Below are positions 1-64,000 of a stretch of 64,000 nt of DNA, piece by piece. The notes beneath the pieces are model-generated. The model had not been told where the DNA came from, ran no database searches, and was given only the letters and a program-made list of their open reading frames with translations. A program made the position numbers and the translations under genes. This DNA comes from Thermoplasmatota archaeon (GTDB lineage Archaea > Thermoplasmatota > Thermoplasmata > UBA10834). Location: contig JAHIRF010000007.1 of assembly GCA_018818785.1 (NCBI GenBank), forward strand, positions 1 to 64,000. The letters are read 5' to 3'. Every line of letters starts with the position of its first letter. Position 1 is the stretch's first letter.

Positions 1-1327
1 AAAGGGTGATAGCGACATCGCCTAGTTCCATGGTTCCATCCCTGTCTTTCGTAACAAGATAGGCTCTGCTGCAGCCATGCACATCGCAGAACCTCGCGAG
101 TCCCTTCGCGTCAGATTTGTAGATGCTGGTCTGGTACTTCAGTTCGATTGGAACAGGACCGTGTCTTGATGGCAGCACTATGTCGACTTCGTTCCCCTGC
201 GGGTCTCTCCAGAAGAATATCTGCGAAGTCCTCGAGAGATGGTTATACGCAGCGGTTTCCGCCAATCTTCCGAGTTCCTGAGTTCCCGTCGAATCATCCA
301 GTCCGAGGAGGGCGCTGATCAGTCCCGTATCCGTGAGATACGATCGTTTCGAGGAGCGCGCCTGTTTGACCATGCTCTTGGTGTAGTTGTAACATGTCGA
401 GAAGAGCATTGCTCGCTCTAAAATGGATAGGTATTTCGAGGCCGTCTGTGCCTTCATTCCTATGTCCGGCGCGATGTTGGCGATCTCGAACATCTGAGAA
501 CTCATGGAGGCGAGTATCTTCAGGAGGTGCATCATGCTCGCAGGGCTCGCGATGCTCTCAGTCTCGGGAAGGTCGTGATACACCACTCTATCCAAGACGG
601 ATTGTCGGATGTATCTGTGCACCTTTGTGATGGGTTGCATGTCGACCGTCTCCGGATATCCCCCTCTGACCAGGTAGTTAGCCAATGCGTTCGTGACCTC
701 ATTCTGAATGAGCATGAATGACTCCGGAACCGGCGTGTCCGACCCGATGGGTGGGATTCGTGGCACCTCAATCCCTTTGAACGCAAGATATTCTCGGAAG
801 GACAAAGTCGGAATGGTGATATCGAACGCCCTTCCCGCAAGGCTCTCGCCCATGCCCTTCCTCAACCCGAGCGACGACGACCCTGATGCGAATATCTTCA
901 CGTTCGGTTTCGTCTCATAGATGCGCTTGAGGATGGTAGGCCATTCATGAATGAACTGTATCTCGTCGAGGAACAGGAATACTGGGTTCTTCTTCGAAGG
1001 CTTGGTTGGAACTACGTTCTCAAGGAAGTACGATACGACATCCTCGAGGACTGTGTGTTCCCTCGAGAGGACTTCGTCAAAGGAGAAGTACATAGTGTTC
1101 TTTGGATTAACGCCCCTGTCGAGCAAATCCTGCATCGTCTTGGTGATTGCCGTGGTCTTCCCCGACCTCCTCGGCCCCGTGACAAGGACAATCTGCCTGT
1201 CGTCGGCGAAGCTTGTCAACTCCTCAATCGATTCCCTTAGGATGATTTCTTCAACGTGCTCAGCGAGGGATTCACCTCTCCACTGTGGATTCGAAATCAC
1301 TATCTGTCTCACGAGCCTTTCATTCAC
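1..1327 (-). CDS. AAA ATPase with DUF4143 domain, truncated by the window edge
   Basis: Reading the minus strand from a GTG at 1327 gives one open frame to base 1 with no stop, so the C-terminus lies outside the window. About 25 residues in is the P-loop GPRRSGKTT, followed by the Walker B-like string VFLFLDEIQ and the sensor-like string IFASGSSS. The second half has the DUF4143 layout: a winged-helix stretch, then a PD-(D/E)XK-like patch with NEVDIVLPS and PIELKY. This is the ATP-binding protein family found singly in many archaea. Its role is unknown; mobile-element or toxin-antitoxin links are only suggested. A second GTG at 1312 is possible, but the TATA-like box 22-30 nt upstream favours a leaderless start at 1327. 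Confidence 0.85.
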   Translation of the reverse strand, partial: MNERLVRQIVISNPQWRGESLAEHVEEIILRESIEELTSFADDRQIVLVTGPRRSGKTTAITKTMQDLLDRGVNPKNTMYFSFDEVLSREHTVLEDVVSYFLENVVPTKPSKKNPVFLFLDEIQFIHEWPTILKRIYETKPNVKIFASGSSSLGLRKGMGESLAGRAFDITIPTLSFREYLAFKGIEVPRIPPIGSDTPVPESFMLIQNEVTNALANYLVRGGYPETVDMQPITKVHRYIRQSVLDRVVYHDLPETESIASPASMMHLLKILASMSSQMFEIANIAPDIGMKAQTASKYLSILERAMLFSTCYNYTKSMVKQARSSKRSYLTDTGLISALLGLDDSTGTQELGRLAETAAYNHLSRTSQIFFWRDPQGNEVDIVLPSRHGPVPIELKYQTSIYKSDAKGLARFCDVHGCSRAYLVTKDRDGTMELGDVAITL

Positions 1328-1348
1328 GGTGAATCGATGTAATTGTGA

Positions 1349-1357
1349 GTTTATAAT
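1349..1357 (-). promoter_or_regulatory. TATA box for the AAA/DUF4143 gene
   Basis: Minus-strand ATTATAAAC lies 22-30 nt before the GTG at 1327. This spacing is typical of archaeal leaderless transcripts, where transcription starts at or next to the start codon. It is the main reason for choosing 1327 as the start. Confidence 0.5.
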
Positions 1358-1526
1358 GATTTCCAATATATCTAAATGCATTACTGGGCTTCAACTATCT
1401 CACAGACAGCACCTGCAACGATGCCAGTTCGATCCTTAGTTCAGCGGCCGATCTCGCTGACGATGGTCCTCGAGATCGCCGAGATAGCGGTCGACACTGC
1501 CGAGAAGTCCACCTCATTTCTTCACC

Positions 1527-1607
1527 ATCAAAGAATTCCGTAGTTGCTTGGCCTGCATTTGGCTTTGAAGATTATACTTGGCAGTTTGATCAAGGGTAGA
1601 TTCCGGG
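1527..1607 (+). repeat. Upstream copy (A) of an ~85-bp imperfect repeat flanking the catalase gene
   Basis: This copy shares three ordered blocks with 3239-3323: TCAAAGAATTC, then TGGCTTTGAAGATTATA (17 of 17 identical), then a diverged block ending in ATTCCGGG. Spacing between blocks differs by only a few bases. Directly after it, CCGGGTCAATACCCGG (about 1603-1618) is a perfect 6-bp hairpin with a CAAT loop that copy B lacks. The copy lies about 100 bp before the catalase start. The rest of the 378-nt gap 1328-1705 shows no open frame that looks coding, only a TATA-like CTTAATACA near 1662. Confidence 0.75.
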
Positions 1608-1705
1608 TCAATACCCGGTTGGGCTCTGAGAGACTACGAACGAACATATCAGTGGCAATCTCTTAATACAAACCTAGCGATTTGTGCAATTGGAGGAATA
1701 GATGC

Positions 1706-3220
1706 ATGGGCAGCGACAGAAAGCAGAAGGGACTCACCACGGCATTCGGAGTGCCTGTTGGAGATGACCAGAACAGTGAAACCGCTGGAGCACGGGGCCC
1801 CGTTCTTCTCCAGGACGTCCACCTGTTGGAGAAGTTGGGACACTTCGACCGTGAACGTATCCCTGAGCGTGTAGTGCATGCAAAAGGTGCGGGCGCGGGA
1901 GGATACTTCGAAGTCACCGCTGATGTCACTAGGTACACGAAGGCCAAGTTCCTGTCCAAGGTCGGGAAAAAGACAGAGGTGTTTGCCAGATTCTCGACCG
2001 TCGGCGGGGAGAAAGGGTCAGCGGATTCCGAGCGCGACCCGCGAGGTTTCGCCGTCAAGTTCTATACGGAGGATGGCAACTACGACTTGGTGGGCAACAA
2101 TACTCCGGTCTTCTTCATCCGTGACCCAATGAAGTTCCCGGATTTCATACACACTCAGAAACGGAACCCCTCATCCAATCTTAAGAATCCTGACATGTTC
2201 TGGGACTTCCTGTCACTCACACCGGAGTCGATCCACCAAATCACCATATTGTTCTCTGATCGTGGCATCCCTGCTACCTATCGGAACATGAACGGGTATA
2301 GCAGTCACACCTACAAGTGGTACAACGAGAAGGGGGATTACTACTGGGTGCAATATCACTTCAAGACGGACCAGGGCATCGAGAACCTCACGAGAGAGGA
2401 AGCCGCGGCAACGCGAGGCAGAGACCCGGATCACGCGACGAGGGACATTTACGACGCTATCGCCCGTGGAGACTATCCCTCATGGACTCTCGAGATGCAG
2501 ATAATGACTCCCGAACAGGCGAAGGACTATCGGTTCGACATACTCGACATCACGAAAGTTTGGCCACATGCTGATTTCCCTCCTGTGAAGATCGGCAAGT
2601 TGGTGCTGAATCGCAATCCAGTGAACTATTTCGCTGAGGTCGAGCAAGCGGCCTTCTCTCCGAGCAACCTGGTTCCTGGCATCGCGGCATCCCCGGACAA
2701 GATGCTACAGGCGCGTCTGTTCTCATATCACGACACACACCTCCACAGGCTGGGACCCAACTATCATCTCATACCGGTAAACGCGTCGAAGAACGCGCCC
2801 GAACAGAATTATCAGCGTGATGGTTTCATGCGCACCGATTCGGGCGGAGGCGGGGGTCCGAACTACTGGCCGAACAGCTTCGACGGACCCAGTCCAGACA
2901 TTTCAGCGAAGGACCCCTCGTTCGACGTCTCTGGAAAGGCAGACCGCCACCCCTATTCTTATCCCAACGACGATTTCGTGCAGCCCGGCAATCTGTATAG
3001 GGATGTAATGACCGAACGGGACCGCGAGAACCTGGTTGGCAATATAGTGAGCCACTTGAGCGGAGCCCAGAAGCGCATACAGCTTCGACAGACCGCCCTG
3101 TTCTTCAAGGCAGACGCAGACTATGGTCGACGGGTGGCCAATGAGCTTGAGCTTGACACGGGAGAAGTTGAGCGACTGGCGCACATGTCTCAGGAGGATC
3201 GGGCGAAGGCTACCAAGTAA
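1706..3220 (+). CDS. Monofunctional heme catalase (clade 3 size)
   Basis: A 504-residue catalase that dismutates H2O2 in the cytoplasm. The distal His is in [10 protein letters not shown], the distal Asn in [10 protein letters not shown], and the proximal heme-ligand Tyr in [18 protein letters not shown]. The length and short C-terminus match small-subunit clade 3 enzymes. The ATG at 1706 is chosen because GGAGG at 1692-1696 sits 9 nt upstream; the frame could extend to a TTG at 1682, but that lies before the ribosome site. The gene stands alone on the plus strand between two copies of an 85-bp repeat. That hints at acquisition or duplication as a cassette. It indicates that the host meets oxygen. 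Confidence 0.96.
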
Positions 3221-3238
3221 CTCGGCTCGGTTCTCATC

Positions 3239-3323
3239 GTCAAAGAATTCAGAGGTAACTTATCGGAAGCCTCTGGCTTTGAAGATTATAGCTGGCTGTC
3301 TTAATTAAGGGGTAAATTCCGGG
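3239..3323 (+). repeat. Downstream copy (B) of the catalase-flanking repeat
   Basis: It begins 18 bp after the catalase stop and ends about 58 bp before the EamA gene. It repeats the blocks TCAAAGAATTC, TGGCTTTGAAGATTATA and GGTAAATTCCGGG of copy A in the same order. Within it, AGAGG (about 3251) and CCTCT (about 3270) can pair as a small hairpin. Both copies lie upstream of a plus-strand gene, so a duplicated promoter or leader is as plausible as a mobile-element end. Confidence 0.75.
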
Positions 3324-3380
3324 ATTCAAACGACAGTGCCCCAGAAATGTATTTCTAGTCAATGGATATCCCGCATCTTG

Positions 3381-4238
3381 ATGGAGCTACTTTGGCTGCC
3401 CTTCTCGATTGCGACTATAATCCTTTATGGGCTAGGCCAAGTGTTCGTGAAGGAGACCAGGACACAGATATCGTCGGCCAATTATCTGCTCCTATTCAGC
3501 GTCAATATATTCGCGATGTGGGCAGCCTACTGGTTGCTTTTCCATGAGAAAGGGGCATATGATGGCTGGATATGGGTGCAGGCCATCGCCGCAGCCGCGC
3601 TCTCGGGCGCTGCATATATCACATACTATGAAGCGCTGAAGCACGGAAAGGTCAGCATCCTCGGAACTATCGCAGGAGCGTATGCTCCGTGGACTGTCTT
3701 CCTCGCACTCATATTCCTCGGAGAGGACATGAGCATAGGAGAAGGCGCAGGGGTCGTGCTGGTCGTGAGCGCGATGTTGATTTTTACATATGCGCCGACG
3801 AAAGGCAACGGCAACAAGAAGCTCGAGCTACTCGGGATCCTGCTCGCAGTGGCATCCCTATTCTTCTGGGGAACATCAGCGATGGTCGCCAAGGGCGCGA
3901 TAAACGAGATGGGAGACACGAACTTCATAGGCGTCTACGCAGTCGTATGCCCCGTGATGTGGACCATCTATTGGCTCGTCACGACCAAAGGCAAGTTCGA
4001 GATGCCTAAGGCAAACCTGAAGATACTGGAGATATCCATGCTGTTCCTTGCAGCCGGAGGGATAACACTCTATCTGGCGTTCGCACACGGCAACGTGTCC
4101 ATCGTCTCACCGATAACAAACCTGTATCCGATTCTGACCATAGCAGTCGCCAAGTTCAGGCTCAAGGAACAGTTGAACATCAAGCAATATGCTGCTCTAG
4201 CCATGTTGCTCGCAGCCGTCCCGCTCTTCTCGCTCTAG
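3381..4238 (+). CDS. EamA-family (DMT superfamily) transporter
   Basis: A 285-residue integral membrane protein with about ten hydrophobic helices arranged as two EamA repeats; the second begins near residue 155 (ELLGILLAVASLFFWGTSAM). The family exports or exchanges small metabolites such as amino acids or nucleotides; the substrate cannot be read from sequence. The start chosen is the ATG opening MELLWLPFSI, which places the first membrane helix at the N-terminus. Earlier in-frame GTG/ATG codons (from 3336) add only a polar leader. The stop overlaps by 4 bp the stop of the convergent HD-domain gene. Confidence 0.88.
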   Translation: MELLWLPFSIATIILYGLGQVFVKETRTQISSANYLLLFSVNIFAMWAAYWLLFHEKGAYDGWIWVQAIAAAALSGAAYITYYEALKHGKVSILGTIAGAYAPWTVFLALIFLGEDMSIGEGAGVVLVVSAMLIFTYAPTKGNGNKKLELLGILLAVASLFFWGTSAMVAKGAINEMGDTNFIGVYAVVCPVMWTIYWLVTTKGKFEMPKANLKILEISMLFLAAGGITLYLAFAHGNVSIVSPITNLYPILTIAVAKFRLKEQLNIKQYAALAMLLAAVPLFSL

Positions 4239-5134
4239 GCGTTCTTGTACTTGCCATCCGAGAAGACGATCCTGTCGAACACCTTGAAATCCGGTTTCGC
4301 CTTTGACGGGACCAGTTCCGCGACTATCTCTATGTGGTCCTTCAACGGACTCTCCGCGACCTTCTTTCCGAGGGTCTCCTGGAGCTGGTATATGCCAGCA
4401 GAGTTTGACATCTTCACGTTTATCTCGATCAGCTTCTCCTTTCCCTTCGTGATGTTGACGGATTCGATGGAGAGCGCGGAGATCGAGTGTATATCGTGCT
4501 TTCCGAGATCGTATGCCAATCTACCTCTGCCCTTCGTGATGTCGCATCCGTCGGCGATGACCACGATGGCTGCCTCGATCGTGAGGGCGTTCTCACCGAC
4601 ATCATGAGCATACAGCGTATGAAGCACCTGCTGGATAATCGCAGTCCTCTCGGATATGTCAGGATAGATCTCCGGCAAGAGCCTCTCAAGTATGCTCTTG
4701 CCATACATGACGCTGAACATCTCATGCTCTATTCTATGAACTGCGTTGCCCGTGTCGTGCAATATGCAGCCGGCGAGCACTATGAGATGAGCATCGTCCT
4801 CGGTCATCCCTAGACCGCTGATGGAATCCAGCTCGACCTTCCCACCGCTGTCGAGAACCAATCTCACAAGACGCATGCCATTGGCAGCGACGATCTTCGC
4901 ATGGATGGGACCATGGTCGTTGTAGCCGAGTTTGCGCACTGCAATGAAATTAGCTAAGTTGAACAGTGTCTTGACCTCGGGGTCCGTCTGGAGCATGTCG
5001 AATAACCTGGATGCCTTCGGGTAGTCCTCGAGCACCTCCTTGAGAGTCTTCACTGATTCATCCTCGAGAGTGGTGTATGAAGACGGCATTTCGAGTCCAT
5101 ACAGCAAACCGTTCTCAAGTATCTTGCCAGACAT
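4235..5134 (-). CDS. HD-domain metal-dependent phosphohydrolase
   Basis: A 299-residue cytosolic protein. The HD signature is visible: an early His in NDHGPIHAKIV (about residue 70), then VLAGCILHDTGNAVHR (about 125) with the paired HD, and later YAHDVGENA and VIADGCDITKGRGRL supplying further His and Asp ligands. Such proteins hydrolyse phosphomono- or diesters of nucleotides; the substrate is unknown. The ATG at 5134 (MSGKILENGL) is preferred over an upstream in-frame start at 5287 because the extra residues are of low quality and overlap the divergent gene's promoter region. Confidence 0.85.
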   Translation of the reverse strand: MSGKILENGLLYGLEMPSSYTTLEDESVKTLKEVLEDYPKASRLFDMLQTDPEVKTLFNLANFIAVRKLGYNDHGPIHAKIVAANGMRLVRLVLDSGGKVELDSISGLGMTEDDAHLIVLAGCILHDTGNAVHRIEHEMFSVMYGKSILERLLPEIYPDISERTAIIQQVLHTLYAHDVGENALTIEAAIVVIADGCDITKGRGRLAYDLGKHDIHSISALSIESVNITKGKEKLIEINVKMSNSAGIYQLQETLGKKVAESPLKDHIEIVAELVPSKAKPDFKVFDRIVFSDGKYKNA

Positions 5135-5274
5135 CTTAGCACCGCTTCCTATGATAGTACAGTGATTGCGAACTGGGATAATTGAACTTCGCTTCGTTGA
5201 AACCATTGATTTATGAGCATATGCATGCCGTGCAAACAAAGAATATTTGCCCAGACAGCGTAGTACAGGCTCGG

Positions 5275-5937
5275 ATGGGAGATACACAACACATCACTGT
5301 TGTCAATCTGCACACAATCATAGGAGGGTGCATCGGAGCAGTGTCCCTGTTCCTGCCATGGATCATCAGAAACGGCTCCGAGCGATATTCGCTCTTCGAC
5401 CTCATCACGGGCGCGGGTCACCTGGGCCTATCGCTCGATCTCATCCTGCCTCTGGGAGCGATAATCTTCTTGATGGCGACGATATTCAATTTCATATCAC
5501 CAATAGCTTCAGCCACCCAGATCGGGGGAATCGCGATGATTTATTTCACGACCGGCATCGCGACCATCGTCAACAGCGAGACATCCTCGGTCGCAGTCGG
5601 TTTCGGTCTGTACATAGGCCTGCTCTCACCGCTCGTGGCATTCTTGGGAATAGCATTCCCATTCGGGTTTGGGTATGGCAACTGGAGGGTGTTGGGCAAC
5701 AGAGGGCGGTTCTACCCATTCAGCTTCTACCGTGATGTCGATGACTCTGATGGCCAACCATACATGTGGTGGTGGGCAGGCCTAATGCCAGGAATGATTT
5801 GGTACTGGGTAATCGAGATGAATGCTGGATGGGCGTACCGCGGGGCTTGGCAGAAGTATCAAGAGAAAAGGGCGATTCGAATCGTTAGGAAGATGGCCGA
5901 GAAGGAGCGCGAGTCACCAGACTACGAAGAGCCATAG
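5275..5937 (+). CDS. Polytopic membrane protein of unknown function
   Basis: About 220 residues with five or so hydrophobic helices, including IIGGCIGAVSLFLPWII, LILPLGAIIFLMATIF and MWWWAGLMPGMIWYWVI, and a charged C-terminal tail rich in Lys, Arg and Glu. No family is recognised. The start at MGDTQHITVV is preferred because an AT-rich AATATTTG about 30 bp upstream can serve as a TATA box; in-frame ATGs further upstream (such as 5215) add a polar leader. It is divergent from the HD gene. Confidence 0.6.
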   Translation: MGDTQHITVVNLHTIIGGCIGAVSLFLPWIIRNGSERYSLFDLITGAGHLGLSLDLILPLGAIIFLMATIFNFISPIASATQIGGIAMIYFTTGIATIVNSETSSVAVGFGLYIGLLSPLVAFLGIAFPFGFGYGNWRVLGNRGRFYPFSFYRDVDDSDGQPYMWWWAGLMPGMIWYWVIEMNAGWAYRGAWQKYQEKRAIRIVRKMAEKERESPDYEEP

Positions 5938-5991
5938 ACCTGCGCCTGCACGACTCGCCTGCAATGTACATTATTGTGGAACAATCAAGCT

Positions 5992-6000
5992 TTTGTATTT
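5992..6000 (+). promoter_or_regulatory. TATA-like box for the FAD/Fe-S dehydrogenase operon
   Basis: TTTGTATTT ends 24 nt before the ATG at 6025. This again fits a leaderless archaeal transcript. The operon would comprise the two overlapping genes at 6025-7470 and 7467-8621. Confidence 0.45.
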
Positions 6001-6024
6001 CGATTTCGCTAACCACAGAATAAG

Positions 6025-7470
6025 ATGTCCTACATCGACGAACTCATAGGAGCAGTGGGCAAGGAGAAGGTCCTCACGGACCCAGCGGAACTCTTCGTGT
6101 ATGGGACAGACTGGAGCCCGAGGACTCCGACCGAATTCAACCCACCAGATGTCGTTGTCCTTCCCAGGACCACTCGCGATGTCCAGAGAACGATCAAGAT
6201 TGCCTTTGAACACGACATCCCTGTCACTGCAGGTGGTGGACTCACAGGCATGCTCGGGGGAGCAGTCCCGATCCATGGTGGAATCTACATAGACACGACC
6301 ACGATGAACTCGGTCGTCGAGGTGGATTCGAAGAATCAGACTATAAGGGTCCAGGCAGGCGCGACGCTGCAAGAAGTCAACGATGCCGTTCACCCATACG
6401 ACCTCTGGCTGCCGCATCAACCTGAATCGAAATGGGTGAGCACGGTGGGGTCTGCGATCGCTTGCGACAATGATTCTACTTTTGGGGTCAGATACGGCAA
6501 GATACTGAATTGCCTGTTAAGCGCGGAGATGGTCACTGGCACGGGAGAGGTCCTGGAGTTGGGCCATCGGAAGGCACACTTCACTTCTTCGGGATACAAA
6601 CTCATGCACCTCCTTGCAGGAAGCGAAGGCACGCTGGGCGTCGTGACCGAGGCGACGCTGAAACTCGAACCGATACCAGAGACGAGACGCGTGGACATGC
6701 TCGTCTTCCCGAGGCTCGGCGCTGCCGTGGATTATCTCAGCCGTCTACTGAAAGCAGGACTGTGCATCGAGGCTGCGCACATCAACTGCAAGCACAGGCT
6801 CAAGTTCTATACCCATTCATACAAACAGAAGTTCGGCAAGGACCCGACCATCCCAGCATGGGCGGAAGCTCTTCTCGCGATCTCATTCGCAGGTGACAAG
6901 AAGGTCGTCGACTTCCAGAGAGAGCAGGCGATCGAATTATCCAAGGAGTTCGAAGCGCAGCTGGTCGAAGAGCGGGAGCTGGTCGAAAGCTGGTGGGCTT
7001 CGAAATACACACTCGAGTTCGAGCCATTCAAGCAGAAGTGGCCCGACTCCCAGACCAAGAAGAAGTTCGGCGCTGCCGATCCAGGAATCCCGGTCGGACG
7101 ACTAGAGGAATTCTATCATAAATTCATCCAGACTGCGGAGAAGCACAGGCTGGAGATACTCGGCATGAATGCTTATCTCGAGCATCCGAACAGCATCGGC
7201 TTCTCCCTCTCATGCGCCGTGTTCGTGGATTACAGGAGCAAAGAAGAGGTCAAGCGGTTCAGGGAGTACCACGACGAGCTCAGCAAGATGGCGATAGCCT
7301 TCGAAGGTACGATGAGCACCTTCATGAGCGACACTTACCAGAAGGCGCCGTACCTGGAACTCGAGCACGGGGCTTCGCTGAGATACATGAAGGAGATCAA
7401 GAGACTCTTCGACCCGAAGGAGATAATGAACCCTGGCAAGAAATTCCTCAGGAGAGGCGATTCGCCTTGA
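6025..7470 (+). CDS. FAD-linked 2-hydroxyacid (glycolate/D-lactate) dehydrogenase, GlcD-like
   Basis: A 481-residue protein of the PCMH/VAO flavin family. The FAD-binding domain (residues 35-215) contains VTAGGGLTGMLGGAVP and the late motif LAGSEGTLGVVTEATLKL. The FAD-oxidase C domain follows and ends with the typical FDPKEIMNPGKKF. The family oxidises D-lactate, glycolate or similar 2-hydroxyacids and passes electrons to an Fe-S partner. That partner is encoded by the next gene, which starts inside this stop codon. The exact substrate cannot be assigned from sequence. Confidence 0.93.
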   Translation: MSYIDELIGAVGKEKVLTDPAELFVYGTDWSPRTPTEFNPPDVVVLPRTTRDVQRTIKIAFEHDIPVTAGGGLTGMLGGAVPIHGGIYIDTTTMNSVVEVDSKNQTIRVQAGATLQEVNDAVHPYDLWLPHQPESKWVSTVGSAIACDNDSTFGVRYGKILNCLLSAEMVTGTGEVLELGHRKAHFTSSGYKLMHLLAGSEGTLGVVTEATLKLEPIPETRRVDMLVFPRLGAAVDYLSRLLKAGLCIEAAHINCKHRLKFYTHSYKQKFGKDPTIPAWAEALLAISFAGDKKVVDFQREQAIELSKEFEAQLVEERELVESWWASKYTLEFEPFKQKWPDSQTKKKFGAADPGIPVGRLEEFYHKFIQTAEKHRLEILGMNAYLEHPNSIGFSLSCAVFVDYRSKEEVKRFREYHDELSKMAIAFEGTMSTFMSDTYQKAPYLELEHGASLRYMKEIKRLFDPKEIMNPGKKFLRRGDSP

Positions 7471-8621
7471 ACAGCCTAGAGGAGTTCAAGGACGAGCTGG
7501 AGACCTGCTTCGGAACCTCATGTGGATTCTGCGAACGTGGTTGTCCGGTCTATCAGAGCCTGAAAGTCAAGACATTGTGCATGAAGGGGAGGAACAGGAC
7601 GATGCTCGGCCTGCTCCAGGGAAGATTCGAGATAACCCCAGCAGTTGTCGAGGCAGCGTTCGAGTGCACGCTCTGTGGCAACTGCGACAGATGGTGTTCG
7701 CTCAAGAACACGGAGCATACGAGAGCGTTCAGAGAATACCTGCTGAAGCATGGGATCGCCCCGATGAAGGAGCACGCATCCCTGGTCGCGAGCATCAAGA
7801 ATTACGGCAACCCATGGTTCCAACCGAGGAGCGCCAGGAACAGATGGACCCGAGGATTGAACATACCGAAAGCGGCTCCAGGAAAACAGGATACATTGTT
7901 CTTCGCGGGGTGCACCTCAGCTGTCATGAAACCGCTGATCCCGAGCCTCGTCGCGAGCGCCAAGCTCCTACAGAAGGCGGGTGTGAAGTTCGCGACGATG
8001 GGACAGGACGAACCATGCTGCGGCTCCACCCTGAGACGGGTGGGGCAGACGGAGGCATTCGAAGACCTTGAGAAGAAGAACCTCGAGAAGTTCGAGTCTC
8101 TCGGCATCAAGAAGATAGTCACCGCTTGCCCGGGATGTTACACGACCCTCAAGGAGTCGTTGGAGAAGGCGGGATCGAAGATACAGGTAGTCCACGTCGC
8201 CCAGGAAGTCTCCGACCTCGTCAAGGGCGGGAAGCTCAAGGTGCGCAAGACCCATGAGAAGATGACATACCACGACCCGTGCCACCTCGGTCGATTGGGC
8301 GGAGTGTTCGAAGAGCCAAGGGACATCGTGAAGGCGGTCGCGGACCTAGTGGAGATGCCCAACAGCAGATACGAGTCGAGATGTTGCGGGGCGGGTGCGG
8401 GTCTCCAATCCGCGTTTCCCAAGCTGTCGAGGGATCTAGCATCGAAGAGGATAGCCGAGGCGAAAGCGACCGGCGCGACCACCATCATCACATGCTGTCC
8501 GTTCTGCGAGACGCAGCTCAGGACGGTACCCGGGATAGACGTGGTCGACCTGATGGAGCTGCTGCTCGATGCATCCGAGAACGAAAAGGATATCCGCGAC
8601 GACAAAGAAGCGGAGAAATGA
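7467..8621 (+). CDS. Fe-S/CCG-domain partner of the hydroxyacid dehydrogenase, GlcF-like
   Basis: About 384 residues. The N-terminus has two [4Fe-4S] motifs: CFGTSCGFCERGCPV and CTLCGNCDRWCS. Two CCG (HdrB-type) domains follow, seen as CCGSTLRR with ACPGCYTT, and HDPCHLGR with CCGAGAGL. It most likely carries electrons from the upstream flavoprotein to a quinone-like or HdrB-type acceptor. The start is a TTG at 7467 whose bases overlap the upstream TGA (4-bp overlap) with a GGAGAGG site about 10 nt before it. This indicates translational coupling. Confidence 0.92.
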   Translation: MNSLEEFKDELETCFGTSCGFCERGCPVYQSLKVKTLCMKGRNRTMLGLLQGRFEITPAVVEAAFECTLCGNCDRWCSLKNTEHTRAFREYLLKHGIAPMKEHASLVASIKNYGNPWFQPRSARNRWTRGLNIPKAAPGKQDTLFFAGCTSAVMKPLIPSLVASAKLLQKAGVKFATMGQDEPCCGSTLRRVGQTEAFEDLEKKNLEKFESLGIKKIVTACPGCYTTLKESLEKAGSKIQVVHVAQEVSDLVKGGKLKVRKTHEKMTYHDPCHLGRLGGVFEEPRDIVKAVADLVEMPNSRYESRCCGAGAGLQSAFPKLSRDLASKRIAEAKATGATTIITCCPFCETQLRTVPGIDVVDLMELLLDASENEKDIRDDKEAEK

Positions 8622-8632
8622 TTTGTCGGGTT

Positions 8633-8881
8633 TCAAGGCATCTGCTTTCTCTTACGCTCGCGTTCGCGCTGACGGACCGCGTCCCTGGCAATCGTCCAAG
8701 TTATCATGAACGCGATCGCGACTCCCATAGAGAGAGCCGAAGACCAGAGCACCTTGGTTGATAGCGAGGCGTCGGTGACCGCGATGTATACATACATCAG
8801 ACCGACGCTTATGACCGCAAAGGCCGCGCTAAATCGGATTGACATCTTCGATATCTCGGAGATAGTCTCGGATTCTACCAT
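8633..8881 (-). CDS. Small two-helix membrane protein
   Basis: An 82-residue protein with two clear hydrophobic segments (FSAAFAVISVGLMYVYIAV and VLWSSALSMGVAIAFMITW) and a strongly basic C-terminal tail full of Arg, Glu and Lys. No family is recognised. It is convergent with the Fe-S gene, 12 bp away. The ATG start has no clear competitor. Confidence 0.6.
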   Translation of the reverse strand: MVESETISEISKMSIRFSAAFAVISVGLMYVYIAVTDASLSTKVLWSSALSMGVAIAFMITWTIARDAVRQRERERKRKQMP

Positions 8882-8971
8882 TTCTGCCTCCCTTGGCGAA
8901 TATCGGGACGGCGCGTACTTAAGTGTTTAGAAGGATTGCCGCTAGACGTGGGCCTGGGCGGGAGAAAATAA

Positions 8972-9685
8972 CTACACTAGCTCGTATGTGATCCGTTCCC
9001 TGTCCTTACCCTTGTTCTCCTTCTTGACAACCTTGATCTTACCTATCTCGGAGAGGGATCTCACATGTGTTCCCGCACACGGACATATATCGAAATCCTT
9101 CACGATGACGACACGCAACTCCCTCACAGATTTGGGTAGCAGGTCCAGGTTGGCCCGCTGTGAATCCACATTCTTCTCAAGCTCCACCCTGTCCGTGGTG
9201 ACTATGTCGACCGAAGCTCCCGAGGACAATATCTCGTTCGTCTTCGTCTCGAGCTCCGCGATCATCTCATCGGTGAACTTGACTGGCGCGAAGTCGATCC
9301 TCGAGCGGTCGTGGTACAACTGATTGCCCACGGTCCTTGCCTTCCAGAGATCGTACACGACACCGGACACGACATGCTGCGCCGTGTGCATCCTCATGTG
9401 TGCGTATCGCTTGTCCCAGTCGAGCACGCCCTTCACCTCGTCTGGCACCAGGTCAGGGTTCTGCACGAGGTGATGCCTAATGCCATCCTTCTTCGTGACC
9501 TCTCGCACATCGGCCTTCCCACCGGACCATTCAAGACGCCCTGTATCGGACGGTTGCCCGCCGCCGAGAGGATAGAATGCACTCTTGTCGAGGACTACAT
9601 AATCGAAGCCGCGCTCGACGACCCTCGCATCGAATTCTCGGATGTAATTGGACTCGACACCCTTCATGTAGAGGAGTTCCGCCAT
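8972..9685 (-). CDS. alaX: Alanyl-tRNA editing protein AlaX
   Basis: About 237 residues homologous to the editing domain of AlaRS. It deacylates Ser- or Gly-tRNA(Ala) in the cytosol. Zinc and catalytic motifs are present: the paired His in RMHTAQHVVSG (about 105) and Cys/His in CPCAGTHV (about 205). The glycine motif FYPLGGGQPSDTG near residue 40 marks the medium-length AlaX-M class. The ATG at 9685 (MAELLYM) is preferred over an in-frame GTG three codons earlier. Confidence 0.93.
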   Translation of the reverse strand: MAELLYMKGVESNYIREFDARVVERGFDYVVLDKSAFYPLGGGQPSDTGRLEWSGGKADVREVTKKDGIRHHLVQNPDLVPDEVKGVLDWDKRYAHMRMHTAQHVVSGVVYDLWKARTVGNQLYHDRSRIDFAPVKFTDEMIAELETKTNEILSSGASVDIVTTDRVELEKNVDSQRANLDLLPKSVRELRVVIVKDFDICPCAGTHVRSLSEIGKIKVVKKENKGKDRERITYELV

Positions 9686-9742
9686 CGTATACACTGTTCC
9701 GTGAAAATATGAAAAGATAGGCTGATGGAAATAGTTTGCTGT

Positions 9743-10384
9743 TCATCCGTCCTTCGGCTTCCCGCAGTTCGGGCAGGTGTGCATGAAGGTCGGGAACTGG
9801 ACGTTGCAGTTCTTGCACCTGACCATCGGGGTGTGTGGCCCGTGTGCCGCCGGGTGCTGCGCACCCTTAGGCGGTGCCTGTGCAGGTGCTGCAGGTGGTA
9901 CCGGTGGCGGTACATATGGCTGTCCCGGAGCCTGTGCCTGGACGGTCCCTGGGGCATAGGGCTGGTAGCCCGTCGGTGCCTGGGCGGCGAGCGCGTCTCC
10001 CAGCTTGACATACGTGAGTATGAGCAGGATCGACGGCAGTGCGAACCCGAACAGTCCGATCAATATCCATACGAGTGTGTCGTTCTTCGCGTCATGGAAC
10101 CTACCCTGGTCGATCGCATCGAGCACGGTCTTCTTGAGGAACACCGATGCTATGAAACAGATCACGAGGGCGAAGAAGCCGAATATGCCCGCTGCGAGCT
10201 TTCCGGGTCCACCATCTATTGCGTATAGTGTGATATCCACGATTGCGATGATGAACCAAATCAGTCCGGCAAGCAGGAACATTATCTGCGCCCACCATGC
10301 ATATCTCCTTCCCTCGGCGACATCTCGCGGGAGCCATGGCGGCGTGTTTCCTGATGCTAGAATCGTGTTCATTGCGTTACTCAT
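9743..10384 (-). CDS. Membrane protein with Pro/Ala-rich linker and C-terminal zinc ribbon
   Basis: 213 residues. Three hydrophobic helices lie at about 30-50, 60-85 and 105-125. A 50-residue linker follows, dominated by Pro, Ala and Gln, and then a CxxC...CxxC zinc ribbon (CKNCNVQF and CPNCGKPK). The low-complexity linker probably tethers the ribbon away from the membrane. The function is unknown; architectures like this are common in Thermoplasmata and Methanomassiliicoccales. The ATG at 10384 is supported by GGAGG about 8 nt upstream. Confidence 0.75.
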   Translation of the reverse strand: MSNAMNTILASGNTPPWLPRDVAEGRRYAWWAQIMFLLAGLIWFIIAIVDITLYAIDGGPGKLAAGIFGFFALVICFIASVFLKKTVLDAIDQGRFHDAKNDTLVWILIGLFGFALPSILLILTYVKLGDALAAQAPTGYQPYAPGTVQAQAPGQPYVPPPVPPAAPAQAPPKGAQHPAAHGPHTPMVRCKNCNVQFPTFMHTCPNCGKPKDG

Positions 10385-10508
10385 TTTGAATGCCTCCTCT
10401 AATTCATCCCTTCTGCCGCCCTGTCAGCGGCATCTGAAGAATCGTGATGGGCGTATATTATCCTTTCCCGCCTTGGGAAGCGAGCCAGGCACCACCTTTG
10501 TAGAATGG

Positions 10509-11600
10509 TCACTGGATGGCTTTCGCCATCCGATCCACCTCGTACATCGCGTCCAAGACCATGCCTGGCGATACGTCGAACGGCATGTTCGACATGCTGT
10601 CCTTGGGATCGCACGCCTTCTCCGCAGCCTTGGGAAGATAGCTCATATCCAGTCTGCCCAAATCTTCGAGCCTCGTCGGCAGTCCGATGGCCATGCACCA
10701 GCGCATGACCCTCTCGATCTCCCCCATGGATCTCTTCTCCAGGATCATATGGACGAGCGTGCCGAAGGCGACGATCTCTCCGTGCTTGCGCACGAGCCCA
10801 GGTACGATAGTCAGACCGTTGTGGACAGCATGCGCGGCCGCGCACCCGTCTCCTCCGAACCCGAAACCGCTCTGAAGCTTGATGGCCTCCACGACCGCTT
10901 CGACGGCGTCCGTTATCTTGCCCGCCTCGACATCCTTCTTCGCCTGGATACCGTGCGTCATGAGCGTCTGGAAGCATCGGAGGTTGACCTCGAGCGCGGC
11001 GGTCGTGGCCAGAACAGGGGCCTTCTTCAGCCTCTGGGCCTCCGCGTATGCGGGCTTCTCGAATCCGCAGGCGAGCGCATCGCCCATCCCCTGGACCAGG
11101 TAACGCGGCGGGGCGCGGGCGACGACCTCCGTGTCGACCAGGACAAGGATCGGTGCCTGGGACAGGTAAAGGTCTTCGATGAACTTGTGGTCCTCTGAGA
11201 ATATGACCGCATCGGCCATCTGATCGGCGTTCGTGGCGCACTGGGTAGGTATCGAGATAACTGGCAGCTGGAGCTTCTCCGAGACGGCCTTGGCGGTGTC
11301 CACGGCCTTTCCGCCGCCGCATCCGATCAATATGTCCGCCTCGAGCTCCTCGACCTTGGCGACCAACTCGTTTATTTTAGCGTAGGTGCACTCGGTGACG
11401 GTGTCGTCGTACCCTGCCAACGGCACGCCGGCCTGGAGAAGACTGGCCTGGATCCTGGCCTTGACCTTGACGAAGCCCGTCCTGCCACCCACCGCGAACG
11501 GTTTGGACCCGTGCTGCTTCACATGTGCGCCCAGCTGGCTGATTACCCCTTGCCCTTGGATGTATCTCGACGGCAGTATGACTTTTCTAGCACCACTCAT
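10509..11600 (-). CDS. GldA-like iron/zinc-dependent dehydrogenase (glycerol dehydrogenase family)
   Basis: A 363-residue Rossmann-type dehydrogenase. The NAD-binding motif IGCGGGKAVDTAKAV (about 85) and the following SIPTQCATNADQ are GldA-like. Metal ligands are the Asp in QGMGDALACG and His in AAAHAVHNGL and RKHGEIVAFG. Members reduce or oxidise glycerol/dihydroxyacetone or related hydroxyketones; the substrate is not certain. It resembles GldA more than the archaeal sn-glycerol-1-phosphate dehydrogenase EgsA. The ATG at 11600 (MSGARKVIL) is used; GGAGGTG lies about 13 nt upstream, and the in-frame GTG at 11621 overlaps that site. Confidence 0.85.
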   Translation of the reverse strand: MSGARKVILPSRYIQGQGVISQLGAHVKQHGSKPFAVGGRTGFVKVKARIQASLLQAGVPLAGYDDTVTECTYAKINELVAKVEELEADILIGCGGGKAVDTAKAVSEKLQLPVISIPTQCATNADQMADAVIFSEDHKFIEDLYLSQAPILVLVDTEVVARAPPRYLVQGMGDALACGFEKPAYAEAQRLKKAPVLATTAALEVNLRCFQTLMTHGIQAKKDVEAGKITDAVEAVVEAIKLQSGFGFGGDGCAAAHAVHNGLTIVPGLVRKHGEIVAFGTLVHMILEKRSMGEIERVMRWCMAIGLPTRLEDLGRLDMSYLPKAAEKACDPKDSMSNMPFDVSPGMVLDAMYEVDRMAKAIQ

Positions 11601-11787
11601 GGATGAACACGGCACCTCCACTAAGCGATAGGTGTGGAAGCGACACCATGACTTACGCCGTATTCAAGCTTGCGCCAGTTGGAAAGTCCATATGTGAGGA
11701 TACCCCCTGTTCACCCCGCAAAGTAATAAATAGACTTTCGAGGATAGTTCCGACCAGAAAATAGCGTTGCGGACTGATCGTTCAGCG

Positions 11788-12597
11788 ATGCTGGACAGTG
11801 AATTAATGAAATACGAAGACTATAAAGACATATATTTTAAGCTCAGAAACCCGAACGACATAGACCACCTGGCCGAAAGCATGAAACTCGACCGGGAGTT
11901 GCTGCTGGTGATATACTCACAGCGGACCGTTCGGGATGCTACCAGAAGATTCTACATCGTCAAGAAGGATATCAAGAAGCTCGCGAAGGAATGGAGAGCG
12001 GGCGTATCAATAGCCAAACTCGCCAGGAGGATCAACTTCCCGCCGGTGCTGCTGGGGCTCATGCTCGCACCGGAGATAAGGCTGACAAGGAAGCTGTACT
12101 GGAAGTACATCCGGGATCTGGATACCTGCCACGACAAGCGACTCAAGAAAGAGCTGATGCAGGTCGCTGAAGAGGACATCATATACTCCCCGAAGGGTAC
12201 CCAGGTACAGAACGAGAGGGGAGTGTGGGGAGAGAAGTTGCTCCAGGACTGGCTGGACAAGAGAGGCATCAAGTACCGCACCGAGGTGGAGCTGAGGAAG
12301 ACCCACACGAAGACCCCGGACTGCCTCCTGGACAAACCCATCCAGATAGATGGCACAAAGATCTACTGGATAGAGTCCAAGGCGTCCTTCGGAGACGAGA
12401 TAGAACTGAAGAAGAATGTCAGGAGGCAGCTACAGCCGTACACCGAGATGTTCGGGACGGGGGCTGTCGTGTACTGGTTCGGATACATCGAAGGTATAGA
12501 ACCGCCAGAGGGAATAACCCTACTAGACGGGTCGCATTTTGAAGAATGTGGTGATGCCCGGGAAGTCGAAGCACCTGGAAAGATTATTGACCAATGA
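11788..12597 (+). CDS. TPD-motif PD-(D/E)XK nuclease, archaeal homologue of eukaryotic CDIN1 (C15orf41)
   Basis: A 269-residue protein. The N-terminal half is helical and resembles two helix-turn-helix units (LAKEWRAGVSIAKLARRINFP). The C-terminal half is a Holliday-junction-resolvase-like nuclease fold with GVWGEKLLQDWL, then the family signature KTPDCLL, then YWIESKASFGD (the E-x-K catalytic pair). The TPD motif and layout match the family of human CDIN1, mutated in congenital dyserythropoietic anaemia type I; that knowledge is from the literature. Its ATGA stop overlaps the start of a Cas4-like nuclease gene, so the two are probably co-translated. The ATG at 11788 is preferred over an in-frame TTG at 11767. 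Confidence 0.85.
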   Translation: MLDSELMKYEDYKDIYFKLRNPNDIDHLAESMKLDRELLLVIYSQRTVRDATRRFYIVKKDIKKLAKEWRAGVSIAKLARRINFPPVLLGLMLAPEIRLTRKLYWKYIRDLDTCHDKRLKKELMQVAEEDIIYSPKGTQVQNERGVWGEKLLQDWLDKRGIKYRTEVELRKTHTKTPDCLLDKPIQIDGTKIYWIESKASFGDEIELKKNVRRQLQPYTEMFGTGAVVYWFGYIEGIEPPEGITLLDGSHFEECGDAREVEAPGKIIDQ

Positions 12598-13619
12598 CAG
12601 GCATAATCGACGGCATGGCCATGACCACCCCTGACCAGGACAAGTACATCTCTGCCGGAGACCTGGAGAAGTTCAGCTACTGTCCTCTCAGCTGGTGGTT
12701 GAGCAAGGAGCACGACCCCAGCAACGACGCGCTCAAGAAAGGCATCACGCGGCACGAGGAGCTGGGCCAATCACTCTGGAAGATCGATGTTGGCGAGAAG
12801 ATCGCCAAGGAATCTGAGAGGATGGTCTTCTGGTACGCCGTCGTCGCGACGCTGATAGCCATCACCGGCCTGGGGCTTTTGCCGTTCGAGGAGGCCGTCT
12901 CCATCAGCGAGATCATGGGTGTGGTCGCACTCATCTGGATCCTTGCAGCATCATTCTTCCTGTTCAAGGCGTCTCGGTCCACGATGCAGAGCAAGCTGGT
13001 CGACTACGAGAAGATAATCCTGGTGTTCGCGATCGTCGCAGTGGTGATCGCGTTGAATGCAGTGGCATTCATACAGAGCAGCCGGGAGATGGCGCAGATA
13101 CTGGAACTTGTGGCGATCATCTGGCTGATAGGCGCATCCTACTTCCTCTACAGATCCCTGATGTCGACCAACATCGTCAGCACCCTCAGGGACGAGTTCA
13201 GGGTCAAGGGGAAGATCGAATACATCGATGTGGACAACTCGAAGGTGTTCAGATCCGAGAGGTACGGACTGTCAGGAAGGCCGGATTACGTAATCAAGCT
13301 CGCAGACCATTTGATACCGGTCGAGGAGAAGAAAGGCAGGACACCCAGAGGTCCCCTGTTCTCCCATGTGCTCCAGATCGTCGCCTACTGCCTCCTGATA
13401 GAGGAGACGGAGAAGAAGGCGCCACCTTACGGGTTGCTGAAGTATCCCGAGCGCGAGGACGAGATCGAGTACAACGAGGATCAGAAGAACCTGCTCGTGC
13501 AGAAGCTCGGAGAGATGAGACAGATAATGAAGACCGGCGAGGCACACAGGAACCACAACAGGCCTGGCAAGTGCACGAACTGCTCCAGAAGGGATGTCTG
13601 CACCGAGAAGCTCACCTAG
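12594..13619 (+). CDS. Cas4/Dna2-like Fe-S nuclease with four inserted transmembrane helices
   Basis: 341 residues. The N-terminus has an early Cys in EKFSYCPLSWW. The C-terminus has three further Cys in CTNCSRRDVC, together a Cas4-type [4Fe-4S] set. The nuclease core shows GRPDYVI, then PVEEKKG (the E-x-K pair), then the QIVAYCLL motif. Between the first Cys and the core lie two helix pairs: VFWYAVVATLIAITGLGLL and VVALIWILAASFFLF, then ILVFAIVAVVIALNAVAF and LVAIIWLIGASYFLY. The protein should therefore be membrane-anchored with the nuclease in the cytosol. No CRISPR array or cas gene is nearby. It overlaps the upstream TPD nuclease gene by 4 bp. Confidence 0.82.
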   Translation: MTGIIDGMAMTTPDQDKYISAGDLEKFSYCPLSWWLSKEHDPSNDALKKGITRHEELGQSLWKIDVGEKIAKESERMVFWYAVVATLIAITGLGLLPFEEAVSISEIMGVVALIWILAASFFLFKASRSTMQSKLVDYEKIILVFAIVAVVIALNAVAFIQSSREMAQILELVAIIWLIGASYFLYRSLMSTNIVSTLRDEFRVKGKIEYIDVDNSKVFRSERYGLSGRPDYVIKLADHLIPVEEKKGRTPRGPLFSHVLQIVAYCLLIEETEKKAPPYGLLKYPEREDEIEYNEDQKNLLVQKLGEMRQIMKTGEAHRNHNRPGKCTNCSRRDVCTEKLT

Positions 13620-13632
13620 AGACGGACTTCCT

Positions 13633-15423
13633 TCACTCGACCGTGACCGTCTTCGCTATGTTCCTGGGCTTGTCTATCGCGCAGCCGCGTTCTTTTGCGA
13701 GATAATACGACCAGAGCTGCAGAGCCACGATGATCGGCACCGGAGAGAACAATGGCGGTATCTCGCGTATGTAGATCACATCGTCCGCGAACTTCTGCAG
13801 ATCGGTATCGCCCTCGTACCCTATGGCGATCACCGGACTGCCCCTGGCAGATACCTCGCTTATGTTGGCGAGCATCTTTTCGTAAGTGTGGTCTTTCGCG
13901 GCGATCGCGACCACAGGGGAATCCTTGGACAAAAGGGCCAACGGTCCGTGCTTGAGTTCGCCCGCGGGGAAACCCTCACCGTGGATGTATGATATCTCCT
14001 TCGTCTTGAGCGCACCCTCCATCGCGATCGGGTAATTGATGTTCCTACCGATGAAGAACATGTCCCTAGCTGAAGCGTACTTCTTCGCGAGCTCCTCTAT
14101 CTCGGACGACTTGTTAAGAACATCCTGGACGGCTCTCGGAAGGTTCCTCAGTTGGCCGATCACGGACCGCTTCGCAAGCGCGCTGAGGGTCCTGTTCTGA
14201 GTACCCAGGTCCATCGCGAGTATGTACAACGCGATCAGCTGGGTGACGAACGTCTTCGTGGCAGCGACACCTATCTCCGGACCTGCCCGCGTGTATATCA
14301 CGTGGTCAACCTCACGAGTGATCGCCGAACCCATCACGTTCGCGATAGCGATCGTCTTGTTGCCCCTCTTCCTGGCCTCTCTGGCCGCCGCGAGCGTATC
14401 GGATGTCTCGCCGCTCTGCGTGATCAACACGATGAGCGGGTTCTCACGTGAGACTGGAGAATACCTGTACTCGGACGAAATCTGAAGGGTCGTGGGTATC
14501 TTGGACAGCTCCTCTATGATGTACTTCCCCACGAGCCCCGCGTGATATGATGTCCCGCAGGCCACGATCTTGACGCTGGAGTACGGAGTGCCCTGGAAGA
14601 ATGGCTCCGTGTCTAGCGATTCTATCCTGCCCAACAACGAATCGTGTATGGCAGTCGGCTGCTCGAATATCTCCTTGAGCATGAAATGAGGATATCCGCC
14701 CTTCTCAGCATCATCGAGGTTCCACATGATCTTCTGAGCGGTCTTCGGAACGACATTCCCGGAAGCGTCGAACACGGTCACACTGGCCTTCGTGACCTTG
14801 ACGACCTCCGCGTCCTCGAGGTAGACCATTCTGTTGGTGTACTTCAGGAGTGCGGTGACATCGCTCGCGATGAAGTTCTCACCGTCGCCCAGGCCTACGA
14901 CCAGCGGGCTCTCGCGTCTGGTCGCGACTATCTCGTCCCGACCTTCAGCGACTACTGCGAACGCATATGTGCCTTCGATCCTCGAGACAGCTTTCATGAC
15001 CGCTTGGACGAGGTCCCCTTTGTACTCGGACTCGACCAGGTGGGCGAACACTTCGCTGTCCGTATCGGACGTGAAAGTGTGACCATCCCTGGTCATCGAT
15101 TCCCTGAGCTCCATGAAATTGCTGATGATGCCGTTGTGAACGATCGCGATCTTGCCAGCACAATCCGTGAGCGGATGCGCATTCACCGTGGTCGGCTTCC
15201 CCTGAGTGGCCCAGCGCGTATGTGCGATGCCGATCGAGCCCTGCATGCGAGGCATCTTGCCCTCAAGTACCGCGATCTCGCCCTCGCTCTTGAACAGTTG
15301 GAGACTCGCACCGACGACCGCGAGACCCGAGGAGTCGTATCCTCGGTATTCCAGTCGCTTCAGACTATCGAGCAGGAGAGGCTGTGCCTCGCGTGAGCCG
15401 ACATAACCTACGATGCCACACAT
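13633..15423 (-). CDS. glmS: Glutamine-fructose-6-phosphate aminotransferase (isomerizing)
   Basis: 596 residues, the full length for GlmS. It makes glucosamine-6-phosphate from fructose-6-phosphate and glutamine. The N-terminal Ntn amidotransferase domain starts MCGIVGYVGS with the nucleophile Cys directly after Met. Two SIS isomerase domains follow (for example VACGTSYHAG and ITQSGETSDTLAA). The C-terminus ends in the usual DKPRNIAKTVTVE. It lies 14 bp downstream of the glmU-like gene on the same strand, so the two form a UDP-GlcNAc operon. Confidence 0.97.
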   Translation of the reverse strand: MCGIVGYVGSREAQPLLLDSLKRLEYRGYDSSGLAVVGASLQLFKSEGEIAVLEGKMPRMQGSIGIAHTRWATQGKPTTVNAHPLTDCAGKIAIVHNGIISNFMELRESMTRDGHTFTSDTDSEVFAHLVESEYKGDLVQAVMKAVSRIEGTYAFAVVAEGRDEIVATRRESPLVVGLGDGENFIASDVTALLKYTNRMVYLEDAEVVKVTKASVTVFDASGNVVPKTAQKIMWNLDDAEKGGYPHFMLKEIFEQPTAIHDSLLGRIESLDTEPFFQGTPYSSVKIVACGTSYHAGLVGKYIIEELSKIPTTLQISSEYRYSPVSRENPLIVLITQSGETSDTLAAAREARKRGNKTIAIANVMGSAITREVDHVIYTRAGPEIGVAATKTFVTQLIALYILAMDLGTQNRTLSALAKRSVIGQLRNLPRAVQDVLNKSSEIEELAKKYASARDMFFIGRNINYPIAMEGALKTKEISYIHGEGFPAGELKHGPLALLSKDSPVVAIAAKDHTYEKMLANISEVSARGSPVIAIGYEGDTDLQKFADDVIYIREIPPLFSPVPIIVALQLWSYYLAKERGCAIDKPRNIAKTVTVE

Positions 15424-15437
15424 TGATACAACGTCCT

Positions 15438-16628
15438 CTATATCACGAGCGCCCTGTTCGGAAGATTCCGCATGATCTTCGCGCCGCTCGATACCTTACA
15501 TCCTGCTCCGACGATCGTTCCAGGCTCGACGACGACGCCGGTCCCGAACGATGTGTCCTCGCCCACTATGGCACCCATGTGAGGCACCTTGTAGAACTCA
15601 TCGGATATGTTCACATACGACTCCGCCCCGGGAGCCATGAGATGCGATTGTGACTTCACACCGTAGCCAAAGACGCAATGGGACAGGTATGAATGAGCAC
15701 CGATGCTGCAGTTGCTCATGACCACGCTGTTCTTGATCATCGTGAAAGGCTCGACCAACACGCTGTTGCCGATGCTCGTCGATGGGAAGATGGTCACATT
15801 GGGACCGATCTCGCACCCGTCGCCTATCAGCACCGGACCGTATATCGTGGTCCCCGACCTGATGACGGTCTCCTCACCAATGCCGACAGGCCCGTTGATC
15901 TGCACCTGCGGTTCTATCTTGCCAGATGTGCCCATCTTGAGGTTCTCGAGACCAGCTGCGTTCAGCTCCAGCAGATCCCACGGATACACCGCGTCGATCC
16001 ATAGCCCGCTCGAGAACACCGGAGTCACCTTGTGTTCCTTCAGGCTCGCGTTCACTGCATTGCTGAGCCCATATTCTCCGGCAGAGATGCAATCGTCTAT
16101 GTGCTTGAATATCGAATCGTTCAGGCAATACACGCCCGTCAAGACCATGTTGGATATCAGCTCGGCCGGCTTCTCGACCACATCGCGTATTCCACCCTTC
16201 TCGATGGTCACAACACCATACTTGGAGGGGTTCTCGCTCTCCGCCACGAGCGCACTCATGCATGTGCCCGCATTCAGCAGATCGTGTATCGATTGCTTGT
16301 CCACTATGTTGTCGCCGGGCAGGACCATGAACTCCCCGGACAGACGGTCCCTTGCGCAAGAAAGCGCGTGCGCGTTCCCCAGCTGCTTCTCTTGGACCAC
16401 ATAGTCGATGGTCGCGCCGAACTTCTTCCCGTCCTCGAAATGGGACATTATACGCTCCTTGCGGTAGCCTACTACCATCGCGATGTCTCTAACATCGTTC
16501 TTCACGAGCGCTTCCACGACGTACTCGAGGATCGGTTTGTTCGCGATCGGGATCATCACTTTCGGCTCGGACACGGTCAACGGCCTGAGCCTCATGCCCT
16601 CGCCAGCAGCCAGGATGACAGCCTTCAT
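15438..16628 (-). CDS. Bifunctional sugar-1-phosphate nucleotidylyltransferase/acetyltransferase (GlmU-like)
   Basis: 396 residues. The N-terminal nucleotidyltransferase has MKAVILAAGEGMRLRPLT and PIANKPILEYV. The C-terminal third is a left-handed beta-helix of hexapeptide repeats (for example GDGCEIGPNVTI and GNSVLVEPFTMI). In archaea such proteins acetylate glucosamine-1-phosphate and make UDP-GlcNAc, supplying N-glycans. Its position directly upstream of glmS supports that role rather than glucose-1-phosphate thymidylyl transfer. Confidence 0.9.
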   Translation of the reverse strand: MKAVILAAGEGMRLRPLTVSEPKVMIPIANKPILEYVVEALVKNDVRDIAMVVGYRKERIMSHFEDGKKFGATIDYVVQEKQLGNAHALSCARDRLSGEFMVLPGDNIVDKQSIHDLLNAGTCMSALVAESENPSKYGVVTIEKGGIRDVVEKPAELISNMVLTGVYCLNDSIFKHIDDCISAGEYGLSNAVNASLKEHKVTPVFSSGLWIDAVYPWDLLELNAAGLENLKMGTSGKIEPQVQINGPVGIGEETVIRSGTTIYGPVLIGDGCEIGPNVTIFPSTSIGNSVLVEPFTMIKNSVVMSNCSIGAHSYLSHCVFGYGVKSQSHLMAPGAESYVNISDEFYKVPHMGAIVGEDTSFGTGVVVEPGTIVGAGCKVSSGAKIMRNLPNRALVI

Positions 16629-16697
16629 CAGAACTCCACCAGAGGAGAAGCTACACTATTGTCTCCATTTAAGCGTTTTGTCCCCTAATCCAGGAGC

Positions 16698-16940
16698 TTA
16701 CTCGTCCTCTCCCTCTTCTTCGATCTCGCCATAGATCTTCCGGTTCCTGGCATCGACCCTTGACGGGGTGGCCTCCTCGAAGCGATCGCATTCACATCGA
16801 ATCATGGTGACAACGTCTCGTTTCGAGCAATAGCCCAGGCCAGGTCCAGAACCGTCCTCGGGTCTCGGGTCCCAATACAGACAGGCGGAACATAGGCGTC
16901 TCTTCTTCGGATCATCTGCGCAAGTAGGATGTGGGGTCAC
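16698..16940 (-). CDS. Small Cys-rich probable metal-binding protein
   Basis: 80 residues with seven Cys spread through the first 50 (CADD, CSACLYW, GYCSK, RCECDRF) and an acidic tail of Glu. The CxxC...C...CxC pattern suggests one zinc or Fe-S site. No family is recognised. The start codon appears to be GTG at 16940, and a TATA-like stretch at 16955-16968 is placed for a leaderless start. It is divergent from the LAGLIDADG gene, and the shared promoter region carries a 10-bp inverted repeat. Confidence 0.6.
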   Translation of the reverse strand: MTPHPTCADDPKKRRLCSACLYWDPRPEDGSGPGLGYCSKRDVVTMIRCECDRFEEATPSRVDARNRKIYGEIEEEGEDE

Positions 16941-16947
16941 GGCGAGG

Positions 16948-17023
16948 TATGTGTCCTATATGATATTTCATGATTTCTGCGCGGGTATGCGCGAATGTAG
17001 TCTAACTGCAGTCAGGACACATA
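16948..17023. promoter_or_regulatory. 10-bp inverted repeat in a divergent promoter
   Basis: TATGTGTCCT at 16948-16957 and its exact complement AGGACACATA at 17014-17023 bracket the region between the Cys-rich gene and the HTH-LAGLIDADG gene. The left arm overlaps the proposed TATA region of the minus-strand gene. A dimeric regulator with two half-sites, possibly the neighbouring HTH protein itself, could bind here; that is inference. Confidence 0.45.
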
Positions 17024-17054
17024 TGCGGTCAGATAGCCGGATGACCATGAGACC

Positions 17055-18215
17055 ATGGGTCCGAAACGAACGAGGGGCGCGTACAGGAAGGAGGAGAGGG
17101 CGGAGCTACCCCAAGGACTGCAGAGAAGACTGGTCGATTGCGCCGCGGCGAAGTACGGCACGACGGAGAAACTCGCGAAAGCTCTCGAGATACCGAAATC
17201 TTCAGCGCATTACTACCGCTCGGGCAGGCTCACGATGCCGATGTCCATCATGGATAGGATGCTGGCCATCGCAGCAGACCCAGAACTGGAAGAAGATGTG
17301 CGGAATGCTGCGGTCATCAAGGGCCGCACATGGGCGAACTCATATGCCGCTAACATCAACCGCGAGATGTGCAAGAAGCGACTAAGGCTGCCGACGGTCG
17401 AAGAACTGCAAAGCAACGACGAGCTCAGGAGAAAGGCCGCTGCAATCGTGTCGTATGTCATGGCGGAAGGATCGATCTGGATACGGGACGACAAGGACGG
17501 CGAAGGAACGGTCAACATAACGTTCGCGGACCACGAGACCGACCTGTACGAGCATTTCCGGTCGCTGTGCAAGGACGTGTTCGACTACGATATCGGACCA
17601 CCTCAACTCCCAGGGAACGGCGCGAGGGCGATCAGGGGGTTCATCTATTCGAGATTCGTGGCGGATTGGCTCATGTTGAATGGCGTCGTTGAAGGCGAAA
17701 AATCCGCGAAGGAGATGCGTATCCCGAAATGGATAATAGGCTCAACCGATCCATACACTCTGGTCGCGGCGCTACAACCCTGGTGCGATGGCGAAGGTAG
17801 TGTCTGCGGATGCTATGGGCAGAGATACAACGGCTTCATCCTGGTTCAGAGCAGGCATACAATGATTGATTTCTCTGTCCTCGACAGAGTAATCGGACAT
17901 AGAGGATCTGGGAGGAACATCCCGGCAGGATTGCTCGACCTATCATGCATTCATGGCATCAATGCCATCGAGTATTGTCGCGCATTCTACGATAGCGAGG
18001 TGATCGGAGACATCAAGCATCTATTCGACAAGCTCGGCCTTCGGCCGATAAAGAGATTGGCGTCTATCCACCTGAAGGACGATGGATTCTACAGTTGCAT
18101 TTGGGAACTGAGGTTTCGCATGAGGGACACTTGCAGGCTTCTGAATATGGGAATGGTGACCCAGGAGCGTAAGGCTCGAAAGATAGCAGGGATCGGCTCT
18201 CATATCAGGCAATAA
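17055..18215 (+). CDS. Free-standing HTH-LAGLIDADG family protein
   Basis: 386 residues with no intein or intron host around it. Residues 25-60 look like a helix-turn-helix (TTEKLAKALEIPKSSAHYYR). Two LAGLIDADG-type motifs follow: AIVSYVMAEGSIWI (about 130) and VAALQPWCDGEGSVCG (about 240), each with an acidic residue in place. Each motif is followed by a half of the homing-endonuclease fold. Archaea use such proteins either as homing endonucleases or, after domestication, as DNA-binding regulators. The N-terminal HTH and lack of splicing blocks favour a regulatory or selfish stand-alone protein. The gene ends beside a tRNA gene. Confidence 0.75.
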   Translation: MGPKRTRGAYRKEERAELPQGLQRRLVDCAAAKYGTTEKLAKALEIPKSSAHYYRSGRLTMPMSIMDRMLAIAADPELEEDVRNAAVIKGRTWANSYAANINREMCKKRLRLPTVEELQSNDELRRKAAAIVSYVMAEGSIWIRDDKDGEGTVNITFADHETDLYEHFRSLCKDVFDYDIGPPQLPGNGARAIRGFIYSRFVADWLMLNGVVEGEKSAKEMRIPKWIIGSTDPYTLVAALQPWCDGEGSVCGCYGQRYNGFILVQSRHTMIDFSVLDRVIGHRGSGRNIPAGLLDLSCIHGINAIEYCRAFYDSEVIGDIKHLFDKLGLRPIKRLASIHLKDDGFYSCIWELRFRMRDTCRLLNMGMVTQERKARKIAGIGSHIRQ

Positions 18216-18217
18216 TA

Positions 18218-18242
18218 TTTTGATATTAATATATTATCAAAA
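18218..18242. terminator. 8-bp perfect inverted repeat between convergent genes
   Basis: TTTTGATA at 18218-18225 and TATCAAAA at 18235-18242 form a hairpin with a 9-nt AT loop. It starts 2 bp after the LAGLIDADG gene stop and ends 11 bp before the 3' end of the opposing tRNA-Met. A bidirectional terminator is likely. Confidence 0.5.
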
Positions 18243-18252
18243 GGATAGACCG

Positions 18253-18327
18253 TAGCGGGGGTTGGATTTGAACCAACGATCTTCAGGTTATGAGCCTGAT
18301 GGGATTTCCAAACTACCCCACCCCGCT
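18253..18327 (-). tRNA. tRNA-Met (CAT), initiator-type
   Basis: A full cloverleaf is readable on the minus strand: acceptor AGCGGGG pairs with CCCCGCT, T-arm GTTGG/CCAAC with loop TTCAAAT, and anticodon stem TCAGG/CCTGA with loop CTCATAA. Discriminator A is at 18253 and CCA is not encoded. The A1:U72 pair and D-arm TGGGGTAG match archaeal initiator tRNAs. One of the three G:C pairs usual next to an initiator anticodon loop is replaced by A29:U41. Confidence 0.93.
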
Positions 18328-18344
18328 GATTCGAGCATATATGA

Positions 18345-18357
18345 CAATATAGTTAAA
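18345..18357 (-). promoter_or_regulatory. TATA box of tRNA-Met
   Basis: Minus-strand TTTAACTATATTG is centred about 24 nt upstream of the tRNA 5' end at 18327, the expected distance for archaeal transcription starting at the mature end. Confidence 0.5.
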
Positions 18358-18388
18358 CGTATCCGTTCCACATTCCCAGGAAACGCGT

Positions 18389-18727
18389 TCAGAAGAACTT
18401 GCGTAGGCGAAGTAAATCTTCGATTGAACCTTTGATCTGAATCTTCCTCGTCGCGTAGGCTTTCATCACCCGCAGCTCACCCGACCACAGTTTCGTGAGG
18501 GTCTCGGCGCTCGCGATGACGCGTATGTCTGGGCTGTCGACACCGCCTTTGTTGAGCTGTTGAACGTGTGCGTTCTCGAGGATGAAGTGGTACCATTGGC
18601 CGTCCTCTACTTCGACCTGTACGATCTTCCTGAAGCCGGAGAGTTCCTCTTCCAACTTCTTGTCCTCGTCGACCTTCTTGTTGAATCTCTGTATCGCTTC
18701 GGTGAGGAGTTGTTCCACCAATCTCAT
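18389..18727 (-). CDS. SCP2 sterol-binding domain protein
   Basis: 112 residues forming a single SCP2-like alpha/beta domain: amphipathic N-terminal helix, strands VQVEVEDGQWYHFILE and DIRVIASAETLTKLWSGEL, and the closing KIQIKGSIEDLLRL. Such single-domain proteins are predicted to bind lipids; the archaeal ligand is unknown. Its start overlaps the rnhB stop by 4 bp, so it is in the same transcript. This rnhB linkage probably has no functional meaning beyond co-expression. Confidence 0.85.
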   Translation of the reverse strand: MRLVEQLLTEAIQRFNKKVDEDKKLEEELSGFRKIVQVEVEDGQWYHFILENAHVQQLNKGGVDSPDIRVIASAETLTKLWSGELRVMKAYATRKIQIKGSIEDLLRLRKFF

Positions 18728-19371
18728 CCCTCAAATGATTCCAGCTTCCGGAGGCCATTCACCATCATTAGGTTTTGGGCTGTGCTCCATGATTTGCGCG
18801 TGTGCGGTGGGCATGAACCCGTCTTACCGATCCAGTTCCTCATGAAAGATATCGTCTTCGGGTCCGAGGTGTAGCCAGAGCCTATCGGTTCGCCTATATC
18901 CGATTCTATCTCCTTGATCCGAGCATCCCTCGTGACCTTCGCGATGACCGATGCGGCCGAGACGACCGGGAACAGCTCGTCCGCCTTGTGTCTGGAGTAT
19001 GTGCGCGCGCCGCATCTCATCTGGGACCGCACGACGCGGTCGAACTCCGCCTCGTTCGCATCTGCAGCGTCCAGGTAGGCTATCTCTGGTGAGAGGCGTT
19101 CGATTATGGTAGCGAACACACGGGCTTCGAGCACGTTCATGGTCATGCTCTCCCTCAATGCGTCTATCTCCTCGGCGGAGACTTCCACGACCTCCACCTT
19201 CGCGACCTCCCGTATCAACGGCGCGATGGTCTCGCGTCTGCTCGCCGTGAGCTTCTTAGAATCCTTCACGCCGATCTTCCTGAGCACGTCCTCGGTCTTG
19301 ACAGCGACTCCGCAGACGACCAATGGACCGATGACTGGCCCTCTCCCTGCCTCGTCCACGCCGCATATCAT
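18724..19371 (-). CDS. rnhB: Ribonuclease HII
   Basis: 215 residues, typical for archaeal RNase HII, which cleaves RNA in RNA-DNA hybrids and at single ribonucleotides. The catalytic Asp-Glu pair is in MICGVDEAGRGPVIGPL; further acidic residues are in YLDAADANE, and the ASVIAKVTRDARI block is present. The C-terminus carries GSGYTSDPKT and the usual conserved segment near RKSWSTAQNL. Confidence 0.96.
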   Translation of the reverse strand: MICGVDEAGRGPVIGPLVVCGVAVKTEDVLRKIGVKDSKKLTASRRETIAPLIREVAKVEVVEVSAEEIDALRESMTMNVLEARVFATIIERLSPEIAYLDAADANEAEFDRVVRSQMRCGARTYSRHKADELFPVVSAASVIAKVTRDARIKEIESDIGEPIGSGYTSDPKTISFMRNWIGKTGSCPPHTRKSWSTAQNLMMVNGLRKLESFEG

Positions 19372-19467
19372 AGCGGCTCAATGGCCCTTGGCGTAGATAT
19401 TGGTTTTCAATCGCATTCGAAGAAGGCGCTGGACCGTTGAGACGGATGATCGGAGGCGAGTCTGCGT

Positions 19468-21081
19468 TCACGTGTCTTTCGGGGAGAATCTGTATCTGTC
19501 CTTCGGTATCTTTATCTCGAACCGTGCACCTTTTCCAGGGTCACCGGTCTCAAAGATGGACAGCCCTCCGAACTCCAGTATCTCGCGGGAGAGGAACATT
19601 CCGTAGCCCGTATGCTTTCCGAAGCCGGGTCTGAAAAGATTCGCCTTCTCGCCGAGCGTGAGACCGACGCCATCGTCTTCATAGGCGAGCATCATATGAT
19701 CTTCCTTGACCTGGTGGCGCAGGGATATGCGCTTGACGGTCTTTCCGTGCCTCTGTGAGTTGTCCACGAGGTTAGCGAGCACCTTCTCGAACATGATATC
19801 GGTCATGATCTCCAGGCCTCCGACTTCCGAAGTCGCTTGGATGCCCGATGCTTCGAGGTGCTCGGTGGCTTTCTCGAATGCGTCTCGCACGTCGACCCAT
19901 TGTGACCCGCTCACGCCGATCTTCTGGTACTCCGCCGTGAACTGGAGCATCTGCCGGATGGATTCCGCGGATTTCAAGGATTCAACCACTTGTTTCAGGA
20001 CCAACGGGTCCTTCGAGGAGGTCCTGACGAGGTCCAGCCTACCCAAGACCACGGCCAGCTGATTCAGGGCGTCGTGTCTGGTCATGCTACCGAGGACCCT
20101 CAGCTTCTCATTCGCGATTCTGAGGTCCGCTTCCGCCCGTCTTGCCGCCTCCTCGGCCAGGTCGATCTGCCCGCCGATACGGAGGGATATCCTCGCGACC
20201 GAATAACCGACGATGATGACCGTGATCAGCGCGAGGAGCGAGGCTGCGAGTGCAGGGCTGCTGGATGTCGACAGCGCCCTGTTGCTCAACGAACCGGTGA
20301 TCAGGACCACTGCGACTGACAGTGGCAGGAACACGCGGAGCAGTTTTGCCTCGACCGAAGGGCCGACGAACCTGTTCGTGGGCCAGCAATCCGGTCCGTG
20401 GAACGATATGAGAGCCATTCCATACAGTGCGAACGACAGTCCTGAGAGCAGGGATATCGGCCTCACGTCCCCGCCATAGAACAGAGGGTTGCCGTATGCG
20501 TATCCCAAGAGGGTTACCAGTCCGACGGAGAACACGCCGAGGGAGAGGATGGATTCGAGGAAGTTCCTCGCGCCGCATCTCCCGGTGCTGCACAGAGAGG
20601 ATACCGTGACTGCGCTGGCTGTTATCAGCACGAGGGCAGAAACGGGCGAAGTATCGGCCAGGAGATACCCTTCCGATAGTTCACGTCCAGGGTGCAGGAA
20701 GACTTCGAGGTCGAGACTCTTCGGGATGATCGGGTCCAGCAGGACCCAGACCATTATGATCAGCACGGCCGACGCCAAGATGAGAGGTATGACCTTCGGG
20801 CAGCAGCCCATGCGCAGATGCACCCGGATGAACACTCCGATTGATAGAAGGAGCATGGATATCGCGACGCTCATCGTCATCGGCACATAGTCGACCGATA
20901 CGCTCGCGAGGGCGAGATTGTTGGTCATCCACCCCACCAGTACGAGTATGCATACGACCAAGCAAGTGGCGGACAGCGTGAAGGCCATTATGCGCAACGG
21001 CCTGCCTTTGTCCGATGGGACTTCATCTTTCATGGGTCGGTCTTCGTCCCCGATCGATTCCAGATGTTCTTGTGAATTCAT
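19468..21081 (-). CDS. Membrane-bound histidine kinase with multi-helix N-terminal sensor
   Basis: About 537 residues. The first 300 hold roughly eight hydrophobic helices and a short external loop after the third. After a coiled coil (EEAARRAEADLRIANEKL) comes an archaeal-type phosphoacceptor box GSMTRHDALNQL. The ATPase domain then has LANLVDNSQRHG (N box), YEDDGVGL (G1) and RPGFGKHTGYGMFL. It should autophosphorylate on His and pass phosphate to an unlinked receiver. The ATG at 21081 is supported by GAGG about 10 nt upstream; an in-frame upstream extension to 21162 is less likely. Confidence 0.88.
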   Translation of the reverse strand: MNSQEHLESIGDEDRPMKDEVPSDKGRPLRIMAFTLSATCLVVCILVLVGWMTNNLALASVSVDYVPMTMSVAISMLLLSIGVFIRVHLRMGCCPKVIPLILASAVLIIMVWVLLDPIIPKSLDLEVFLHPGRELSEGYLLADTSPVSALVLITASAVTVSSLCSTGRCGARNFLESILSLGVFSVGLVTLLGYAYGNPLFYGGDVRPISLLSGLSFALYGMALISFHGPDCWPTNRFVGPSVEAKLLRVFLPLSVAVVLITGSLSNRALSTSSSPALAASLLALITVIIVGYSVARISLRIGGQIDLAEEAARRAEADLRIANEKLRVLGSMTRHDALNQLAVVLGRLDLVRTSSKDPLVLKQVVESLKSAESIRQMLQFTAEYQKIGVSGSQWVDVRDAFEKATEHLEASGIQATSEVGGLEIMTDIMFEKVLANLVDNSQRHGKTVKRISLRHQVKEDHMMLAYEDDGVGLTLGEKANLFRPGFGKHTGYGMFLSREILEFGGLSIFETGDPGKGARFEIKIPKDRYRFSPKDT

Positions 21082-21197
21082 ACTTCCGTCCTCAGCATCC
21101 ACTCGCGTATTCGTATATGGCTGGACATATGCATTATCTTTGCTGAGGCGGCATCCTAGCAAGGATTATTAGAGGAAGCCATGATTACACGAGCGAC

Positions 21198-21893
21198 ATG
21201 ATGCAGCAGGGCCCTAGCGGTCTCGAGAGCAACACCAGCCCAGAGATAGCGCTCTTGATCGCGTTCGCCATAATGCTCGTGGGCGTGGTGCTCGCATTAG
21301 CTGGCCGGCTTGTGTGGCGGCATGTCATGTCATTTATTGGCGGTATCCTGGGATTCTTATTCGGGTTCACCTATGGCACGGCAGTCGGAGGACCGATCAT
21401 AGGACTTGTTGTGGGCTTCCTGGGGGCGATGATCGGGAGCACGGTCTTCGTGTTCCTGATGCAGGTCGGGCTCGGAGTCGTCGCTGGACTCCTGGCATAT
21501 ATTGTATCCTCAACCGTGTTCGACAGCATGTTCATAGGCATAGTGTTCGCAGGTGTCGCGTTCGTGGTAACGATCGTGTTCGTGGAGCAGGCGATAGGCG
21601 TCGTGACGGCGATCGTAGGAGGGCTCCTGGTCGGGATCGGGATGCTGTGGATGGAACTGTTCGACATGATGGTAATCGTCGTGATCATGTTCGCGGTCAT
21701 GGTGTTCGGAGCTGCTGTGCAGATCACCATGCACAGGGACGAACAGCGGAGGAAGAATGCAATGATGACGGCTGCTGCGGCCCCGGCGGCGCCCGCGGCT
21801 ATGGGTAGGGCATGTCCCAAATGTGGTGGATCGCTCACGTTCATACCCGAGTACAACAGGTACTATTGCTACAAGTGCCAGAGATACGAGTAG
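21198..21893 (+). CDS. TMEM198/DUF4203-like membrane protein with C-terminal zinc ribbon
   Basis: 231 residues. Seven Gly-rich hydrophobic helices (for example IGGILGFLFGFTYGTAVGG and GLVVGFLGAMIGSTVFVFL) have the small-residue repeats typical of DUF4203. A basic loop and Ala/Pro linker lead to a zinc ribbon (CPKCGGSL and YYCYKCQRYE). Function is unknown. Its layout (membrane domain, low-complexity linker, ribbon) parallels the protein at 9743-10384, although the membrane parts are not alike. Confidence 0.7.
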   Translation: MMQQGPSGLESNTSPEIALLIAFAIMLVGVVLALAGRLVWRHVMSFIGGILGFLFGFTYGTAVGGPIIGLVVGFLGAMIGSTVFVFLMQVGLGVVAGLLAYIVSSTVFDSMFIGIVFAGVAFVVTIVFVEQAIGVVTAIVGGLLVGIGMLWMELFDMMVIVVIMFAVMVFGAAVQITMHRDEQRRKNAMMTAAAAPAAPAAMGRACPKCGGSLTFIPEYNRYYCYKCQRYE

Positions 21894-21978
21894 TTAAGAA
21901 GCCTGGCTATGCTACCGTCGGGATAGTAAATTCGTCATGGTTTATTAATAGCCCCGGGTTATCCGATGTTCGACATTC

Positions 21979-22875
21979 ATGAGGCCCCTGGACGTTCAGA
22001 ACCGAAAGATAGAGAACGGCTTCCGCCTGACCCGGGTCGGCATAACCGGAGTCAAGAAGCCCGTGGTGGTCCACAGGAACGGAAGGGACAACCATCTCAC
22101 CGCTTTGATCGATGTGTTCGTAGACCTGCCGTCCACGCAGAAGGGCTCCCACATGTCCAGGAACGTCGAGATCATCACCGAGATGATCGACCGGAGCGTT
22201 CGACAGAAGGTCAAGAGCCTCGAGGAGCTGGCGGGAGGCATATGCAAGGAGCTGCTCGAGAGACATGAGTACGCGAGTTACGCGGAGGTTCGCATGGAGG
22301 CGGACTACTTCCTCGAGAGGACCACTGCGGGCGGGCGCACCACCCTTGAGTCGTTCAAGTTGAGGGCCAGAGCGACCGCCAAACGCAACAACGGGCTGAT
22401 GAAACTGGTCGGTGTGAAGGTGCAGGGTATGACCGCATGCCCGTGCGCCATGGAGACGGTCCACCACATATTCTCGAAGATCTCGTCCAAGGTGGGCGAG
22501 CTCGGACCGGACATCCCGATGATATCCCACAACCAGAGGAATGTGACGACCCTGATGGTCGAGGTGCCCGAGCATGTGGAGATAGAGGCGGACGACCTGA
22601 TAGGCATAGTCGAGGGCTCGTTGAGCAGCCCGACATACGGCATCCTGAAGCGGGAGGACGAGGCGCAGGTAGTGATCGACGCGCACAGGAACCCCAAGTT
22701 CGTCGAGGATGTCGTCCGAGATATCCTCGGGAAGATGCTGGAAGGTTACGCCGAGCTGCCCGATTCGGTGCATATCACCGTCAGGAGCGAGAGCGAGGAG
22801 TCCATCCACAAGCACAACGCGTTTGCGGAGAGAGTGACTACACTTGGTGAACTGAGGGCGGACGATGATGAGTGA
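21979..22875 (+). CDS. mptA: GTP cyclohydrolase IV (MptA/FolE2 family)
   Basis: 298 residues. It opens GTP to 7,8-dihydroneopterin 2',3'-cyclic phosphate, the first step of tetrahydromethanopterin (or archaeal folate) synthesis. Family features are the metal/catalytic Cys in VQGMTACPCAMETVHH (about 155) and conserved HMSRNVEII near residue 60. The presence of this pathway suggests H4MPT-type C1 metabolism. The stop overlaps the start of the pgp gene, so both are in one transcript. Confidence 0.93.
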   Translation: MRPLDVQNRKIENGFRLTRVGITGVKKPVVVHRNGRDNHLTALIDVFVDLPSTQKGSHMSRNVEIITEMIDRSVRQKVKSLEELAGGICKELLERHEYASYAEVRMEADYFLERTTAGGRTTLESFKLRARATAKRNNGLMKLVGVKVQGMTACPCAMETVHHIFSKISSKVGELGPDIPMISHNQRNVTTLMVEVPEHVEIEADDLIGIVEGSLSSPTYGILKREDEAQVVIDAHRNPKFVEDVVRDILGKMLEGYAELPDSVHITVRSESEESIHKHNAFAERVTTLGELRADDDE

Positions 22876-23566
22876 TGATGGCAGGCCGGTTCCGGGCGCA
22901 GTAAAGGCAGTCGTGGTGGACATTGACGGCACCCTCACGGACGATTCCAGGAGGATGAGCCTTGAGGCGATAGCCGCCCTGAGGCGCGTTGAGGATTCAG
23001 GCGTGCGTGTCATGCTCGCCAGCGGGAACGTACTCCCGATCGCCTATGCAGTATCCACATACATGGGATTCACTGGGCCGATCATAGCGGAGAACGGAGG
23101 GATAGTATGCTATCGGCAGAAGGTCTGGGTCATCGGCGACCCTGATGAACCGACGAGGGCTTTCGAGTCGCTGGCTTCGAGGACGGACCTCGAGCGGCTC
23201 TTCACCGACCGTTGGAGGGAGACGGAGGTCGGGTTGAAGCAGGTCGACGATGTCGATTCCATCCGTCTGGCACTTGCGTTGTTCGATGTCGATGTGCAGA
23301 CGACCGGATGGGCGGTCCACATAATGGAGCGCGGGATGGACAAATATGTCGGCGTGCAGAAGGCCTGCGAGATATTGCACCTGAGGCCCGAGCAGGTCGC
23401 GGCCATCGGGGATTCGGAGAACGATATGAGGATGATCCAAGGATGCGGATGGGGGATCGCCATCAGGAATTCGGATGAGCGTACCAGAGACGCCGCCGAC
23501 CATGTCACGAAGAGCGAGCACGGCCTCGGGGTCGTGGAAGGGCTCGAATGGCTCAGACTAATCTGA
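22865..23566 (+). CDS. pgp: Archaeal phosphoglycolate phosphatase (HAD superfamily)
   Basis: 233 residues. HAD motif I VVVDIDGTLTDD, motif II region VMLASGN, the conserved Lys in ERGMDKYVGVQ, and motif IV AIGDSENDMRM are all present. The cap size matches the archaeal phosphoglycolate phosphatase / sucrose-phosphatase-like family. It would clear 2-phosphoglycolate, for example from DNA repair. That fits loosely with the glycolate oxidase-like pair at 6-8.6 kb. The start may be the first or second Met of MMSDDGR; either overlaps mptA by about 10 bp. Confidence 0.88.
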   Translation: MMSDDGRPVPGAVKAVVVDIDGTLTDDSRRMSLEAIAALRRVEDSGVRVMLASGNVLPIAYAVSTYMGFTGPIIAENGGIVCYRQKVWVIGDPDEPTRAFESLASRTDLERLFTDRWRETEVGLKQVDDVDSIRLALALFDVDVQTTGWAVHIMERGMDKYVGVQKACEILHLRPEQVAAIGDSENDMRMIQGCGWGIAIRNSDERTRDAADHVTKSEHGLGVVEGLEWLRLI

Positions 23567-23616
23567 GCCGAAATCCCAGCAAGGTTTTATTCTAGGCGCG
23601 AACGCTATGATATTGC

Positions 23617-23769
23617 ATGACCATGCTAGGAATGTGTACACTATGCGGCAAACCGGCCGCAGGCAGCTGCCCTCTCTGCGGCAAGATGGTGTGCACTGGT
23701 TGTTCGAATCCAATGACCAACGTCTGCAGGATATGCTCGTATGGTCGGAACGAGAGGCGACTTGCCTGA
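23617..23769 (+). CDS. 50-residue zinc-finger microprotein
   Basis: A short frame: ATG at 23617, TGA at 23767-23769. It holds eight Cys in a regular pattern (MCTLCGK, SCPLCGK, MVCTGCS, NVCRICSYG) that can make two zinc sites, resembling B-box or HIT-type knuckles. The tail is basic (GRNERRLA). It fits exactly into the space between pgp and the convergent TPR gene, ending 3 bp before it, which argues that it is a real gene. An AAGGTTTTATT element about 30 bp upstream may be its promoter. Confidence 0.7.
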   Translation: MTMLGMCTLCGKPAAGSCPLCGKMVCTGCSNPMTNVCRICSYGRNERRLA

Positions 23770-23772
23770 GTC

Positions 23773-24261
23773 TCAGAGGACCTTCTTGGCGTCCTCTTCG
23801 GTCATGCCAGCCGCTTTCAGAAGGTACTTCAGACCCTTCTTCATGATCATAACCCTCGTGTTGTCGTCCATGAACTTCTCCATGACGATGGGTGCTTTGA
23901 GAGTATATTCCACGCCGAACTCGGAGAAGTAATATCTCGCGTTGTCTGGGTCCAGCTCCGCGGCCTTGAGATAGGCCGCTTCCGCCTCGTTGAACCTGCC
24001 GATCTCGATCAGGAATGCCGCGTACGACGACTGATAGATAGGGTTCTTCGGATCGAGTTCCACGGCCTTCTTGTAGGACTCCATAACATCCTCTGGTGTC
24101 AACTTCGGCACGCCTACCGAGGCCTCCGCCTTGCCGAAGTGCGCATCCGCGCACTTGGGGTCAGCCTTGATGACCTTGTTGAACTTGGATACTGCCTTCT
24201 CGAATTCTCCAACCGCCAGCGCTTCCTGCGCGTCCATCAATTCTTTTTCTACGCCAGCCAT
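23773..24261 (-). CDS. TPR-repeat protein
   Basis: 162 residues. Three to four tetratricopeptide units are readable: LAVGEFEKAVSKFNKVIKAD, PEDVMESYKKAVELDPKNP and IGRFNEAEAAYLKAAELDPDN. A C-terminal helical extension carries a basic patch. It is probably a scaffold for protein-protein contacts; the partner is unknown. The ATG at 24261 is chosen over an in-frame GTG three codons upstream. Confidence 0.8.
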   Translation of the reverse strand: MAGVEKELMDAQEALAVGEFEKAVSKFNKVIKADPKCADAHFGKAEASVGVPKLTPEDVMESYKKAVELDPKNPIYQSSYAAFLIEIGRFNEAEAAYLKAAELDPDNARYYFSEFGVEYTLKAPIVMEKFMDDNTRVMIMKKGLKYLLKAAGMTEEDAKKVL

Positions 24262-24364
24262 GTGCGGCACCGACCATTCACGCTACTATTGTTCGCTTAT
24301 GATTTCTTGGGGGTATAAAACATTTGCATCCTGTGACCAGTTTTGAGAAAGAGCGGCGGGGGCA

Positions 24365-24994
24365 TCATTGGGCCGCCGCCAACAGGTCCGCCTGGTCGTT
24401 CAGGGCTTCGAGATCCATGCGCGACACGGCCTGGTATGGCTCCTCCATCCAGTCTACGGAATCATCTATGCCGACGGATATGAGCGGGTACATGTCCGTG
24501 AGCGCCTCGACCGAGTCGGATAGGCTCACGCTCAGGTCGGATGAGATGTTCCTTGTCTGGCTGGTGAGGTCGGTGTAGCACACGTTCAATGTGTCCGCGA
24601 GATCATCGAAGGACGTCTTGAGAGCGGCGAATGTGAGCGCGCGCTCGTCATCTGCAGCATATGCGACACCTATGACATGGCAGAGGGATGCTATGCTCTC
24701 CGCGGTCGCTTCAGCATACAGCGAAGCGGACCGTCTCCATCCGTTGTCCAGCGTGTAATCCTTGGTCTCATTGATCTTGTCGGAGAGCCTCGGCATGGAG
24801 GATACGATCTCCTCGACCGATGCGCATTGAGTCTTGAACTTGGAGTTCCTGTAGTCGAGCGCCTGCGTATAGAAGAACACCATCAATATGGAGAGCATGA
24901 CGATGGCCACGACCGCGATCCCGAGCACCACGTACCTTCTCTTGACCCTCTTTGTCCCTGCCTGCATTTCCGGTTGTCCCATTGACCCACGCAT
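24365..24994 (-). CDS. Single-pass membrane-anchored helical protein
   Basis: 209 residues. A basic N-terminus (TKRVKRRY) precedes one transmembrane helix (VVLGIAVVAIVMLSILMVFFY, residues 21-42). The rest is a soluble, mostly helical external domain with two Cys (CASVEE and SLCHVIG). No family is recognised; it could be a sensor-like or envelope protein. The ATG at 24994 is used because a TATA-like box sits 26-33 nt upstream. Confidence 0.6.
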   Translation of the reverse strand: MRGSMGQPEMQAGTKRVKRRYVVLGIAVVAIVMLSILMVFFYTQALDYRNSKFKTQCASVEEIVSSMPRLSDKINETKDYTLDNGWRRSASLYAEATAESIASLCHVIGVAYAADDERALTFAALKTSFDDLADTLNVCYTDLTSQTRNISSDLSVSLSDSVEALTDMYPLISVGIDDSVDWMEEPYQAVSRMDLEALNDQADLLAAAQ

Positions 24995-25019
24995 CCTATG
25001 GCGAGTATCTGATTCCCAT

Positions 25020-25027
25020 CTATTTAG
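25020..25027 (-). promoter_or_regulatory. TATA-like box for the single-pass membrane protein gene
   Basis: Minus-strand CTAAATAG, 26-33 nt before the ATG at 24994, fits a leaderless transcript. Confidence 0.4.
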
Positions 25028-25101
25028 TCGGGACGGATGCGCAATCCTTTTATGGCCAGCCTATGTTCTCGAACTCAGTCAGGCTATGAAGGGGTAGTGA
25101 C

Positions 25102-25473
25102 ATGTTTCCAGGCGGCAGGGTGAACCCCAAGCAGATGAAGGCGATGATGAAGCGCATGGGGATCGCCCAAGAGGAGATCTCCGATGTTCAGGAGATAATC
25201 ATCAGGACTAAGACCAAGGAGCTCGTGTTCACGGACGCCGCGGTCACCGCAATGACAGTCCAGGGACAGAAGACATACCAGATAGTGGGCGAGCCCAAGG
25301 AGCGGCCAAGGACGACGGACGCTTCAGCTGCTGAAGAGAAGGGTGTGCCCGAAGAGGATGTGCAGCTGGTGATGGGACAGACTGGATGCACGGCTGCCGA
25401 GGCGAGGAAGGCTCTCGAGGCATGCGATGGTGCACCTGCGGAAGCCATTCTTAAGGTAATGTCCGCGCGCTGA
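25102..25473 (+). CDS. nac: Nascent polypeptide-associated complex protein (archaeal alpha-NAC)
   Basis: 123 residues. The N-terminus is the usual MFPGGRVNPKQMKAMMKRMG. The NAC beta-barrel (residues 25-70) contains EIIIRTKTKELVF and GQKTYQIVG. The C-terminal UBA domain is DVQLVMGQTGCTAAEARKAL. The homodimer binds ribosomes at the exit tunnel and shields nascent chains. It precedes an unrelated ABC exporter by 48 bp. Confidence 0.96.
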   Translation: MFPGGRVNPKQMKAMMKRMGIAQEEISDVQEIIIRTKTKELVFTDAAVTAMTVQGQKTYQIVGEPKERPRTTDASAAEEKGVPEEDVQLVMGQTGCTAAEARKALEACDGAPAEAILKVMSAR

Positions 25474-25520
25474 TCAGTCGGATCGAACGGAACCGGCCGG
25501 ACGTCGGTGCTGGAGGACGG

Positions 25521-26447
25521 ATGATCGAGACCATAGGGCTTGGAAGGGATTTCGATGGTAAGGTCGCCGTTCAGGACCTGAACCTCAGGATAGATGAGGG
25601 AGAGGTCTTCGGTCTGCTGGGACCCAACGGTGCGGGCAAGACCACGACCGTGCGCATGCTATCATGTCTGATCGGCCAGACGAGCGGTACCGCGTTCGTC
25701 GGCGGATACGAGATAGGAAAAGGTAAGGATTCTGAGAAGATCAGGAGCATGGTAGGTGTGCTCCCCGAATCACCTGGCTTGTACGAGGTCTTGAGCGCCT
25801 ATAAGAACCTCGATTTCTACGCCCAGCTGTACGGCGTGCCCAGGGACAAGAGGGAGCGGAGGATAGAGGAACTCCTGAGGATGCTGGACCTCTGGGATAG
25901 GAAGAACGAGCCCGTGGCGACCTACTCCAAGGGGATGAAGCAGAAGATCGCGATAGCTAGGGCGTTCGTGCACGATCCCGAGATAGTCTTCCTGGACGAG
26001 CCCACTGCAGGACTGGATCCTCAGGCATCGTTGACCGTGAGGGAGTTCATATTGACGCTCAAGCGAGAAGGCCGAACGGTCTTCATCAACAGCCATCATC
26101 TGGACGAGGTCGAGAGATTATGCGACAGGATCGCGGTGATGAGGGCGACCGCGCTCGCGATAGGCTCACCGAGGGATCTCGCGGCGGACTACTGGGGCAG
26201 GACCACCGTGATAGAGCTGTCCGAACCGATCGATGCGATGGTCGATGTCATCAGAAGGCTCCCTTTCGCCAGCAACGTCAGGTTGGAGAACGGCAAGATA
26301 CTGGTGGACTTGGACGACCCGGATCTGAGGAACCCTGAGATCGTGTCGGCGCTCGTGGCAGCCGGGGCGAGGGTGGAATATGTCTCCGAGTTCAGGCGTT
26401 CGCTCGAGGATGTTTACCTCAAGCTGGTGGGGGGCGAGGAAAGGTGA
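25521..26447 (+). CDS. ABC exporter ATP-binding subunit (CcmA/NatA type)
   Basis: 308 residues. It has Walker A GPNGAGKTTTVRML, signature YSKGMKQKIAIA, Walker B IVFLDEPTAGLD, and the H-loop NSHHLDEVE. A C-terminal DUF4162-like extension ends in RRSLEDVYLKLV, typical of ABC-2 exporters. It is coupled to the permease gene by a GTGA overlap of 4 bp. GGAGG lies before the ATG. Substrate is unknown. Confidence 0.95.
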   Translation: MIETIGLGRDFDGKVAVQDLNLRIDEGEVFGLLGPNGAGKTTTVRMLSCLIGQTSGTAFVGGYEIGKGKDSEKIRSMVGVLPESPGLYEVLSAYKNLDFYAQLYGVPRDKRERRIEELLRMLDLWDRKNEPVATYSKGMKQKIAIARAFVHDPEIVFLDEPTAGLDPQASLTVREFILTLKREGRTVFINSHHLDEVERLCDRIAVMRATALAIGSPRDLAADYWGRTTVIELSEPIDAMVDVIRRLPFASNVRLENGKILVDLDDPDLRNPEIVSALVAAGARVEYVSEFRRSLEDVYLKLVGGEER

Positions 26448-27472
26448 GACTGGACAGGGCCATCATAGTCGCCAAGAAGGACCTCGCAGAGTTCAGGAAG
26501 AACAGGTTCATATTCGCATCCATCATGATAATGCCGATCATAATATCGCTCGTGCTTCCAGCTATCTACGTCGCACCCCTGAGGATGCTCGCCGAGGAGC
26601 GCATCGACCCGCTCGATCTGCAGTTCGATATACAGTTCACTTTCGAGAACGTCCGGATATCGAACGCGACCCTGTTCGACGCCCAGATGGATAATGTGAC
26701 GATAGAGAACTGCATCATCCAGGAATCGATCATAAGGAACTCGATCGTCCGCGACTCCATAATCAACGGGTCAGAGATCGATGGTTGCATGCTGCACGAC
26801 AGCATAATCACCGGCTCCAACATCGTGGACGTGCTGATCGATGATGGCAACTTCGTCACCGGTTCCAGCAGGGAAGGCGGGGACGACGAGCTGGAGAGTC
26901 TGAAGGACATATTGTTCAACATGATCCTGTTGCTCCTGATCATAATCCCCGTCATGATACCCACAGTGACCGCGTCCTACAGCTTCGTCGGCGAGAAGAC
27001 CAACAGGAGCCTAGAACCTCTTCTGGCCACGCCTGCCAGTGACCTCGAGCTGCTTATGGGGAAGGCGGGAGCCATCTTCGTGTTGAGCATGGTCGCGACC
27101 TGGGTCTCGTTCGTACTATGCGTGGCATCGATCAACTTCTTGACCGAACCGTTTCTCGGATACTATCCGCTCCCGAACCTCTACTGGGTGCTCGTGGTGC
27201 TCCTGCTCGCGCCAGGCATGTGTCTGATGAGCATATTCACGAATGTGCTGATCTCGTCCAAGGTGAACGATGTGAGGGTGTCGCAGCAGATAGGTGGTGT
27301 GCTTGTCCTGCCGGTGCTTGGATTCTTCGTGCTCAGCATGGCGGGGGTGGTCAGCGCAGGTATACTGCCTCTGCTCCTGTTCAGCTGCGTGGTGTTCGCT
27401 GCAGATGCCGGGATCCTCTTGCTGAGCGTGAGGGTGTTCAGACGAGAAGAGATATTGGTGCGCTGGAAGTGA
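26444..27472 (+). CDS. ABC-2 permease with an extracytoplasmic pentapeptide-repeat domain
   Basis: 342 residues, starting at a GTG that overlaps the ATPase stop. The first helix (IFASIMIMPIIISLVLPAI) is followed by an external loop whose residues 70-139 parse as 14 tandem pentapeptides with a hydrophobic centre (VRISN, ATLFD, AQMDN, VTIEN, SIIRN, SIVRD, and so on), predicting a right-handed quadrilateral beta-helix. Five or six more helices follow, with the ABC-2 loop FVGEKTNRSLEPLLATP. The external helix may dock a substrate or partner; this is unusual for the family. Confidence 0.88.
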   Translation: MRLDRAIIVAKKDLAEFRKNRFIFASIMIMPIIISLVLPAIYVAPLRMLAEERIDPLDLQFDIQFTFENVRISNATLFDAQMDNVTIENCIIQESIIRNSIVRDSIINGSEIDGCMLHDSIITGSNIVDVLIDDGNFVTGSSREGGDDELESLKDILFNMILLLLIIIPVMIPTVTASYSFVGEKTNRSLEPLLATPASDLELLMGKAGAIFVLSMVATWVSFVLCVASINFLTEPFLGYYPLPNLYWVLVVLLLAPGMCLMSIFTNVLISSKVNDVRVSQQIGGVLVLPVLGFFVLSMAGVVSAGILPLLLFSCVVFAADAGILLLSVRVFRREEILVRWK

Positions 27473-27531
27473 GACTTGCGAAAGATTAAAGCGACCCTGA
27501 ATGTTCACGGTTGGACGATGGATCGGATACT

Positions 27532-27723
27532 ATGAAACTGTGCGATATGAAGGCCAACTGCAGGAAGTGCGGCAAGGAGCTGAAGGGAGACACCAAGGAT
27601 GAGGACTTCATCACATTCTATTGCATGAAATGCGGCATATACACGAGCAAGCCAGTCGAGGACTATCAGGACCAGCCCGAGTCTGCGACGATGGCTGCCC
27701 CTCCGCTCGAAAAGTGCGATTAG
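27532..27723 (+). CDS. Small zinc-ribbon protein
   Basis: 63 residues. Two CxxC knuckles (CRKCGKEL and CMKCGIYTS) are 19 residues apart and form a zinc ribbon; the rest is a short acidic, Pro/Ala-containing tail ending in KCD. Function is unknown. The ATG at 27532 is preferred; an in-frame TTG lies at 27511. AGATTAAAG near 27484 may be a TATA box. Confidence 0.6.
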   Translation: MKLCDMKANCRKCGKELKGDTKDEDFITFYCMKCGIYTSKPVEDYQDQPESATMAAPPLEKCD

Positions 27724-27770
27724 AACAATGCCAGCGCATGTAACGCCAGGTCCAAGTGCACCCGCCAACG

Positions 27771-27778
27771 CTTAAATA
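27771..27778 (+). promoter_or_regulatory. TATA box upstream of tRNA-Asp
   Basis: CTTAAATA precedes tRNA-Asp by about 65 nt. Transcription would start near 27800 and leave a leader of about 40 nt to be removed by RNase P. Confidence 0.4.
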
Positions 27779-27842
27779 CGCCATTCGCTTTTGCCTCAAG
27801 ACGCCGCTTTGAAAAACGCTGTCCCAGAACAGTTATCCAAAT

Positions 27843-27918
27843 GCCCCGGTGGTGTAGCGGCCTATCATCCGAGCCTGTCGAGCTCGGGACTCGGGTCCGA
27901 ATCCCGACCGGGGCGCCA
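27843..27918 (+). tRNA. tRNA-Asp (GTC) with encoded CCA
   Basis: Acceptor GCCCCGG pairs with CCGGGGC. The anticodon arm is CGAGC/GCTCG with loop CTGTCGA, giving anticodon GTC. The T-arm has GTCCGAA in its loop region. The discriminator is G at 27915, the Asp identity base, and CCA follows at 27916-27918, unlike the tRNA-Met in this window. Confidence 0.95.
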
Positions 27919-27934
27919 TACCCTTCTCCACCGT

Positions 27935-28501
27935 TCACATCTTCTTGAACTCGAGCTGATAGAACACCTGCTCGCCAAACTCGGCCAAGAGGCTGAACCA
28001 TTTCCTCGCCCTCCGCTCGACCTCGGCCGGTGCCTTGCGCTCACTAACTGGAGGTCCGAAGGGTGTCTCCCATTTCTGGAAATCCACGACCGTCAGGCAT
28101 CCGCCTGGCTTGAGCACGCGGGCGCACTCCTCGAGCATCAGGGTTGGCAGGTTGACTTCGTGGTAGATGAACGCGAGCAGGACGTGATCGAAGGACTCGG
28201 CCATCAAAGGTATCGCGAGAACGTCCCCTTGCAGGGCATGGATGTTCTTTCGCTTCCTCGACACCGCCCGCTCCTGAAGCACATCCAGCATCCTGGTCTC
28301 CACATCGAGGGCGACGACTTCACGCACTGACTCGGACAAGGGCACTGAGAAATACCCGACGCCAGCGCCTATGTCGAGCACAGACCAGCTGGGATCCAAG
28401 CCCATCCGCTCCATGATCTCGAGCGGCGGGATAGCCTTCCTGCGCTCTGTCCCCTCGAGCCTCTCGACGAAATCACCAGTGGCCTCGAATTTGCGCGCCA
28501 T
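27935..28501 (-). CDS. SAM-dependent class I methyltransferase (UbiE/Methyltransf_11 type)
   Basis: 188 residues. SAM motif I VLDIGAGVGYFSVPL (about 40), motif II acidic end VVALDVETRMLD, and motif IV-like DHVLLAFIYHEV are present. The short length means one domain and no substrate cap. Substrate is unknown; a small metabolite is more likely than RNA. It ends 17 bp from the tRNA-Asp 3' end, convergent. Confidence 0.88.
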   Translation of the reverse strand: MARKFEATGDFVERLEGTERRKAIPPLEIMERMGLDPSWSVLDIGAGVGYFSVPLSESVREVVALDVETRMLDVLQERAVSRKRKNIHALQGDVLAIPLMAESFDHVLLAFIYHEVNLPTLMLEECARVLKPGGCLTVVDFQKWETPFGPPVSERKAPAEVERRARKWFSLLAEFGEQVFYQLEFKKM

Positions 28502-28543
28502 CGATCAAACCTCCGATAAACCAGTTCGCGGAATCGTATAGAG

Positions 28544-29518
28544 TCATAGGGGCAGGTATGTGCCGATCCCTTTGCTCTTCGCCATCTCGAGAACCCTGAT
28601 AGCCGTGGCCATGTCCTCGATTGCCACGCCAAGGTTCATTGATATTATGCGTTCATCATCCGTTTCCCTCGCGCTCTTGGCGCCCGACACGATCTCTCCG
28701 AGGTCCGCGTGGACGGAGGGTATGCCCCCGAAGTAGCCCACGGTCTGGTAGTATGCCAGCTGTCCCCTATCGTCGGTGCAGAACTTGTCGCATGAGCGCA
28801 TCGCCTCGCCCTTCCAGTAGGAATCGAAATCCAATGGACACGCGAACGCACCCTTCGAGAACCAGGACGATTCTATCACGGGCGTGGGATGCTTCAATAT
28901 CGGACCAGCGGTGACGACTATGTCGGACCCTTGGACCGCATCTCGGGGCGTAGAGACGGCTATCACATCCAATCCGTAAGCGGCCTTCATATCGGCGACA
29001 TATCTTGTCAAGACACCCTCATCGACGTCGTACGCCTTGACGGTCTCGAGGCCGTCGAATACCACCATCATCGCTTCCATGTTGGTCCTGCCCTGGACTC
29101 CACAGCCGAGCACCCCGAACGACCTGGAGTCGTCCCTTGCAAGGTACTTCGCCGCGACAGCGCTGGCCGCACCCGTCCGCTTAGCCGTTATCCATGAGGC
29201 GTCCATGACCGAGGTCGGTATGCCGGTCTCGGGGTCGTTGAGTATCAGAAGACCGGATATGTATGGCAGCCCGCGCTTGTGGTTCTCCGGGAAACCGCTG
29301 ACCCATTTCATGCCTGCAGAGCGCATCGCGGGGACATATGCGGGCATCGCGTGGATGAAGGCATCCTGCATCGGATGTATCCCTGGCTTAGGAGGCATCT
29401 CGACCCTGCCCGCACCCTTCTCATGGAAGACCTGTTCGACCGCGTCCACGATCGCATCCATCGGAAGGGACACACGCGCGACATCACCTGCTGAGAGATA
29501 CAACACCTCTTGGGTCAT
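28544..29518 (-). CDS. Ornithine cyclodeaminase / mu-crystallin family NAD(P)-dependent enzyme
   Basis: 324 residues. The substrate-binding Lys/Trp motif AGMKWVSGFP (about 70), the signature DASWITAKRTGAASAVAAKYL, and the Rossmann motif FGVLGCGVQGRTN are all typical. Family members are ornithine cyclodeaminase, archaeal alanine dehydrogenase and ketimine reductases; sequence alone does not separate these. Archaeal members of this size often act as alanine dehydrogenase. It suits the amino-acid-degrading gene set in the window. Confidence 0.88.
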   Translation of the reverse strand: MTQEVLYLSAGDVARVSLPMDAIVDAVEQVFHEKGAGRVEMPPKPGIHPMQDAFIHAMPAYVPAMRSAGMKWVSGFPENHKRGLPYISGLLILNDPETGIPTSVMDASWITAKRTGAASAVAAKYLARDDSRSFGVLGCGVQGRTNMEAMMVVFDGLETVKAYDVDEGVLTRYVADMKAAYGLDVIAVSTPRDAVQGSDIVVTAGPILKHPTPVIESSWFSKGAFACPLDFDSYWKGEAMRSCDKFCTDDRGQLAYYQTVGYFGGIPSVHADLGEIVSGAKSARETDDERIISMNLGVAIEDMATAIRVLEMAKSKGIGTYLPL

Positions 29519-29640
29519 GGCATGACCAAGATGGCAGTGATTGTATTTTTAATCCTATGACGTTCGATGTGTTCTGGAAAAGCATATTATCGTGGCGAAG
29601 GCAATCTGGCAGTGAAGGGATAGCCCTTTGGAGTGGTTCG

Positions 29641-29892
29641 ATGACGGAGAGGATCAAGATCTATGCCCTGAGCACCTGCCCATACTGCAAGAGGACGAAG
29701 AGGTTCCTGGACGAGCACGGAGTCGAATATGACTTAGTGGATGTGGACCTGGCCGACGACGAGAAGCAGGATGCGCTGCTGCAGGAGATCGATGAACTCA
29801 CGGGTCGACGTTCTTTCCCCGTCGTCATCATCGGGTCCGATGTCATCGTTGGGCACGACGAGGAACGGCTCAGGAAGGCTTTGAAGCTATGA
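29641..29892 (+). CDS. Glutaredoxin-like protein
   Basis: 83 residues with active site STCPYCKRTKRFL near the N-terminus, the cis-Pro in RSFPVVIIG, and GHDEERLRKAL at the end. It reduces disulfides in the cytoplasm. The ATG at 29641 opens MTERIKIYAL; an in-frame start at 29557 only adds a poor leader. The stop overlaps by 4 bp the start of the FTR-beta-like gene, so the two proteins are probable redox partners. Confidence 0.92.
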   Translation: MTERIKIYALSTCPYCKRTKRFLDEHGVEYDLVDVDLADDEKQDALLQEIDELTGRRSFPVVIIGSDVIVGHDEERLRKALKL

Positions 29893-30302
29893 CCGCGGAG
29901 CAGCCTGCGAGGGTGTATTGTCCAGTATGCCAGGCGAGGTTCATACCAGGGAGCGATTCAGGCGAAGGCGACACGGCCACGTGTCCGATATGTGGCCAGC
30001 GACTTGTGCTCAGGGAGTCAACGGATGGATTGATCGGCGAGAGAGTCGATGCGCACTCTGAGAATGAGATCAGGAGCAGGGCCGAGAACTTCGCCAGATT
30101 CAGGGATTACGAATTCTCCGACGTGAAAGAGGAGATCATAGAGGGGCTTGTGGGAAAACAGAGGTTGTTCGGGGATTTCTACTGTCCGTGCAGGATGCTC
30201 CACACACCAGAATACCAATGCCCCTGCAAGCCGACAAGGGGAGGGGATGTGGAGCGGGACGGACGGTGCTACTGCGGGTTCTTCTGGAAGAAGAAGCACT
30301 AG
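29889..30302 (+). CDS. Ferredoxin-thioredoxin reductase catalytic-chain-like protein with N-terminal zinc ribbon
   Basis: 137 residues. The N-terminal 45 hold a CxxC...CxxC ribbon (CPVCQARF, CPICGQRL). The C-terminal 90 carry the FTR beta motifs CPCRM, CPCKP and CYCGFFW in the right order, ligands of a [4Fe-4S] cluster and the redox disulfide. In plants FTR needs a variable alpha chain; none is here. It should use reduced ferredoxin to reduce the partner glutaredoxin encoded just upstream. It is convergent with and overlaps by 4 bp a ferredoxin gene. Confidence 0.9.
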   Translation: MTAEQPARVYCPVCQARFIPGSDSGEGDTATCPICGQRLVLRESTDGLIGERVDAHSENEIRSRAENFARFRDYEFSDVKEEIIEGLVGKQRLFGDFYCPCRMLHTPEYQCPCKPTRGGDVERDGRCYCGFFWKKKH

Positions 30303-30490
30303 CCCTCGGCGATAGCTCCGTGAGGGCATGAAGTCAGACAGGTCCCGCAGCCAGTGCACTTCTCAGCGTCGAAGGCTGGTCTGAATGTCTTCCGGTCAAT
30401 GTACATCGCACCGGTGGGGCATGTTCTCGTCACCGGGCAGAAGGGGTTGTTGTCGCATATCTTCGGATTGAAACTCACTGGCATTCTCAT
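30299..30490 (-). CDS. Ferredoxin, 2x[4Fe-4S]-like
   Basis: 63 residues. The second cluster motif CTGCGTCLTSCPHGAI is canonical. The first (CDNNPFCPVTRTCPTGA) has unusual spacing, so one cluster may be altered or [3Fe-4S]. A small soluble electron carrier. Its tail-to-tail overlap with the FTR-like gene suggests, but does not prove, that it feeds that enzyme. Confidence 0.88.
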   Translation of the reverse strand: MRMPVSFNPKICDNNPFCPVTRTCPTGAMYIDRKTFRPAFDAEKCTGCGTCLTSCPHGAIAEG

Positions 30491-30537
30491 CGACCGATGC
30501 TATATCGCAGCTAGTAGATAAGGGTTGTGCACCATTG

Positions 30538-32463
30538 ATGCACAGACGCACACTCCCATCGTGGCGGATGAGGGATGTGTTGTTAGTCATTCTCAGCCAG
30601 GGCATCCGAGTCAAAAGTGAGAAATACATAGGCAGTCGATGGCACAGCACATTGAACGAGGATAGACTAGACAAAGCCCTGGAATTCACAACGTCGATGA
30701 TGAGCACAAGGGACCTGGACCAGCTCATCGACAACATAATGGATATAATCACTGGTGATTTCGGATTCGAAGGATGCGACGCGCTCCTGCTCGACAAGGA
30801 GAAGAACGAATTCGTGATGCGTGCCAGCAAGGGATTCGCCGAGGTCGGCTTCAAACTCGTGGGAAGACTGACGAAGTCCGTGGAATCCGTCATGCATGAC
30901 CTCGATGATTGCGAGAGCCTAGGGAGATTCACCTGCATCTACAGAGCCAAGGAAGGCGATGATCCCAGCGGATACTTCAGCCTCCTACATCCGGAAAGGG
31001 CGAAGCTACCCAGAGAGAACCCGGATGATTGGCACGAGCTCGACGTTCTCTATGTCAAGTTCGAAGACGAGAAAGGCCGTATCGTGGGATTCCTCCAACC
31101 AGACGGACCCAAGGATGGAAGGATACCTTCGGGCCAGCTGATCACCAATCTGGAGATATTCGCTGCCTTGGCATCGATTGCGGTCGCCAATGCGGAGATA
31201 GTCAGCGAGCTCAACAGGAATGTGATGATCTACAAGACCATGGCAAAGACCACTGCCGCGATACAGGACCCTGTGGACCTCAAGGAGACGATCAGGAGGA
31301 TAGCTGACAGCCTGAACACGCTCGTCCCTTTCGACGAGATCAGTGTATACCTCATCGACTGGGAGAAGAACCTGCTCATGCCGGTATATGCCACCGGCCC
31401 GTACGCGAACGAGGCGATGGCGGATATCGGACCCATCAGTGGACTGGCCGGAGTGGTCGCCCGGTCAGGCAAGGTCGAGATCGTCAAGGACTCAATGGAC
31501 GACGAGAGGGTCGAGGACATCCCTGGCATCGACGAGGAGGAGATACGCCAGACGATGATGTGCATACCGCTCAAGAGCAAGGCAGGTGAGGTCGAGGGCG
31601 TATTGGACCTCTACAGGGATAAGAGCAGGCAGTTCACGGTCGCTGAGTGGGAGATAGCCGAACCTTTCGCGACACATGCTGCAATCGCCCTCGAGAACGC
31701 TCGTCTGAGAGAGGAATTGAAGTCCAACTTCGAATCCGTCCAGAGGGCCTTCGAGGACATGAAGACCCTCGACAAGGCCAAGGACAGCCTGGTCAACACG
31801 ATATCCCATGAACTCCGCACGCCTCTGACGACCATCCTCGGCTACCTGGAAATGGCAAGCCATGGGATGTACGGTGAGATCAGTCCCAAGCTCAAGGAGA
31901 AGATGAATACGATGGTCTCCTCGGTCAACAGGATCAACAGCCTGGTGGGTAAGATGTTGGAGATGTCCAGGCTCCAGGACGGCACTTTGATCCTCGATAA
32001 GGAGCCTGTCAACCTCGCCCTATTGGTGAAGGAGGTGGTCAGGGACCTCGACGAGGAGACCAATACGAAGAAACATACTCTGACTGTGCTCTTCGGCGGG
32101 GAACTACCGGTGGTCAATGCAGACAGGCTGAGGCTACGGGATGTGCTCTTCAACCTGATCAACAACGCCATCAGGTACACCGCTGAAGGCGGCCAGATCA
32201 CCATAGGCGCAGACATACTCAGCGGCAAGGTCCACATATGGATCAAGGACACGGGCAAGGGCATTGCCGATAGCGACAAGCAGAAGATATTCGACCGATT
32301 CTTCCTCGCGGACATGGGACTCACCAGGGATGACGGGCGCGTGGGCATAGGGCTCTACGTGAGCAGGGAGATCATCCGGAAGCACGGCGGGGACATGTGG
32401 TTCGAGAGCAGTGAAGCTGTGGGCAGCACGTTCCATTTCACCATCCCGCTCATGCGCAGATGA
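30538..32463 (+). CDS. Soluble GAF-GAF histidine kinase
   Basis: About 641 residues with no membrane helix. A GAF-like domain at about 45-220 precedes a second GAF at about 230-390 (DLKETIRRIADSLNTLVPFDEISVYLID). HisKA follows with phosphoacceptor NTISHELRTPLTTILGYLE, then HATPase with NLINNAIRY, KDTGKGI and GVGIGLYVSREI. It likely senses a small ligand or redox state; no receiver gene is adjacent. The N-terminal 30 residues look poor, and the ATG at 30567 is an alternative start. Confidence 0.88.
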   Translation: MHRRTLPSWRMRDVLLVILSQGIRVKSEKYIGSRWHSTLNEDRLDKALEFTTSMMSTRDLDQLIDNIMDIITGDFGFEGCDALLLDKEKNEFVMRASKGFAEVGFKLVGRLTKSVESVMHDLDDCESLGRFTCIYRAKEGDDPSGYFSLLHPERAKLPRENPDDWHELDVLYVKFEDEKGRIVGFLQPDGPKDGRIPSGQLITNLEIFAALASIAVANAEIVSELNRNVMIYKTMAKTTAAIQDPVDLKETIRRIADSLNTLVPFDEISVYLIDWEKNLLMPVYATGPYANEAMADIGPISGLAGVVARSGKVEIVKDSMDDERVEDIPGIDEEEIRQTMMCIPLKSKAGEVEGVLDLYRDKSRQFTVAEWEIAEPFATHAAIALENARLREELKSNFESVQRAFEDMKTLDKAKDSLVNTISHELRTPLTTILGYLEMASHGMYGEISPKLKEKMNTMVSSVNRINSLVGKMLEMSRLQDGTLILDKEPVNLALLVKEVVRDLDEETNTKKHTLTVLFGGELPVVNADRLRLRDVLFNLINNAIRYTAEGGQITIGADILSGKVHIWIKDTGKGIADSDKQKIFDRFFLADMGLTRDDGRVGIGLYVSREIIRKHGGDMWFESSEAVGSTFHFTIPLMRR

Positions 32464-32576
32464 TGCGTTCTTTTCTCAGACAATTACGATTCGACCTGAC
32501 AGCATTTGCTCTTTTAGAAGACAAATGAAAAGGATCAGAGATGAAGGGGTTTCAGCCGAGTGGTACCTGGTCACGA

Positions 32577-34022
32577 TCAGTGCCCGCAGGCCTTCTCGAA
32601 GACATCCGCGGACGGCCACGACGGGTCTTCCATCATGTACTTGTGCATCGCCCTTGCCGCACGCTTCCCGTCGCCCATAGCGAGGATGACGGTCGCGGCG
32701 CCTGATGCGATGTCTCCGCCGGCGAAGACGCCTTTCTTGGATGTCCTGCCCTCGGGATCGACTGCGATCGTGCCGTGCTTGGTCGTCTTCAGGTCCGGGG
32801 TGGTCATCGGCACGAGCGGGTTGGGGCTCTGTCCGATGGCGACAAGGACAGTCTGGCAATCGAGCCGGAACTCTGAGCCTGGTATCTTCACCGGTCGGCG
32901 CCTTCCAGAGGCATCCGGCTCTCCGAGCTGCATGCGTATGGCCTCTATCTGCTTCAGGTTCCCACAGTCGTCACCTATGAACTTGACGGGTGCCGCCAGC
33001 AGTTCGAATCGCACACCCTCTTCCTTGGCGTGGTGCACCTCTTCCCGCCTCGCGGGTAGTTCGGCATCCGAACGCCTGTAGAGGATGATCGATTCCTTGG
33101 CCCCCAGTCTCAGCGAGGTCCTGGCGCAGTCCATGGCCACGTTCCCGCCACCCAATGTCACGACGGTCTCGCCGATACCCACGGGGGTATCGTATTCAGG
33201 GAACTTGAACGCCTTCATGAGGTTCGTCCTCGTGAGGAACTCGTTCGCTGACATGATCCCGTTCAGGTTCTCGCCTTCGAGGTTGGTCCAGTTGGGCAGA
33301 CCAGCACCGGTTGCGACGAACACGGAATCATATTCCTTGAGCAGGTCGTCGACAGTCTCGAGCTTGCCGATGACATAGTCCGTCTTGATATCGACACCGG
33401 ACCTGCGTATGTAATCGACCTCGGCCTCAACGATCTCCTTGGGCAATCTGAACTCAGGGATACCGTACACGAGCACGCCACCGCAGTACTGCAACGCCTC
33501 GAACGCCGAGACCTTGTAGCCCAGCTTCGCGAGGTCACCCGCGACGGTGAGCCCAGCCGGTCCAGCACCTACGACTGCGACCTTCTTTCCGTTCGCCGGG
33601 GGCATCTCAATCTTGCCGTGCTTCTGCTCCCTGCGCTCCCAATCAGCGAGGAACCGCTCGAGCCTGCCGATCCCGACCGGCTCGTTCTTCTTGCCGACCA
33701 CGCAGTTGCCTTCGCACTGGACCTCGTACGGGCAGACCCTGCCGCACACGGCGGGCAGGTTCTGTTTCTGCCTGATGATCTTGATGGCCTCAGAGAAGTT
33801 GCCTTCCTGGACCTGCTTGATGAACGCTGGTATGTCGATCTCGACAGGGCAGCCGTCCACGCACAGCTTCCTGTTGGGGCCCGGCTTGCACTGGAGACAT
33901 CTCTGGGCCTCCATGATCGCGGTCTGACCGTCCTGACCCATCGGGACCTCGTCGAAGTTGTGTACACGCGTCTTCGGGTCCTGCTCTGGCATCGGGTACT
34001 TCTTCGGGACTATCTTCGCCAT
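32577..34022 (-). CDS. NfnB / GltD-like FAD-NAD(P) oxidoreductase, large subunit
   Basis: 481 residues. An N-terminal Fe-S domain has two cluster motifs (QRCLQCKPGPNRKLCVDGCP and CGRVCPYEVQCEGNC). Two nucleotide-binding folds follow: GAGPAGLTVAGDLAKLGY for FAD and LGGGNVAMDCARTSLRLG for NAD(P)H. The closing FAGGDIASGAATVILAMGDGKRAA is typical. Alone it would be called glutamate synthase small subunit. With the ferredoxin-NADP reductase-like gene 1 bp upstream it matches the NfnAB/SudAB pair that bifurcates electrons between NADPH, NAD+ and ferredoxin. Confidence 0.88.
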   Translation of the reverse strand: MAKIVPKKYPMPEQDPKTRVHNFDEVPMGQDGQTAIMEAQRCLQCKPGPNRKLCVDGCPVEIDIPAFIKQVQEGNFSEAIKIIRQKQNLPAVCGRVCPYEVQCEGNCVVGKKNEPVGIGRLERFLADWERREQKHGKIEMPPANGKKVAVVGAGPAGLTVAGDLAKLGYKVSAFEALQYCGGVLVYGIPEFRLPKEIVEAEVDYIRRSGVDIKTDYVIGKLETVDDLLKEYDSVFVATGAGLPNWTNLEGENLNGIMSANEFLTRTNLMKAFKFPEYDTPVGIGETVVTLGGGNVAMDCARTSLRLGAKESIILYRRSDAELPARREEVHHAKEEGVRFELLAAPVKFIGDDCGNLKQIEAIRMQLGEPDASGRRRPVKIPGSEFRLDCQTVLVAIGQSPNPLVPMTTPDLKTTKHGTIAVDPEGRTSKKGVFAGGDIASGAATVILAMGDGKRAARAMHKYMMEDPSWPSADVFEKACGH

Positions 34023-34023
34023 T

Positions 34024-34851
34024 CTACTTCCCCTCCTGCAATAGCTTCAGAGAGACCTGCTCCTCCGCATGATACCTCTTGTTCCTGGCGATCAGGTTGT
34101 TGAAATCGACCTTGTGCCCATCGAACTCGGGACCGTCGACGCAGCCGAACTTCGTCTTGCCATCGATGATGACCCTGCACGAACCACACATGCCGGTGCC
34201 GTCGACCATGATCGGGTTCAGGCTCACGACCGTGTGTATGTTGTGAGGCCTTGTGATATCGGACATGACCTTCATCATGATGATCGGGCCAACGGCGTAG
34301 ACCATGTTGACCTCACGCTTCTCCTCTATGAGCTTCTTCAGGATGTCGCTCACGAAGCCTTTGTGGCCCTTCGAGCCGTCATCCGTGCACACGTGGAACT
34401 CGTCGCTGACCGACTTGATCTCATCCTCGTAGATGAGCAATTTCTCGTTCCTCGCACCGATGATGGACACCGTCTTGTTCCCGGCCTCCTTGAGGGCGCG
34501 CACGACCGGGTACATCAGGGCAAGACCTATGCCGCCGCCGATGCAGACCACGGTCCCGACCTTGTGGAGTTCGGTGGGCAATCCCAACGGTCCGACCAGG
34601 CTGAACATCTTGTCGCCCGCCTTCAGCAATCCCAGCTTCTTGGTCGTCCTGCCGATCTCGAGCGCGGCGATCGTGACCGTGCCCTTCTCAACAGAAAAAT
34701 CCGCCATCGTGAGAGGTATCCTCTCCCCGCGCTCGTCGACCGTGAGCATCACGAACTGACCGGCCTTGGCCCTCTTGGCGATGTGGGGCGCTAAGATCTC
34801 CAACCTCGTGACGTCCGGCGTGAGCTTTTCCGCCTTGACTATCTCATACAT
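34024..34851 (-). CDS. NfnA / SudB-like ferredoxin-NAD(P) reductase subunit
   Basis: 275 residues. The N-terminal FAD barrel has RIPLTMADFSVEKG. The NAD domain has CIGGGIGLALMYPVVRAL. The C-terminal Cys motif GTGMCGSCRVIIDGKTKFGCVDGPEFDGH is the [2Fe-2S] site of this family. It pairs with the downstream GltD-like subunit. The ATG at 34851 (MYEIVKAEKL) is chosen; an in-frame start at 34899 would add a poor leader. Its promoter is separate from the glutamate synthase-like block upstream. Confidence 0.88.
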   Translation of the reverse strand: MYEIVKAEKLTPDVTRLEILAPHIAKRAKAGQFVMLTVDERGERIPLTMADFSVEKGTVTIAALEIGRTTKKLGLLKAGDKMFSLVGPLGLPTELHKVGTVVCIGGGIGLALMYPVVRALKEAGNKTVSIIGARNEKLLIYEDEIKSVSDEFHVCTDDGSKGHKGFVSDILKKLIEEKREVNMVYAVGPIIMMKVMSDITRPHNIHTVVSLNPIMVDGTGMCGSCRVIIDGKTKFGCVDGPEFDGHKVDFNNLIARNKRYHAEEQVSLKLLQEGK

Positions 34852-34940
34852 CGTAGCACTCTTCCTGCCCCCGGCCAGCATATCTGGACGGAGGACCATT
34901 CAGTAGGTACGCGAAGCTAACTGGCGCGTGATTCTCACGT

Positions 34941-34952
34941 TCATATTTAAAC
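34941..34952 (-). promoter_or_regulatory. TATA box for nfnAB
   Basis: Minus-strand GTTTAAATATGA lies 90 nt upstream of the NfnA ATG, inside the 241-nt gap after the amidotransferase gene. The gap has no other coding frame. The box indicates that nfnAB can be expressed independently of the block at 35.1-42.6 kb. Confidence 0.5.
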
Positions 34953-35092
34953 ATGCTGACAGTACGATGAATGATGGTGCGTTTTCCGACGCTTTCGCTC
35001 CGATTAATGCATTCCCCGGACCTTGTGTGAACAGACATCTGATTCGTTGAAAAATGATCGGGACCGGATGGTACCCAATCATCGCTCATGCT

Positions 35093-37729
35093 TCAGGAAT
35101 CGCCCGTCTCCTGCACCTGTTTCTTGCCGGCAAGTGTGACCATCGGCACGGGCTCGATCTTCCTGTAGACCTCTTCAGGGTTCCTCCTAGAGCCGTCGAC
35201 CCTGAGCAAGAAGTCATCCACGGGTATGTCGAAGAGGCGTTCGTTCTCCTTCAGGTACGGGAGTATGAGATTCCAATCCTCCGGTGTGAGCTTGGCCAAT
35301 CTACCGCCGTTCAGCTGGTCCTCGCCCACTAGCTTCCTCGGGTCTCGGACGTAGATCGCCCCGCCTGAGGCGAGGGAGAACAGGTTGCCTCCAGGATATG
35401 GTTCCGGGAGCTCGACCAGCTTGCCGTCACCATCGAACGATATGCCGTTGAGCACGACGAACCCTCCTCCGTAGAGCGGGTTGCCCGCCATGAACGATTC
35501 TGCGAGGTAGTCGAGGCATGTGCCGTTTATGACGACCTTAGGCCTGCCGACTGCGTTGATCAGAGGTCGTCCAGCCGCGTTGCCGAGGACATAAGCCTCC
35601 CCACCCTTCGCGCCGTACATGAAGGTCTGGCCGACATCGCCTTGGACGACCAGTTTGCCGTCGTTCAATATCTGCCCCAGCTGGTCCTGGCCGTTCGCAT
35701 GGACGCGTATGTCCGCGCCGTCGAGACCGGACGCGAGGTAGTCTCCTGGGCTGCCGTACACATCCAACCTGAACCCTTTCGATTTCGGGCCGAGGCCGCA
35801 TCCGAAGAACCGCTGGCCATGGCACCCGAATATTATCACTCTGTTCCAGCCGAGGTCCTTCGCGGCCCTTATCACGAACGATGCGCCGTCCTCGCCCTCC
35901 ATCGGGAAGTCCGCGCAATCGAGCACGAGTATGGAGTAGGGCGATTGCGGCGGCCTCATCTTGGAGATGTTCTTCCGGTCCACTAGCGCGTAGAGCGACC
36001 TATCATCCGCCTCTATCTTCGGGAGTGCACGCAGGATGGTCTCGATCGCCTCGTTGGCCTTATCGACTATCCTGCTGCGCCTGAACTTCCCAGTTGGATA
36101 ACGCCTGTCTATCATCAGCGTTAGTATCCTCAGGTACTCGCTCATCGAGGCGTCTCCTGCGGATGCTGATTTGACCATCTGGGCGAAGAGCGAGTTGAGT
36201 TCGCTCCCGGTCATCTCATGAAGCTTCTGTTTGAATAATTTGAACTCGGCGACCGGATCCTTCCTCGCGGCGAACTGCTCTCCGAGGTCGCCTGCCCTGG
36301 GAACTCTTGGAAGACGCTTCGTGAGCTTGAGGTCCTCCGCCTTGTCCCACGAGTTGTTCGGGACTGTGACCATCGTCCCGAACTTGTTGGTGCAGATGAG
36401 CCTAAGGGAACCGGGGGTCTCCTTCTGCTGATGGAGAGAGAATATGAACGCGCCACCGTCGGTGTAGCTACCGCCTCTCGCGTTCCAGTACTTGTCCGCG
36501 TATCTGGGGACGGATGGCACCTCCAGGGATATGCTCTCGAGGGCCGAGTCGATCGCCTGCTTCTCCGAGGCGATCAGCCCTATCTGCACATCACCGTCCA
36601 CAAGCGCGAACACCTGTGGCCTGAGCATCGATGTGTCGGTTATGCCCATGAGCTGGAGCCTGTTCTCGTAATACGAGTTGCGGCCGATGATGAAGAGCCA
36701 GGGACCATCCGGGGAACCGTGGATGTGGGTCCGCTGGACCGCTTTGTACACGCGCTTCTTCTCCTCTGGCAGGAGGGAGAAGTCCCTTTCGGTCGTAGGT
36801 GCGAGCGCTTCGATGATATACTCGAGCGGGTAGCTGTAGGTCCTGTTCAGCACGTCGAAGAGCAGCACGGCGACCTCCGTGTCCGTCAGGAAGAGAGGTG
36901 CGATGTTCCTCTGCGCGAGGTATTCGGAGACCGAATGGTAGTTGGCGAAATCGCCGTTGTGCACGAGCGCCTCGTCCAGCCCTATGAACGGATGGGCCCC
37001 TCCAGGGTGCCAGACACGCCCTTTGGTAGGATATCTCTGATGTCCGATCCAGACATGGGCCTTGAACTCGTCGAGCTTGTAGTACCTGATGACGTCCTCT
37101 GCGTACCCCACTATCTTGAGCACGAGCATGTTCCTTCCGTGGGACATCACGAATGCAGCCATCCCGGACGATGCGTACCATCTGTGGTTCGTCCTGAAAC
37201 TGTTCTGATAGACGAACTCGTCCTCCGCTTTTTGACGGTCCATGTCCTCGAGCTTGTTGTCCTTCATGAACTGGTCGAGCACGGGACCCTTCACGCGGCA
37301 GAAGTACCTCCATACGGCTGGAGGCTTGACCTCGAGGGTGCCGAGCACTTTCTTGTCCGTGCTCGTCTCGACCTCATACATCTTGGATACTTCGTAACAT
37401 GGATCGATGAATTCGGATTCCAGCGATCGACGAGCATCCGGTTTCAGGTACGCGACCTGCACCAGGTAGTGGGTCCTGAGCACTTCCTCGGAGACACCGA
37501 GCTGCTCTGCGGACAGTCCGACCGCCGCGATGCCGCCGCCCTTGCCGTTCCCTCTGTTGTGCATCTGCTCGAGGGGTTTGAGAATGTGCTTCCCAGCGAG
37601 GGGCACTGAGCTGGCGAGACCGACCACCCCGCATCCGCCCTCGGCCTCCGTCATACGTGCGCCCTTGGCCGCGGATGATTGCTTCATCCAGGACCGTGAC
37701 GAGATGATCGTCTCGACCTGCGGATTCAC
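35093..37729 (-). CDS. Glutamate synthase-type subunit: class II amidotransferase fused to GXGXG domain
   Basis: 878 residues. The Ntn glutamine amidotransferase nucleophile is the Cys in EGGCGVVGLASS (residue 33 from the first ATG, or 8 from ATG 37654), implying cleavage of a short propeptide. GHQRYPTKG, LVHNGDFANY and FLTDTEVAVLLFD complete the glutaminase. The last ~250 residues are the GXGXG beta-helix (for example GQILNDGKLVVQGDVGQTF and GGEAYVLGN). In most archaea these are separate genes; here they are fused. The FMN domain is encoded by the next gene upstream (37726-39237), overlapping by 4 bp. ATG 37654 is an alternative start. Confidence 0.9.
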   Translation of the reverse strand: MNPQVETIISSRSWMKQSSAAKGARMTEAEGGCGVVGLASSVPLAGKHILKPLEQMHNRGNGKGGGIAAVGLSAEQLGVSEEVLRTHYLVQVAYLKPDARRSLESEFIDPCYEVSKMYEVETSTDKKVLGTLEVKPPAVWRYFCRVKGPVLDQFMKDNKLEDMDRQKAEDEFVYQNSFRTNHRWYASSGMAAFVMSHGRNMLVLKIVGYAEDVIRYYKLDEFKAHVWIGHQRYPTKGRVWHPGGAHPFIGLDEALVHNGDFANYHSVSEYLAQRNIAPLFLTDTEVAVLLFDVLNRTYSYPLEYIIEALAPTTERDFSLLPEEKKRVYKAVQRTHIHGSPDGPWLFIIGRNSYYENRLQLMGITDTSMLRPQVFALVDGDVQIGLIASEKQAIDSALESISLEVPSVPRYADKYWNARGGSYTDGGAFIFSLHQQKETPGSLRLICTNKFGTMVTVPNNSWDKAEDLKLTKRLPRVPRAGDLGEQFAARKDPVAEFKLFKQKLHEMTGSELNSLFAQMVKSASAGDASMSEYLRILTLMIDRRYPTGKFRRSRIVDKANEAIETILRALPKIEADDRSLYALVDRKNISKMRPPQSPYSILVLDCADFPMEGEDGASFVIRAAKDLGWNRVIIFGCHGQRFFGCGLGPKSKGFRLDVYGSPGDYLASGLDGADIRVHANGQDQLGQILNDGKLVVQGDVGQTFMYGAKGGEAYVLGNAAGRPLINAVGRPKVVINGTCLDYLAESFMAGNPLYGGGFVVLNGISFDGDGKLVELPEPYPGGNLFSLASGGAIYVRDPRKLVGEDQLNGGRLAKLTPEDWNLILPYLKENERLFDIPVDDFLLRVDGSRRNPEEVYRKIEPVPMVTLAGKKQVQETGDS

Positions 37730-39237
37730 TTGCCCACCTCCTTCGCCTGCTTGTCCGCATGTCTCAGCAGGTCCGTGCGTCCCCTCAGCTCAGATATGCC
37801 CTTCATACCTAACCTGTGGAGCAGCTCGCACCATTGCAGCTTCCATGAACTGTACATGTTGACGATCCTTTGCGCGCCCCAGTCCGAGTGCGTCATCTGC
37901 TGGAGTTCGGGATCGGTCGTCGCTATGCCTCTGGGGCAGCCCCTCCCGCTCTCGCAGTTGCCGCATCTCACGCATCCGAGTGCGACAAGGTCCGCCGTCC
38001 CGATGACCACGCAGTCCGCGCCTAGCGCGATGGATTTTGCGGCGTCCATGGCGGTCCTGAGACCCCCGCTCGCTACGAGCGTCACCTCGTCCCTGATGCC
38101 CTCGTTCATCAGGAACCTGTGGACCTTGGGTATCGCGTATTCGATGGGCATCGCGATGTTCTTCTTCGCTATCTCAGGAGCAGCGCCCGTGCCGCCGTAT
38201 CCTCCGTCCAGATGTACTATGTGAGCTCCTGCGTAATAGCTGCCTACGCTCACCATCTCGACATCGTTCGGCGTGGACACCTTCACCGATATGAGTGCCT
38301 TGGGGTTTATCGCGAGCGCCCAGTCGAGGTGCTTCTTGTGGTCCTCGACGGAGTACACGCTGTGGAATGGGAACGGGGAGAACAGGCTCGTGTAAGGTAC
38401 CGCCTCCCTCATGCGCGCGACCTCAGGAGTGTTCTTGTCATGCAGCAGGTGCCCGCCCAGGCCCGGCTTCGCGCCTTGGGCGTACTTGAACTCCAGTATG
38501 CGGGAGCGCTGGATAGTGGCTTCGCGTACACCGAACAGGCCGGTCGCGATCTGAGTCACGATGTGGTCCTTGAACGGTATCAGCGCGTCCGGATAGCCGC
38601 CTTCGCCCGTCGATACGAATGTGCCTAGCATCTCCGCCGCCTTTGCACGGGCCAGCATCGTGTGCACGCTGATGGATCCGAACGACATGCCGCCGCCATA
38701 GAACGGTACGGGTATCTCGATCTGCTCGCCCTTTCCGCGCCTGTTAAGCCGCACGGAGGTGTCGAAATCAGCCGGATCGAACCTGCCCTGAGATTCGGGC
38801 AGTCTGAAATATAGCTTGTCGAAGCCGCCACCCGAGCGGCCGATATTCGCAGGGTCGTCGAGGGCGATCGGCCTTCCGCTTTCGGCCTGCCTCCATGTGG
38901 AGAGTATCATCTCCGCGGGCCAGCGTGGATCACCCATGCTCTGATAATTGTCGCTCGGGCCGACGGACAGAGAGCCCGTTGGACAGTTGGCGACACAGAA
39001 GAAGTAGTTCACATCGCAGGACGGACCCATGCATTTCCGGTCATCCGGCGGGAGTATCTTCGTATGGCCTTCGACACGTTTGTGGACACCATATGGACAT
39101 AACGATTCGCACATGCCGCATGAGATGCACTTATCGGACCGCTTGACGCTGAACCTGTTCATGAACTGAAGCCTCTCGGCGGGAGAGAGTGAGACCTCGG
39201 GGAAGGAGTCCATGTAATGACCGGATCGCTCAGCCAT
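37726..39237 (-). CDS. Glutamate synthase central FMN-binding subunit with N-terminal ferredoxin domain
   Basis: 503 residues. A ferredoxin-like segment (CISCGMCESLCPYGVHK and a second Cys group around CMGPSCDVNYFFC) precedes the GltB FMN barrel: GGGMSFGSISVHTML, VSTGEGGYPDALIPF, QIATGLFGVRE, KPGLGGHLLHDKN, SGGLRTAMDAAKSIALGAD. The 3Fe-4S motif CVRCGNCESGRGCPRGI follows. It should make glutamate from 2-oxoglutarate and channelled ammonia. The ATG at 39237 overlaps the preceding gene's stop by 8 bp. Confidence 0.93.
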   Translation of the reverse strand: MAERSGHYMDSFPEVSLSPAERLQFMNRFSVKRSDKCISCGMCESLCPYGVHKRVEGHTKILPPDDRKCMGPSCDVNYFFCVANCPTGSLSVGPSDNYQSMGDPRWPAEMILSTWRQAESGRPIALDDPANIGRSGGGFDKLYFRLPESQGRFDPADFDTSVRLNRRGKGEQIEIPVPFYGGGMSFGSISVHTMLARAKAAEMLGTFVSTGEGGYPDALIPFKDHIVTQIATGLFGVREATIQRSRILEFKYAQGAKPGLGGHLLHDKNTPEVARMREAVPYTSLFSPFPFHSVYSVEDHKKHLDWALAINPKALISVKVSTPNDVEMVSVGSYYAGAHIVHLDGGYGGTGAAPEIAKKNIAMPIEYAIPKVHRFLMNEGIRDEVTLVASGGLRTAMDAAKSIALGADCVVIGTADLVALGCVRCGNCESGRGCPRGIATTDPELQQMTHSDWGAQRIVNMYSSWKLQWCELLHRLGMKGISELRGRTDLLRHADKQAKEVGK

Positions 39238-40621
39238 GTTTCTCACCATCCGATAGTATCGCGTCCATGTCCCGTTCGATATCCTCGAAGAATATCGCAC
39301 GGCCGATCTCGCCCCTCAGCCTACGGACCTCCCTGATGCCCATCGCCCCGAGCAGTTCGAGCATCTGGTCCCTCCATGCGCCAACCAGATTGGTCATGCG
39401 CCCCTCGACCCAGTCACGGTCCGAGCAGTCGATCGATGCGGGGCAGGTCGAGCCCGTGCAGTCTACACAGTTCCGGCAGCTGAGGGCCACCATGAGCGAT
39501 TTGTCCAATGAGACCAAGTCTGCCCCACATATGATGCTCTTGGGCACGTGCTCGGCCGCAGCGATCCCGCCGCTCGTTATGATCGTGATCCTGTCCCTCG
39601 CGCCCCTGGATACGAGCGCCCTGTGGATGGACAGCATCGAATCCTTGGCGTGCCGGGTCTCTCCCCTTCCCGACTCCCTGCCATCGTCGTCATAGTCGAT
39701 GTGTATGACGGGCACATCGGCATCGAGCATCTCCAGCACCTTGTCCTCTATCCCCTTCGATGCCTGGATCCTCAATGCTATGACCACATCAGGGTAAGAT
39801 TTCGATAGGTTCTTGAACGCCATCTTCCAGGAAGACCCTACACTGAGCTCTACCATGTGGACCCTGTCATCCAGCTTTAGAGTCTTGATGTCCGACCCTT
39901 CGGATATCACAGGCACGATCCTGCGACCGGCGACGTCCAGTAGCTCTTGCGTGATGGAGGATTCGGACACGAGCACTATCGAATCCAGCAGCCTGCTCGC
40001 CTGCGCGCATCCCAGGAGGATCGCGTTGTTGTGGTAGGTCAGCCTGGATGTGTCGAGCAGCATCGGGATCGAGAGCTCTATGCTCGGAGGCATTACCGTC
40101 TTCAGTTCGGATGATCCCCCGAACTCCAGCCGTGATGGTTTCCCGCCGATGTCGGCGCAGGTGGAGATGGATTCGCGACCGTGTATGCCATCCCTGGTCG
40201 GACGGACTATCTCGGACATGTCGGTCCACATGCCATCGTAATCGGGTCCTGCGAACATCCCACGGAAGCCCGCTCCGAGGACCGGTATCTTCCCGGTCTC
40301 GGCCTCGCCCCAGATTGTGGATATCCTGAGCGGGGTCCATATGCCCCGACCCAGCGCCTTGTAATCGGACCCAATCGACATGGAGAGAGCTCTCTGAGGA
40401 CAGTCGGATATGCATCTGAAGCAGTTCTTGCACAGGTGGCTCAGAGGGTCCGACATCTTCCTGAAGTCTGCCTCGCTCCGCTTGTGAACGCCGAATATGC
40501 ACGCCTTCTCGCACTTGCCGCAGTTGACGCAGTTGTCCGCACGGGTTATGACGAACTTCGGGACGGGTGACGCACGCCCAGGTATGATCCTGATAGGTAT
40601 GTGGTACCGCTCAAATGTCAT
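39230..40621 (-). CDS. Diverged glutamate synthase-like Fe-S protein (paralogue of the FMN subunit)
   Basis: 463 residues, same domain order as the gene at 37726-39237. Two ferredoxin motifs (CVNCGKCEKACIFGVHK and CKNCFRCISDCPQRAL) are clear. A barrel with SGGIAAAEHVPKSIICGADLV and the cluster motif CRNCVDCTGSTCPASI follows. However, the FMN-contact strings of the canonical protein (GGGMSFGS, VSTGEGG, KPGLGGHL) are missing. It probably does not perform the standard synthase chemistry and may be an electron-transfer or structural subunit. It overlaps both neighbours, so the four genes form one operon. Confidence 0.8.
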   Translation of the reverse strand: MTFERYHIPIRIIPGRASPVPKFVITRADNCVNCGKCEKACIFGVHKRSEADFRKMSDPLSHLCKNCFRCISDCPQRALSMSIGSDYKALGRGIWTPLRISTIWGEAETGKIPVLGAGFRGMFAGPDYDGMWTDMSEIVRPTRDGIHGRESISTCADIGGKPSRLEFGGSSELKTVMPPSIELSIPMLLDTSRLTYHNNAILLGCAQASRLLDSIVLVSESSITQELLDVAGRRIVPVISEGSDIKTLKLDDRVHMVELSVGSSWKMAFKNLSKSYPDVVIALRIQASKGIEDKVLEMLDADVPVIHIDYDDDGRESGRGETRHAKDSMLSIHRALVSRGARDRITIITSGGIAAAEHVPKSIICGADLVSLDKSLMVALSCRNCVDCTGSTCPASIDCSDRDWVEGRMTNLVGAWRDQMLELLGAMGIREVRRLRGEIGRAIFFEDIERDMDAILSDGEKHG

Positions 40622-42605
40622 GGGGTGCACCTCCGTGGTTGTGCTTGGGCGCCCCTATGACTAGGCCACGCTCGACCAGCTCGTCGTACTGCGGGGACGA
40701 TTCGACGAACCTGATGAACCGTTCGATCTCCTCCGCATCCTTGCCGTGCACCCGTTCAAGCTGAGATTCGAGTTCGTCGTAGAACGGGATGAGCTCGAGC
40801 TTCGATTGGCACACCTGCTCGCACGCCTTGCAGCGCATGCACAAGAAGGACCTGTGGGCGTGCTCCTTGGAGAGCGTGACGCCGTTGGCCATCGCCTTGT
40901 ATGTGAGCATCTTGCCCCTCGCGGTCACGCGCTCGTCTCCTAATATCATGTAAGCTGGACAGACTCCCACGCACGCACCGCACATGGCGCACTCGTCCGC
41001 GATCCTGATGGATTTGCTTGTCCGCTTCGGCTCCAGATATCTCTTCGAGAAACGCGAGGCGCGGCTGATGAGTCTCATCGTGATCGGGGAGAGCATCAGC
41101 ATCGCCCGGAGCAACGACCCCATCAATGAAGGGTGCATGATCAAACCGCTCAGCCTACCCATGCGCCCTGACAGGTGGAAGTACTTGCCCTGGTTCATTA
41201 TCCCTCTCGGGTCCAAGGAGGATTTGAGCTTCCTCAGCTCGTCCTTCCTGCCACGGTCCTCGGCGCCGGAGAACGCGTGGTTCCATATGCCGAGGGAATA
41301 CGGTTTCGCGCCCAGATCGATCATCCTCTTGTTCAACAGGAACGACTTGAACGAATCGAGCGTGTATCGGATAGTATTGCCCTGGTCGGTCATGAAGAAT
41401 CCGAGCACCATCGCCTGACCATCCGGGAGATAATGGACCTCGAACAACGGTTCCAGCTCGAGGGACGACGAGAGTCTCTCGAACTCGAGCATCGCCGCGG
41501 GAAGTATCTTCCTGGACAGGATGACCTCGAGCCCCATCATGCCTGGACCGAACTTCCTGATCTTCATGGGGAAGAACCGTTCGTTCCAGAGGTATCGGGC
41601 GAGGTATTCTGGTTCTCCAGTGAGTCCAGCGCTCTTGAGCAGATCGTCGAACGCGGTCTCCGACTCTTCGCCTTCGATGTAGACTATCAGCGCTTCCCCG
41701 GGTTTCACCCTGGGTTTGTCGAGCAGCCGATTGGTCAACTCCACTCGGACGGAGCTCTCGAATATGATGTGGACGGGTGAGACCTCGGAGGATGCCAGCT
41801 CCTCGGCGAACTTCAGCGCCGACGCCCTGTCGTCGAACACCAAGAGATGAGGATGCTGGTGAGTGGATATCTCCATCACCTTGAGCGTCACGATCGTCAC
41901 CACGCCCAGCTGGCCCTCGCTACCGAACACTTGCATGAACCCAGGATCAGAGGGAGTGAAACGGACGAACTCGCCACGGGGCGCTGCCAACTCCAAAGAG
42001 ACGACGTTCCCGCTCAAGTGCCCTCTCGAGAAGCTGTTGATACCGACACCACCTGTGGCGACCCATCCGCCGACGGTGGAGAACTTGCTCGATGGCGAAG
42101 TGGTGAGGCTGAGCCCATGTGCCTCGAGCGCATGATCTATCTCGAACCATCTCGCGCCTGCCTGGACAGTGACCGTTTTCGCATCCCCGTCGATCTTCAC
42201 GATCTTGTCCATGCGCGACAGGTCGAGTACGAGCCCGCCGTTCACAGGCACGGAACCGCCGAACGGGGAGGAACCCGAGCCACGCGGTATGACATTGAGG
42301 CCGGTCGAGGACGCGAATCTGAGCACTTCGAGCACCACCTCGGGTGTCTCGGCCTGCACGACCGCTTCGGGGACCGACGAGAACATGAGCTCCCTGAGGA
42401 ACCTTGGTATCTCGGATTGGTCGCGGGCGTATAGCATGAGTTCGCCAGGGGACGACGCTATCCGTATGGACCCGACGGTCAACCTCTGCAGCCCTTGATA
42501 TAATGTATTGTTAGAGACCTCGTCCTTGGCCGAAAAACTGGTCGGATGAGAGGGAGGGGTATCGGCATCAATAGCCCGGTCTACACCAGCACCAACCACG
42601 TGCAT
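40611..42605 (-). CDS. FAD-linked dehydrogenase fused to a two-cluster ferredoxin domain
   Basis: 664 residues. The FAD_binding_4 domain (about 75-215) has PRGSGSSPFGGSVPVNGG and ATGGVGINSFSRGHLSG; the FAD-oxidase C domain ends with LDPRGIMNQGKYF. Near residues 535-600 are CAMCGACVGVCPAY and CMRCKACEQVCQSKLEL. Unlike GlcDF, no CCG domain follows. It is the first gene of the glutamate synthase-like operon. A role in delivering electrons from a 2-hydroxyacid to the Fe-S subunits is inferred. A TATA-like AAAAATATAC lies near 42703-42712. Confidence 0.88.
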   Translation of the reverse strand: MHVVGAGVDRAIDADTPPSHPTSFSAKDEVSNNTLYQGLQRLTVGSIRIASSPGELMLYARDQSEIPRFLRELMFSSVPEAVVQAETPEVVLEVLRFASSTGLNVIPRGSGSSPFGGSVPVNGGLVLDLSRMDKIVKIDGDAKTVTVQAGARWFEIDHALEAHGLSLTTSPSSKFSTVGGWVATGGVGINSFSRGHLSGNVVSLELAAPRGEFVRFTPSDPGFMQVFGSEGQLGVVTIVTLKVMEISTHQHPHLLVFDDRASALKFAEELASSEVSPVHIIFESSVRVELTNRLLDKPRVKPGEALIVYIEGEESETAFDDLLKSAGLTGEPEYLARYLWNERFFPMKIRKFGPGMMGLEVILSRKILPAAMLEFERLSSSLELEPLFEVHYLPDGQAMVLGFFMTDQGNTIRYTLDSFKSFLLNKRMIDLGAKPYSLGIWNHAFSGAEDRGRKDELRKLKSSLDPRGIMNQGKYFHLSGRMGRLSGLIMHPSLMGSLLRAMLMLSPITMRLISRASRFSKRYLEPKRTSKSIRIADECAMCGACVGVCPAYMILGDERVTARGKMLTYKAMANGVTLSKEHAHRSFLCMRCKACEQVCQSKLELIPFYDELESQLERVHGKDAEEIERFIRFVESSPQYDELVERGLVIGAPKHNHGGAPHDI

Positions 42606-42866
42606 CCCCCCTCAGGAACAACAGTTCCTTTCAGTCCCTTCGACGTTCATTGGGCAAGCGTCCTGAGAAGCCCGATCAGAGGCGTTTTGTGTCGTCCCTG
42701 GATGTATATTTTTGGCCCTCAATGGCACGCTGCCCCTTAAACGGAACCGCCGTACGCATAGTGTGTATTTATCCCTTTCCAATCTGCTCATCGCCAGTTA
42801 CACGAATTCTAATGGTGGTTGAGCCTCGATATCGGCATAATGACGACGGTACCGTACCGGCGAAGG

Positions 42867-42876
42867 TTATTAATAG
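42867..42876 (+). promoter_or_regulatory. TATA box and long leader of the SSB gene
   Basis: TTATTAATAG would place the transcription start near 42900, giving a leader of about 115 nt before the ATG at 43016. The leader ends with an AGGAAG ribosome site. The 410-nt gap 42606-43015 otherwise holds only the divergent promoter of the minus-strand operon; no convincing gene is seen. Confidence 0.45.
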
Positions 42877-43015
42877 GGATGACTGGCAATGCTATCCCAG
42901 CACGAATTGTGTGCCGATCGACACGAGAAAAGCCGAACAGCCCAATGTTTTGAGCCGTTAGTTTGTTTTTCACGTAGCTGAAACGGATGCAATTCTGCAC
43001 ACAGGAAGAATAGAC

Positions 43016-43561
43016 ATGGAAGAGAGCGTTAATGCAGCCCCCGAAGAGGGCCAGAGCGTAGAGACGAAAATAAAAGAACTCACACCTCAGTCGAAGAGGG
43101 TAGATGTTTTGGCCAAGTGCCTTGAGATCGGTGAGGCGAAGGAAATCCCCGGCAGGTTCGGGAACACAAGGAAGGTAGCAGAAGCGACACTCGCAGACGA
43201 GTCCGGAGCTATCATAATGTCCCTCTGGGACGAGCAGATCGGAACCGTCGCGAAGGAAGACACCGTTCACGTCAAGAACGGATATGTATCCCTTGTGCGC
43301 GGACACATGAGGCTCAATGTCGGCAAGTACGGCAACCTCTTGAAGGCCGAGAAGGCAGTCGAGACAACCGTTACCGAGCCGAACCTCAGCGAGAAGGAGT
43401 ACGAGATGGAGCGCAAGCGGTACAGCGGTGGCGGCGGCGACCGTGGCGGCGGTAGACCACGCAGCGGTGGCGACCGTGGCGGCTCCCGCGACTACGGCAG
43501 CGGCAGCAGGGACAATGACGACAGGCCCAAGTACATGAACAAGGGCCGCAGACGATTCTAG
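43016..43561 (+). CDS. OB-fold single-stranded DNA-binding protein (hSSB1/SOSS-B-like) with Gly/Arg tail
   Basis: 181 residues. One OB fold (about 15-115) has KRVDVLAKCLEIGEAKEI, KVAEATLADESGAIIMSLWDEQ and VHVKNGYVSLVRGHMRLNVGKYGN. This matches the short archaeal/metazoan SSB1 type. The C-terminal 50 residues are Gly, Arg, Ser and Asp-rich (RGG-like) and end in basic NKGRRRF, unlike the acidic tip of bacterial SSB. It probably protects ssDNA and may also bind RNA through the RGG tail. Confidence 0.9.
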   Translation: MEESVNAAPEEGQSVETKIKELTPQSKRVDVLAKCLEIGEAKEIPGRFGNTRKVAEATLADESGAIIMSLWDEQIGTVAKEDTVHVKNGYVSLVRGHMRLNVGKYGNLLKAEKAVETTVTEPNLSEKEYEMERKRYSGGGGDRGGGRPRSGGDRGGSRDYGSGSRDNDDRPKYMNKGRRRF

Positions 43562-43651
43562 TCCTGCACAAGCTCAAACCGAACGGGTTCGATGAGAACC
43601 CTTCAAAACCACTTACCCTTATTCTATCATCGTATTCCGATCAGATGACGG

Positions 43652-44884
43652 TCACATAGTAAGCTCATGATCTCGCGATCCCAGCTTCTTGGGTCTGTCT
43701 ATCTCGGGACGCACCATCTTCGCGAAGACGACATAGCCGACGGTGGTGACGCCGCATATGAAACCGAACACGAGCCATATCTGCTCCTTGACAGCCATCG
43801 TATCCAGGAGCCACATGCCGAATAGAAAGCCGCCCCCCTGTCCGAGGGTCTGTATGAGCCCGGAGAAACCCATGTATATACCACGCTTCTCCTCGGGAGC
43901 CATATCGGCTATGACCGCGGAGATCATGGACATGAAGAATATCTCGCCCACCGTGATGACCATGATGCACGCGAGCAGTGAATAGAAATCATTGGCATAG
44001 AATATGAGCGCGAAGCCTCCTGCAGCTACGAGCTGTCCGACCACGAGCACCGCAGATCTGCGGAAGCTGAGCATCTTGGACGTGACCCAGAGTTGGAACA
44101 CGATCGTCATAAATGCGCTTGCGGCGAACAGGAGACCGAACGCGCCTTCCGACATGCCGAGCTGATTGTATGCGTATATCGGAAGGACAGATATCCATTG
44201 AGAGAAGAAGAACCAGAAGATGCCGGTCAACACGCATAGTACGAGGAATGGATGGTCGTTTGCCACGGCCGCGACCGACCTGAATGTGATCTTGTCCGTC
44301 ACCGCATCGGACTTCGTCTCTCGAATGAAGAGCATGTTCATGATGAAGGCAGATGCCAATATCAGAGAGCCGAATATGAACAGGAGTTTCATCGAATGGG
44401 CTTCGACCAAGATAGCGCCTGCGACCGGACCGAAGACGATGCCTACGTTCCATGCGATCCTGAGGGTGCTGTACGCATGCGGCCTTTTCTCTGAGGGTAT
44501 AACATCTGCGAGCATCGCATTGGCTGCGGGCATGTACATGAAACCGACAAACGAATCTGCCATGGCGACTGCCAATAGAGTGTAGAAGTTGGTTGCGAAG
44601 ATGTACATGAGCATTGTGACGGACATCAGCCCAAGGCTCGCCAGCAGCACCGCTCTCCGACCGATCTTATCTGCGAGCATCCCACCTATCACTGTCGCGG
44701 GCATTCCGGCGATCGTGTACCCAGCGAGCACTATGCCTATGAGCGGGAGAGATATCTCGATCTCCTGCTCCATGTAGATTGCGAAGAAAGGTATCACGAG
44801 GCCGAACGCCATGTTCTCGATGAGGGCGCTCGCTACGAGTATCTTGAACGCTCTCGGTGATCCTTTCAGATATTCTAGTACCAT
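43652..44884 (-). CDS. Major facilitator superfamily transporter
   Basis: 410 residues with twelve predicted helices. The MFS loop 2-3 motif GGMLADKIGRRAVLLASL and helix 4 region MPAANAMLADVIPSEKR are present, the latter typical of drug/proton antiporters. The ATG at 44884 (MVLEYLKGSPR) is preferred because upstream in-frame codons lead only to a TTG. It is divergent from the MttB-family gene (67 bp from the earlier start), so the two may share control. Confidence 0.88.
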   Translation of the reverse strand: MVLEYLKGSPRAFKILVASALIENMAFGLVIPFFAIYMEQEIEISLPLIGIVLAGYTIAGMPATVIGGMLADKIGRRAVLLASLGLMSVTMLMYIFATNFYTLLAVAMADSFVGFMYMPAANAMLADVIPSEKRPHAYSTLRIAWNVGIVFGPVAGAILVEAHSMKLLFIFGSLILASAFIMNMLFIRETKSDAVTDKITFRSVAAVANDHPFLVLCVLTGIFWFFFSQWISVLPIYAYNQLGMSEGAFGLLFAASAFMTIVFQLWVTSKMLSFRRSAVLVVGQLVAAGGFALIFYANDFYSLLACIMVITVGEIFFMSMISAVIADMAPEEKRGIYMGFSGLIQTLGQGGGFLFGMWLLDTMAVKEQIWLVFGFICGVTTVGYVVFAKMVRPEIDRPKKLGSRDHELTM

Positions 44885-45001
44885 CTCTGAAGCTCCGGAA
44901 CGGATGCCGTCCGGTCCCAGGACGTGCTTTCTCAACAGACCATGCGCGGCTCCGGGATGGTATAATAAACCTCCCGGTCGTTCACATTACGGAGCGGGAT
45001 A

Positions 45002-46435
45002 ATGGCCGGTGGCCAGATAAACATTCTGTCGGAGGAACAGATCGGGCTAGTGCACGAGAATACTCTGCACCTGCTGACCAAGCCGGGCGTGCGGGTCGCG
45101 AGTGAGATCGTTCTGAAGCTGCTTGCGGACGGAGGAGCTGATGTCGACCTAGGTGCGAGGATCGCGCGCATACCTGAGGAACTGGTGGAAGAGACCATCT
45201 CGAAGGTGCCGAAGAGCATCACTCTCGGTGCGAGGGACCCTAAGAGAGAGATGGTCGCGCCGAGGAAAGGCCCACCGTACATGGCGACCAACGGTACCGC
45301 CGTCTATATGACGGACCTGGAGACCGGCGCGAAGAGACCGACCATGGGGAACGACCTCAAGGATTTCATGACGCTCTGCGACGCGATCGATTCGCTCGAT
45401 TATGTCTGGCCGATCGTAACAGCCCATGACGGCCCTGAACGATTCCATGGATTGAACGAGCTAGCCATCGCGATGCACAGCACGACGAAGCACATCCAGG
45501 GAGAGGCGATGTCGGCCGAAGAGGCGAAGGACATGATCAGAGCTGCATCGCTGGTCACTGGTGGAGAGGATCAGCTGGCGAAGAAGCCGATATTCTCCGT
45601 CATCCAGTGTCCGATCTGTCCGCTCGAGTTCGAGAAGGGTTCCGTCGAGGCAGTGATGGAATTCGCTAAGGCAGGGATACCAGTCGTATCGATGTCGATG
45701 GCGTTGTGCGGATTGACCGCACCGGTCGCCTTGGCGGCAGCGATATCGATCGTTAACGCGGAGAACCTTGCAAGCTTCACGATCTCACAGCTCGCCAGGA
45801 AGGGCGCGCCTGTGATATACAGCTCTGAATCGAGCACCATGAACATGAAGACGGGAGAGATACGATACGGCGCGAGAGAGGAAGTGCTCATCGCCGCAGC
45901 GGTCGCGCAGATGGCAAAGCATTACGGGGTGCCCACGATGGTGGGCAGCTTCGGCATGGGACTTCATGGAGACACACCAGGCATAAATGTGGACCCTTCT
46001 GAGCTGGCATTCACAACCATGACCAACCTATCGCTCACCGATTTCTCATCAGGCATAGGAGGGCTCGATCAGGCCAAGGGGGCGGCGCTTGAGCAGATAA
46101 TCATAGACACGGACATCTGGGAATCCGTCCGTGAGATCAGGAACGATGTGGAGTTCGATGACAAACATTTCGCGAACGAACTGATATCCTCCATCGGTCC
46201 AGGCGGCAACTTCCTCAACTCACCCCACACGATCAAGAACATGAGGAAAGAGTTGTTCCTGCCGAATGCAGAGAAATCGAGCATCTTCGAATCTTACAGG
46301 TTGAACAAGGATCAGAAGGACATCTTATCGAAGGCTAGAGAGAGGGTCGAGGAGATACTAGCGATCCATAAGCCCGAACCAATCGAACCAGATATATCGA
46401 AACGAGTGAAGGAGATAGTGGACAGGCGACGATAA
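45002..46435 (+). CDS. MttB-superfamily corrinoid methyltransferase without pyrrolysine
   Basis: 477 residues. It belongs to the trimethylamine methyltransferase (MttB) family by LLTKPGVRVASEIVLKLLADGGADVD at the start and the TIM-barrel segments around YMATNGTAVYMTD and SFGMGLHGDTPGIN. The frame is continuous, with no internal TAG where MttB carries pyrrolysine. It is therefore of the MtgB-like type known to demethylate glycine betaine and other quaternary amines. No corrinoid protein or activator is adjacent, so the partner must be elsewhere. Substrate is unassigned. Confidence 0.88.
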   Translation: MAGGQINILSEEQIGLVHENTLHLLTKPGVRVASEIVLKLLADGGADVDLGARIARIPEELVEETISKVPKSITLGARDPKREMVAPRKGPPYMATNGTAVYMTDLETGAKRPTMGNDLKDFMTLCDAIDSLDYVWPIVTAHDGPERFHGLNELAIAMHSTTKHIQGEAMSAEEAKDMIRAASLVTGGEDQLAKKPIFSVIQCPICPLEFEKGSVEAVMEFAKAGIPVVSMSMALCGLTAPVALAAAISIVNAENLASFTISQLARKGAPVIYSSESSTMNMKTGEIRYGAREEVLIAAAVAQMAKHYGVPTMVGSFGMGLHGDTPGINVDPSELAFTTMTNLSLTDFSSGIGGLDQAKGAALEQIIIDTDIWESVREIRNDVEFDDKHFANELISSIGPGGNFLNSPHTIKNMRKELFLPNAEKSSIFESYRLNKDQKDILSKARERVEEILAIHKPEPIEPDISKRVKEIVDRRR

Positions 46436-46440
46436 CATGA

Positions 46441-46935
46441 TCACGGATGCTTAGTGGGTTTGATCTGGTCTACGAAGTCCTTCCACCGCTGAGCGTCCTT
46501 GACCCTCGCCAACACTTCTTCCTTACCCACTTCGGCGTGGTCATCCGTCTCCGCGAATCTGAGATCATCCATCGCCCTCAGCAGGCCCCTTATCTCATCC
46601 ATCAGAGCCTTTGCAGCTTCCATTGTCATCGGGTCATGGGCGAGTTTGTGTTCAAGCTCACGTTCGCGAGTCTTGATCATCCCGAACAGCTTCTCGATCT
46701 TCGCGATGTCCTCCGCAGTCAGATCCTTCTTCGTTGTAAGGTCATACACGATGTCGCGGAGCTCGATCGCCTCATCACCAATGATCTCGTATTCTGGAAT
46801 GAGGACGCCAACCCAGAAGACCATCGAATGGATGGTGGACATCATCTTGTGCCGTTCAGACTCTGTGAGCATCTGACGACCGTCACTCAGCAGACTCTCA
46901 GGCCTCTCGTCCGAATCGCCGACCACGGTGAACAT
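46441..46935 (-). CDS. Helical protein resembling DUF5788
   Basis: About 164 residues, almost entirely helical. The segment from SERHKMMSTIHSMVFWVG through IPEYEIIGDEAIELRDIVYDL, then Glu/Arg-rich TRERELEHKLA and AMDDLRF, matches what I recall of the archaeal DUF5788 family. Function is unknown. The start is uncertain: ATG at 46935 is taken, but an in-frame GTG at 46965 is possible. It is convergent with the MttB gene, 5 bp away. Confidence 0.55.
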   Translation of the reverse strand: MFTVVGDSDERPESLLSDGRQMLTESERHKMMSTIHSMVFWVGVLIPEYEIIGDEAIELRDIVYDLTTKKDLTAEDIAKIEKLFGMIKTRERELEHKLAHDPMTMEAAKALMDEIRGLLRAMDDLRFAETDDHAEVGKEEVLARVKDAQRWKDFVDQIKPTKHP

Positions 46936-47039
46936 ATCGCTGAAGCAAGATTTAGCTGATTCCACTGGGCCGTGCGATATGATTCGGAGGATGCAGCTTC
47001 AATATTCTGCATTGGCCGCTATCTAAGCATCATCCATCA

Positions 47040-47933
47040 TCAATGATGCATCTCTTTCAGATAGAGTCGCAAGGCTCGAATGCTCGTGTGCCAATCCCCG
47101 GATTGCTTGACCGCTGGCAACTCTCCATGCCCTGCGCGGAGCCTGAGATATTGGGCAGAATAAGGGCCATCCTTCTCGAAATCCATCAAAGGCCTTAGTT
47201 CATCCAACTTAGTGCCGACCTGATCCAGCAGCCCCAGAATTGACCTCGCGGCCAATCTCTCAATAAGATCATTCAGGCTCGATATATCCCCTGCATTGCC
47301 GCGCTCCATCGCGGACATATAACGTTTCCTATCATCTGGGAGTATGTGGACGGGTGGCCAATTGTGTTTCAGTAGATGGAGGTTCAATAGCAATCTGCCC
47401 ACCCGACCATTGCCGTCGCTGAACGGATGGATTGATTCAAATCGGTTATGGAGCCAAACACCTAGCAGGATGGCATCCTCGCTGTCAGTATCCTTCCGCT
47501 CATATTCGTCCAGCATCTCCTCCATCTCGCTGGCCACCTTCTCAAAACGAGGGGGAGTGTGCTTAGACCCACTTATCCTAACGTTGATCCGTCTCCAACT
47601 GCCAGCATCTGATTTCACCCCTTTGAACACAGCTTCGTGCAGTTCGAGGATCGTGACTAGACGGACGGGATTGGATTTGCGTCTAATCAGATCACGGAAG
47701 ACCATCTCATGCTGGATGGTCTCAAGTATGTCTCTTACTGGCCTGCCTCCGACGCCCTTCTCTTCGAGCAGGAGTCGCTCGACATCGTGCCAAGTGAGTG
47801 TGTTCCCTTCAATCGCGTTTGTTCCCCACGTGTTCAATGCGCTTGTTTGTTTCCAGACGCGCTCGGGAAGATCGTCCAATGGAGCACGGGTCAGCAGCGA
47901 TTCTCGGAGTGAAAGTAATATGCTTTTTCTCAT
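47040..47933 (-). CDS. Fic-domain protein with built-in inhibitory helix (class II)
   Basis: 297 residues. The catalytic Fic motif HPFSDGNGRVGRLLL lies at about residue 170. Residues 38-43 (TNAIEG) match the inhibitory motif [S/T]xxxE[G/N], so the protein is likely auto-inhibited and needs no separate antitoxin. A C-terminal winged-helix-like region may contact DNA. Fic enzymes AMPylate or otherwise modify protein hydroxyls. The gene stands alone, with lower GC than its neighbours and a very AT-rich promoter. That suggests lateral gain. Confidence 0.92.
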   Translation of the reverse strand: MRKSILLSLRESLLTRAPLDDLPERVWKQTSALNTWGTNAIEGNTLTWHDVERLLLEEKGVGGRPVRDILETIQHEMVFRDLIRRKSNPVRLVTILELHEAVFKGVKSDAGSWRRINVRISGSKHTPPRFEKVASEMEEMLDEYERKDTDSEDAILLGVWLHNRFESIHPFSDGNGRVGRLLLNLHLLKHNWPPVHILPDDRKRYMSAMERGNAGDISSLNDLIERLAARSILGLLDQVGTKLDELRPLMDFEKDGPYSAQYLRLRAGHGELPAVKQSGDWHTSIRALRLYLKEMHH

Positions 47934-47947
47934 AATAACATATTAGC

Positions 47948-47990
47948 GCATACATAGTATATATATTAATATGCGATACATGAGCTTATT
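47948..47990 (-). promoter_or_regulatory. AT-rich promoter/operator-like region of the fic gene
   Basis: The region contains CATATTA and, about 20 bp on, TAATATG, an inverted pair, with GCGCAT and ATGCG placed between and beside the arms and a run of alternating TA that can serve as the TATA box. The remaining bases up to 48166 show nothing coding. Auto-regulation by the Fic protein's C-terminal domain is possible but unproven. Confidence 0.35.
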
Positions 47991-48166
47991 CGAATATAGC
48001 ATATCAATCGATGAGGACCTCTGGCTAGAGAAACGCCGATAGAGATCACCCAATGCAATATCGAGCGACCGGGCATCGACGCTCATACCAAGCCACGTGT
48101 CGTCAAGGTTGGTCCATCATCTAGAACTTCGCAAATGACTACGATATAATCCGATTGCGATTCCAA

Positions 48167-48703
48167 TCAACCCTGCGACAACTTACACTTAAGCTCTGAA
48201 AGCGTCTCCTTCAACTGCGATCTCGTGGGGAAAGAAATCGCATTGTCGGGGCAGAAATCCCTGCAACTCGATTTGCCGACTATGCAGTTCTGCGGTCTCA
48301 CGACCTGAGACTTCCCTTCGAAGAACGCGAAGACGTTCTGAGAACAGAATTCCACGCACGAACTGCAGCCTTCGCATCTGGACACATCGATCTTTGGGAA
48401 CCATGGTATCTCGTTCCTAGGTATCCCCTGGTGAGTCTCCTCGACACTCTCCCTGTGTACTTCTCGGACCTTCTCGAACTCCTTCCAGAGAGACTTGAGG
48501 TATGCCTTCTCCTCCGAACTCGGCACATAGTTCCTCTTCTTCAGCTCGGTCAGCAGCACTTGCTTGACATCTTCATCTGGAGCATCGAAATTCTCCAGCG
48601 CTACCCCTACGATCTCGGAGATGCCCGCGATTCCAATAACCTCGCTTCCGACCTTCAAGGATCTCGGAGGAGGTTTGCTATAGCAGTCTGAGAGCCAAGT
48701 CAT
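48167..48703 (-). CDS. Ferredoxin-domain protein with helical N-terminal extension
   Basis: 178 residues. The first 105 are helical with no recognised family. The C-terminal part has Cys motifs CEGCSSCVEFCSQNVF and CIVGKSSCRDFCPDNAISF; the first is canonical for [4Fe-4S], while the second has wider spacing. Probably a cytosolic electron carrier or subunit of an unlinked enzyme. The ATG at 48703 (MTWLSDCY) is preferred over a GTG four codons upstream. Confidence 0.7.
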   Translation of the reverse strand: MTWLSDCYSKPPPRSLKVGSEVIGIAGISEIVGVALENFDAPDEDVKQVLLTELKKRNYVPSSEEKAYLKSLWKEFEKVREVHRESVEETHQGIPRNEIPWFPKIDVSRCEGCSSCVEFCSQNVFAFFEGKSQVVRPQNCIVGKSSCRDFCPDNAISFPTRSQLKETLSELKCKLSQG

Positions 48704-48835
48704 CCAATCCCCCACCTATCACGCTCAAACGTGACTCAGGCTTCATCGACAGTGCGCTAGATTCTTCCGAATTCTCAGTGTTGGAACTGAAGGGTAATAG
48801 CATATGCTGGTTTTGTGCTTTTCCTATGACAGAAG

Positions 48836-50185
48836 TCATCCCTTCGCAATGGCCTTGAACGCCTCGTCGGAGACCTCCAGCGAATATGCGATATCCTTCT
48901 CCGAATGTGCCAGGGATGTGAAGAAGTGTTCATCGGCATGCGGGACGCCGAAGAAGACTCCTCTACCCAGGGAGTGCATGAACCAATGCCGCCATTTCTC
49001 CCTGTCGACATCGATGGCGTCCCTCCACCGCGACACTTCCTTGTCGGTGAAGTACATCTGCCCCAGCGATCCGAGTGATTCTACCCAGACATTCACGCCA
49101 CGGTCCTCGGCCACTTCTTTCAGACCGTGGAAGAGAGAATCGCCGATCTTATCGATCTTCTTGTAGATTCCAGGTTTCGAGAGTATCTGCAATGTTCTCA
49201 GACCGCCAGCGACCGAGACCGGATGCGCATTGTATGTTCCGCCGTGGTAAACGTTCCCGTCCACCTTCGGGACTATCTCCTCCATGATATCCCTCTTCCC
49301 GCCGAAGCCAGCGAGCTGGTAACCGCCACCCGCGACCTTCGCGATACATGTGATGTCGGGTTTGACATCGAACTTCTCCTGCACTCCACCGAACGCAACG
49401 CGGAAACCTGTGAGCACCTCGTCGAATATCAGCACGATGCCCAGCTCCGTCGTCAGCTTCCTCAATTTCTTCAGGTAGTTGTCCCTGGGTATGAAGCATC
49501 CTCCGCCTGCCTGGATAGGCTCTATGATGACCGCTGCGAGGTCGTCCGCGTTCTTCGTGATGACATCTTCCGTGGCGCCCCAATCATTGAACGGGTAGAG
49601 CACAACGAGGTCCGATATGCACTTGGGTATGCCGCTCCCGAAAGGGACCGTGGGCTGATTCCTGCTGTCCTTCATCATGGCCTCTGGGATGTCGACACCC
49701 TGGAGCGCGTAGTCGTGGCCTCCATGGTATGCACCCTCCGCCTTCGCGATCTTCTCCTTGCCAGTGTACGACCTCGCCACCCTCATCGGATGCATGGTAG
49801 CCTCGGTGCCCGAGTTGGCGAACCTGAACATCTCGACGGACGGCATCGCCTTCTGGACCATCTTCACATATTCGATCGCGAGGTCCGGGGACGCGCCGTA
49901 CATCGTACCCTTGCCTACCTGCTCCTTGACAGCCCTCACGACCTCAGGATGGTTGTGTCCCAGGAGCATAGGGCCATAGCCCAGGGCGTAGTCGATTATC
50001 CTGTTATCATCCAGGTCGTAGATGTACGCGCCCTTCGCCCGTTTCACATAGAACGGATAGGGTTCGAAGAAACGCACATTGCTCTCCACCCCTGCAGGGA
50101 GCAGCTTCTTGGCCTTCATGAAATGCTCCCTGGACTTCTTCGTCTTCCTCACATACTCCTTCTCATAAACTGCTTGCGTCGGCAT
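48836..50185 (-). CDS. Class III aminotransferase, glutamate-1-semialdehyde aminomutase-like
   Basis: 449 residues. PLP enzyme motifs: FRFANSGTEATMHPMRVAR, the aspartate of IFDEVLTGFR, and the Lys in CIAKVAGGGYQLAGFGGKRD. The last matches HemL (xGKxxGGGxPxGAxGG) better than other class III enzymes. No other tetrapyrrole gene is near, so it may be true HemL or a related aminotransferase acting on a beta-amino acid or polyamine. It stands as a single gene with about 200 bp of empty sequence on its 5' side. Confidence 0.8.
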   Translation of the reverse strand: MPTQAVYEKEYVRKTKKSREHFMKAKKLLPAGVESNVRFFEPYPFYVKRAKGAYIYDLDDNRIIDYALGYGPMLLGHNHPEVVRAVKEQVGKGTMYGASPDLAIEYVKMVQKAMPSVEMFRFANSGTEATMHPMRVARSYTGKEKIAKAEGAYHGGHDYALQGVDIPEAMMKDSRNQPTVPFGSGIPKCISDLVVLYPFNDWGATEDVITKNADDLAAVIIEPIQAGGGCFIPRDNYLKKLRKLTTELGIVLIFDEVLTGFRVAFGGVQEKFDVKPDITCIAKVAGGGYQLAGFGGKRDIMEEIVPKVDGNVYHGGTYNAHPVSVAGGLRTLQILSKPGIYKKIDKIGDSLFHGLKEVAEDRGVNVWVESLGSLGQMYFTDKEVSRWRDAIDVDREKWRHWFMHSLGRGVFFGVPHADEHFFTSLAHSEKDIAYSLEVSDEAFKAIAKG

Positions 50186-50383
50186 GTTGCACTACCTCGC
50201 ATGTTTTCAGAAGGACCACTTTTCGACTAAGCCCAGCACCAAGTTCGGCAGTATCAAGAAAATTGACCCACACGGATAATGCCATAGCTATGGGCAGTCC
50301 TACCTAAGCTGGACCCAGAATCGACAAGCAGCTAGAAAAGGCTTGTTAGATGCTGTTTATGTATATTTCGCACGGGATCAGAT

Positions 50384-51409
50384 TCACTTCTGCGGCTCGA
50401 TTATCACCTTGATCGACTCGCCTGCTTGAGCAACCATCTCGAACCCTTGACCAGCCTCTTCGAGCGGGAACCTGTGAGTGATCATGTCGTTGATCTCCAC
50501 GCGCTTGCTCCTGAGGAGTTCGATCGCATCTGTGATATCCCTCGGACTGCCGGCATAAGTGGTCGTGATGGTGACCTCGTCCTTCCACAGTTCGCTGAAC
50601 GGCACCGGTATCTCGACGCCTGGCATCGGGGGGGCGAACATGAGTATGGTGCCTCCGCGGTCGACGCACTTGAACGCCTGGGTCATCGCCTGGGTCGCTC
50701 CCGTGCTGACTATGACCAGGTCCGCGGGTTTGCCGTTGTTGACCTCGCGCACCTTCGTCGGGACATCCTCGGTCGCGTTGATCACGGCATCTGCGCCGAA
50801 CATGTTGGCCGCGCCGAGCCTGTAGTCGGAAATGTCCGTCGCTATTATCCGTCCTGCACCCAGGGCTTTCGCGAGCTTGATATTGAGAAGGCCCGCGATG
50901 CCGCTACCGAGCACGAGCACCGTCTTCCCGGGTTCGAACCTGGAGAGCCTGAAGCCGCGTACCACGCAGGCCAAGGGTTCGATGAAAACGCCATCATCGT
51001 AAGTCATCTCATGAGGGAGGACGAACACCCCTCGGTCGACATTTATCCGGGGGATACGCACGAACTCCGCGAATCCTCCTGGTATGAAGTTGGTCTTCCG
51101 GAGGGTATCGCATGTAGAATGATGGCCGTTCAGACAGTACTTGCAGGTGTTGCAGGGCACATGGTGCGAAACAAACACTCTGTCACCCACCTTGTACTTC
51201 TCGACGCCTTTCCCGACCTCGACTATGTCCCCGGCTATCTCGTGTCCGAGGACGATAGGTGCGCGCTTGACCCTGTACCATTCCATGACATCGCTGCCAC
51301 AGACGCCAGAGGCCTCGATCTTCACGAGCAGTTCCCCAGCCTCTATCTTTGGCTTGGGCTGCTCCTCCAAACGCACGTCTCTGTTGTTGTAGTACATCGA
51401 CACTCGCAT
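50384..51409 (-). CDS. Zinc-dependent medium-chain alcohol/polyol dehydrogenase
   Basis: 341 residues. Catalytic zinc ligands are in ASGVCGSDVMEW and GHEIAGDIVEVG; the structural zinc Cys set is PCNTCKYCLNGHHSTC. The Rossmann motif is LVLGSGIAGLLNIKLAKALGAG. It resembles sorbitol or threonine dehydrogenases. It follows the LsrF-like aldolase gene by 46 bp on the same strand. An operon converting a sugar-derived hydroxyketone is plausible. The ATG at 51409 is used; a GTG precedes it two codons earlier. Confidence 0.9.
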   Translation of the reverse strand: MRVSMYYNNRDVRLEEQPKPKIEAGELLVKIEASGVCGSDVMEWYRVKRAPIVLGHEIAGDIVEVGKGVEKYKVGDRVFVSHHVPCNTCKYCLNGHHSTCDTLRKTNFIPGGFAEFVRIPRINVDRGVFVLPHEMTYDDGVFIEPLACVVRGFRLSRFEPGKTVLVLGSGIAGLLNIKLAKALGAGRIIATDISDYRLGAANMFGADAVINATEDVPTKVREVNNGKPADLVIVSTGATQAMTQAFKCVDRGGTILMFAPPMPGVEIPVPFSELWKDEVTITTTYAGSPRDITDAIELLRSKRVEINDMITHRFPLEEAGQGFEMVAQAGESIKVIIEPQK

Positions 51410-51455
51410 CTGCACGCAACTCCTGGTATACTGGATCTATGAGGTTTCGGTCGGC

Positions 51456-52247
51456 TCACTTCTTCTTCGTCAGCTTGGTGAAGAAGTCGTAAGCCTCCTT
51501 CGCAGTGGCGTCCTCGTGGACTACCTTCCTCACTGCCTTGATCATCGCGACAGGATTGTCGGACTGCCATATGTTCCTGCCCATGTCCACTCCGATGGCG
51601 CCCGCGGATATCGATTTGTGTGTGAGTTCGAGCGCATCCTTCTCAGACATCTTGGGTCCGCCAGCGACCACTATAGGTGCGGGGCATCCCTCGACGACCT
51701 TCTCGAAGTTGTCACAATAATATGTCTTCACTATGTGCGCGCCTATCTCCGCAGCTATCCTGCATGAGAGAGCGAGGAATCTCGCATCCCTCTTCCCGAG
51801 TTCCTTGCCTACAGCGGTGACTGCGAGCACGGGCATGCCGTACCTCTCGCCCTCATCGACGAGCTTGGAGAGGCTCAGCAACGTCTGCTTCTCGTACTTG
51901 CTGCCCACGAAGACAGATAGAGCGATGCCGGACGCGTTCAATCTGAGAGCGTCCTCGACGCTCGTGATTATCTCCTCGTTCGCGAGGTCCTCGCCTATGA
52001 TGCTGGACCCGCCAGAGACTCTGAGCACGACGGAGTTGGCAAGAGTCGCATCGACGCACGACCTCAGGACGCCCCTGGTGAGCATGACGCAGTCGGCATA
52101 TGGGGCCAGCGGCGTGACCGTCTCCCTCGGGTTCTCCAAACGGGAGGTCGGCCCTAGGAAATATCCGTGGTCGATCGCCAACATAACCGTCTTTCCAGTC
52201 TCGGGCTTGATTATCCTTGAAATTCTGTTCTTAAGACCCCAGTCCAT
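51456..52247 (-). CDS. LsrF-like class I aldolase/thiolase (DeoC/LacD superfamily)
   Basis: 263 residues. Strings such as MDWGLKNRISRII, TGKTVMLAIDHGYFLGPTS, MLTRGVLRS, IKTYYCDNFEKVVEGCPAPIVVAGG and GVDMGRNIWQSDNPVAM closely follow bacterial LsrF (3-hydroxy-5-phosphonooxypentane-2,4-dione thiolase). Related archaeal enzymes are fructose-bisphosphate aldolase and ADH synthase of aromatic synthesis. The Schiff-base Lys is in KTYYCD. The ATG at 52247 has a GGGGGGTG run upstream; the frame's extension back to 52763 runs antisense-like through aspA and is not real. Confidence 0.82.
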   Translation of the reverse strand: MDWGLKNRISRIIKPETGKTVMLAIDHGYFLGPTSRLENPRETVTPLAPYADCVMLTRGVLRSCVDATLANSVVLRVSGGSSIIGEDLANEEIITSVEDALRLNASGIALSVFVGSKYEKQTLLSLSKLVDEGERYGMPVLAVTAVGKELGKRDARFLALSCRIAAEIGAHIVKTYYCDNFEKVVEGCPAPIVVAGGPKMSEKDALELTHKSISAGAIGVDMGRNIWQSDNPVAMIKAVRKVVHEDATAKEAYDFFTKLTKKK

Positions 52248-52348
52248 GATACGACACCCCCCAGGACCGATACGGTCCTCGGAGAACTCTGGTTGAAAAT
52301 GGTCCACCGTATTTATAGGTTCTCGGTTCGCTCTCAGCTGGAGCGACT

Positions 52349-53755
52349 TCACTTCTTGTCGGACTTCCTGTTGCCTATGAGGAACTCCCAGTCGAATATG
52401 CGGGCGATCTCCTCCTTCGTCATGATGCCCTTCTCTATCACGACATCGTGCACGGTCATGTCCCGCACCAAAGCCTCCTTCGCGACCTCCGCGGCCTTCA
52501 TGTAGCCAATGTGGGGCGCGAGGAACGTTGCCAGGGACGGGTTCTTGTCCAGATAGCTCCTGCACTTCACCTCGTCCGCCTCTATCCCAGATATGCACTT
52601 CTCGATGAACACGGGTATGTAATTGTTGAGGAGTACCATCGATTCGAGCAGGTTGTGCATCATGACCGGGTTCATCACGTTGAGCTCGAACTGGCCCGCC
52701 TGCACGGCCATGGCGACCGCCAGGTCGTTGCCCATTATCTGGAAGCATATCATGTCCATGCATTCGGCCATGACAGGGTTGACCTTCCCCGGCATGATGG
52801 AGGAGCCGGGCTGGGTCGCGGGCAGACGTATCTCGGCCAGGCCCGTTATCGGGCCGGAGTTCATCAGCCTGAGGTCGTTGGATATGCGTATCAGTTCGAG
52901 CGCGAGGTCCCTCATGCCCCCAGATATGCTCGCGATCCCGAGTCTGCTCTGGAGCGCCTCCCTCGGGTCCTCGGACTCTATCAGGTTGAGGGCCGTGATG
53001 TCCTGCAGGTGCTTCACTACCTGCCTGTGATAGTCTGGGTGAGTGTTCGCGCCCGTGCCGACCGCGGTGGCTCCCAATGGGACCTCCTCGAGCAGTTTAA
53101 GCCTGCCCTTCAATTGATCCCTGGCCTTGTTGATGGCGATGGAATACGCCATGAATTCCTGACCAAGTGTCACCGGCAGCGCGTCCATGAGATGCGTCCT
53201 GCCGGACTTCAGTACCCGCTCGAACTCCATCCCCTTCTTCACGAACGATCTGCGGAGCTTCTCGAGGTTGTCCAGCAGGTCCTGGGCGATTATGAGTATG
53301 CACAGCCGCATGGCCGTGGGATAGGTGTCGTTGGTCGACTGGGACATGTTCACATGGTCGTTCGGGTGGACCAGGTTGTACTCGCCCTTCTTGTGCCCCA
53401 TGAGCTCGAGCGCCCTGTTCGCGACGACCTCGTTCATGTTCATGTTGAAGGATGTGCCGGCGCCCGCCTGGAAGACGTCCACGACGAACTGGTCGTGCAT
53501 CTTGCCTGCGAGTATCTCGTCGCACGCAGCGACGATCGCCTCGGAGATGTACGGTTCCATCCATCCCACATCCATGTTAGCCAGAGCAGCGGCCTTCTTC
53601 ACCATCGCGTATGCGTTGATGAACTCTGGCCGGGGCAGTATGCCACTGACAGGGAAGTTCTCGACGGCTCTCAGGGTCTGTATGCCGTAGTAGGCATCTT
53701 CAGGCACTTCCCTCTCTCCGAGGGAATCACATTCTCTTCTTGTGTTCATGGTCAT
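52349..53755 (-). CDS. aspA: Aspartate ammonia-lyase (aspartase/fumarase superfamily)
   Basis: 468 residues. The family signature GSSIMPGKVNPV is present, with SQSTNDTYPTAM, TGANTHPDY and GRTHLMDALPVT typical of aspartase. It deaminates aspartate to fumarate. AspA rather than class II fumarase is favoured by the N-terminal REVPEDAYYGIQTLRAVENFP. ATG 53755 or ATG 53749 may start. With GDH, OCD and the aminotransferase it fits amino-acid fermentation. Confidence 0.93.
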   Translation of the reverse strand: MTMNTRRECDSLGEREVPEDAYYGIQTLRAVENFPVSGILPRPEFINAYAMVKKAAALANMDVGWMEPYISEAIVAACDEILAGKMHDQFVVDVFQAGAGTSFNMNMNEVVANRALELMGHKKGEYNLVHPNDHVNMSQSTNDTYPTAMRLCILIIAQDLLDNLEKLRRSFVKKGMEFERVLKSGRTHLMDALPVTLGQEFMAYSIAINKARDQLKGRLKLLEEVPLGATAVGTGANTHPDYHRQVVKHLQDITALNLIESEDPREALQSRLGIASISGGMRDLALELIRISNDLRLMNSGPITGLAEIRLPATQPGSSIMPGKVNPVMAECMDMICFQIMGNDLAVAMAVQAGQFELNVMNPVMMHNLLESMVLLNNYIPVFIEKCISGIEADEVKCRSYLDKNPSLATFLAPHIGYMKAAEVAKEALVRDMTVHDVVIEKGIMTKEEIARIFDWEFLIGNRKSDKK

Positions 53756-53907
53756 CTCGACCTGAATGGTCAGATAAGGCGCCGTGAAGAATCAGGATGC
53801 ACCGTATTTCTAGCTTGCTCACGAACAGGCGCATCGTCGCGTACGCGCGCACAAGCACGGGGGAAAAGTCTTTTTCAAGAACGACGATTATCCAAGGAGG
53901 GCATCCA

Positions 53908-54333
53908 TTGAACGAGAGATTGCATGTCCATCTGAGGAACAAGGGTGGATACAAGTTCGAGATAAGCTTCGACGAATGGGACAAGGGCACCATCCGGATG
54001 GACGAGCCCGCTCCGTTGGGTGAGGGGTCCGCCCCGAATGCGAACATGATGCTCGCCTCCGCGATCGGGCATTGCCTGAGCGCTAGCCTGCTGTTCTGCC
54101 TGAGCAAGTCCCGGGTCGATGCGAAGGATGTCGAGACGGATGTGGAGACGACACTAACGAGGGACGAGAGAGGCCGTTGGAGGATTGACGGGATTAAGGT
54201 CATGATGAAGCCGACCGTTGAGGAACATGACCGAGAAAAATTACAGCGCTGTCTGACCATGTTCGAGGATTTCTGCATAGTCACCGCCAGTGTCAGACGG
54301 GGCATCAAGGTCGATGTTGAGATAAGGGAGTAA
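53908..54333 (+). CDS. OsmC/Ohr-family peroxiredoxin-like protein
   Basis: About 141 residues. The OsmC fold is seen in GEGSAPNANMMLASAIGHCLSASLLFCL, with two Cys about nine residues apart, and the closing strands ITASVRRGIKVDVEI-like at the C-terminus. It likely reduces organic hydroperoxides. The start is a TTG at 53908, placed by a strong AAGGAGGG site 6 nt upstream; the longer frame from 53797 has no such site. It is followed 23 bp later by a disulfide oxidoreductase gene, a plausible electron donor. Confidence 0.85.
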   Translation: MNERLHVHLRNKGGYKFEISFDEWDKGTIRMDEPAPLGEGSAPNANMMLASAIGHCLSASLLFCLSKSRVDAKDVETDVETTLTRDERGRWRIDGIKVMMKPTVEEHDREKLQRCLTMFEDFCIVTASVRRGIKVDVEIRE

Positions 54334-54356
54334 GTACCATAGGAGGAATGAGTTCG

Positions 54357-55025
54357 ATGCCGATGATGAAGGACAAGGAAAGGGAGTTCCTCACGAAAGA
54401 ATTCTCGCAGAAACTCGTAGACGATGTCAGATTGGTCGTGTTCACGCAGGACACGCCCTGCGTGTACTGCAGGGAGACAGTGGACCTCGCCAACGAACTA
54501 GCGGATGTATCTCCGAAGCTGAAGGTCGAAGTCTACGACTTCATAAGGGACCAGATGAAGGCCAAGGAGCTGAGAATAGACAAGATACCGGCCATGGCGG
54601 TCATAGGTCGGAAGGATTATGGGATCAGATTCTACGGCATACCGTCAGGATATGAGTTCAATTCGCTCGTGGGTGCCATCATGGATGTATCGCGCGGGGA
54701 GAGCGGCCTCTCGCAGAAGTCCAAGGATTCGCTCAAGGACCTGGACCAGGCGATATCCATCCAGGTGTTCGTCACCCCTACGTGCCCGTACTGCCCGTCA
54801 TCTGTCAGGCTGGCGCACAAGATGGCGATTGAGAGCGACATGGTGTGGGCAGACATGATCGAGGCTAACGAGTTCATACCTCTGGCGCAGAAGCATGCGG
54901 TCTCGGGCGTGCCGAAGACCATAATAAATGATAAATTCGAAATCGCTGGTGCGGTTCCCGAGGACATCTTCGTCGCGCACGTGGTGCATGCAGCCACGCA
55001 CAGTGAGCGCCTTCAACCAAGGTAG
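54357..55025 (+). CDS. pdo: Two-domain protein disulfide oxidoreductase (PDO/glutaredoxin-like)
   Basis: 222 residues with two thioredoxin folds. The N-terminal unit has TPCVYCRETV and the C-terminal unit TPTCPYCPSSVRLAHKMA; both keep the cis-Pro (DKIPAMAVI and SGVPKTIIN). This is the archaeal PDO type that forms or isomerises disulfides and accepts electrons from thioredoxin reductase. GGAGG at 54342-54346 lies 10 nt before ATG 54357 but only 1 nt before ATG 54348, so 54357 is the likely start. Confidence 0.92.
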   Translation: MPMMKDKEREFLTKEFSQKLVDDVRLVVFTQDTPCVYCRETVDLANELADVSPKLKVEVYDFIRDQMKAKELRIDKIPAMAVIGRKDYGIRFYGIPSGYEFNSLVGAIMDVSRGESGLSQKSKDSLKDLDQAISIQVFVTPTCPYCPSSVRLAHKMAIESDMVWADMIEANEFIPLAQKHAVSGVPKTIINDKFEIAGAVPEDIFVAHVVHAATHSERLQPR

Positions 55026-55053
55026 GCGCTGCACGGAAGGTACGGTCATCCCC

Positions 55054-55614
55054 ATGAACGGTTCTGACACATCCAATGACAGATTGAACGAGGTGCTGGC
55101 GCTGCTGTCGTCCATGAAGGGCGTCAGGAACGCATTCTACCTTGACGGCGAGCTCAGGGCAGGCCTCGACAGGGTAGAGAGGGACATGGCAGCGAACGGA
55201 CCCCTAGCAGTATTGAACCAAGGGGTGTTGGACTGCATCGGCAGGGGGCATGTGGCATGCATCGTCAAGGACAAGACATTCAGGCCGCCCCCGCACGCGA
55301 CCGTCCTGCTGATGGATTCGGATGGCACAGTCATGGGCAGGGAGCTGCTCCCGGGAGAGGAGGCGGAGGAGCAGCCTGGAAAGAAGATCCTGTACCTCGG
55401 CAAGGATTTCGTCATGTACTATAACGGAAGGTCGGGCAGAGACGCCAAGTTCGTGCTCCCGCCAGTGCCGTTCAGGGAGATCGACGATCTGCCATTCACA
55501 TCGGATGTCGTCTCCTCCAGCCCGTCCACCATGAGTGATCTGCTCATACGCAGGACCATCGGCCTCGACGACGACCCCAAGCTGGCGACGGTCCTGATCG
55601 GATTCGACCTGTAG
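55054..55614 (+). CDS. Conserved-looking protein of unknown function
   Basis: 186 residues, soluble, alpha/beta. It begins MNGSDTSNDRLNEVLALL and contains KTFRPPPHATVLLMDSDGTVMG and KKILYLGKDFVMYYNGRSG. No family is recognised. Codon use matches neighbours, so it is probably a genuine gene. It sits 28 bp after pdo and may be in the same transcript; the frame upstream of ATG 55054 runs inside pdo and was not used. Confidence 0.6.
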   Translation: MNGSDTSNDRLNEVLALLSSMKGVRNAFYLDGELRAGLDRVERDMAANGPLAVLNQGVLDCIGRGHVACIVKDKTFRPPPHATVLLMDSDGTVMGRELLPGEEAEEQPGKKILYLGKDFVMYYNGRSGRDAKFVLPPVPFREIDDLPFTSDVVSSSPSTMSDLLIRRTIGLDDDPKLATVLIGFDL

Positions 55615-55742
55615 ACAGGGATGGAGCATTCCTCGGTCAGCGATTATCGTAGCGGCATGTCGAGCACGGATGGTCCGATGACACTTTTCGTAAGAAAGAG
55701 GGCGTTTTGCCGAAACTCATACGAACTGTCCACTGTTTTTTA

Positions 55743-55767
55743 GAAGGATTCCAGGAGGAATCCCTTC
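55743..55767 (+). terminator. Hairpin between the unknown gene and gdhA
   Basis: GGATTCC-AGGA-GGAATCC is a perfect 7-bp stem with a 4-nt loop, extended by GAA/TTC around a one-base bulge to about 10 bp. A T-run (CTGTTTTTTAG) precedes rather than follows it. It could be a terminator for the 53.9-55.6 kb operon or, read the other way, a structured site just above the gdhA promoter. The rest of the 284-nt gap holds no gene. Confidence 0.5.
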
Positions 55768-55812
55768 GAAAATAGGAACGCACTCGCCGAGAATCGTGAG
55801 TATATGCAGAAC

Positions 55813-55821
55813 CTTTAAATC
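55813..55821 (+). promoter_or_regulatory. TATA box of the glutamate dehydrogenase gene
   Basis: CTTTAAATC predicts a start near 55843 and a leader of about 55 nt before ATG 55899. It is one of the clearest archaeal boxes in the window. Confidence 0.55.
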
Positions 55822-55898
55822 GCTTCTGAACATGCACTTTTATGCTCAGCCGCAACTGGTGAGCGCAGTATGCGGCAAGAGAGGCCAATGGTGTTAGA

Positions 55899-57152
55899 AT
55901 GGCAGCTAAAGTGAATCCGTTTGAAGAAATGAGAAAGATGGTCGGCAAGGCCGGTAAGACACTCGGTCTCGACCAAGGCATGATCGACGTTCTGAAGAGT
56001 CCGAAGAGGGAACTCAGCGTGAACTTTCCAGTCAAGATGGACGATGGAACGGTCAGGGTTTTCACCGGATACAGGGTCCAGCACAACGAAGCGAGAGGAC
56101 CCTACAAGGGCGGTATAAGATACCACCAGCAGGTGGACATCGATGAGGTCAGGGCTCTGGCATCATGGATGACCTGGAAGACTGCGACTGTCAACATCCC
56201 CTACGGTGGAGCGAAGGGCGGAATCATCGCCAACCCGAAGGAAATGTCCGTTGGCGAGATCGAGAGGATGACAAGGAGATACGCATCCGAGATATCGATC
56301 ATCATCGGCCCTGAGAAGGACATACCTGCACCCGATGTCAACACTGGCGGGCGCGAGATGGCCTGGATCATGGACACATACAGCATGATGAAGGGATACG
56401 CAGTACCCGGCGTCATCACAGGAAAGCCAAGGGAGCTCGGCGGATCGCTCGGCAGACCCGAGGCGACATCGAGGGGTCTCGTGTTCACAGTCAGAGAGGC
56501 CGCGAAGAAGATCGGCATGAACCTGAAGGGCGCGACAGTGGCCATCCAGGGATACGGCAATGTCGGTGCGTTCGCACACATGCTCATCGAGAGGGACTTC
56601 GGTTCCAAGGTCATCGCTGTGACCGACTCGAAGGGCGGTATCATCAACGAGAACGGTCTGAAGTACAGTGAGGTCATGGCACACAAGAAGAAGACCGGCA
56701 GCGTGATAGGGTTCCCCGGCTCGAAGCCGATCTCGAACGAAGCGATACTCGAGCTCAAGGTCGATGTGCTGTTGCCCTGCGCTCTCGAGAACGTCATCAC
56801 CAAGGAGAACGCTGGCAAGATCAAGGCCAAGATATCCGGTGAGGGCGCGAACGGTCCGACGACCTTCGAGGCAGACGCCACCCTGTTCAAGAACGGCGTC
56901 CTCGTGCTTCCAGACATCCTGGCGAACGCCGGTGGTGTGACTGTATCCTACTTCGAGTGGGTCCAGAACAACTACAACTACTACTGGACCGAGGAAGAGG
57001 TCAACACGCGCCTTGACCAGATCATAACCAAGGCCTTCCACGAAGTCTGGGACATGAAGGAGAAGCATAAGTGCAACATGAGGGACGCAGCATACCTCGT
57101 CGCAGTGAAGAGGGTCGCTGACGCAACGAAGCTCAGAGGCTTCTACCCGTAA
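55899..57152 (+). CDS. gdhA: Glutamate dehydrogenase (Glu/Leu/Phe/Val family)
   Basis: 417 residues. Substrate and catalytic Lys are in GPYKGGIRYH and the WMTWKTATVNIPYGGAKGG string. The coenzyme motif is VAIQGYGNVGAFAHML. The length matches hexameric archaeal GDH. It interconverts glutamate and 2-oxoglutarate with NAD(P)H. It stands alone with its own promoter and is presumably strongly expressed. With the GOGAT-like block it gives the cell two routes for nitrogen assimilation or glutamate catabolism. Confidence 0.97.
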   Translation: MAAKVNPFEEMRKMVGKAGKTLGLDQGMIDVLKSPKRELSVNFPVKMDDGTVRVFTGYRVQHNEARGPYKGGIRYHQQVDIDEVRALASWMTWKTATVNIPYGGAKGGIIANPKEMSVGEIERMTRRYASEISIIIGPEKDIPAPDVNTGGREMAWIMDTYSMMKGYAVPGVITGKPRELGGSLGRPEATSRGLVFTVREAAKKIGMNLKGATVAIQGYGNVGAFAHMLIERDFGSKVIAVTDSKGGIINENGLKYSEVMAHKKKTGSVIGFPGSKPISNEAILELKVDVLLPCALENVITKENAGKIKAKISGEGANGPTTFEADATLFKNGVLVLPDILANAGGVTVSYFEWVQNNYNYYWTEEEVNTRLDQIITKAFHEVWDMKEKHKCNMRDAAYLVAVKRVADATKLRGFYP

Positions 57153-57214
57153 TAGCACAAACCAGAATGAAACTCAAACCATCCGGGAATATCCCGGGTG
57201 GCCAACTTGTTTTT

Positions 57215-58000
57215 CTATCGCAACTTCCTGACTCTTCTATCAACAAGGTTCTTGATCTTCTCGAACGATGGTGGCGGACCGGTCCGCACCTGCTTGCCAT
57301 CGATGAACAGCGCGTCACTGATCCCCCATTCCAACATGGTCTCTCGGTTCATGGTGTCGATATGGTCGAAATGTACATTGTCGCCGTGCATCGCCGCGGC
57401 CCTCTTGGCACGCTCGTGTGCCAGGTTCTGTACAGAGCACCAACCACTGTTGAACGATGTGACAGTGACCTTGTCTTCGAGACATACTGGTTTCTTCCTC
57501 GGCAGGATCCACTTCGGTGGATGGACAGTTTTCGAGAATGGCTTCCATAATAACACGCTCATGCCGTCCTTGTCGGTCTTCGCATAGCCATGCTTCTTGA
57601 ACCATGACGCGCGCATCCAGAACGGCATCGATAGGCCCCAGGCAACCATGCCTCCCGAGCCCAGGGACCGAGCGTCTTCCTCTGCGGCCTTCAGTAGCTC
57701 GGACCCCATGCCACGCCCTTGGAAGTTGCCGCGGCCTTTCTTGTGTCCATGCACCCAGATGCAGTTGATGAAGTGGAGTCCGGCACCTTCGGCATGGGAG
57801 TATTCGATCGGAAGGTACTGGATCATACCCGCGAGCACCCCGTTATCGTCGAACGCCAACTTGGCCCGCAGACCGTTCGCGGACATCCTTGTGAACCAGT
57901 CCTTCCTCCGATCGCCGGATTCGGCCATATCGTCGGACCAGTCCTCGAGACATTTGAAGAATAATTGTTCGTGCTGATTGTCGAGATCGCGTATCTCCAT
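57215..58000 (-). CDS. GNAT acetyltransferase with C-terminal YoaP/thioredoxin-like domain
   Basis: 261 residues. The N-terminal 150 are a GNAT fold with the acetyl-CoA loop GRGNFQGRGMGSELLKAAEEDA. The C-terminal 110 begin with VTVTSFNSGWCSVQNLAHERAK and end DALFIDGKQVRTGPPPSFEKIKNLV, resembling the YoaP domain seen after GNAT in some bacteria and archaea. The thioredoxin-like layout with a single Cys is notable. Substrate is unknown. Confidence 0.8.
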   Translation of the reverse strand: MEIRDLDNQHEQLFFKCLEDWSDDMAESGDRRKDWFTRMSANGLRAKLAFDDNGVLAGMIQYLPIEYSHAEGAGLHFINCIWVHGHKKGRGNFQGRGMGSELLKAAEEDARSLGSGGMVAWGLSMPFWMRASWFKKHGYAKTDKDGMSVLLWKPFSKTVHPPKWILPRKKPVCLEDKVTVTSFNSGWCSVQNLAHERAKRAAAMHGDNVHFDHIDTMNRETMLEWGISDALFIDGKQVRTGPPPSFEKIKNLVDRRVRKLR

Positions 58001-58025
58001 CGTGATACACCGCAGGCATAATGCA

Positions 58026-59282
58026 TTACAGGAGTTTCGTTATTTCCTCTGAGATCTGCTCTATGGCGATGATCCTCTGGTCGCCGCTCAGCATATCCCT
58101 GAGAGTCACAGACTGCTCGGCCATCTCCTTGCTGCCGACGATTATCGCATACCTCGCCCCGATGGCAGACGCGTACTTCAGGTTCTTGCTCATCGACCTT
58201 CTCATGAGGTCGACATCTGCACGTATGCCGGCCGACCTGAGGCCAGCGACCATGGATATGGCATGCTCCCTCATGTCGTCTTTCGCTGGAATCACATAGG
58301 CATCGACCAGAGAGTACTCATCCTCGGGCTGCTCCTTGAACAGTGCGAGCATGACCCTGTCGATACCTATTGCGAATCCTGTGCTGAACACAGGCTCCCC
58401 GCCGAATAGTTCGGACAGCGTGTAAGACCCGCCGCCCATGATCTGCTTCTCTGCGCCTAGACATGGCGCGTCGATCTCGAACACCATGCCCGTGTAGTAG
58501 TCGAGGCCACGGACTATGCCCAGGTCCACTTGGCAGTCATCTATACCATGGAGCTTGAGGTTGACGAAAATCTCCCTCAGGTAGTCGGATGCCTCGGACT
58601 TGTCCAGCCTCTCGAGCACCTCCGAACCGCCCCGTGTCTCAGCGATGGCTAGGATCCTGTCGAATAGTTTCCGTGGGATCGCCCTAGCGTCGAACATATC
58701 CCCAATCGCGTCGAAGTCCTCCTTGTCTATCATCCTGAGCACTTCTGCGGCAGCCTTCTTATCATCTATCTCTGCCTGGACCAGGGATTTGAGTATGCCT
58801 ATGTGGCCTACCCTCACGACATAATCCTTGAGTCCGGAGGCCTTCACGCAGTTGACTGCGAGTGCGATGATCTCGGCGTCCGATTCAGGGTTCTTGGAGC
58901 CAATCAGTTCGGCACCGAGCTGGAAGAACTCCCTGAACCTGCCGCTCTGAGGATTCTCATATCTGAAGCAGTTGCCAAGGTAGTAGAGCTTGAGCGGCTT
59001 GGGGAGGTTGGACATCTCGTTCACGTAGAACCGGATCACCGACGCTGTTATCTCGGGCCTGAGGGCCATCTCCCTGTCGCCTTTGTCCCTGAATGCATAC
59101 ATCTCATCAATCACGGCTTGACCAGAACGAAGGGTGAACAGGTCCGCGTGCTCGAATGTGGGGGTCATGACCTCTCCGAAACCCGCCCTGGCACATGCAG
59201 CCCTCATGGCCTGCTCGACCGTGCGCCGTCTGTGCATCTCCTTGGGTCCGAAATCCCTTGTTCCACGCGGACGTTGAATCAT
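58026..59282 (-). CDS. hisS: Histidyl-tRNA synthetase
   Basis: 418 residues. Class II motif 2 is LGNCFRYENPQSGRFREFFQLGAELIG; the HisRS-specific motif is RGLDYYTGMVFEI; motif 3 is FSTGFAIGIDRVML. The C-terminal anticodon domain starts AYVIPAKDDMREHAI. N-terminus MIQRPRGTRDFGP is typical. It charges tRNA-His in the cytosol. It ends 25 bp from the GNAT gene's start on the same strand. Confidence 0.97.
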   Translation of the reverse strand: MIQRPRGTRDFGPKEMHRRRTVEQAMRAACARAGFGEVMTPTFEHADLFTLRSGQAVIDEMYAFRDKGDREMALRPEITASVIRFYVNEMSNLPKPLKLYYLGNCFRYENPQSGRFREFFQLGAELIGSKNPESDAEIIALAVNCVKASGLKDYVVRVGHIGILKSLVQAEIDDKKAAAEVLRMIDKEDFDAIGDMFDARAIPRKLFDRILAIAETRGGSEVLERLDKSEASDYLREIFVNLKLHGIDDCQVDLGIVRGLDYYTGMVFEIDAPCLGAEKQIMGGGSYTLSELFGGEPVFSTGFAIGIDRVMLALFKEQPEDEYSLVDAYVIPAKDDMREHAISMVAGLRSAGIRADVDLMRRSMSKNLKYASAIGARYAIIVGSKEMAEQSVTLRDMLSGDQRIIAIEQISEEITKLL

Positions 59283-59316
59283 CGGTCGGTGTTAACGATT
59301 CCTGTTTCTTAATGCT

Positions 59317-59800
59317 TTGGGGGGTGAGGCAATTTACTTCGAACTAGTAACAGCAAGGATTGGGATTATAGGCGCAGTGATTATGGTCTCTCTGTATTTC
59401 TTCTTCCACACCAAGGACTTTGAGGAAGAATATTCAAAGCATAATGAACAAATCATCTCCATCCTGCATCAGGAATTCAAATTGCGCTTGATGCAATGGA
59501 TCAAGAGCGAAGAAATGCCTCGTCCGAAAATGACCTAAATATTCCGTATCCGCATATTACAGAGCTCTCTGAAGAAGCAAGCAAGGTTCGGGAGTGGAAA
59601 ATGCATATTGTTGATGGCAAGAGACATTTGAAGACTTTGCACGTGATATATTCGTCGGATTCTTCTTTGTCGGCATGCTATTCATAATGATTGCATTTGT
59701 CGATGAATTGGATTATGCCATCGAATTGACGCTCGGCTTCTTCTTAGCATATGTTGCTGGGATATCTCTCATGCGTGCATACGCTCATCTTAAGGAATAG
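59317..59800 (+). pseudogene. Frameshifted small membrane-protein gene
   Basis: Three consecutive pieces in three frames look like one broken gene. Piece 1 (to 59538) has a membrane helix IGIIGAVIMVSLYFFF then charged residues. Piece 2 (about 59530-59640) continues with PYPHITELSEEASKVREW. Piece 3 (about 59638-59800) ends with two helices, VGFFFVGMLFIMIAFV and LGFFLAYVAGISLMRAYAHLKE, before TAG. Each step is a -1-type shift. The hydrophobic-charged-hydrophobic layout suggests a three-helix protein. Codons are AT-richer than the neighbours. Sequencing error cannot be excluded. Confidence 0.55.
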
Positions 59801-60135
59801 TGTGGTATAACAAAGGAAATCGATGAGAAGCACGCTGAAATCTCAAAGCCGTAAGCACAATGAGTTGCTGATATTCCGTCGCTGAGAGGATTCAAGTGGT
59901 TGGAATTGATCAAGCTCGCTGTGAGCAAGAATCCGGAAGATAGTAAATTGAGCTCAGTTTAGGTGTAAGCTATATCTCAATTTGCTTCAGCCAGTCATAC
60001 ATAATCATTCCGAGTACTGGAGGCGAAACGTTAATTAAGCTGCGTTAATGTTGTGGCATTGCAGGTAAGTCCCGAGCGGTATATGTGTACCGGACGGTGC
60101 ACACGGAAAGAATCCGTTCGGGGTCTGCGATTTTA
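59801..60135. other. Gene-free AT-rich stretch with a possible gene remnant and a strong structured element
   Basis: No intact gene is seen. A short frame ending near 59960 (FKWLELIKLAVSKNPEDSKLSSV) reads like the C-terminus of a lost protein. At 60061-60128 a long hairpin can form: GCAG pairs with CTGC, CCCGAGCGG with CCGTTCGGG (one G:U), and inside it GTGTACC with GGT-GC-ACAC. The element ends 8 bp before the convergent DUF3800 stop. It could be a terminator, an RNA, or a former recombination site. Confidence 0.5.
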
Positions 60136-60774
60136 TCACCAATAGACTTGACCACTTTGAATCTTCCCTTTTATCACATCAAGGAATGAATCGTTTCCCC
60201 TTTCAAGCTTCTGGAATATTGCGCCCACAACGAAATCATGAACCTGTAACCCCTCGTTGCCCCGTGAATCGAAATGGCTTATCCTGCATTCTGGAGGAAA
60301 AATACCTGCATGATTTGAAAGTAGAATATTCTCAACATGATGATCGAAAGTCTCTCGATTCGTACGCTTGCTGCTTCTGCGGTCCACGATTAGGTGGATG
60401 TCATCTGCGAGCGTGCATTGAAACATCTTTACCATCACTTTTCCACACAGCATATTGTACAATTTGTCTGTCTTGCTCTTGAGAGAATTTCGAGTATTCT
60501 TCTTCTCGACAGCACCCCACACAATCCAACATTCTACGTTGGCAACCCCTTCGAGGAAGAACCGTCTAGTTGAATCTGTGCTATTGTTGAATTTGAATTC
60601 GATTGCACCCTTTCCACTGACCTTAAACTTCCTATGAGCTTTCTTGGTCAATCTGCCTAATCTCTGCGCTTCAGATGTAGCAAGAGCACCCACAATGAGA
60701 TACTTAGAACTTCTCGGGCTTTCAAACCCCAAGTCACCCGCCTCATCAATGAATATGTCCACATGCTTTCGCAT
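60136..60774 (-). CDS. DUF3800 protein
   Basis: 212 residues. Family hallmarks: the N-terminal HVDIFIDEAGDLGF, the central HLIVDRRSSKRTNRETF, and the C-terminal HDFVVGAIFQKLERGN. These acidic residues are thought to form an RNase H-like active site. The family is frequent in mobile and defence-associated regions; its activity is not established. It is clearly AT-richer than neighbouring genes and sits in an island with a broken gene. Recent lateral acquisition is likely. Confidence 0.88.
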   Translation of the reverse strand: MRKHVDIFIDEAGDLGFESPRSSKYLIVGALATSEAQRLGRLTKKAHRKFKVSGKGAIEFKFNNSTDSTRRFFLEGVANVECWIVWGAVEKKNTRNSLKSKTDKLYNMLCGKVMVKMFQCTLADDIHLIVDRRSSKRTNRETFDHHVENILLSNHAGIFPPECRISHFDSRGNEGLQVHDFVVGAIFQKLERGNDSFLDVIKGKIQSGQVYW

Positions 60775-60924
60775 TACGCATGTAAATCCTTGCTGACGTC
60801 TTAATTCTATTTGCCACCGCCCGAAGATTTACATCGAAAAACGTCGGACAGAAAACACCCGTTAATTAGACAGAACCGGTGGATGCTCAGCTTGATATCT
60901 AGGGATGCGACTCCACCCTACTCG

Positions 60925-62250
60925 ATGGATAGCTTCTGGATAGCGACTATCATATTCATCGTCACCTACGCGTTGATATCCATTCGTAGGTTCCCGAAGG
61001 TGAAAGTGGACCGGCCGGCGGCCGCCCTTCTGGGAGCGGGGCTCATGATCGTGTTCGGCGTCGTCGGGCCCTCGGAGGCGATCGCCTCGATCAACCTCGA
61101 CATAATCCTGCTCCTGGTCGGCATGATGATACTTGTGGCCGGCCTGGAGCTGTGCGGATTCTTCGAATGGGTCTCACTGAGGATGATCAAGTATTCCAAG
61201 GACCAGTTCACGTTCCTCGTATTGACCATGGTGGTCACTGGCACGTTGTCCGCCCTGGTGCTCAATGACACCGTGGTGCTGCTGTTCACCCCGATAATAA
61301 TCCGGACCTGCAGGCTGTTGAAATCCAATCCTGTGCCGTTCCTGATCGCGGAGGCGATAGCCGCGAACATAGGCAGCGTCGCGACCGCGGTGGGCAACCC
61401 GCAGAACGCGTATATCGCGACGAAGGCAGGCATATCGTTCCTTGATTTCTCTGCGAAGCTCGCCCCGGTCGCGGCCGTGTGCATGCTGGTCGCGATAGCC
61501 ATGATGTACATCATATGCCGCAAGGATATCAGAAAGGGCAACGCGCACGAGTTCAGGCAGAAGATATTGAAGGATGGATGGAACGCCTTCGAGGAGGAGA
61601 TCGTGAACGGCGACGCATTCGCAAGGTCCGGGATGAAGAAGTTGAAGGAACACCGGACGGGGCTGTTCGCCCTCCTCGGTATCACCGGGGTGACATTCAT
61701 CGCGTTCATGTCCAGCCATGTAATCGGCGTGCCTCTGGCTGTGATCGCGTTCCTAGCGGGAGTCGCTGCGCTCTTCGTCCTGCCGCTGGTCTCGGACCTC
61801 AGGTCCAAGGACATGTTGGCCGGGGTCGATTGGTCGATCATACTATTCTTCGTGGGCCTGTTCGTCGTCCTCCAAGGTGTCAAGGATTCCGAACTCCTGT
61901 TCGAGATACGCAGGTTCTTCCCAGGGTTCGAGGAGGGCGCATTGCCCAAGACCGAATGGTTGGCGGCCCTGTCGGCATTGTTGTCAAACCTCGTGAGCAA
62001 TGTGCCATCGGTGATGCTGCTCAGCGAACTCATACCGCTAAGCGAGACCGACCTGTGGTTCGCACTGGCATCGAGCTCCACGCTCGCGGGCAACGCGACC
62101 ATACTCGGCGCCGCGGCCAATGTCATCGTCGCCGAGAAGGCGGAGGGCATGGGGGTCGAGTTGAACTTCTGGAAGTTCACCCTGGTGGGCTTCCCGATTG
62201 CGATGGCCACCCTCTTCGTGTCCACTGTCATGTTGATGATCATATTCTGA
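60925..62250 (+). CDS. ArsB/NhaD-type permease (ion transporter superfamily)
   Basis: 441 residues with about eleven hydrophobic helices in two inverted halves. The first half has VLNDTVVLLFTPIIIRTCR and GSVATAVGNPQNAYI; the second has LSNLVSNVPSVMLLSELI and ATILGAAANVIVAE. These paired re-entrant motifs define the ArsB/NhaD/CitM superfamily. The ion (arsenite, Na+, or a carboxylate) is not clear. The ATG at 60925 (MDSFWIATI) directly precedes the first helix; in-frame codons back to 60811 are ignored. Confidence 0.88.
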   Translation: MDSFWIATIIFIVTYALISIRRFPKVKVDRPAAALLGAGLMIVFGVVGPSEAIASINLDIILLLVGMMILVAGLELCGFFEWVSLRMIKYSKDQFTFLVLTMVVTGTLSALVLNDTVVLLFTPIIIRTCRLLKSNPVPFLIAEAIAANIGSVATAVGNPQNAYIATKAGISFLDFSAKLAPVAAVCMLVAIAMMYIICRKDIRKGNAHEFRQKILKDGWNAFEEEIVNGDAFARSGMKKLKEHRTGLFALLGITGVTFIAFMSSHVIGVPLAVIAFLAGVAALFVLPLVSDLRSKDMLAGVDWSIILFFVGLFVVLQGVKDSELLFEIRRFFPGFEEGALPKTEWLAALSALLSNLVSNVPSVMLLSELIPLSETDLWFALASSSTLAGNATILGAAANVIVAEKAEGMGVELNFWKFTLVGFPIAMATLFVSTVMLMIIF

Positions 62251-62316
62251 CCAGAGGCATCGGCATTTGTCGGACATGTAGCCAGTATAATAGAATAGGG
62301 CAGGCCAGCGAAAGTG

Positions 62317-62363
62317 CTTTATATGTCGGACGGATATTCAGTTTTGGTCGGACACGATCCGAC
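62317..62363 (+). promoter_or_regulatory. TATA box with an inverted repeat at the predicted start site
   Basis: CTTTATATG at 62317-62325 predicts transcription near 62346. Exactly there, GTCGGA-CACGA-TCCGAC (62347-62363) is a perfect 6-bp inverted repeat. Two more copies of GTCGGAC lie upstream at 62269-62275 and 62325-62331. The layout looks like an operator bound by a repressor, or a 5' hairpin in the mRNA. Confidence 0.5.
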
Positions 62364-62385
62364 TGACATAAAGAAGGGATGCACA

Positions 62386-62607
62386 ATGCCGATGAAGCCA
62401 ATATCTCTGGATAGGGCAATGGAAATCGCCGACGAAAAGAGCCTCCGACCAGGTAAGGTCCGTGGAACGACTGAGATCGAATTCACGAGGGGCGGTAGCC
62501 CAAGAGTAGAGGTCATTGACTGGCCAGAATTCGAAGCCATCCTCAACCAGAAGAACCTGGAGATCCACGAGGGCGGCGGGTTCATGAAGCTCATGAAGAA
62601 GCAGTGA
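62386..62607 (+). CDS. Small basic/acidic protein of unknown function
   Basis: 73 residues, starting MPMKPISLDRAMEIADE and ending GGFMKLMKKQ. It holds RGTTEIEFTRGGSPRVEVIDWPEF, suggesting a small beta-rich fold. No family is recognised. In-frame starts from 62314 exist but would place the TATA box inside the gene, so ATG 62386 is preferred. The elaborate promoter suggests that it is regulated. Confidence 0.55.
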   Translation: MPMKPISLDRAMEIADEKSLRPGKVRGTTEIEFTRGGSPRVEVIDWPEFEAILNQKNLEIHEGGGFMKLMKKQ

Positions 62608-62655
62608 ACTCCACTCTTCTCCATACGGCCCTACAAACCTCTTCAACCAAACAAC

Positions 62656-63330
62656 TTAGTCAGTTTTTGTTGATTTCTTCTTGGGCGGAGGCGATCCCGC
62701 TTCGCGGCCTGTTATCCTTCGAAGCACTATGACCGACATTATCGCGCAGAGGATTATGTAGATCACGAGGCCACCCATAGGGTTGGAGCCACCGTCCCCT
62801 CCATATACTCCGCTGATGAAGGCCCAGGTCACTGCGCTCACGAGGGTCATGCCGGCAGAGATCATGATGGATCCTCTCAGGTCGATCTTCAGGAGCAGTG
62901 AAGTGAATGCGAGGACTGACAGGAATATCAATGCGAGGGAGACCGACGAACCCGCGTTCAAACCCTCGGTCCTCGCGTTGGTGATCCCTTCACCGAATAG
63001 GTCGATGACCGCGTAGCAGACCGTGATGAGCACGACGGTCATAGCGATCCTGCGTCTGAGGGGTCTCCCTGAAAGCGCGGGTGGCCTAGGGAAGCGCCAG
63101 GCATTCGACTTCATCAGCGCGGCGCAGCCAAGGGAATACCAGAACATGTTTATCGGAAGCATCAGGAAGAACACGATCGCGACCGCGGCGAAGAAGTATT
63201 CGGAATCGAACGATATATCCGAGGCGGCGACATCACCTGAGAACAGGAGAAGCACGGAAAGCATCAACAGAGGAGCGGCCTTCAGGACTCGGTGTGGAAC
63301 GCGCTCGAGCACGGCCATCGCAACTCCCAT
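62656..63330 (-). CDS. Polytopic membrane protein of unknown function
   Basis: About 224 residues with six or so hydrophobic helices (VLKAAPLLMLSVLLLFSG, YFFAAVAIVFFLMLPINMFWY, MTVVLITVCYAVIDL, and others) and a basic tail KKKSTKTD. No family is recognised. The ATG at 63330 or 63318 is the start; the long in-frame extension to 63687 is Arg/Gly-rich shadow sequence opposite the DRG gene. Confidence 0.6.
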   Translation of the reverse strand: MGVAMAVLERVPHRVLKAAPLLMLSVLLLFSGDVAASDISFDSEYFFAAVAIVFFLMLPINMFWYSLGCAALMKSNAWRFPRPPALSGRPLRRRIAMTVVLITVCYAVIDLFGEGITNARTEGLNAGSSVSLALIFLSVLAFTSLLLKIDLRGSIMISAGMTLVSAVTWAFISGVYGGDGGSNPMGGLVIYIILCAIMSVIVLRRITGREAGSPPPKKKSTKTD

Positions 63331-63374
63331 GGACGCTGGATGACCCTCCCCGCTGAAAAAGCTTCTCTCGTCGT

Positions 63375-64000
63375 TCACCGCTTCACGACGATCGTCACGA
63401 TATCCTGGTCGTCGACGACGTGGTCCAAGCCTACCACCTGTCCAGGGAATCTCGCACTCGTCCCCCAGACCAGTGCGTACCTGAAATTCCTCTTGAAGTC
63501 CCTGTGGATCGTGTCGCAGACCGTCCCTATGTCGGACCCCAGCTTTATCACGAGAGGCTCGACCATGTCCGCCTCCTCCCACTGAGGCTTGAGGTATATG
63601 CGTATGAACTTGAGCGCGCTGAATATCTCTTCCTTGAGGTCGTCGATCCCCAACCCAGTCGCAGCAGATATGGCAATGACATTCCATCCCTTCAGGCGCT
63701 TCTTCAGCTGGGCTATGAACTCCTTGTTCACCAGGTCGACCTTGTTGATCGAGACTATCGCCGGAACGTAGAGTCTGTTGCCGGATATGTAATCGATCAG
63801 CTGGTCCTCGTCGATGTTCTCTCTGATGACCACATCGGCGTTGATGTGCCCGTACTCGTTCATCATCTCCTTGACCAGGTCCTCGTCGAGCGACGATTGC
63901 TTCGTGGTGAAGTTGACCGATACCCCGCCCCGGTTCTTCTTCGCGATGACTATGTCAGGTGCGCGCTGGTTGAGCCTCAGGTTGGCCGTACGTATCTCGT
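63375..64000 (-). CDS. DRG/Rbg-family GTPase, C-terminal part (cut by the window edge)
   Basis: 208 residues are visible; the P-loop lies beyond the window. Present are the G4 motif SINKVDLVN, G5-like AISAATGLGIDDL, and a C-terminal TGS domain (IRIYLKPQWEEADMVEPLVI through DHVVDDQDIVTIVVKR) including DTIHRDFKRNFRYALVWG. This matches eukaryotic/archaeal DRG proteins, which associate with ribosomes. Confidence 0.93.
   Translation of the reverse strand, partial: EIRTANLRLNQRAPDIVIAKKNRGGVSVNFTTKQSSLDEDLVKEMMNEYGHINADVVIRENIDEDQLIDYISGNRLYVPAIVSINKVDLVNKEFIAQLKKRLKGWNVIAISAATGLGIDDLKEEIFSALKFIRIYLKPQWEEADMVEPLVIKLGSDIGTVCDTIHRDFKRNFRYALVWGTSARFPGQVVGLDHVVDDQDIVTIVVKR

Follow-up and report, generated by a model that had tools for sequence, protein, structure and literature searches.

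A predicted integral-membrane form of solo-Cas4 across Thermoplasmatota, next to a separable TPD-type nuclease gene

Cas4 nucleases encoded outside cas loci, the solo-Cas4 proteins (COG1468/pfam01930), have been reported in most archaea, where their job outside CRISPR is unsettled and where roles in defence or repair have been proposed (Hudaiberdiev et al. 2017, PMC5704561). The protein that we describe here resembles them in lying outside cas loci, in its four cysteines and RecB-type motifs and in its mostly vertical inheritance, and it differs from them by an insertion of membrane helices between the Cys1/His part and the nuclease core. The text of that paper contains no membrane form of Cas4, its sole mention of 'membrane' being the name of a carboxypeptidase (PMC5704561). 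No description of a membrane Cas4 was found among open-licence papers, and as far as that literature shows this form is undescribed. The gene beside it belongs to the family of C15orf41/CDIN1, for which orthologues in Euryarchaeota were previously reported (PMC7092493).

The window, by which we mean the whole 64,000-nucleotide stretch of DNA that was analysed, comes from a Thermoplasmatota assembly of 1.97 Mb in 12 contigs that is 94.5% complete. The two genes and their parts are as follows.

11788 to 12597, forward strand: TPD (PF14811, CDIN1/C15orf41-like) PD-(D/E)XK protein, 269 aa.
12232 to 12381, forward strand: predicted TPD active site, with E149 (12232-12234), T176-P177-D178 (12313-12321), E196 (12373-12375) and K198 (12379-12381).
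12594 to 13619, forward strand: solo-Cas4 containing four membrane helices (341 aa when read as the longest ORF), supported by profile match, start comparison and AlphaFold2 model.
12681 to 12755, forward strand: N-terminal Cas4 half, with Cys30 of the CPLSWWL motif (12681-12683) and His54 (12753-12755).
12825 to 13148, forward strand: four predicted transmembrane segments between His54 and the nuclease core (residues about 78-96, 106-124, 141-159 and 167-185), from hydropathy, positive-inside bias and AlphaFold2 helices.
13284 to 13388, forward strand: RecB-type nuclease core, with D231, E244-x-K246, Q261 and Y265.
13572 to 13601, forward strand: C-terminal cysteines C327, C330 and C336, which with C30 are the predicted Fe-S ligands.

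The second gene encodes a solo-Cas4 in which membrane helices interrupt the chain after Cys1/His and before the D-ExK core. Its ORF scores 79.3 bits against the TIGR00372 cas4 profile, above the family cut-off of 65, and 38.6 bits against Pfam PF01930 (Cas_Cas4; cut-off 22.7), with PDDEXK_1 also matched. In an alignment of 25 sequences (A1), C30, K246, Y265, C327, C330 and C336 are invariant, H54, D231 and Q261 are each present in 24, and position 244 is E in 21 and D in 4; the alignment contains the full set of residues that marks the Cas4 family, namely one N-terminal and three C-terminal cysteines, the histidine, the D and the ExK. The predicted ligand residues for an Fe-S cluster are present, and the protein may carry one.

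The hydropathy peaks of the insertion reach about 1.9-3.0 over 19 residues. Stretches predicted to lie inside contain about 23% K+R and loops predicted to lie outside 4-7%, following the positive-inside rule, and this bias places both nuclease halves in the cytoplasm. The AlphaFold2 model (pLDDT 83.5) has long helices at residues 45-95, 101-128, 132-158 and 164-202, which separate the N-terminal part from the beta core; the membrane calls thus combine hydropathy, charge bias and one predicted model. The first-pass annotation, made from the DNA alone, had read this gene as a Cas4-like nuclease with four membrane helices, and the profile score together with hydrophobic segments near residues 78, 106, 141 and 167 bears that reading out. 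In VIA-align comparisons the model matched Cas4 of Cas4/Cas1/Cas2 complexes at Z 18.7 (7mi5, rmsd 2.6, 155 residues) and 17.0, followed by AdnAB (14.0), EXO5 (13.2), MGME1 (12.9) and Dna2 (11.6), and Foldseek returned 8d3q at E 5.9e-06, which agrees with a Cas4-like fold. After Cas4 and AdnAB, the solved folds nearest to the model are thus those of EXO5, Dna2 and MGME1. Of these, EXO5 and Dna2 use an Fe-S cluster and act on single-stranded DNA, and none of the three is known to have such a membrane insertion.

The insertion recurs throughout the phylum, with 2, 4 or 8 segments. Two segments are found in sampled members of families f13, f19, f20, f22, f27, f31 and f41 (these labels are anonymous), four in the window protein and most others, and eight in f18, f33, f34 and f38; a few members give an odd number when segments are simply counted by hydropathy, which we take to be threshold effects. 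In five eight-helix proteins (L183, L184, L188, L189 and L193) the profile matches come in repeated overlapping pieces, a pattern that suggests duplicated helix hairpins. In our sample of 292 Thermoplasmatota genomes, relatives of the Cas4 occur in 188 and relatives of the TPD protein in 159. Beyond the phylum, the distribution rests on one genome-collection scan, from which the best 80 of 355 relatives were considered and in which other archaeal phyla were hardly sampled; the nearest named relatives among these 80 are Thermoplasmata/Euryarchaeota MAGs.

In several lineages the Cas4 gene is split within the insertion: in f23 (23 loci, 22 genomes), f5 (13 genomes) and f2 (4 genomes), comprising loci L181, L182, L198, L200, L202-L223 and L255-L271. 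The upstream gene, N, has about 80-120 codons and encodes one helix together with the Cys1 motif and, in most cases, the His; the downstream gene, C, has about 170-250 codons and encodes one helix, the nuclease core and the three cysteines. A sequencing error is unlikely because the split is conserved across families. Since it falls within the insertion, two subunits with one helix each would contribute the four cysteines and the active site. The split forms fall into two clades of the core tree, whose deep forks are weak. Two genomes, G113 (L252, L272) and G306 (L254, L273), encode a full-length four-helix Cas4 as well as a second, split copy. Another genome with a split membrane Cas4 (G151) also has a frame of 566 codons (L275, 1267-2964) whose start matches Cas4; from its length and later sequence it looks like a candidate Cas4-Cas1 fusion.

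In most split loci gene C starts within -4 to +4 nt of the gene N stop, which is the range expected for coupled subunits (PMC10666635). The start in f5 is mostly ATG, with GTG once, TTG once and a few non-standard candidates. In f23, an ATA overlaps the gene N stop in 17 of 23 loci (L181, L182, L200, L203, L205, L208-L217, L219 and L220), a few bases past a Shine-Dalgarno-like sequence of the GGGGTGAT/GAGGTGAT type, and L202 and L204 have ATG where other loci have ATA. In three f23 loci (L214, L215 and L221) the C frame contains none of the codons ATG, GTG and TTG over about 210 nt. Gene C in f23 is predicted, from these junctions, to start at a conserved AUA codon. Substitutions in the helix region led by ATA or ATG number 67, 43 and 73 at codon positions 1, 2 and 3, and the minimum at position 2 is weak evidence that fits translation of a hydrophobic helix. 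We also considered a programmed frameshift and rejected it: the junctions showed no slippery sequence, and start codons lie at the gene N stop.

The first gene of the pair matches PF14811 in Pfam with 151 bits (cut-off 27, E 2.4e-44), which places it in the TPD family; an ATG at 11806 (MKYEDYK) may be the start common to relatives. In an alignment of 24 sequences E149, the T-P-D at 176-178 and K198 are present in all, and position 196 is E in 21 and D in 3. The TPD/CDIN1-type assignment of the first-pass annotation therefore stands, and the nuclease residues, whose presence in relatives it had set as a check, are conserved in both families. The AlphaFold2 model (pLDDT 91) has weak fold matches, the best reaching VIA Z 7.9, to BsaWI and AF1548; Foldseek returned nothing at E <= 0.001, and the TPD profile matched no solved structure. 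Identity with the archaeal Holliday junction resolvase Hjc was rejected, the PF01870 score being 12.6 bits against a cut-off of 21.1 and Hjc appearing merely as a weak Foldseek match. The protein shares with CDIN1/C15orf41 the PF14811 domain and its TPD motif; the human protein binds Codanin-1. We read the archaeal TPD protein as a soluble member of the PD-(D/E)XK group and a relative of eukaryotic CDIN1; its predicted active site is intact, and it most likely acts as a cytoplasmic, housekeeping-type DNA endonuclease.

Do the two nucleases form a unit? As longest ORFs they overlap by ATGA, on which the first-pass annotation had based its claim of two overlapping genes that must be co-expressed. 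Among 39 loci in which TPD and Cas4 are paired, the ATG at -4 is unique to the window, with one other locus (L070) having TTG there. The window has ATGs at -4, +17 and +23 relative to the TPD stop. In close relatives the ATG nearest the ISAxDLEK motif sits 24-27 nt before it, and the window counterpart, ATG 12621, lies 23 nt past the TPD stop and is probably the start that relatives share. The overlap is thus a property of the longest ORF, and likely Cas4 starts in the paired loci are mostly more than 20 nt beyond the TPD stop. According to a published analysis, termination-reinitiation depends on genes that overlap or lie very close together, and genes separated by more than 20 nt seldom encode subunits of a complex (PMC10666635); measured against a conserved overlap or a spacing of about -8 to +10 nt, as expected of translationally coupled pairs (PMC10666635), TPD and Cas4 fall outside. 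Obligate co-expression is too strong a claim because the overlap is not conserved; co-transcription, on the other hand, is plausible from the close same-strand spacing. The window contains at least five other 4-nt ORF overlaps (18389-18727/18724-19371, where an SCP2-domain gene meets an RNase HII gene, 25521-26447/26444-27472, 29557-29892/29889-30302, 35093-37729/37726-39300 and 43652-44935/44932-45291).

The phyletic pattern also speaks to this question. Counted from the match tables of the 292-genome sample, a full-length membrane Cas4 occurs in 44 genomes, 21 with TPD and 23 without detectable TPD; the genes are adjacent in 14 of the 44 (all in families f1, f6, f8 and f9 or in a single genus of f3, so in five families of the class) and kept apart in 7. 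Families f4, f7, f12 and f35 have Cas4 without a TPD match; in most f3 genomes TPD is matched and Cas4 is not. Among the 80 named loci (the best 80 of 355 relatives), TPD lies directly upstream in 26 and not upstream in 42, and in 12 the upstream sequence is too short, which gives 26 of 68 with enough sequence. In L089 (G174) the order c9-GlmS-TPD-c4 is kept and Cas4 is absent from its place, a clean loss in a genome with no Cas4 match. The first-pass annotation had proposed that TPD and the membrane Cas4 could process DNA as one coupled soluble/membrane system, in which they would be two subunits or two steps, and had asked for conservation of the pair. Conservation beyond this genome is indeed found, and the same-order adjacency in five families, the short spacing and the predicted nuclease nature of both proteins favour such a system, with the best evidence for some functional link coming from L073 (f3), where the pair is intact though the genes beyond TPD differ. 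The pair is nevertheless not obligate. The overlap is not conserved, the spacing lies mostly outside the range of coupled subunits, each gene is alone in many genomes and Cas4 was cleanly lost beside a retained TPD; moreover, flanking genes (GlmS, the nucleotidyltransferase and others) are as conserved as the pair, so that an adjacency within this longer housekeeping block needs no functional link. On these patterns we reject an obligate TPD-Cas4 operon and regard a coupled system as improbable. On balance the two genes are separable, and part of the class seems to have kept them side by side from an ancestral gene order.

The surroundings of the pair are of housekeeping type: an alanyl-tRNA-synthetase-like editing protein, a dehydrogenase of the Fe-ADH family, a GlmS-like protein, a nucleotidyltransferase and RNase HII. 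A search that was positive for 9 of the 14 control genomes detected no Cas1 in the window's genome, and neither a helicase nor a recombinase turned up among the neighbours that were tested to a distance of about 10 kb, in agreement with the first-pass annotation, which had noted no CRISPR locus, helicase or recombinase nearby. With such neighbours and no Cas1 match, the protein classifies as a solo-Cas4 and not as a CAS-Cas4 encoded with cas1. A mobile-element gene was rejected as well: no relative of either protein was confirmed in viral contigs, TPD was found in no plasmid or phage, and Cas4 was found in no phage and matched 4 plasmids by its core domain only. Nor does the locus correspond to a known defence system, PADLOC returning Cas4-type and weak DruK matches for Cas4 and nothing for TPD.

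The best explanation, to which we assign a probability of about 0.6, is that two separate chromosomal nuclease genes stand next to each other through a lineage-specific, plausibly co-transcribed gene order, and that the second encodes a membrane-held solo-Cas4 that trims DNA at the membrane. The architecture, residue conservation, topology signal, fold and phyletic pattern of this Cas4 are read directly from the computed comparisons. The insertion would cross the membrane and return, so that the two halves could fold together into one Fe-S RecB-type nuclease at the cytoplasmic face, which a helical stalk would keep at the membrane in vivo. As a homologue of Cas4, EXO5 and Dna2, the enzyme may act as an exonuclease that degrades or trims single-stranded DNA or 5' ends, its polarity being predicted by analogy. 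Its likeliest role would be to clear DNA ends or single strands near the membrane, whether these come from foreign DNA on entry or arise in repair close to the membrane.

Other readings of the membrane Cas4 fare less well. That its hydrophobic insertion is a soluble helical bundle gains something from the long helices, which also match arfaptin, ESCRT-III and VIPP1 bundles, but such matches are common for helical models, and the hydropathy peaks, the strong positive-inside bias and the variation of the insertion among 2, 4 or 8 segments, with a cut after the first segment in some lineages, make a bundle very improbable. No more credit can be given to a CRISPR adaptation Cas4 acting on prespacers: the TIGR00372 match and the participation of the Pyrococcus furiosus solo-Cas4 in spacer processing (PMC12538437) speak for it, and the lack of Cas1 in a genome of this completeness weighs heavily against it. 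A nuclease that destroys foreign DNA during its passage through the membrane would refine the role given in our preferred reading rather than replace it. Such entry defence agrees with a predicted nuclease at the inner membrane face and with the roles proposed for solo-Cas4 (PMC5704561), yet there are no defence-gene neighbours, the PADLOC matches are to the Cas4 domain and weakly to DruK, and the broad, steady distribution resembles that of a housekeeping gene; we regard it as unlikely, though well ahead of the two preceding readings.

Under the preferred reading, a membrane-held solo-Cas4, the novelty lies in the membrane Cas4 family across Thermoplasmatota, sometimes split in two genes, rather than in the TPD-Cas4 pair. 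It is tempting to go further and to propose, at slightly under even odds, that Thermoplasmatota have throughout the lineage a Cas4 family of integral membrane proteins, which carries 2, 4 or 8 inserted helices and polices or trims DNA at the membrane. Several lineages would have split it into two abutting genes, so that two membrane subunits with one helix each complete the Fe-S cluster and the active site between them, and one family would make them through coupled re-initiation at a conserved AUA. A membrane-anchored Cas4 found phylum-wide suggests the site at which the enzyme acts and yields a concrete prediction that can be tested. The split form, if true, would offer a natural example of two membrane subunits that together build a predicted Fe-S nuclease, and the conserved AUA start, if true, an unusual case of coupled non-AUG initiation.

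Two further proteins of the window deserve mention. The gene at 9743-10384 on the reverse strand encodes a 213-aa protein with hydrophobic segments and a Cys-rich C-terminus, adjoins TPD in most paired loci (cluster c4) and has only weak Pfam matches, to DUF805 and zinc-ribbon. A 386-aa protein without a Pfam match, encoded at 17055-18215 on the forward strand, is conserved in the sister genome (L061).
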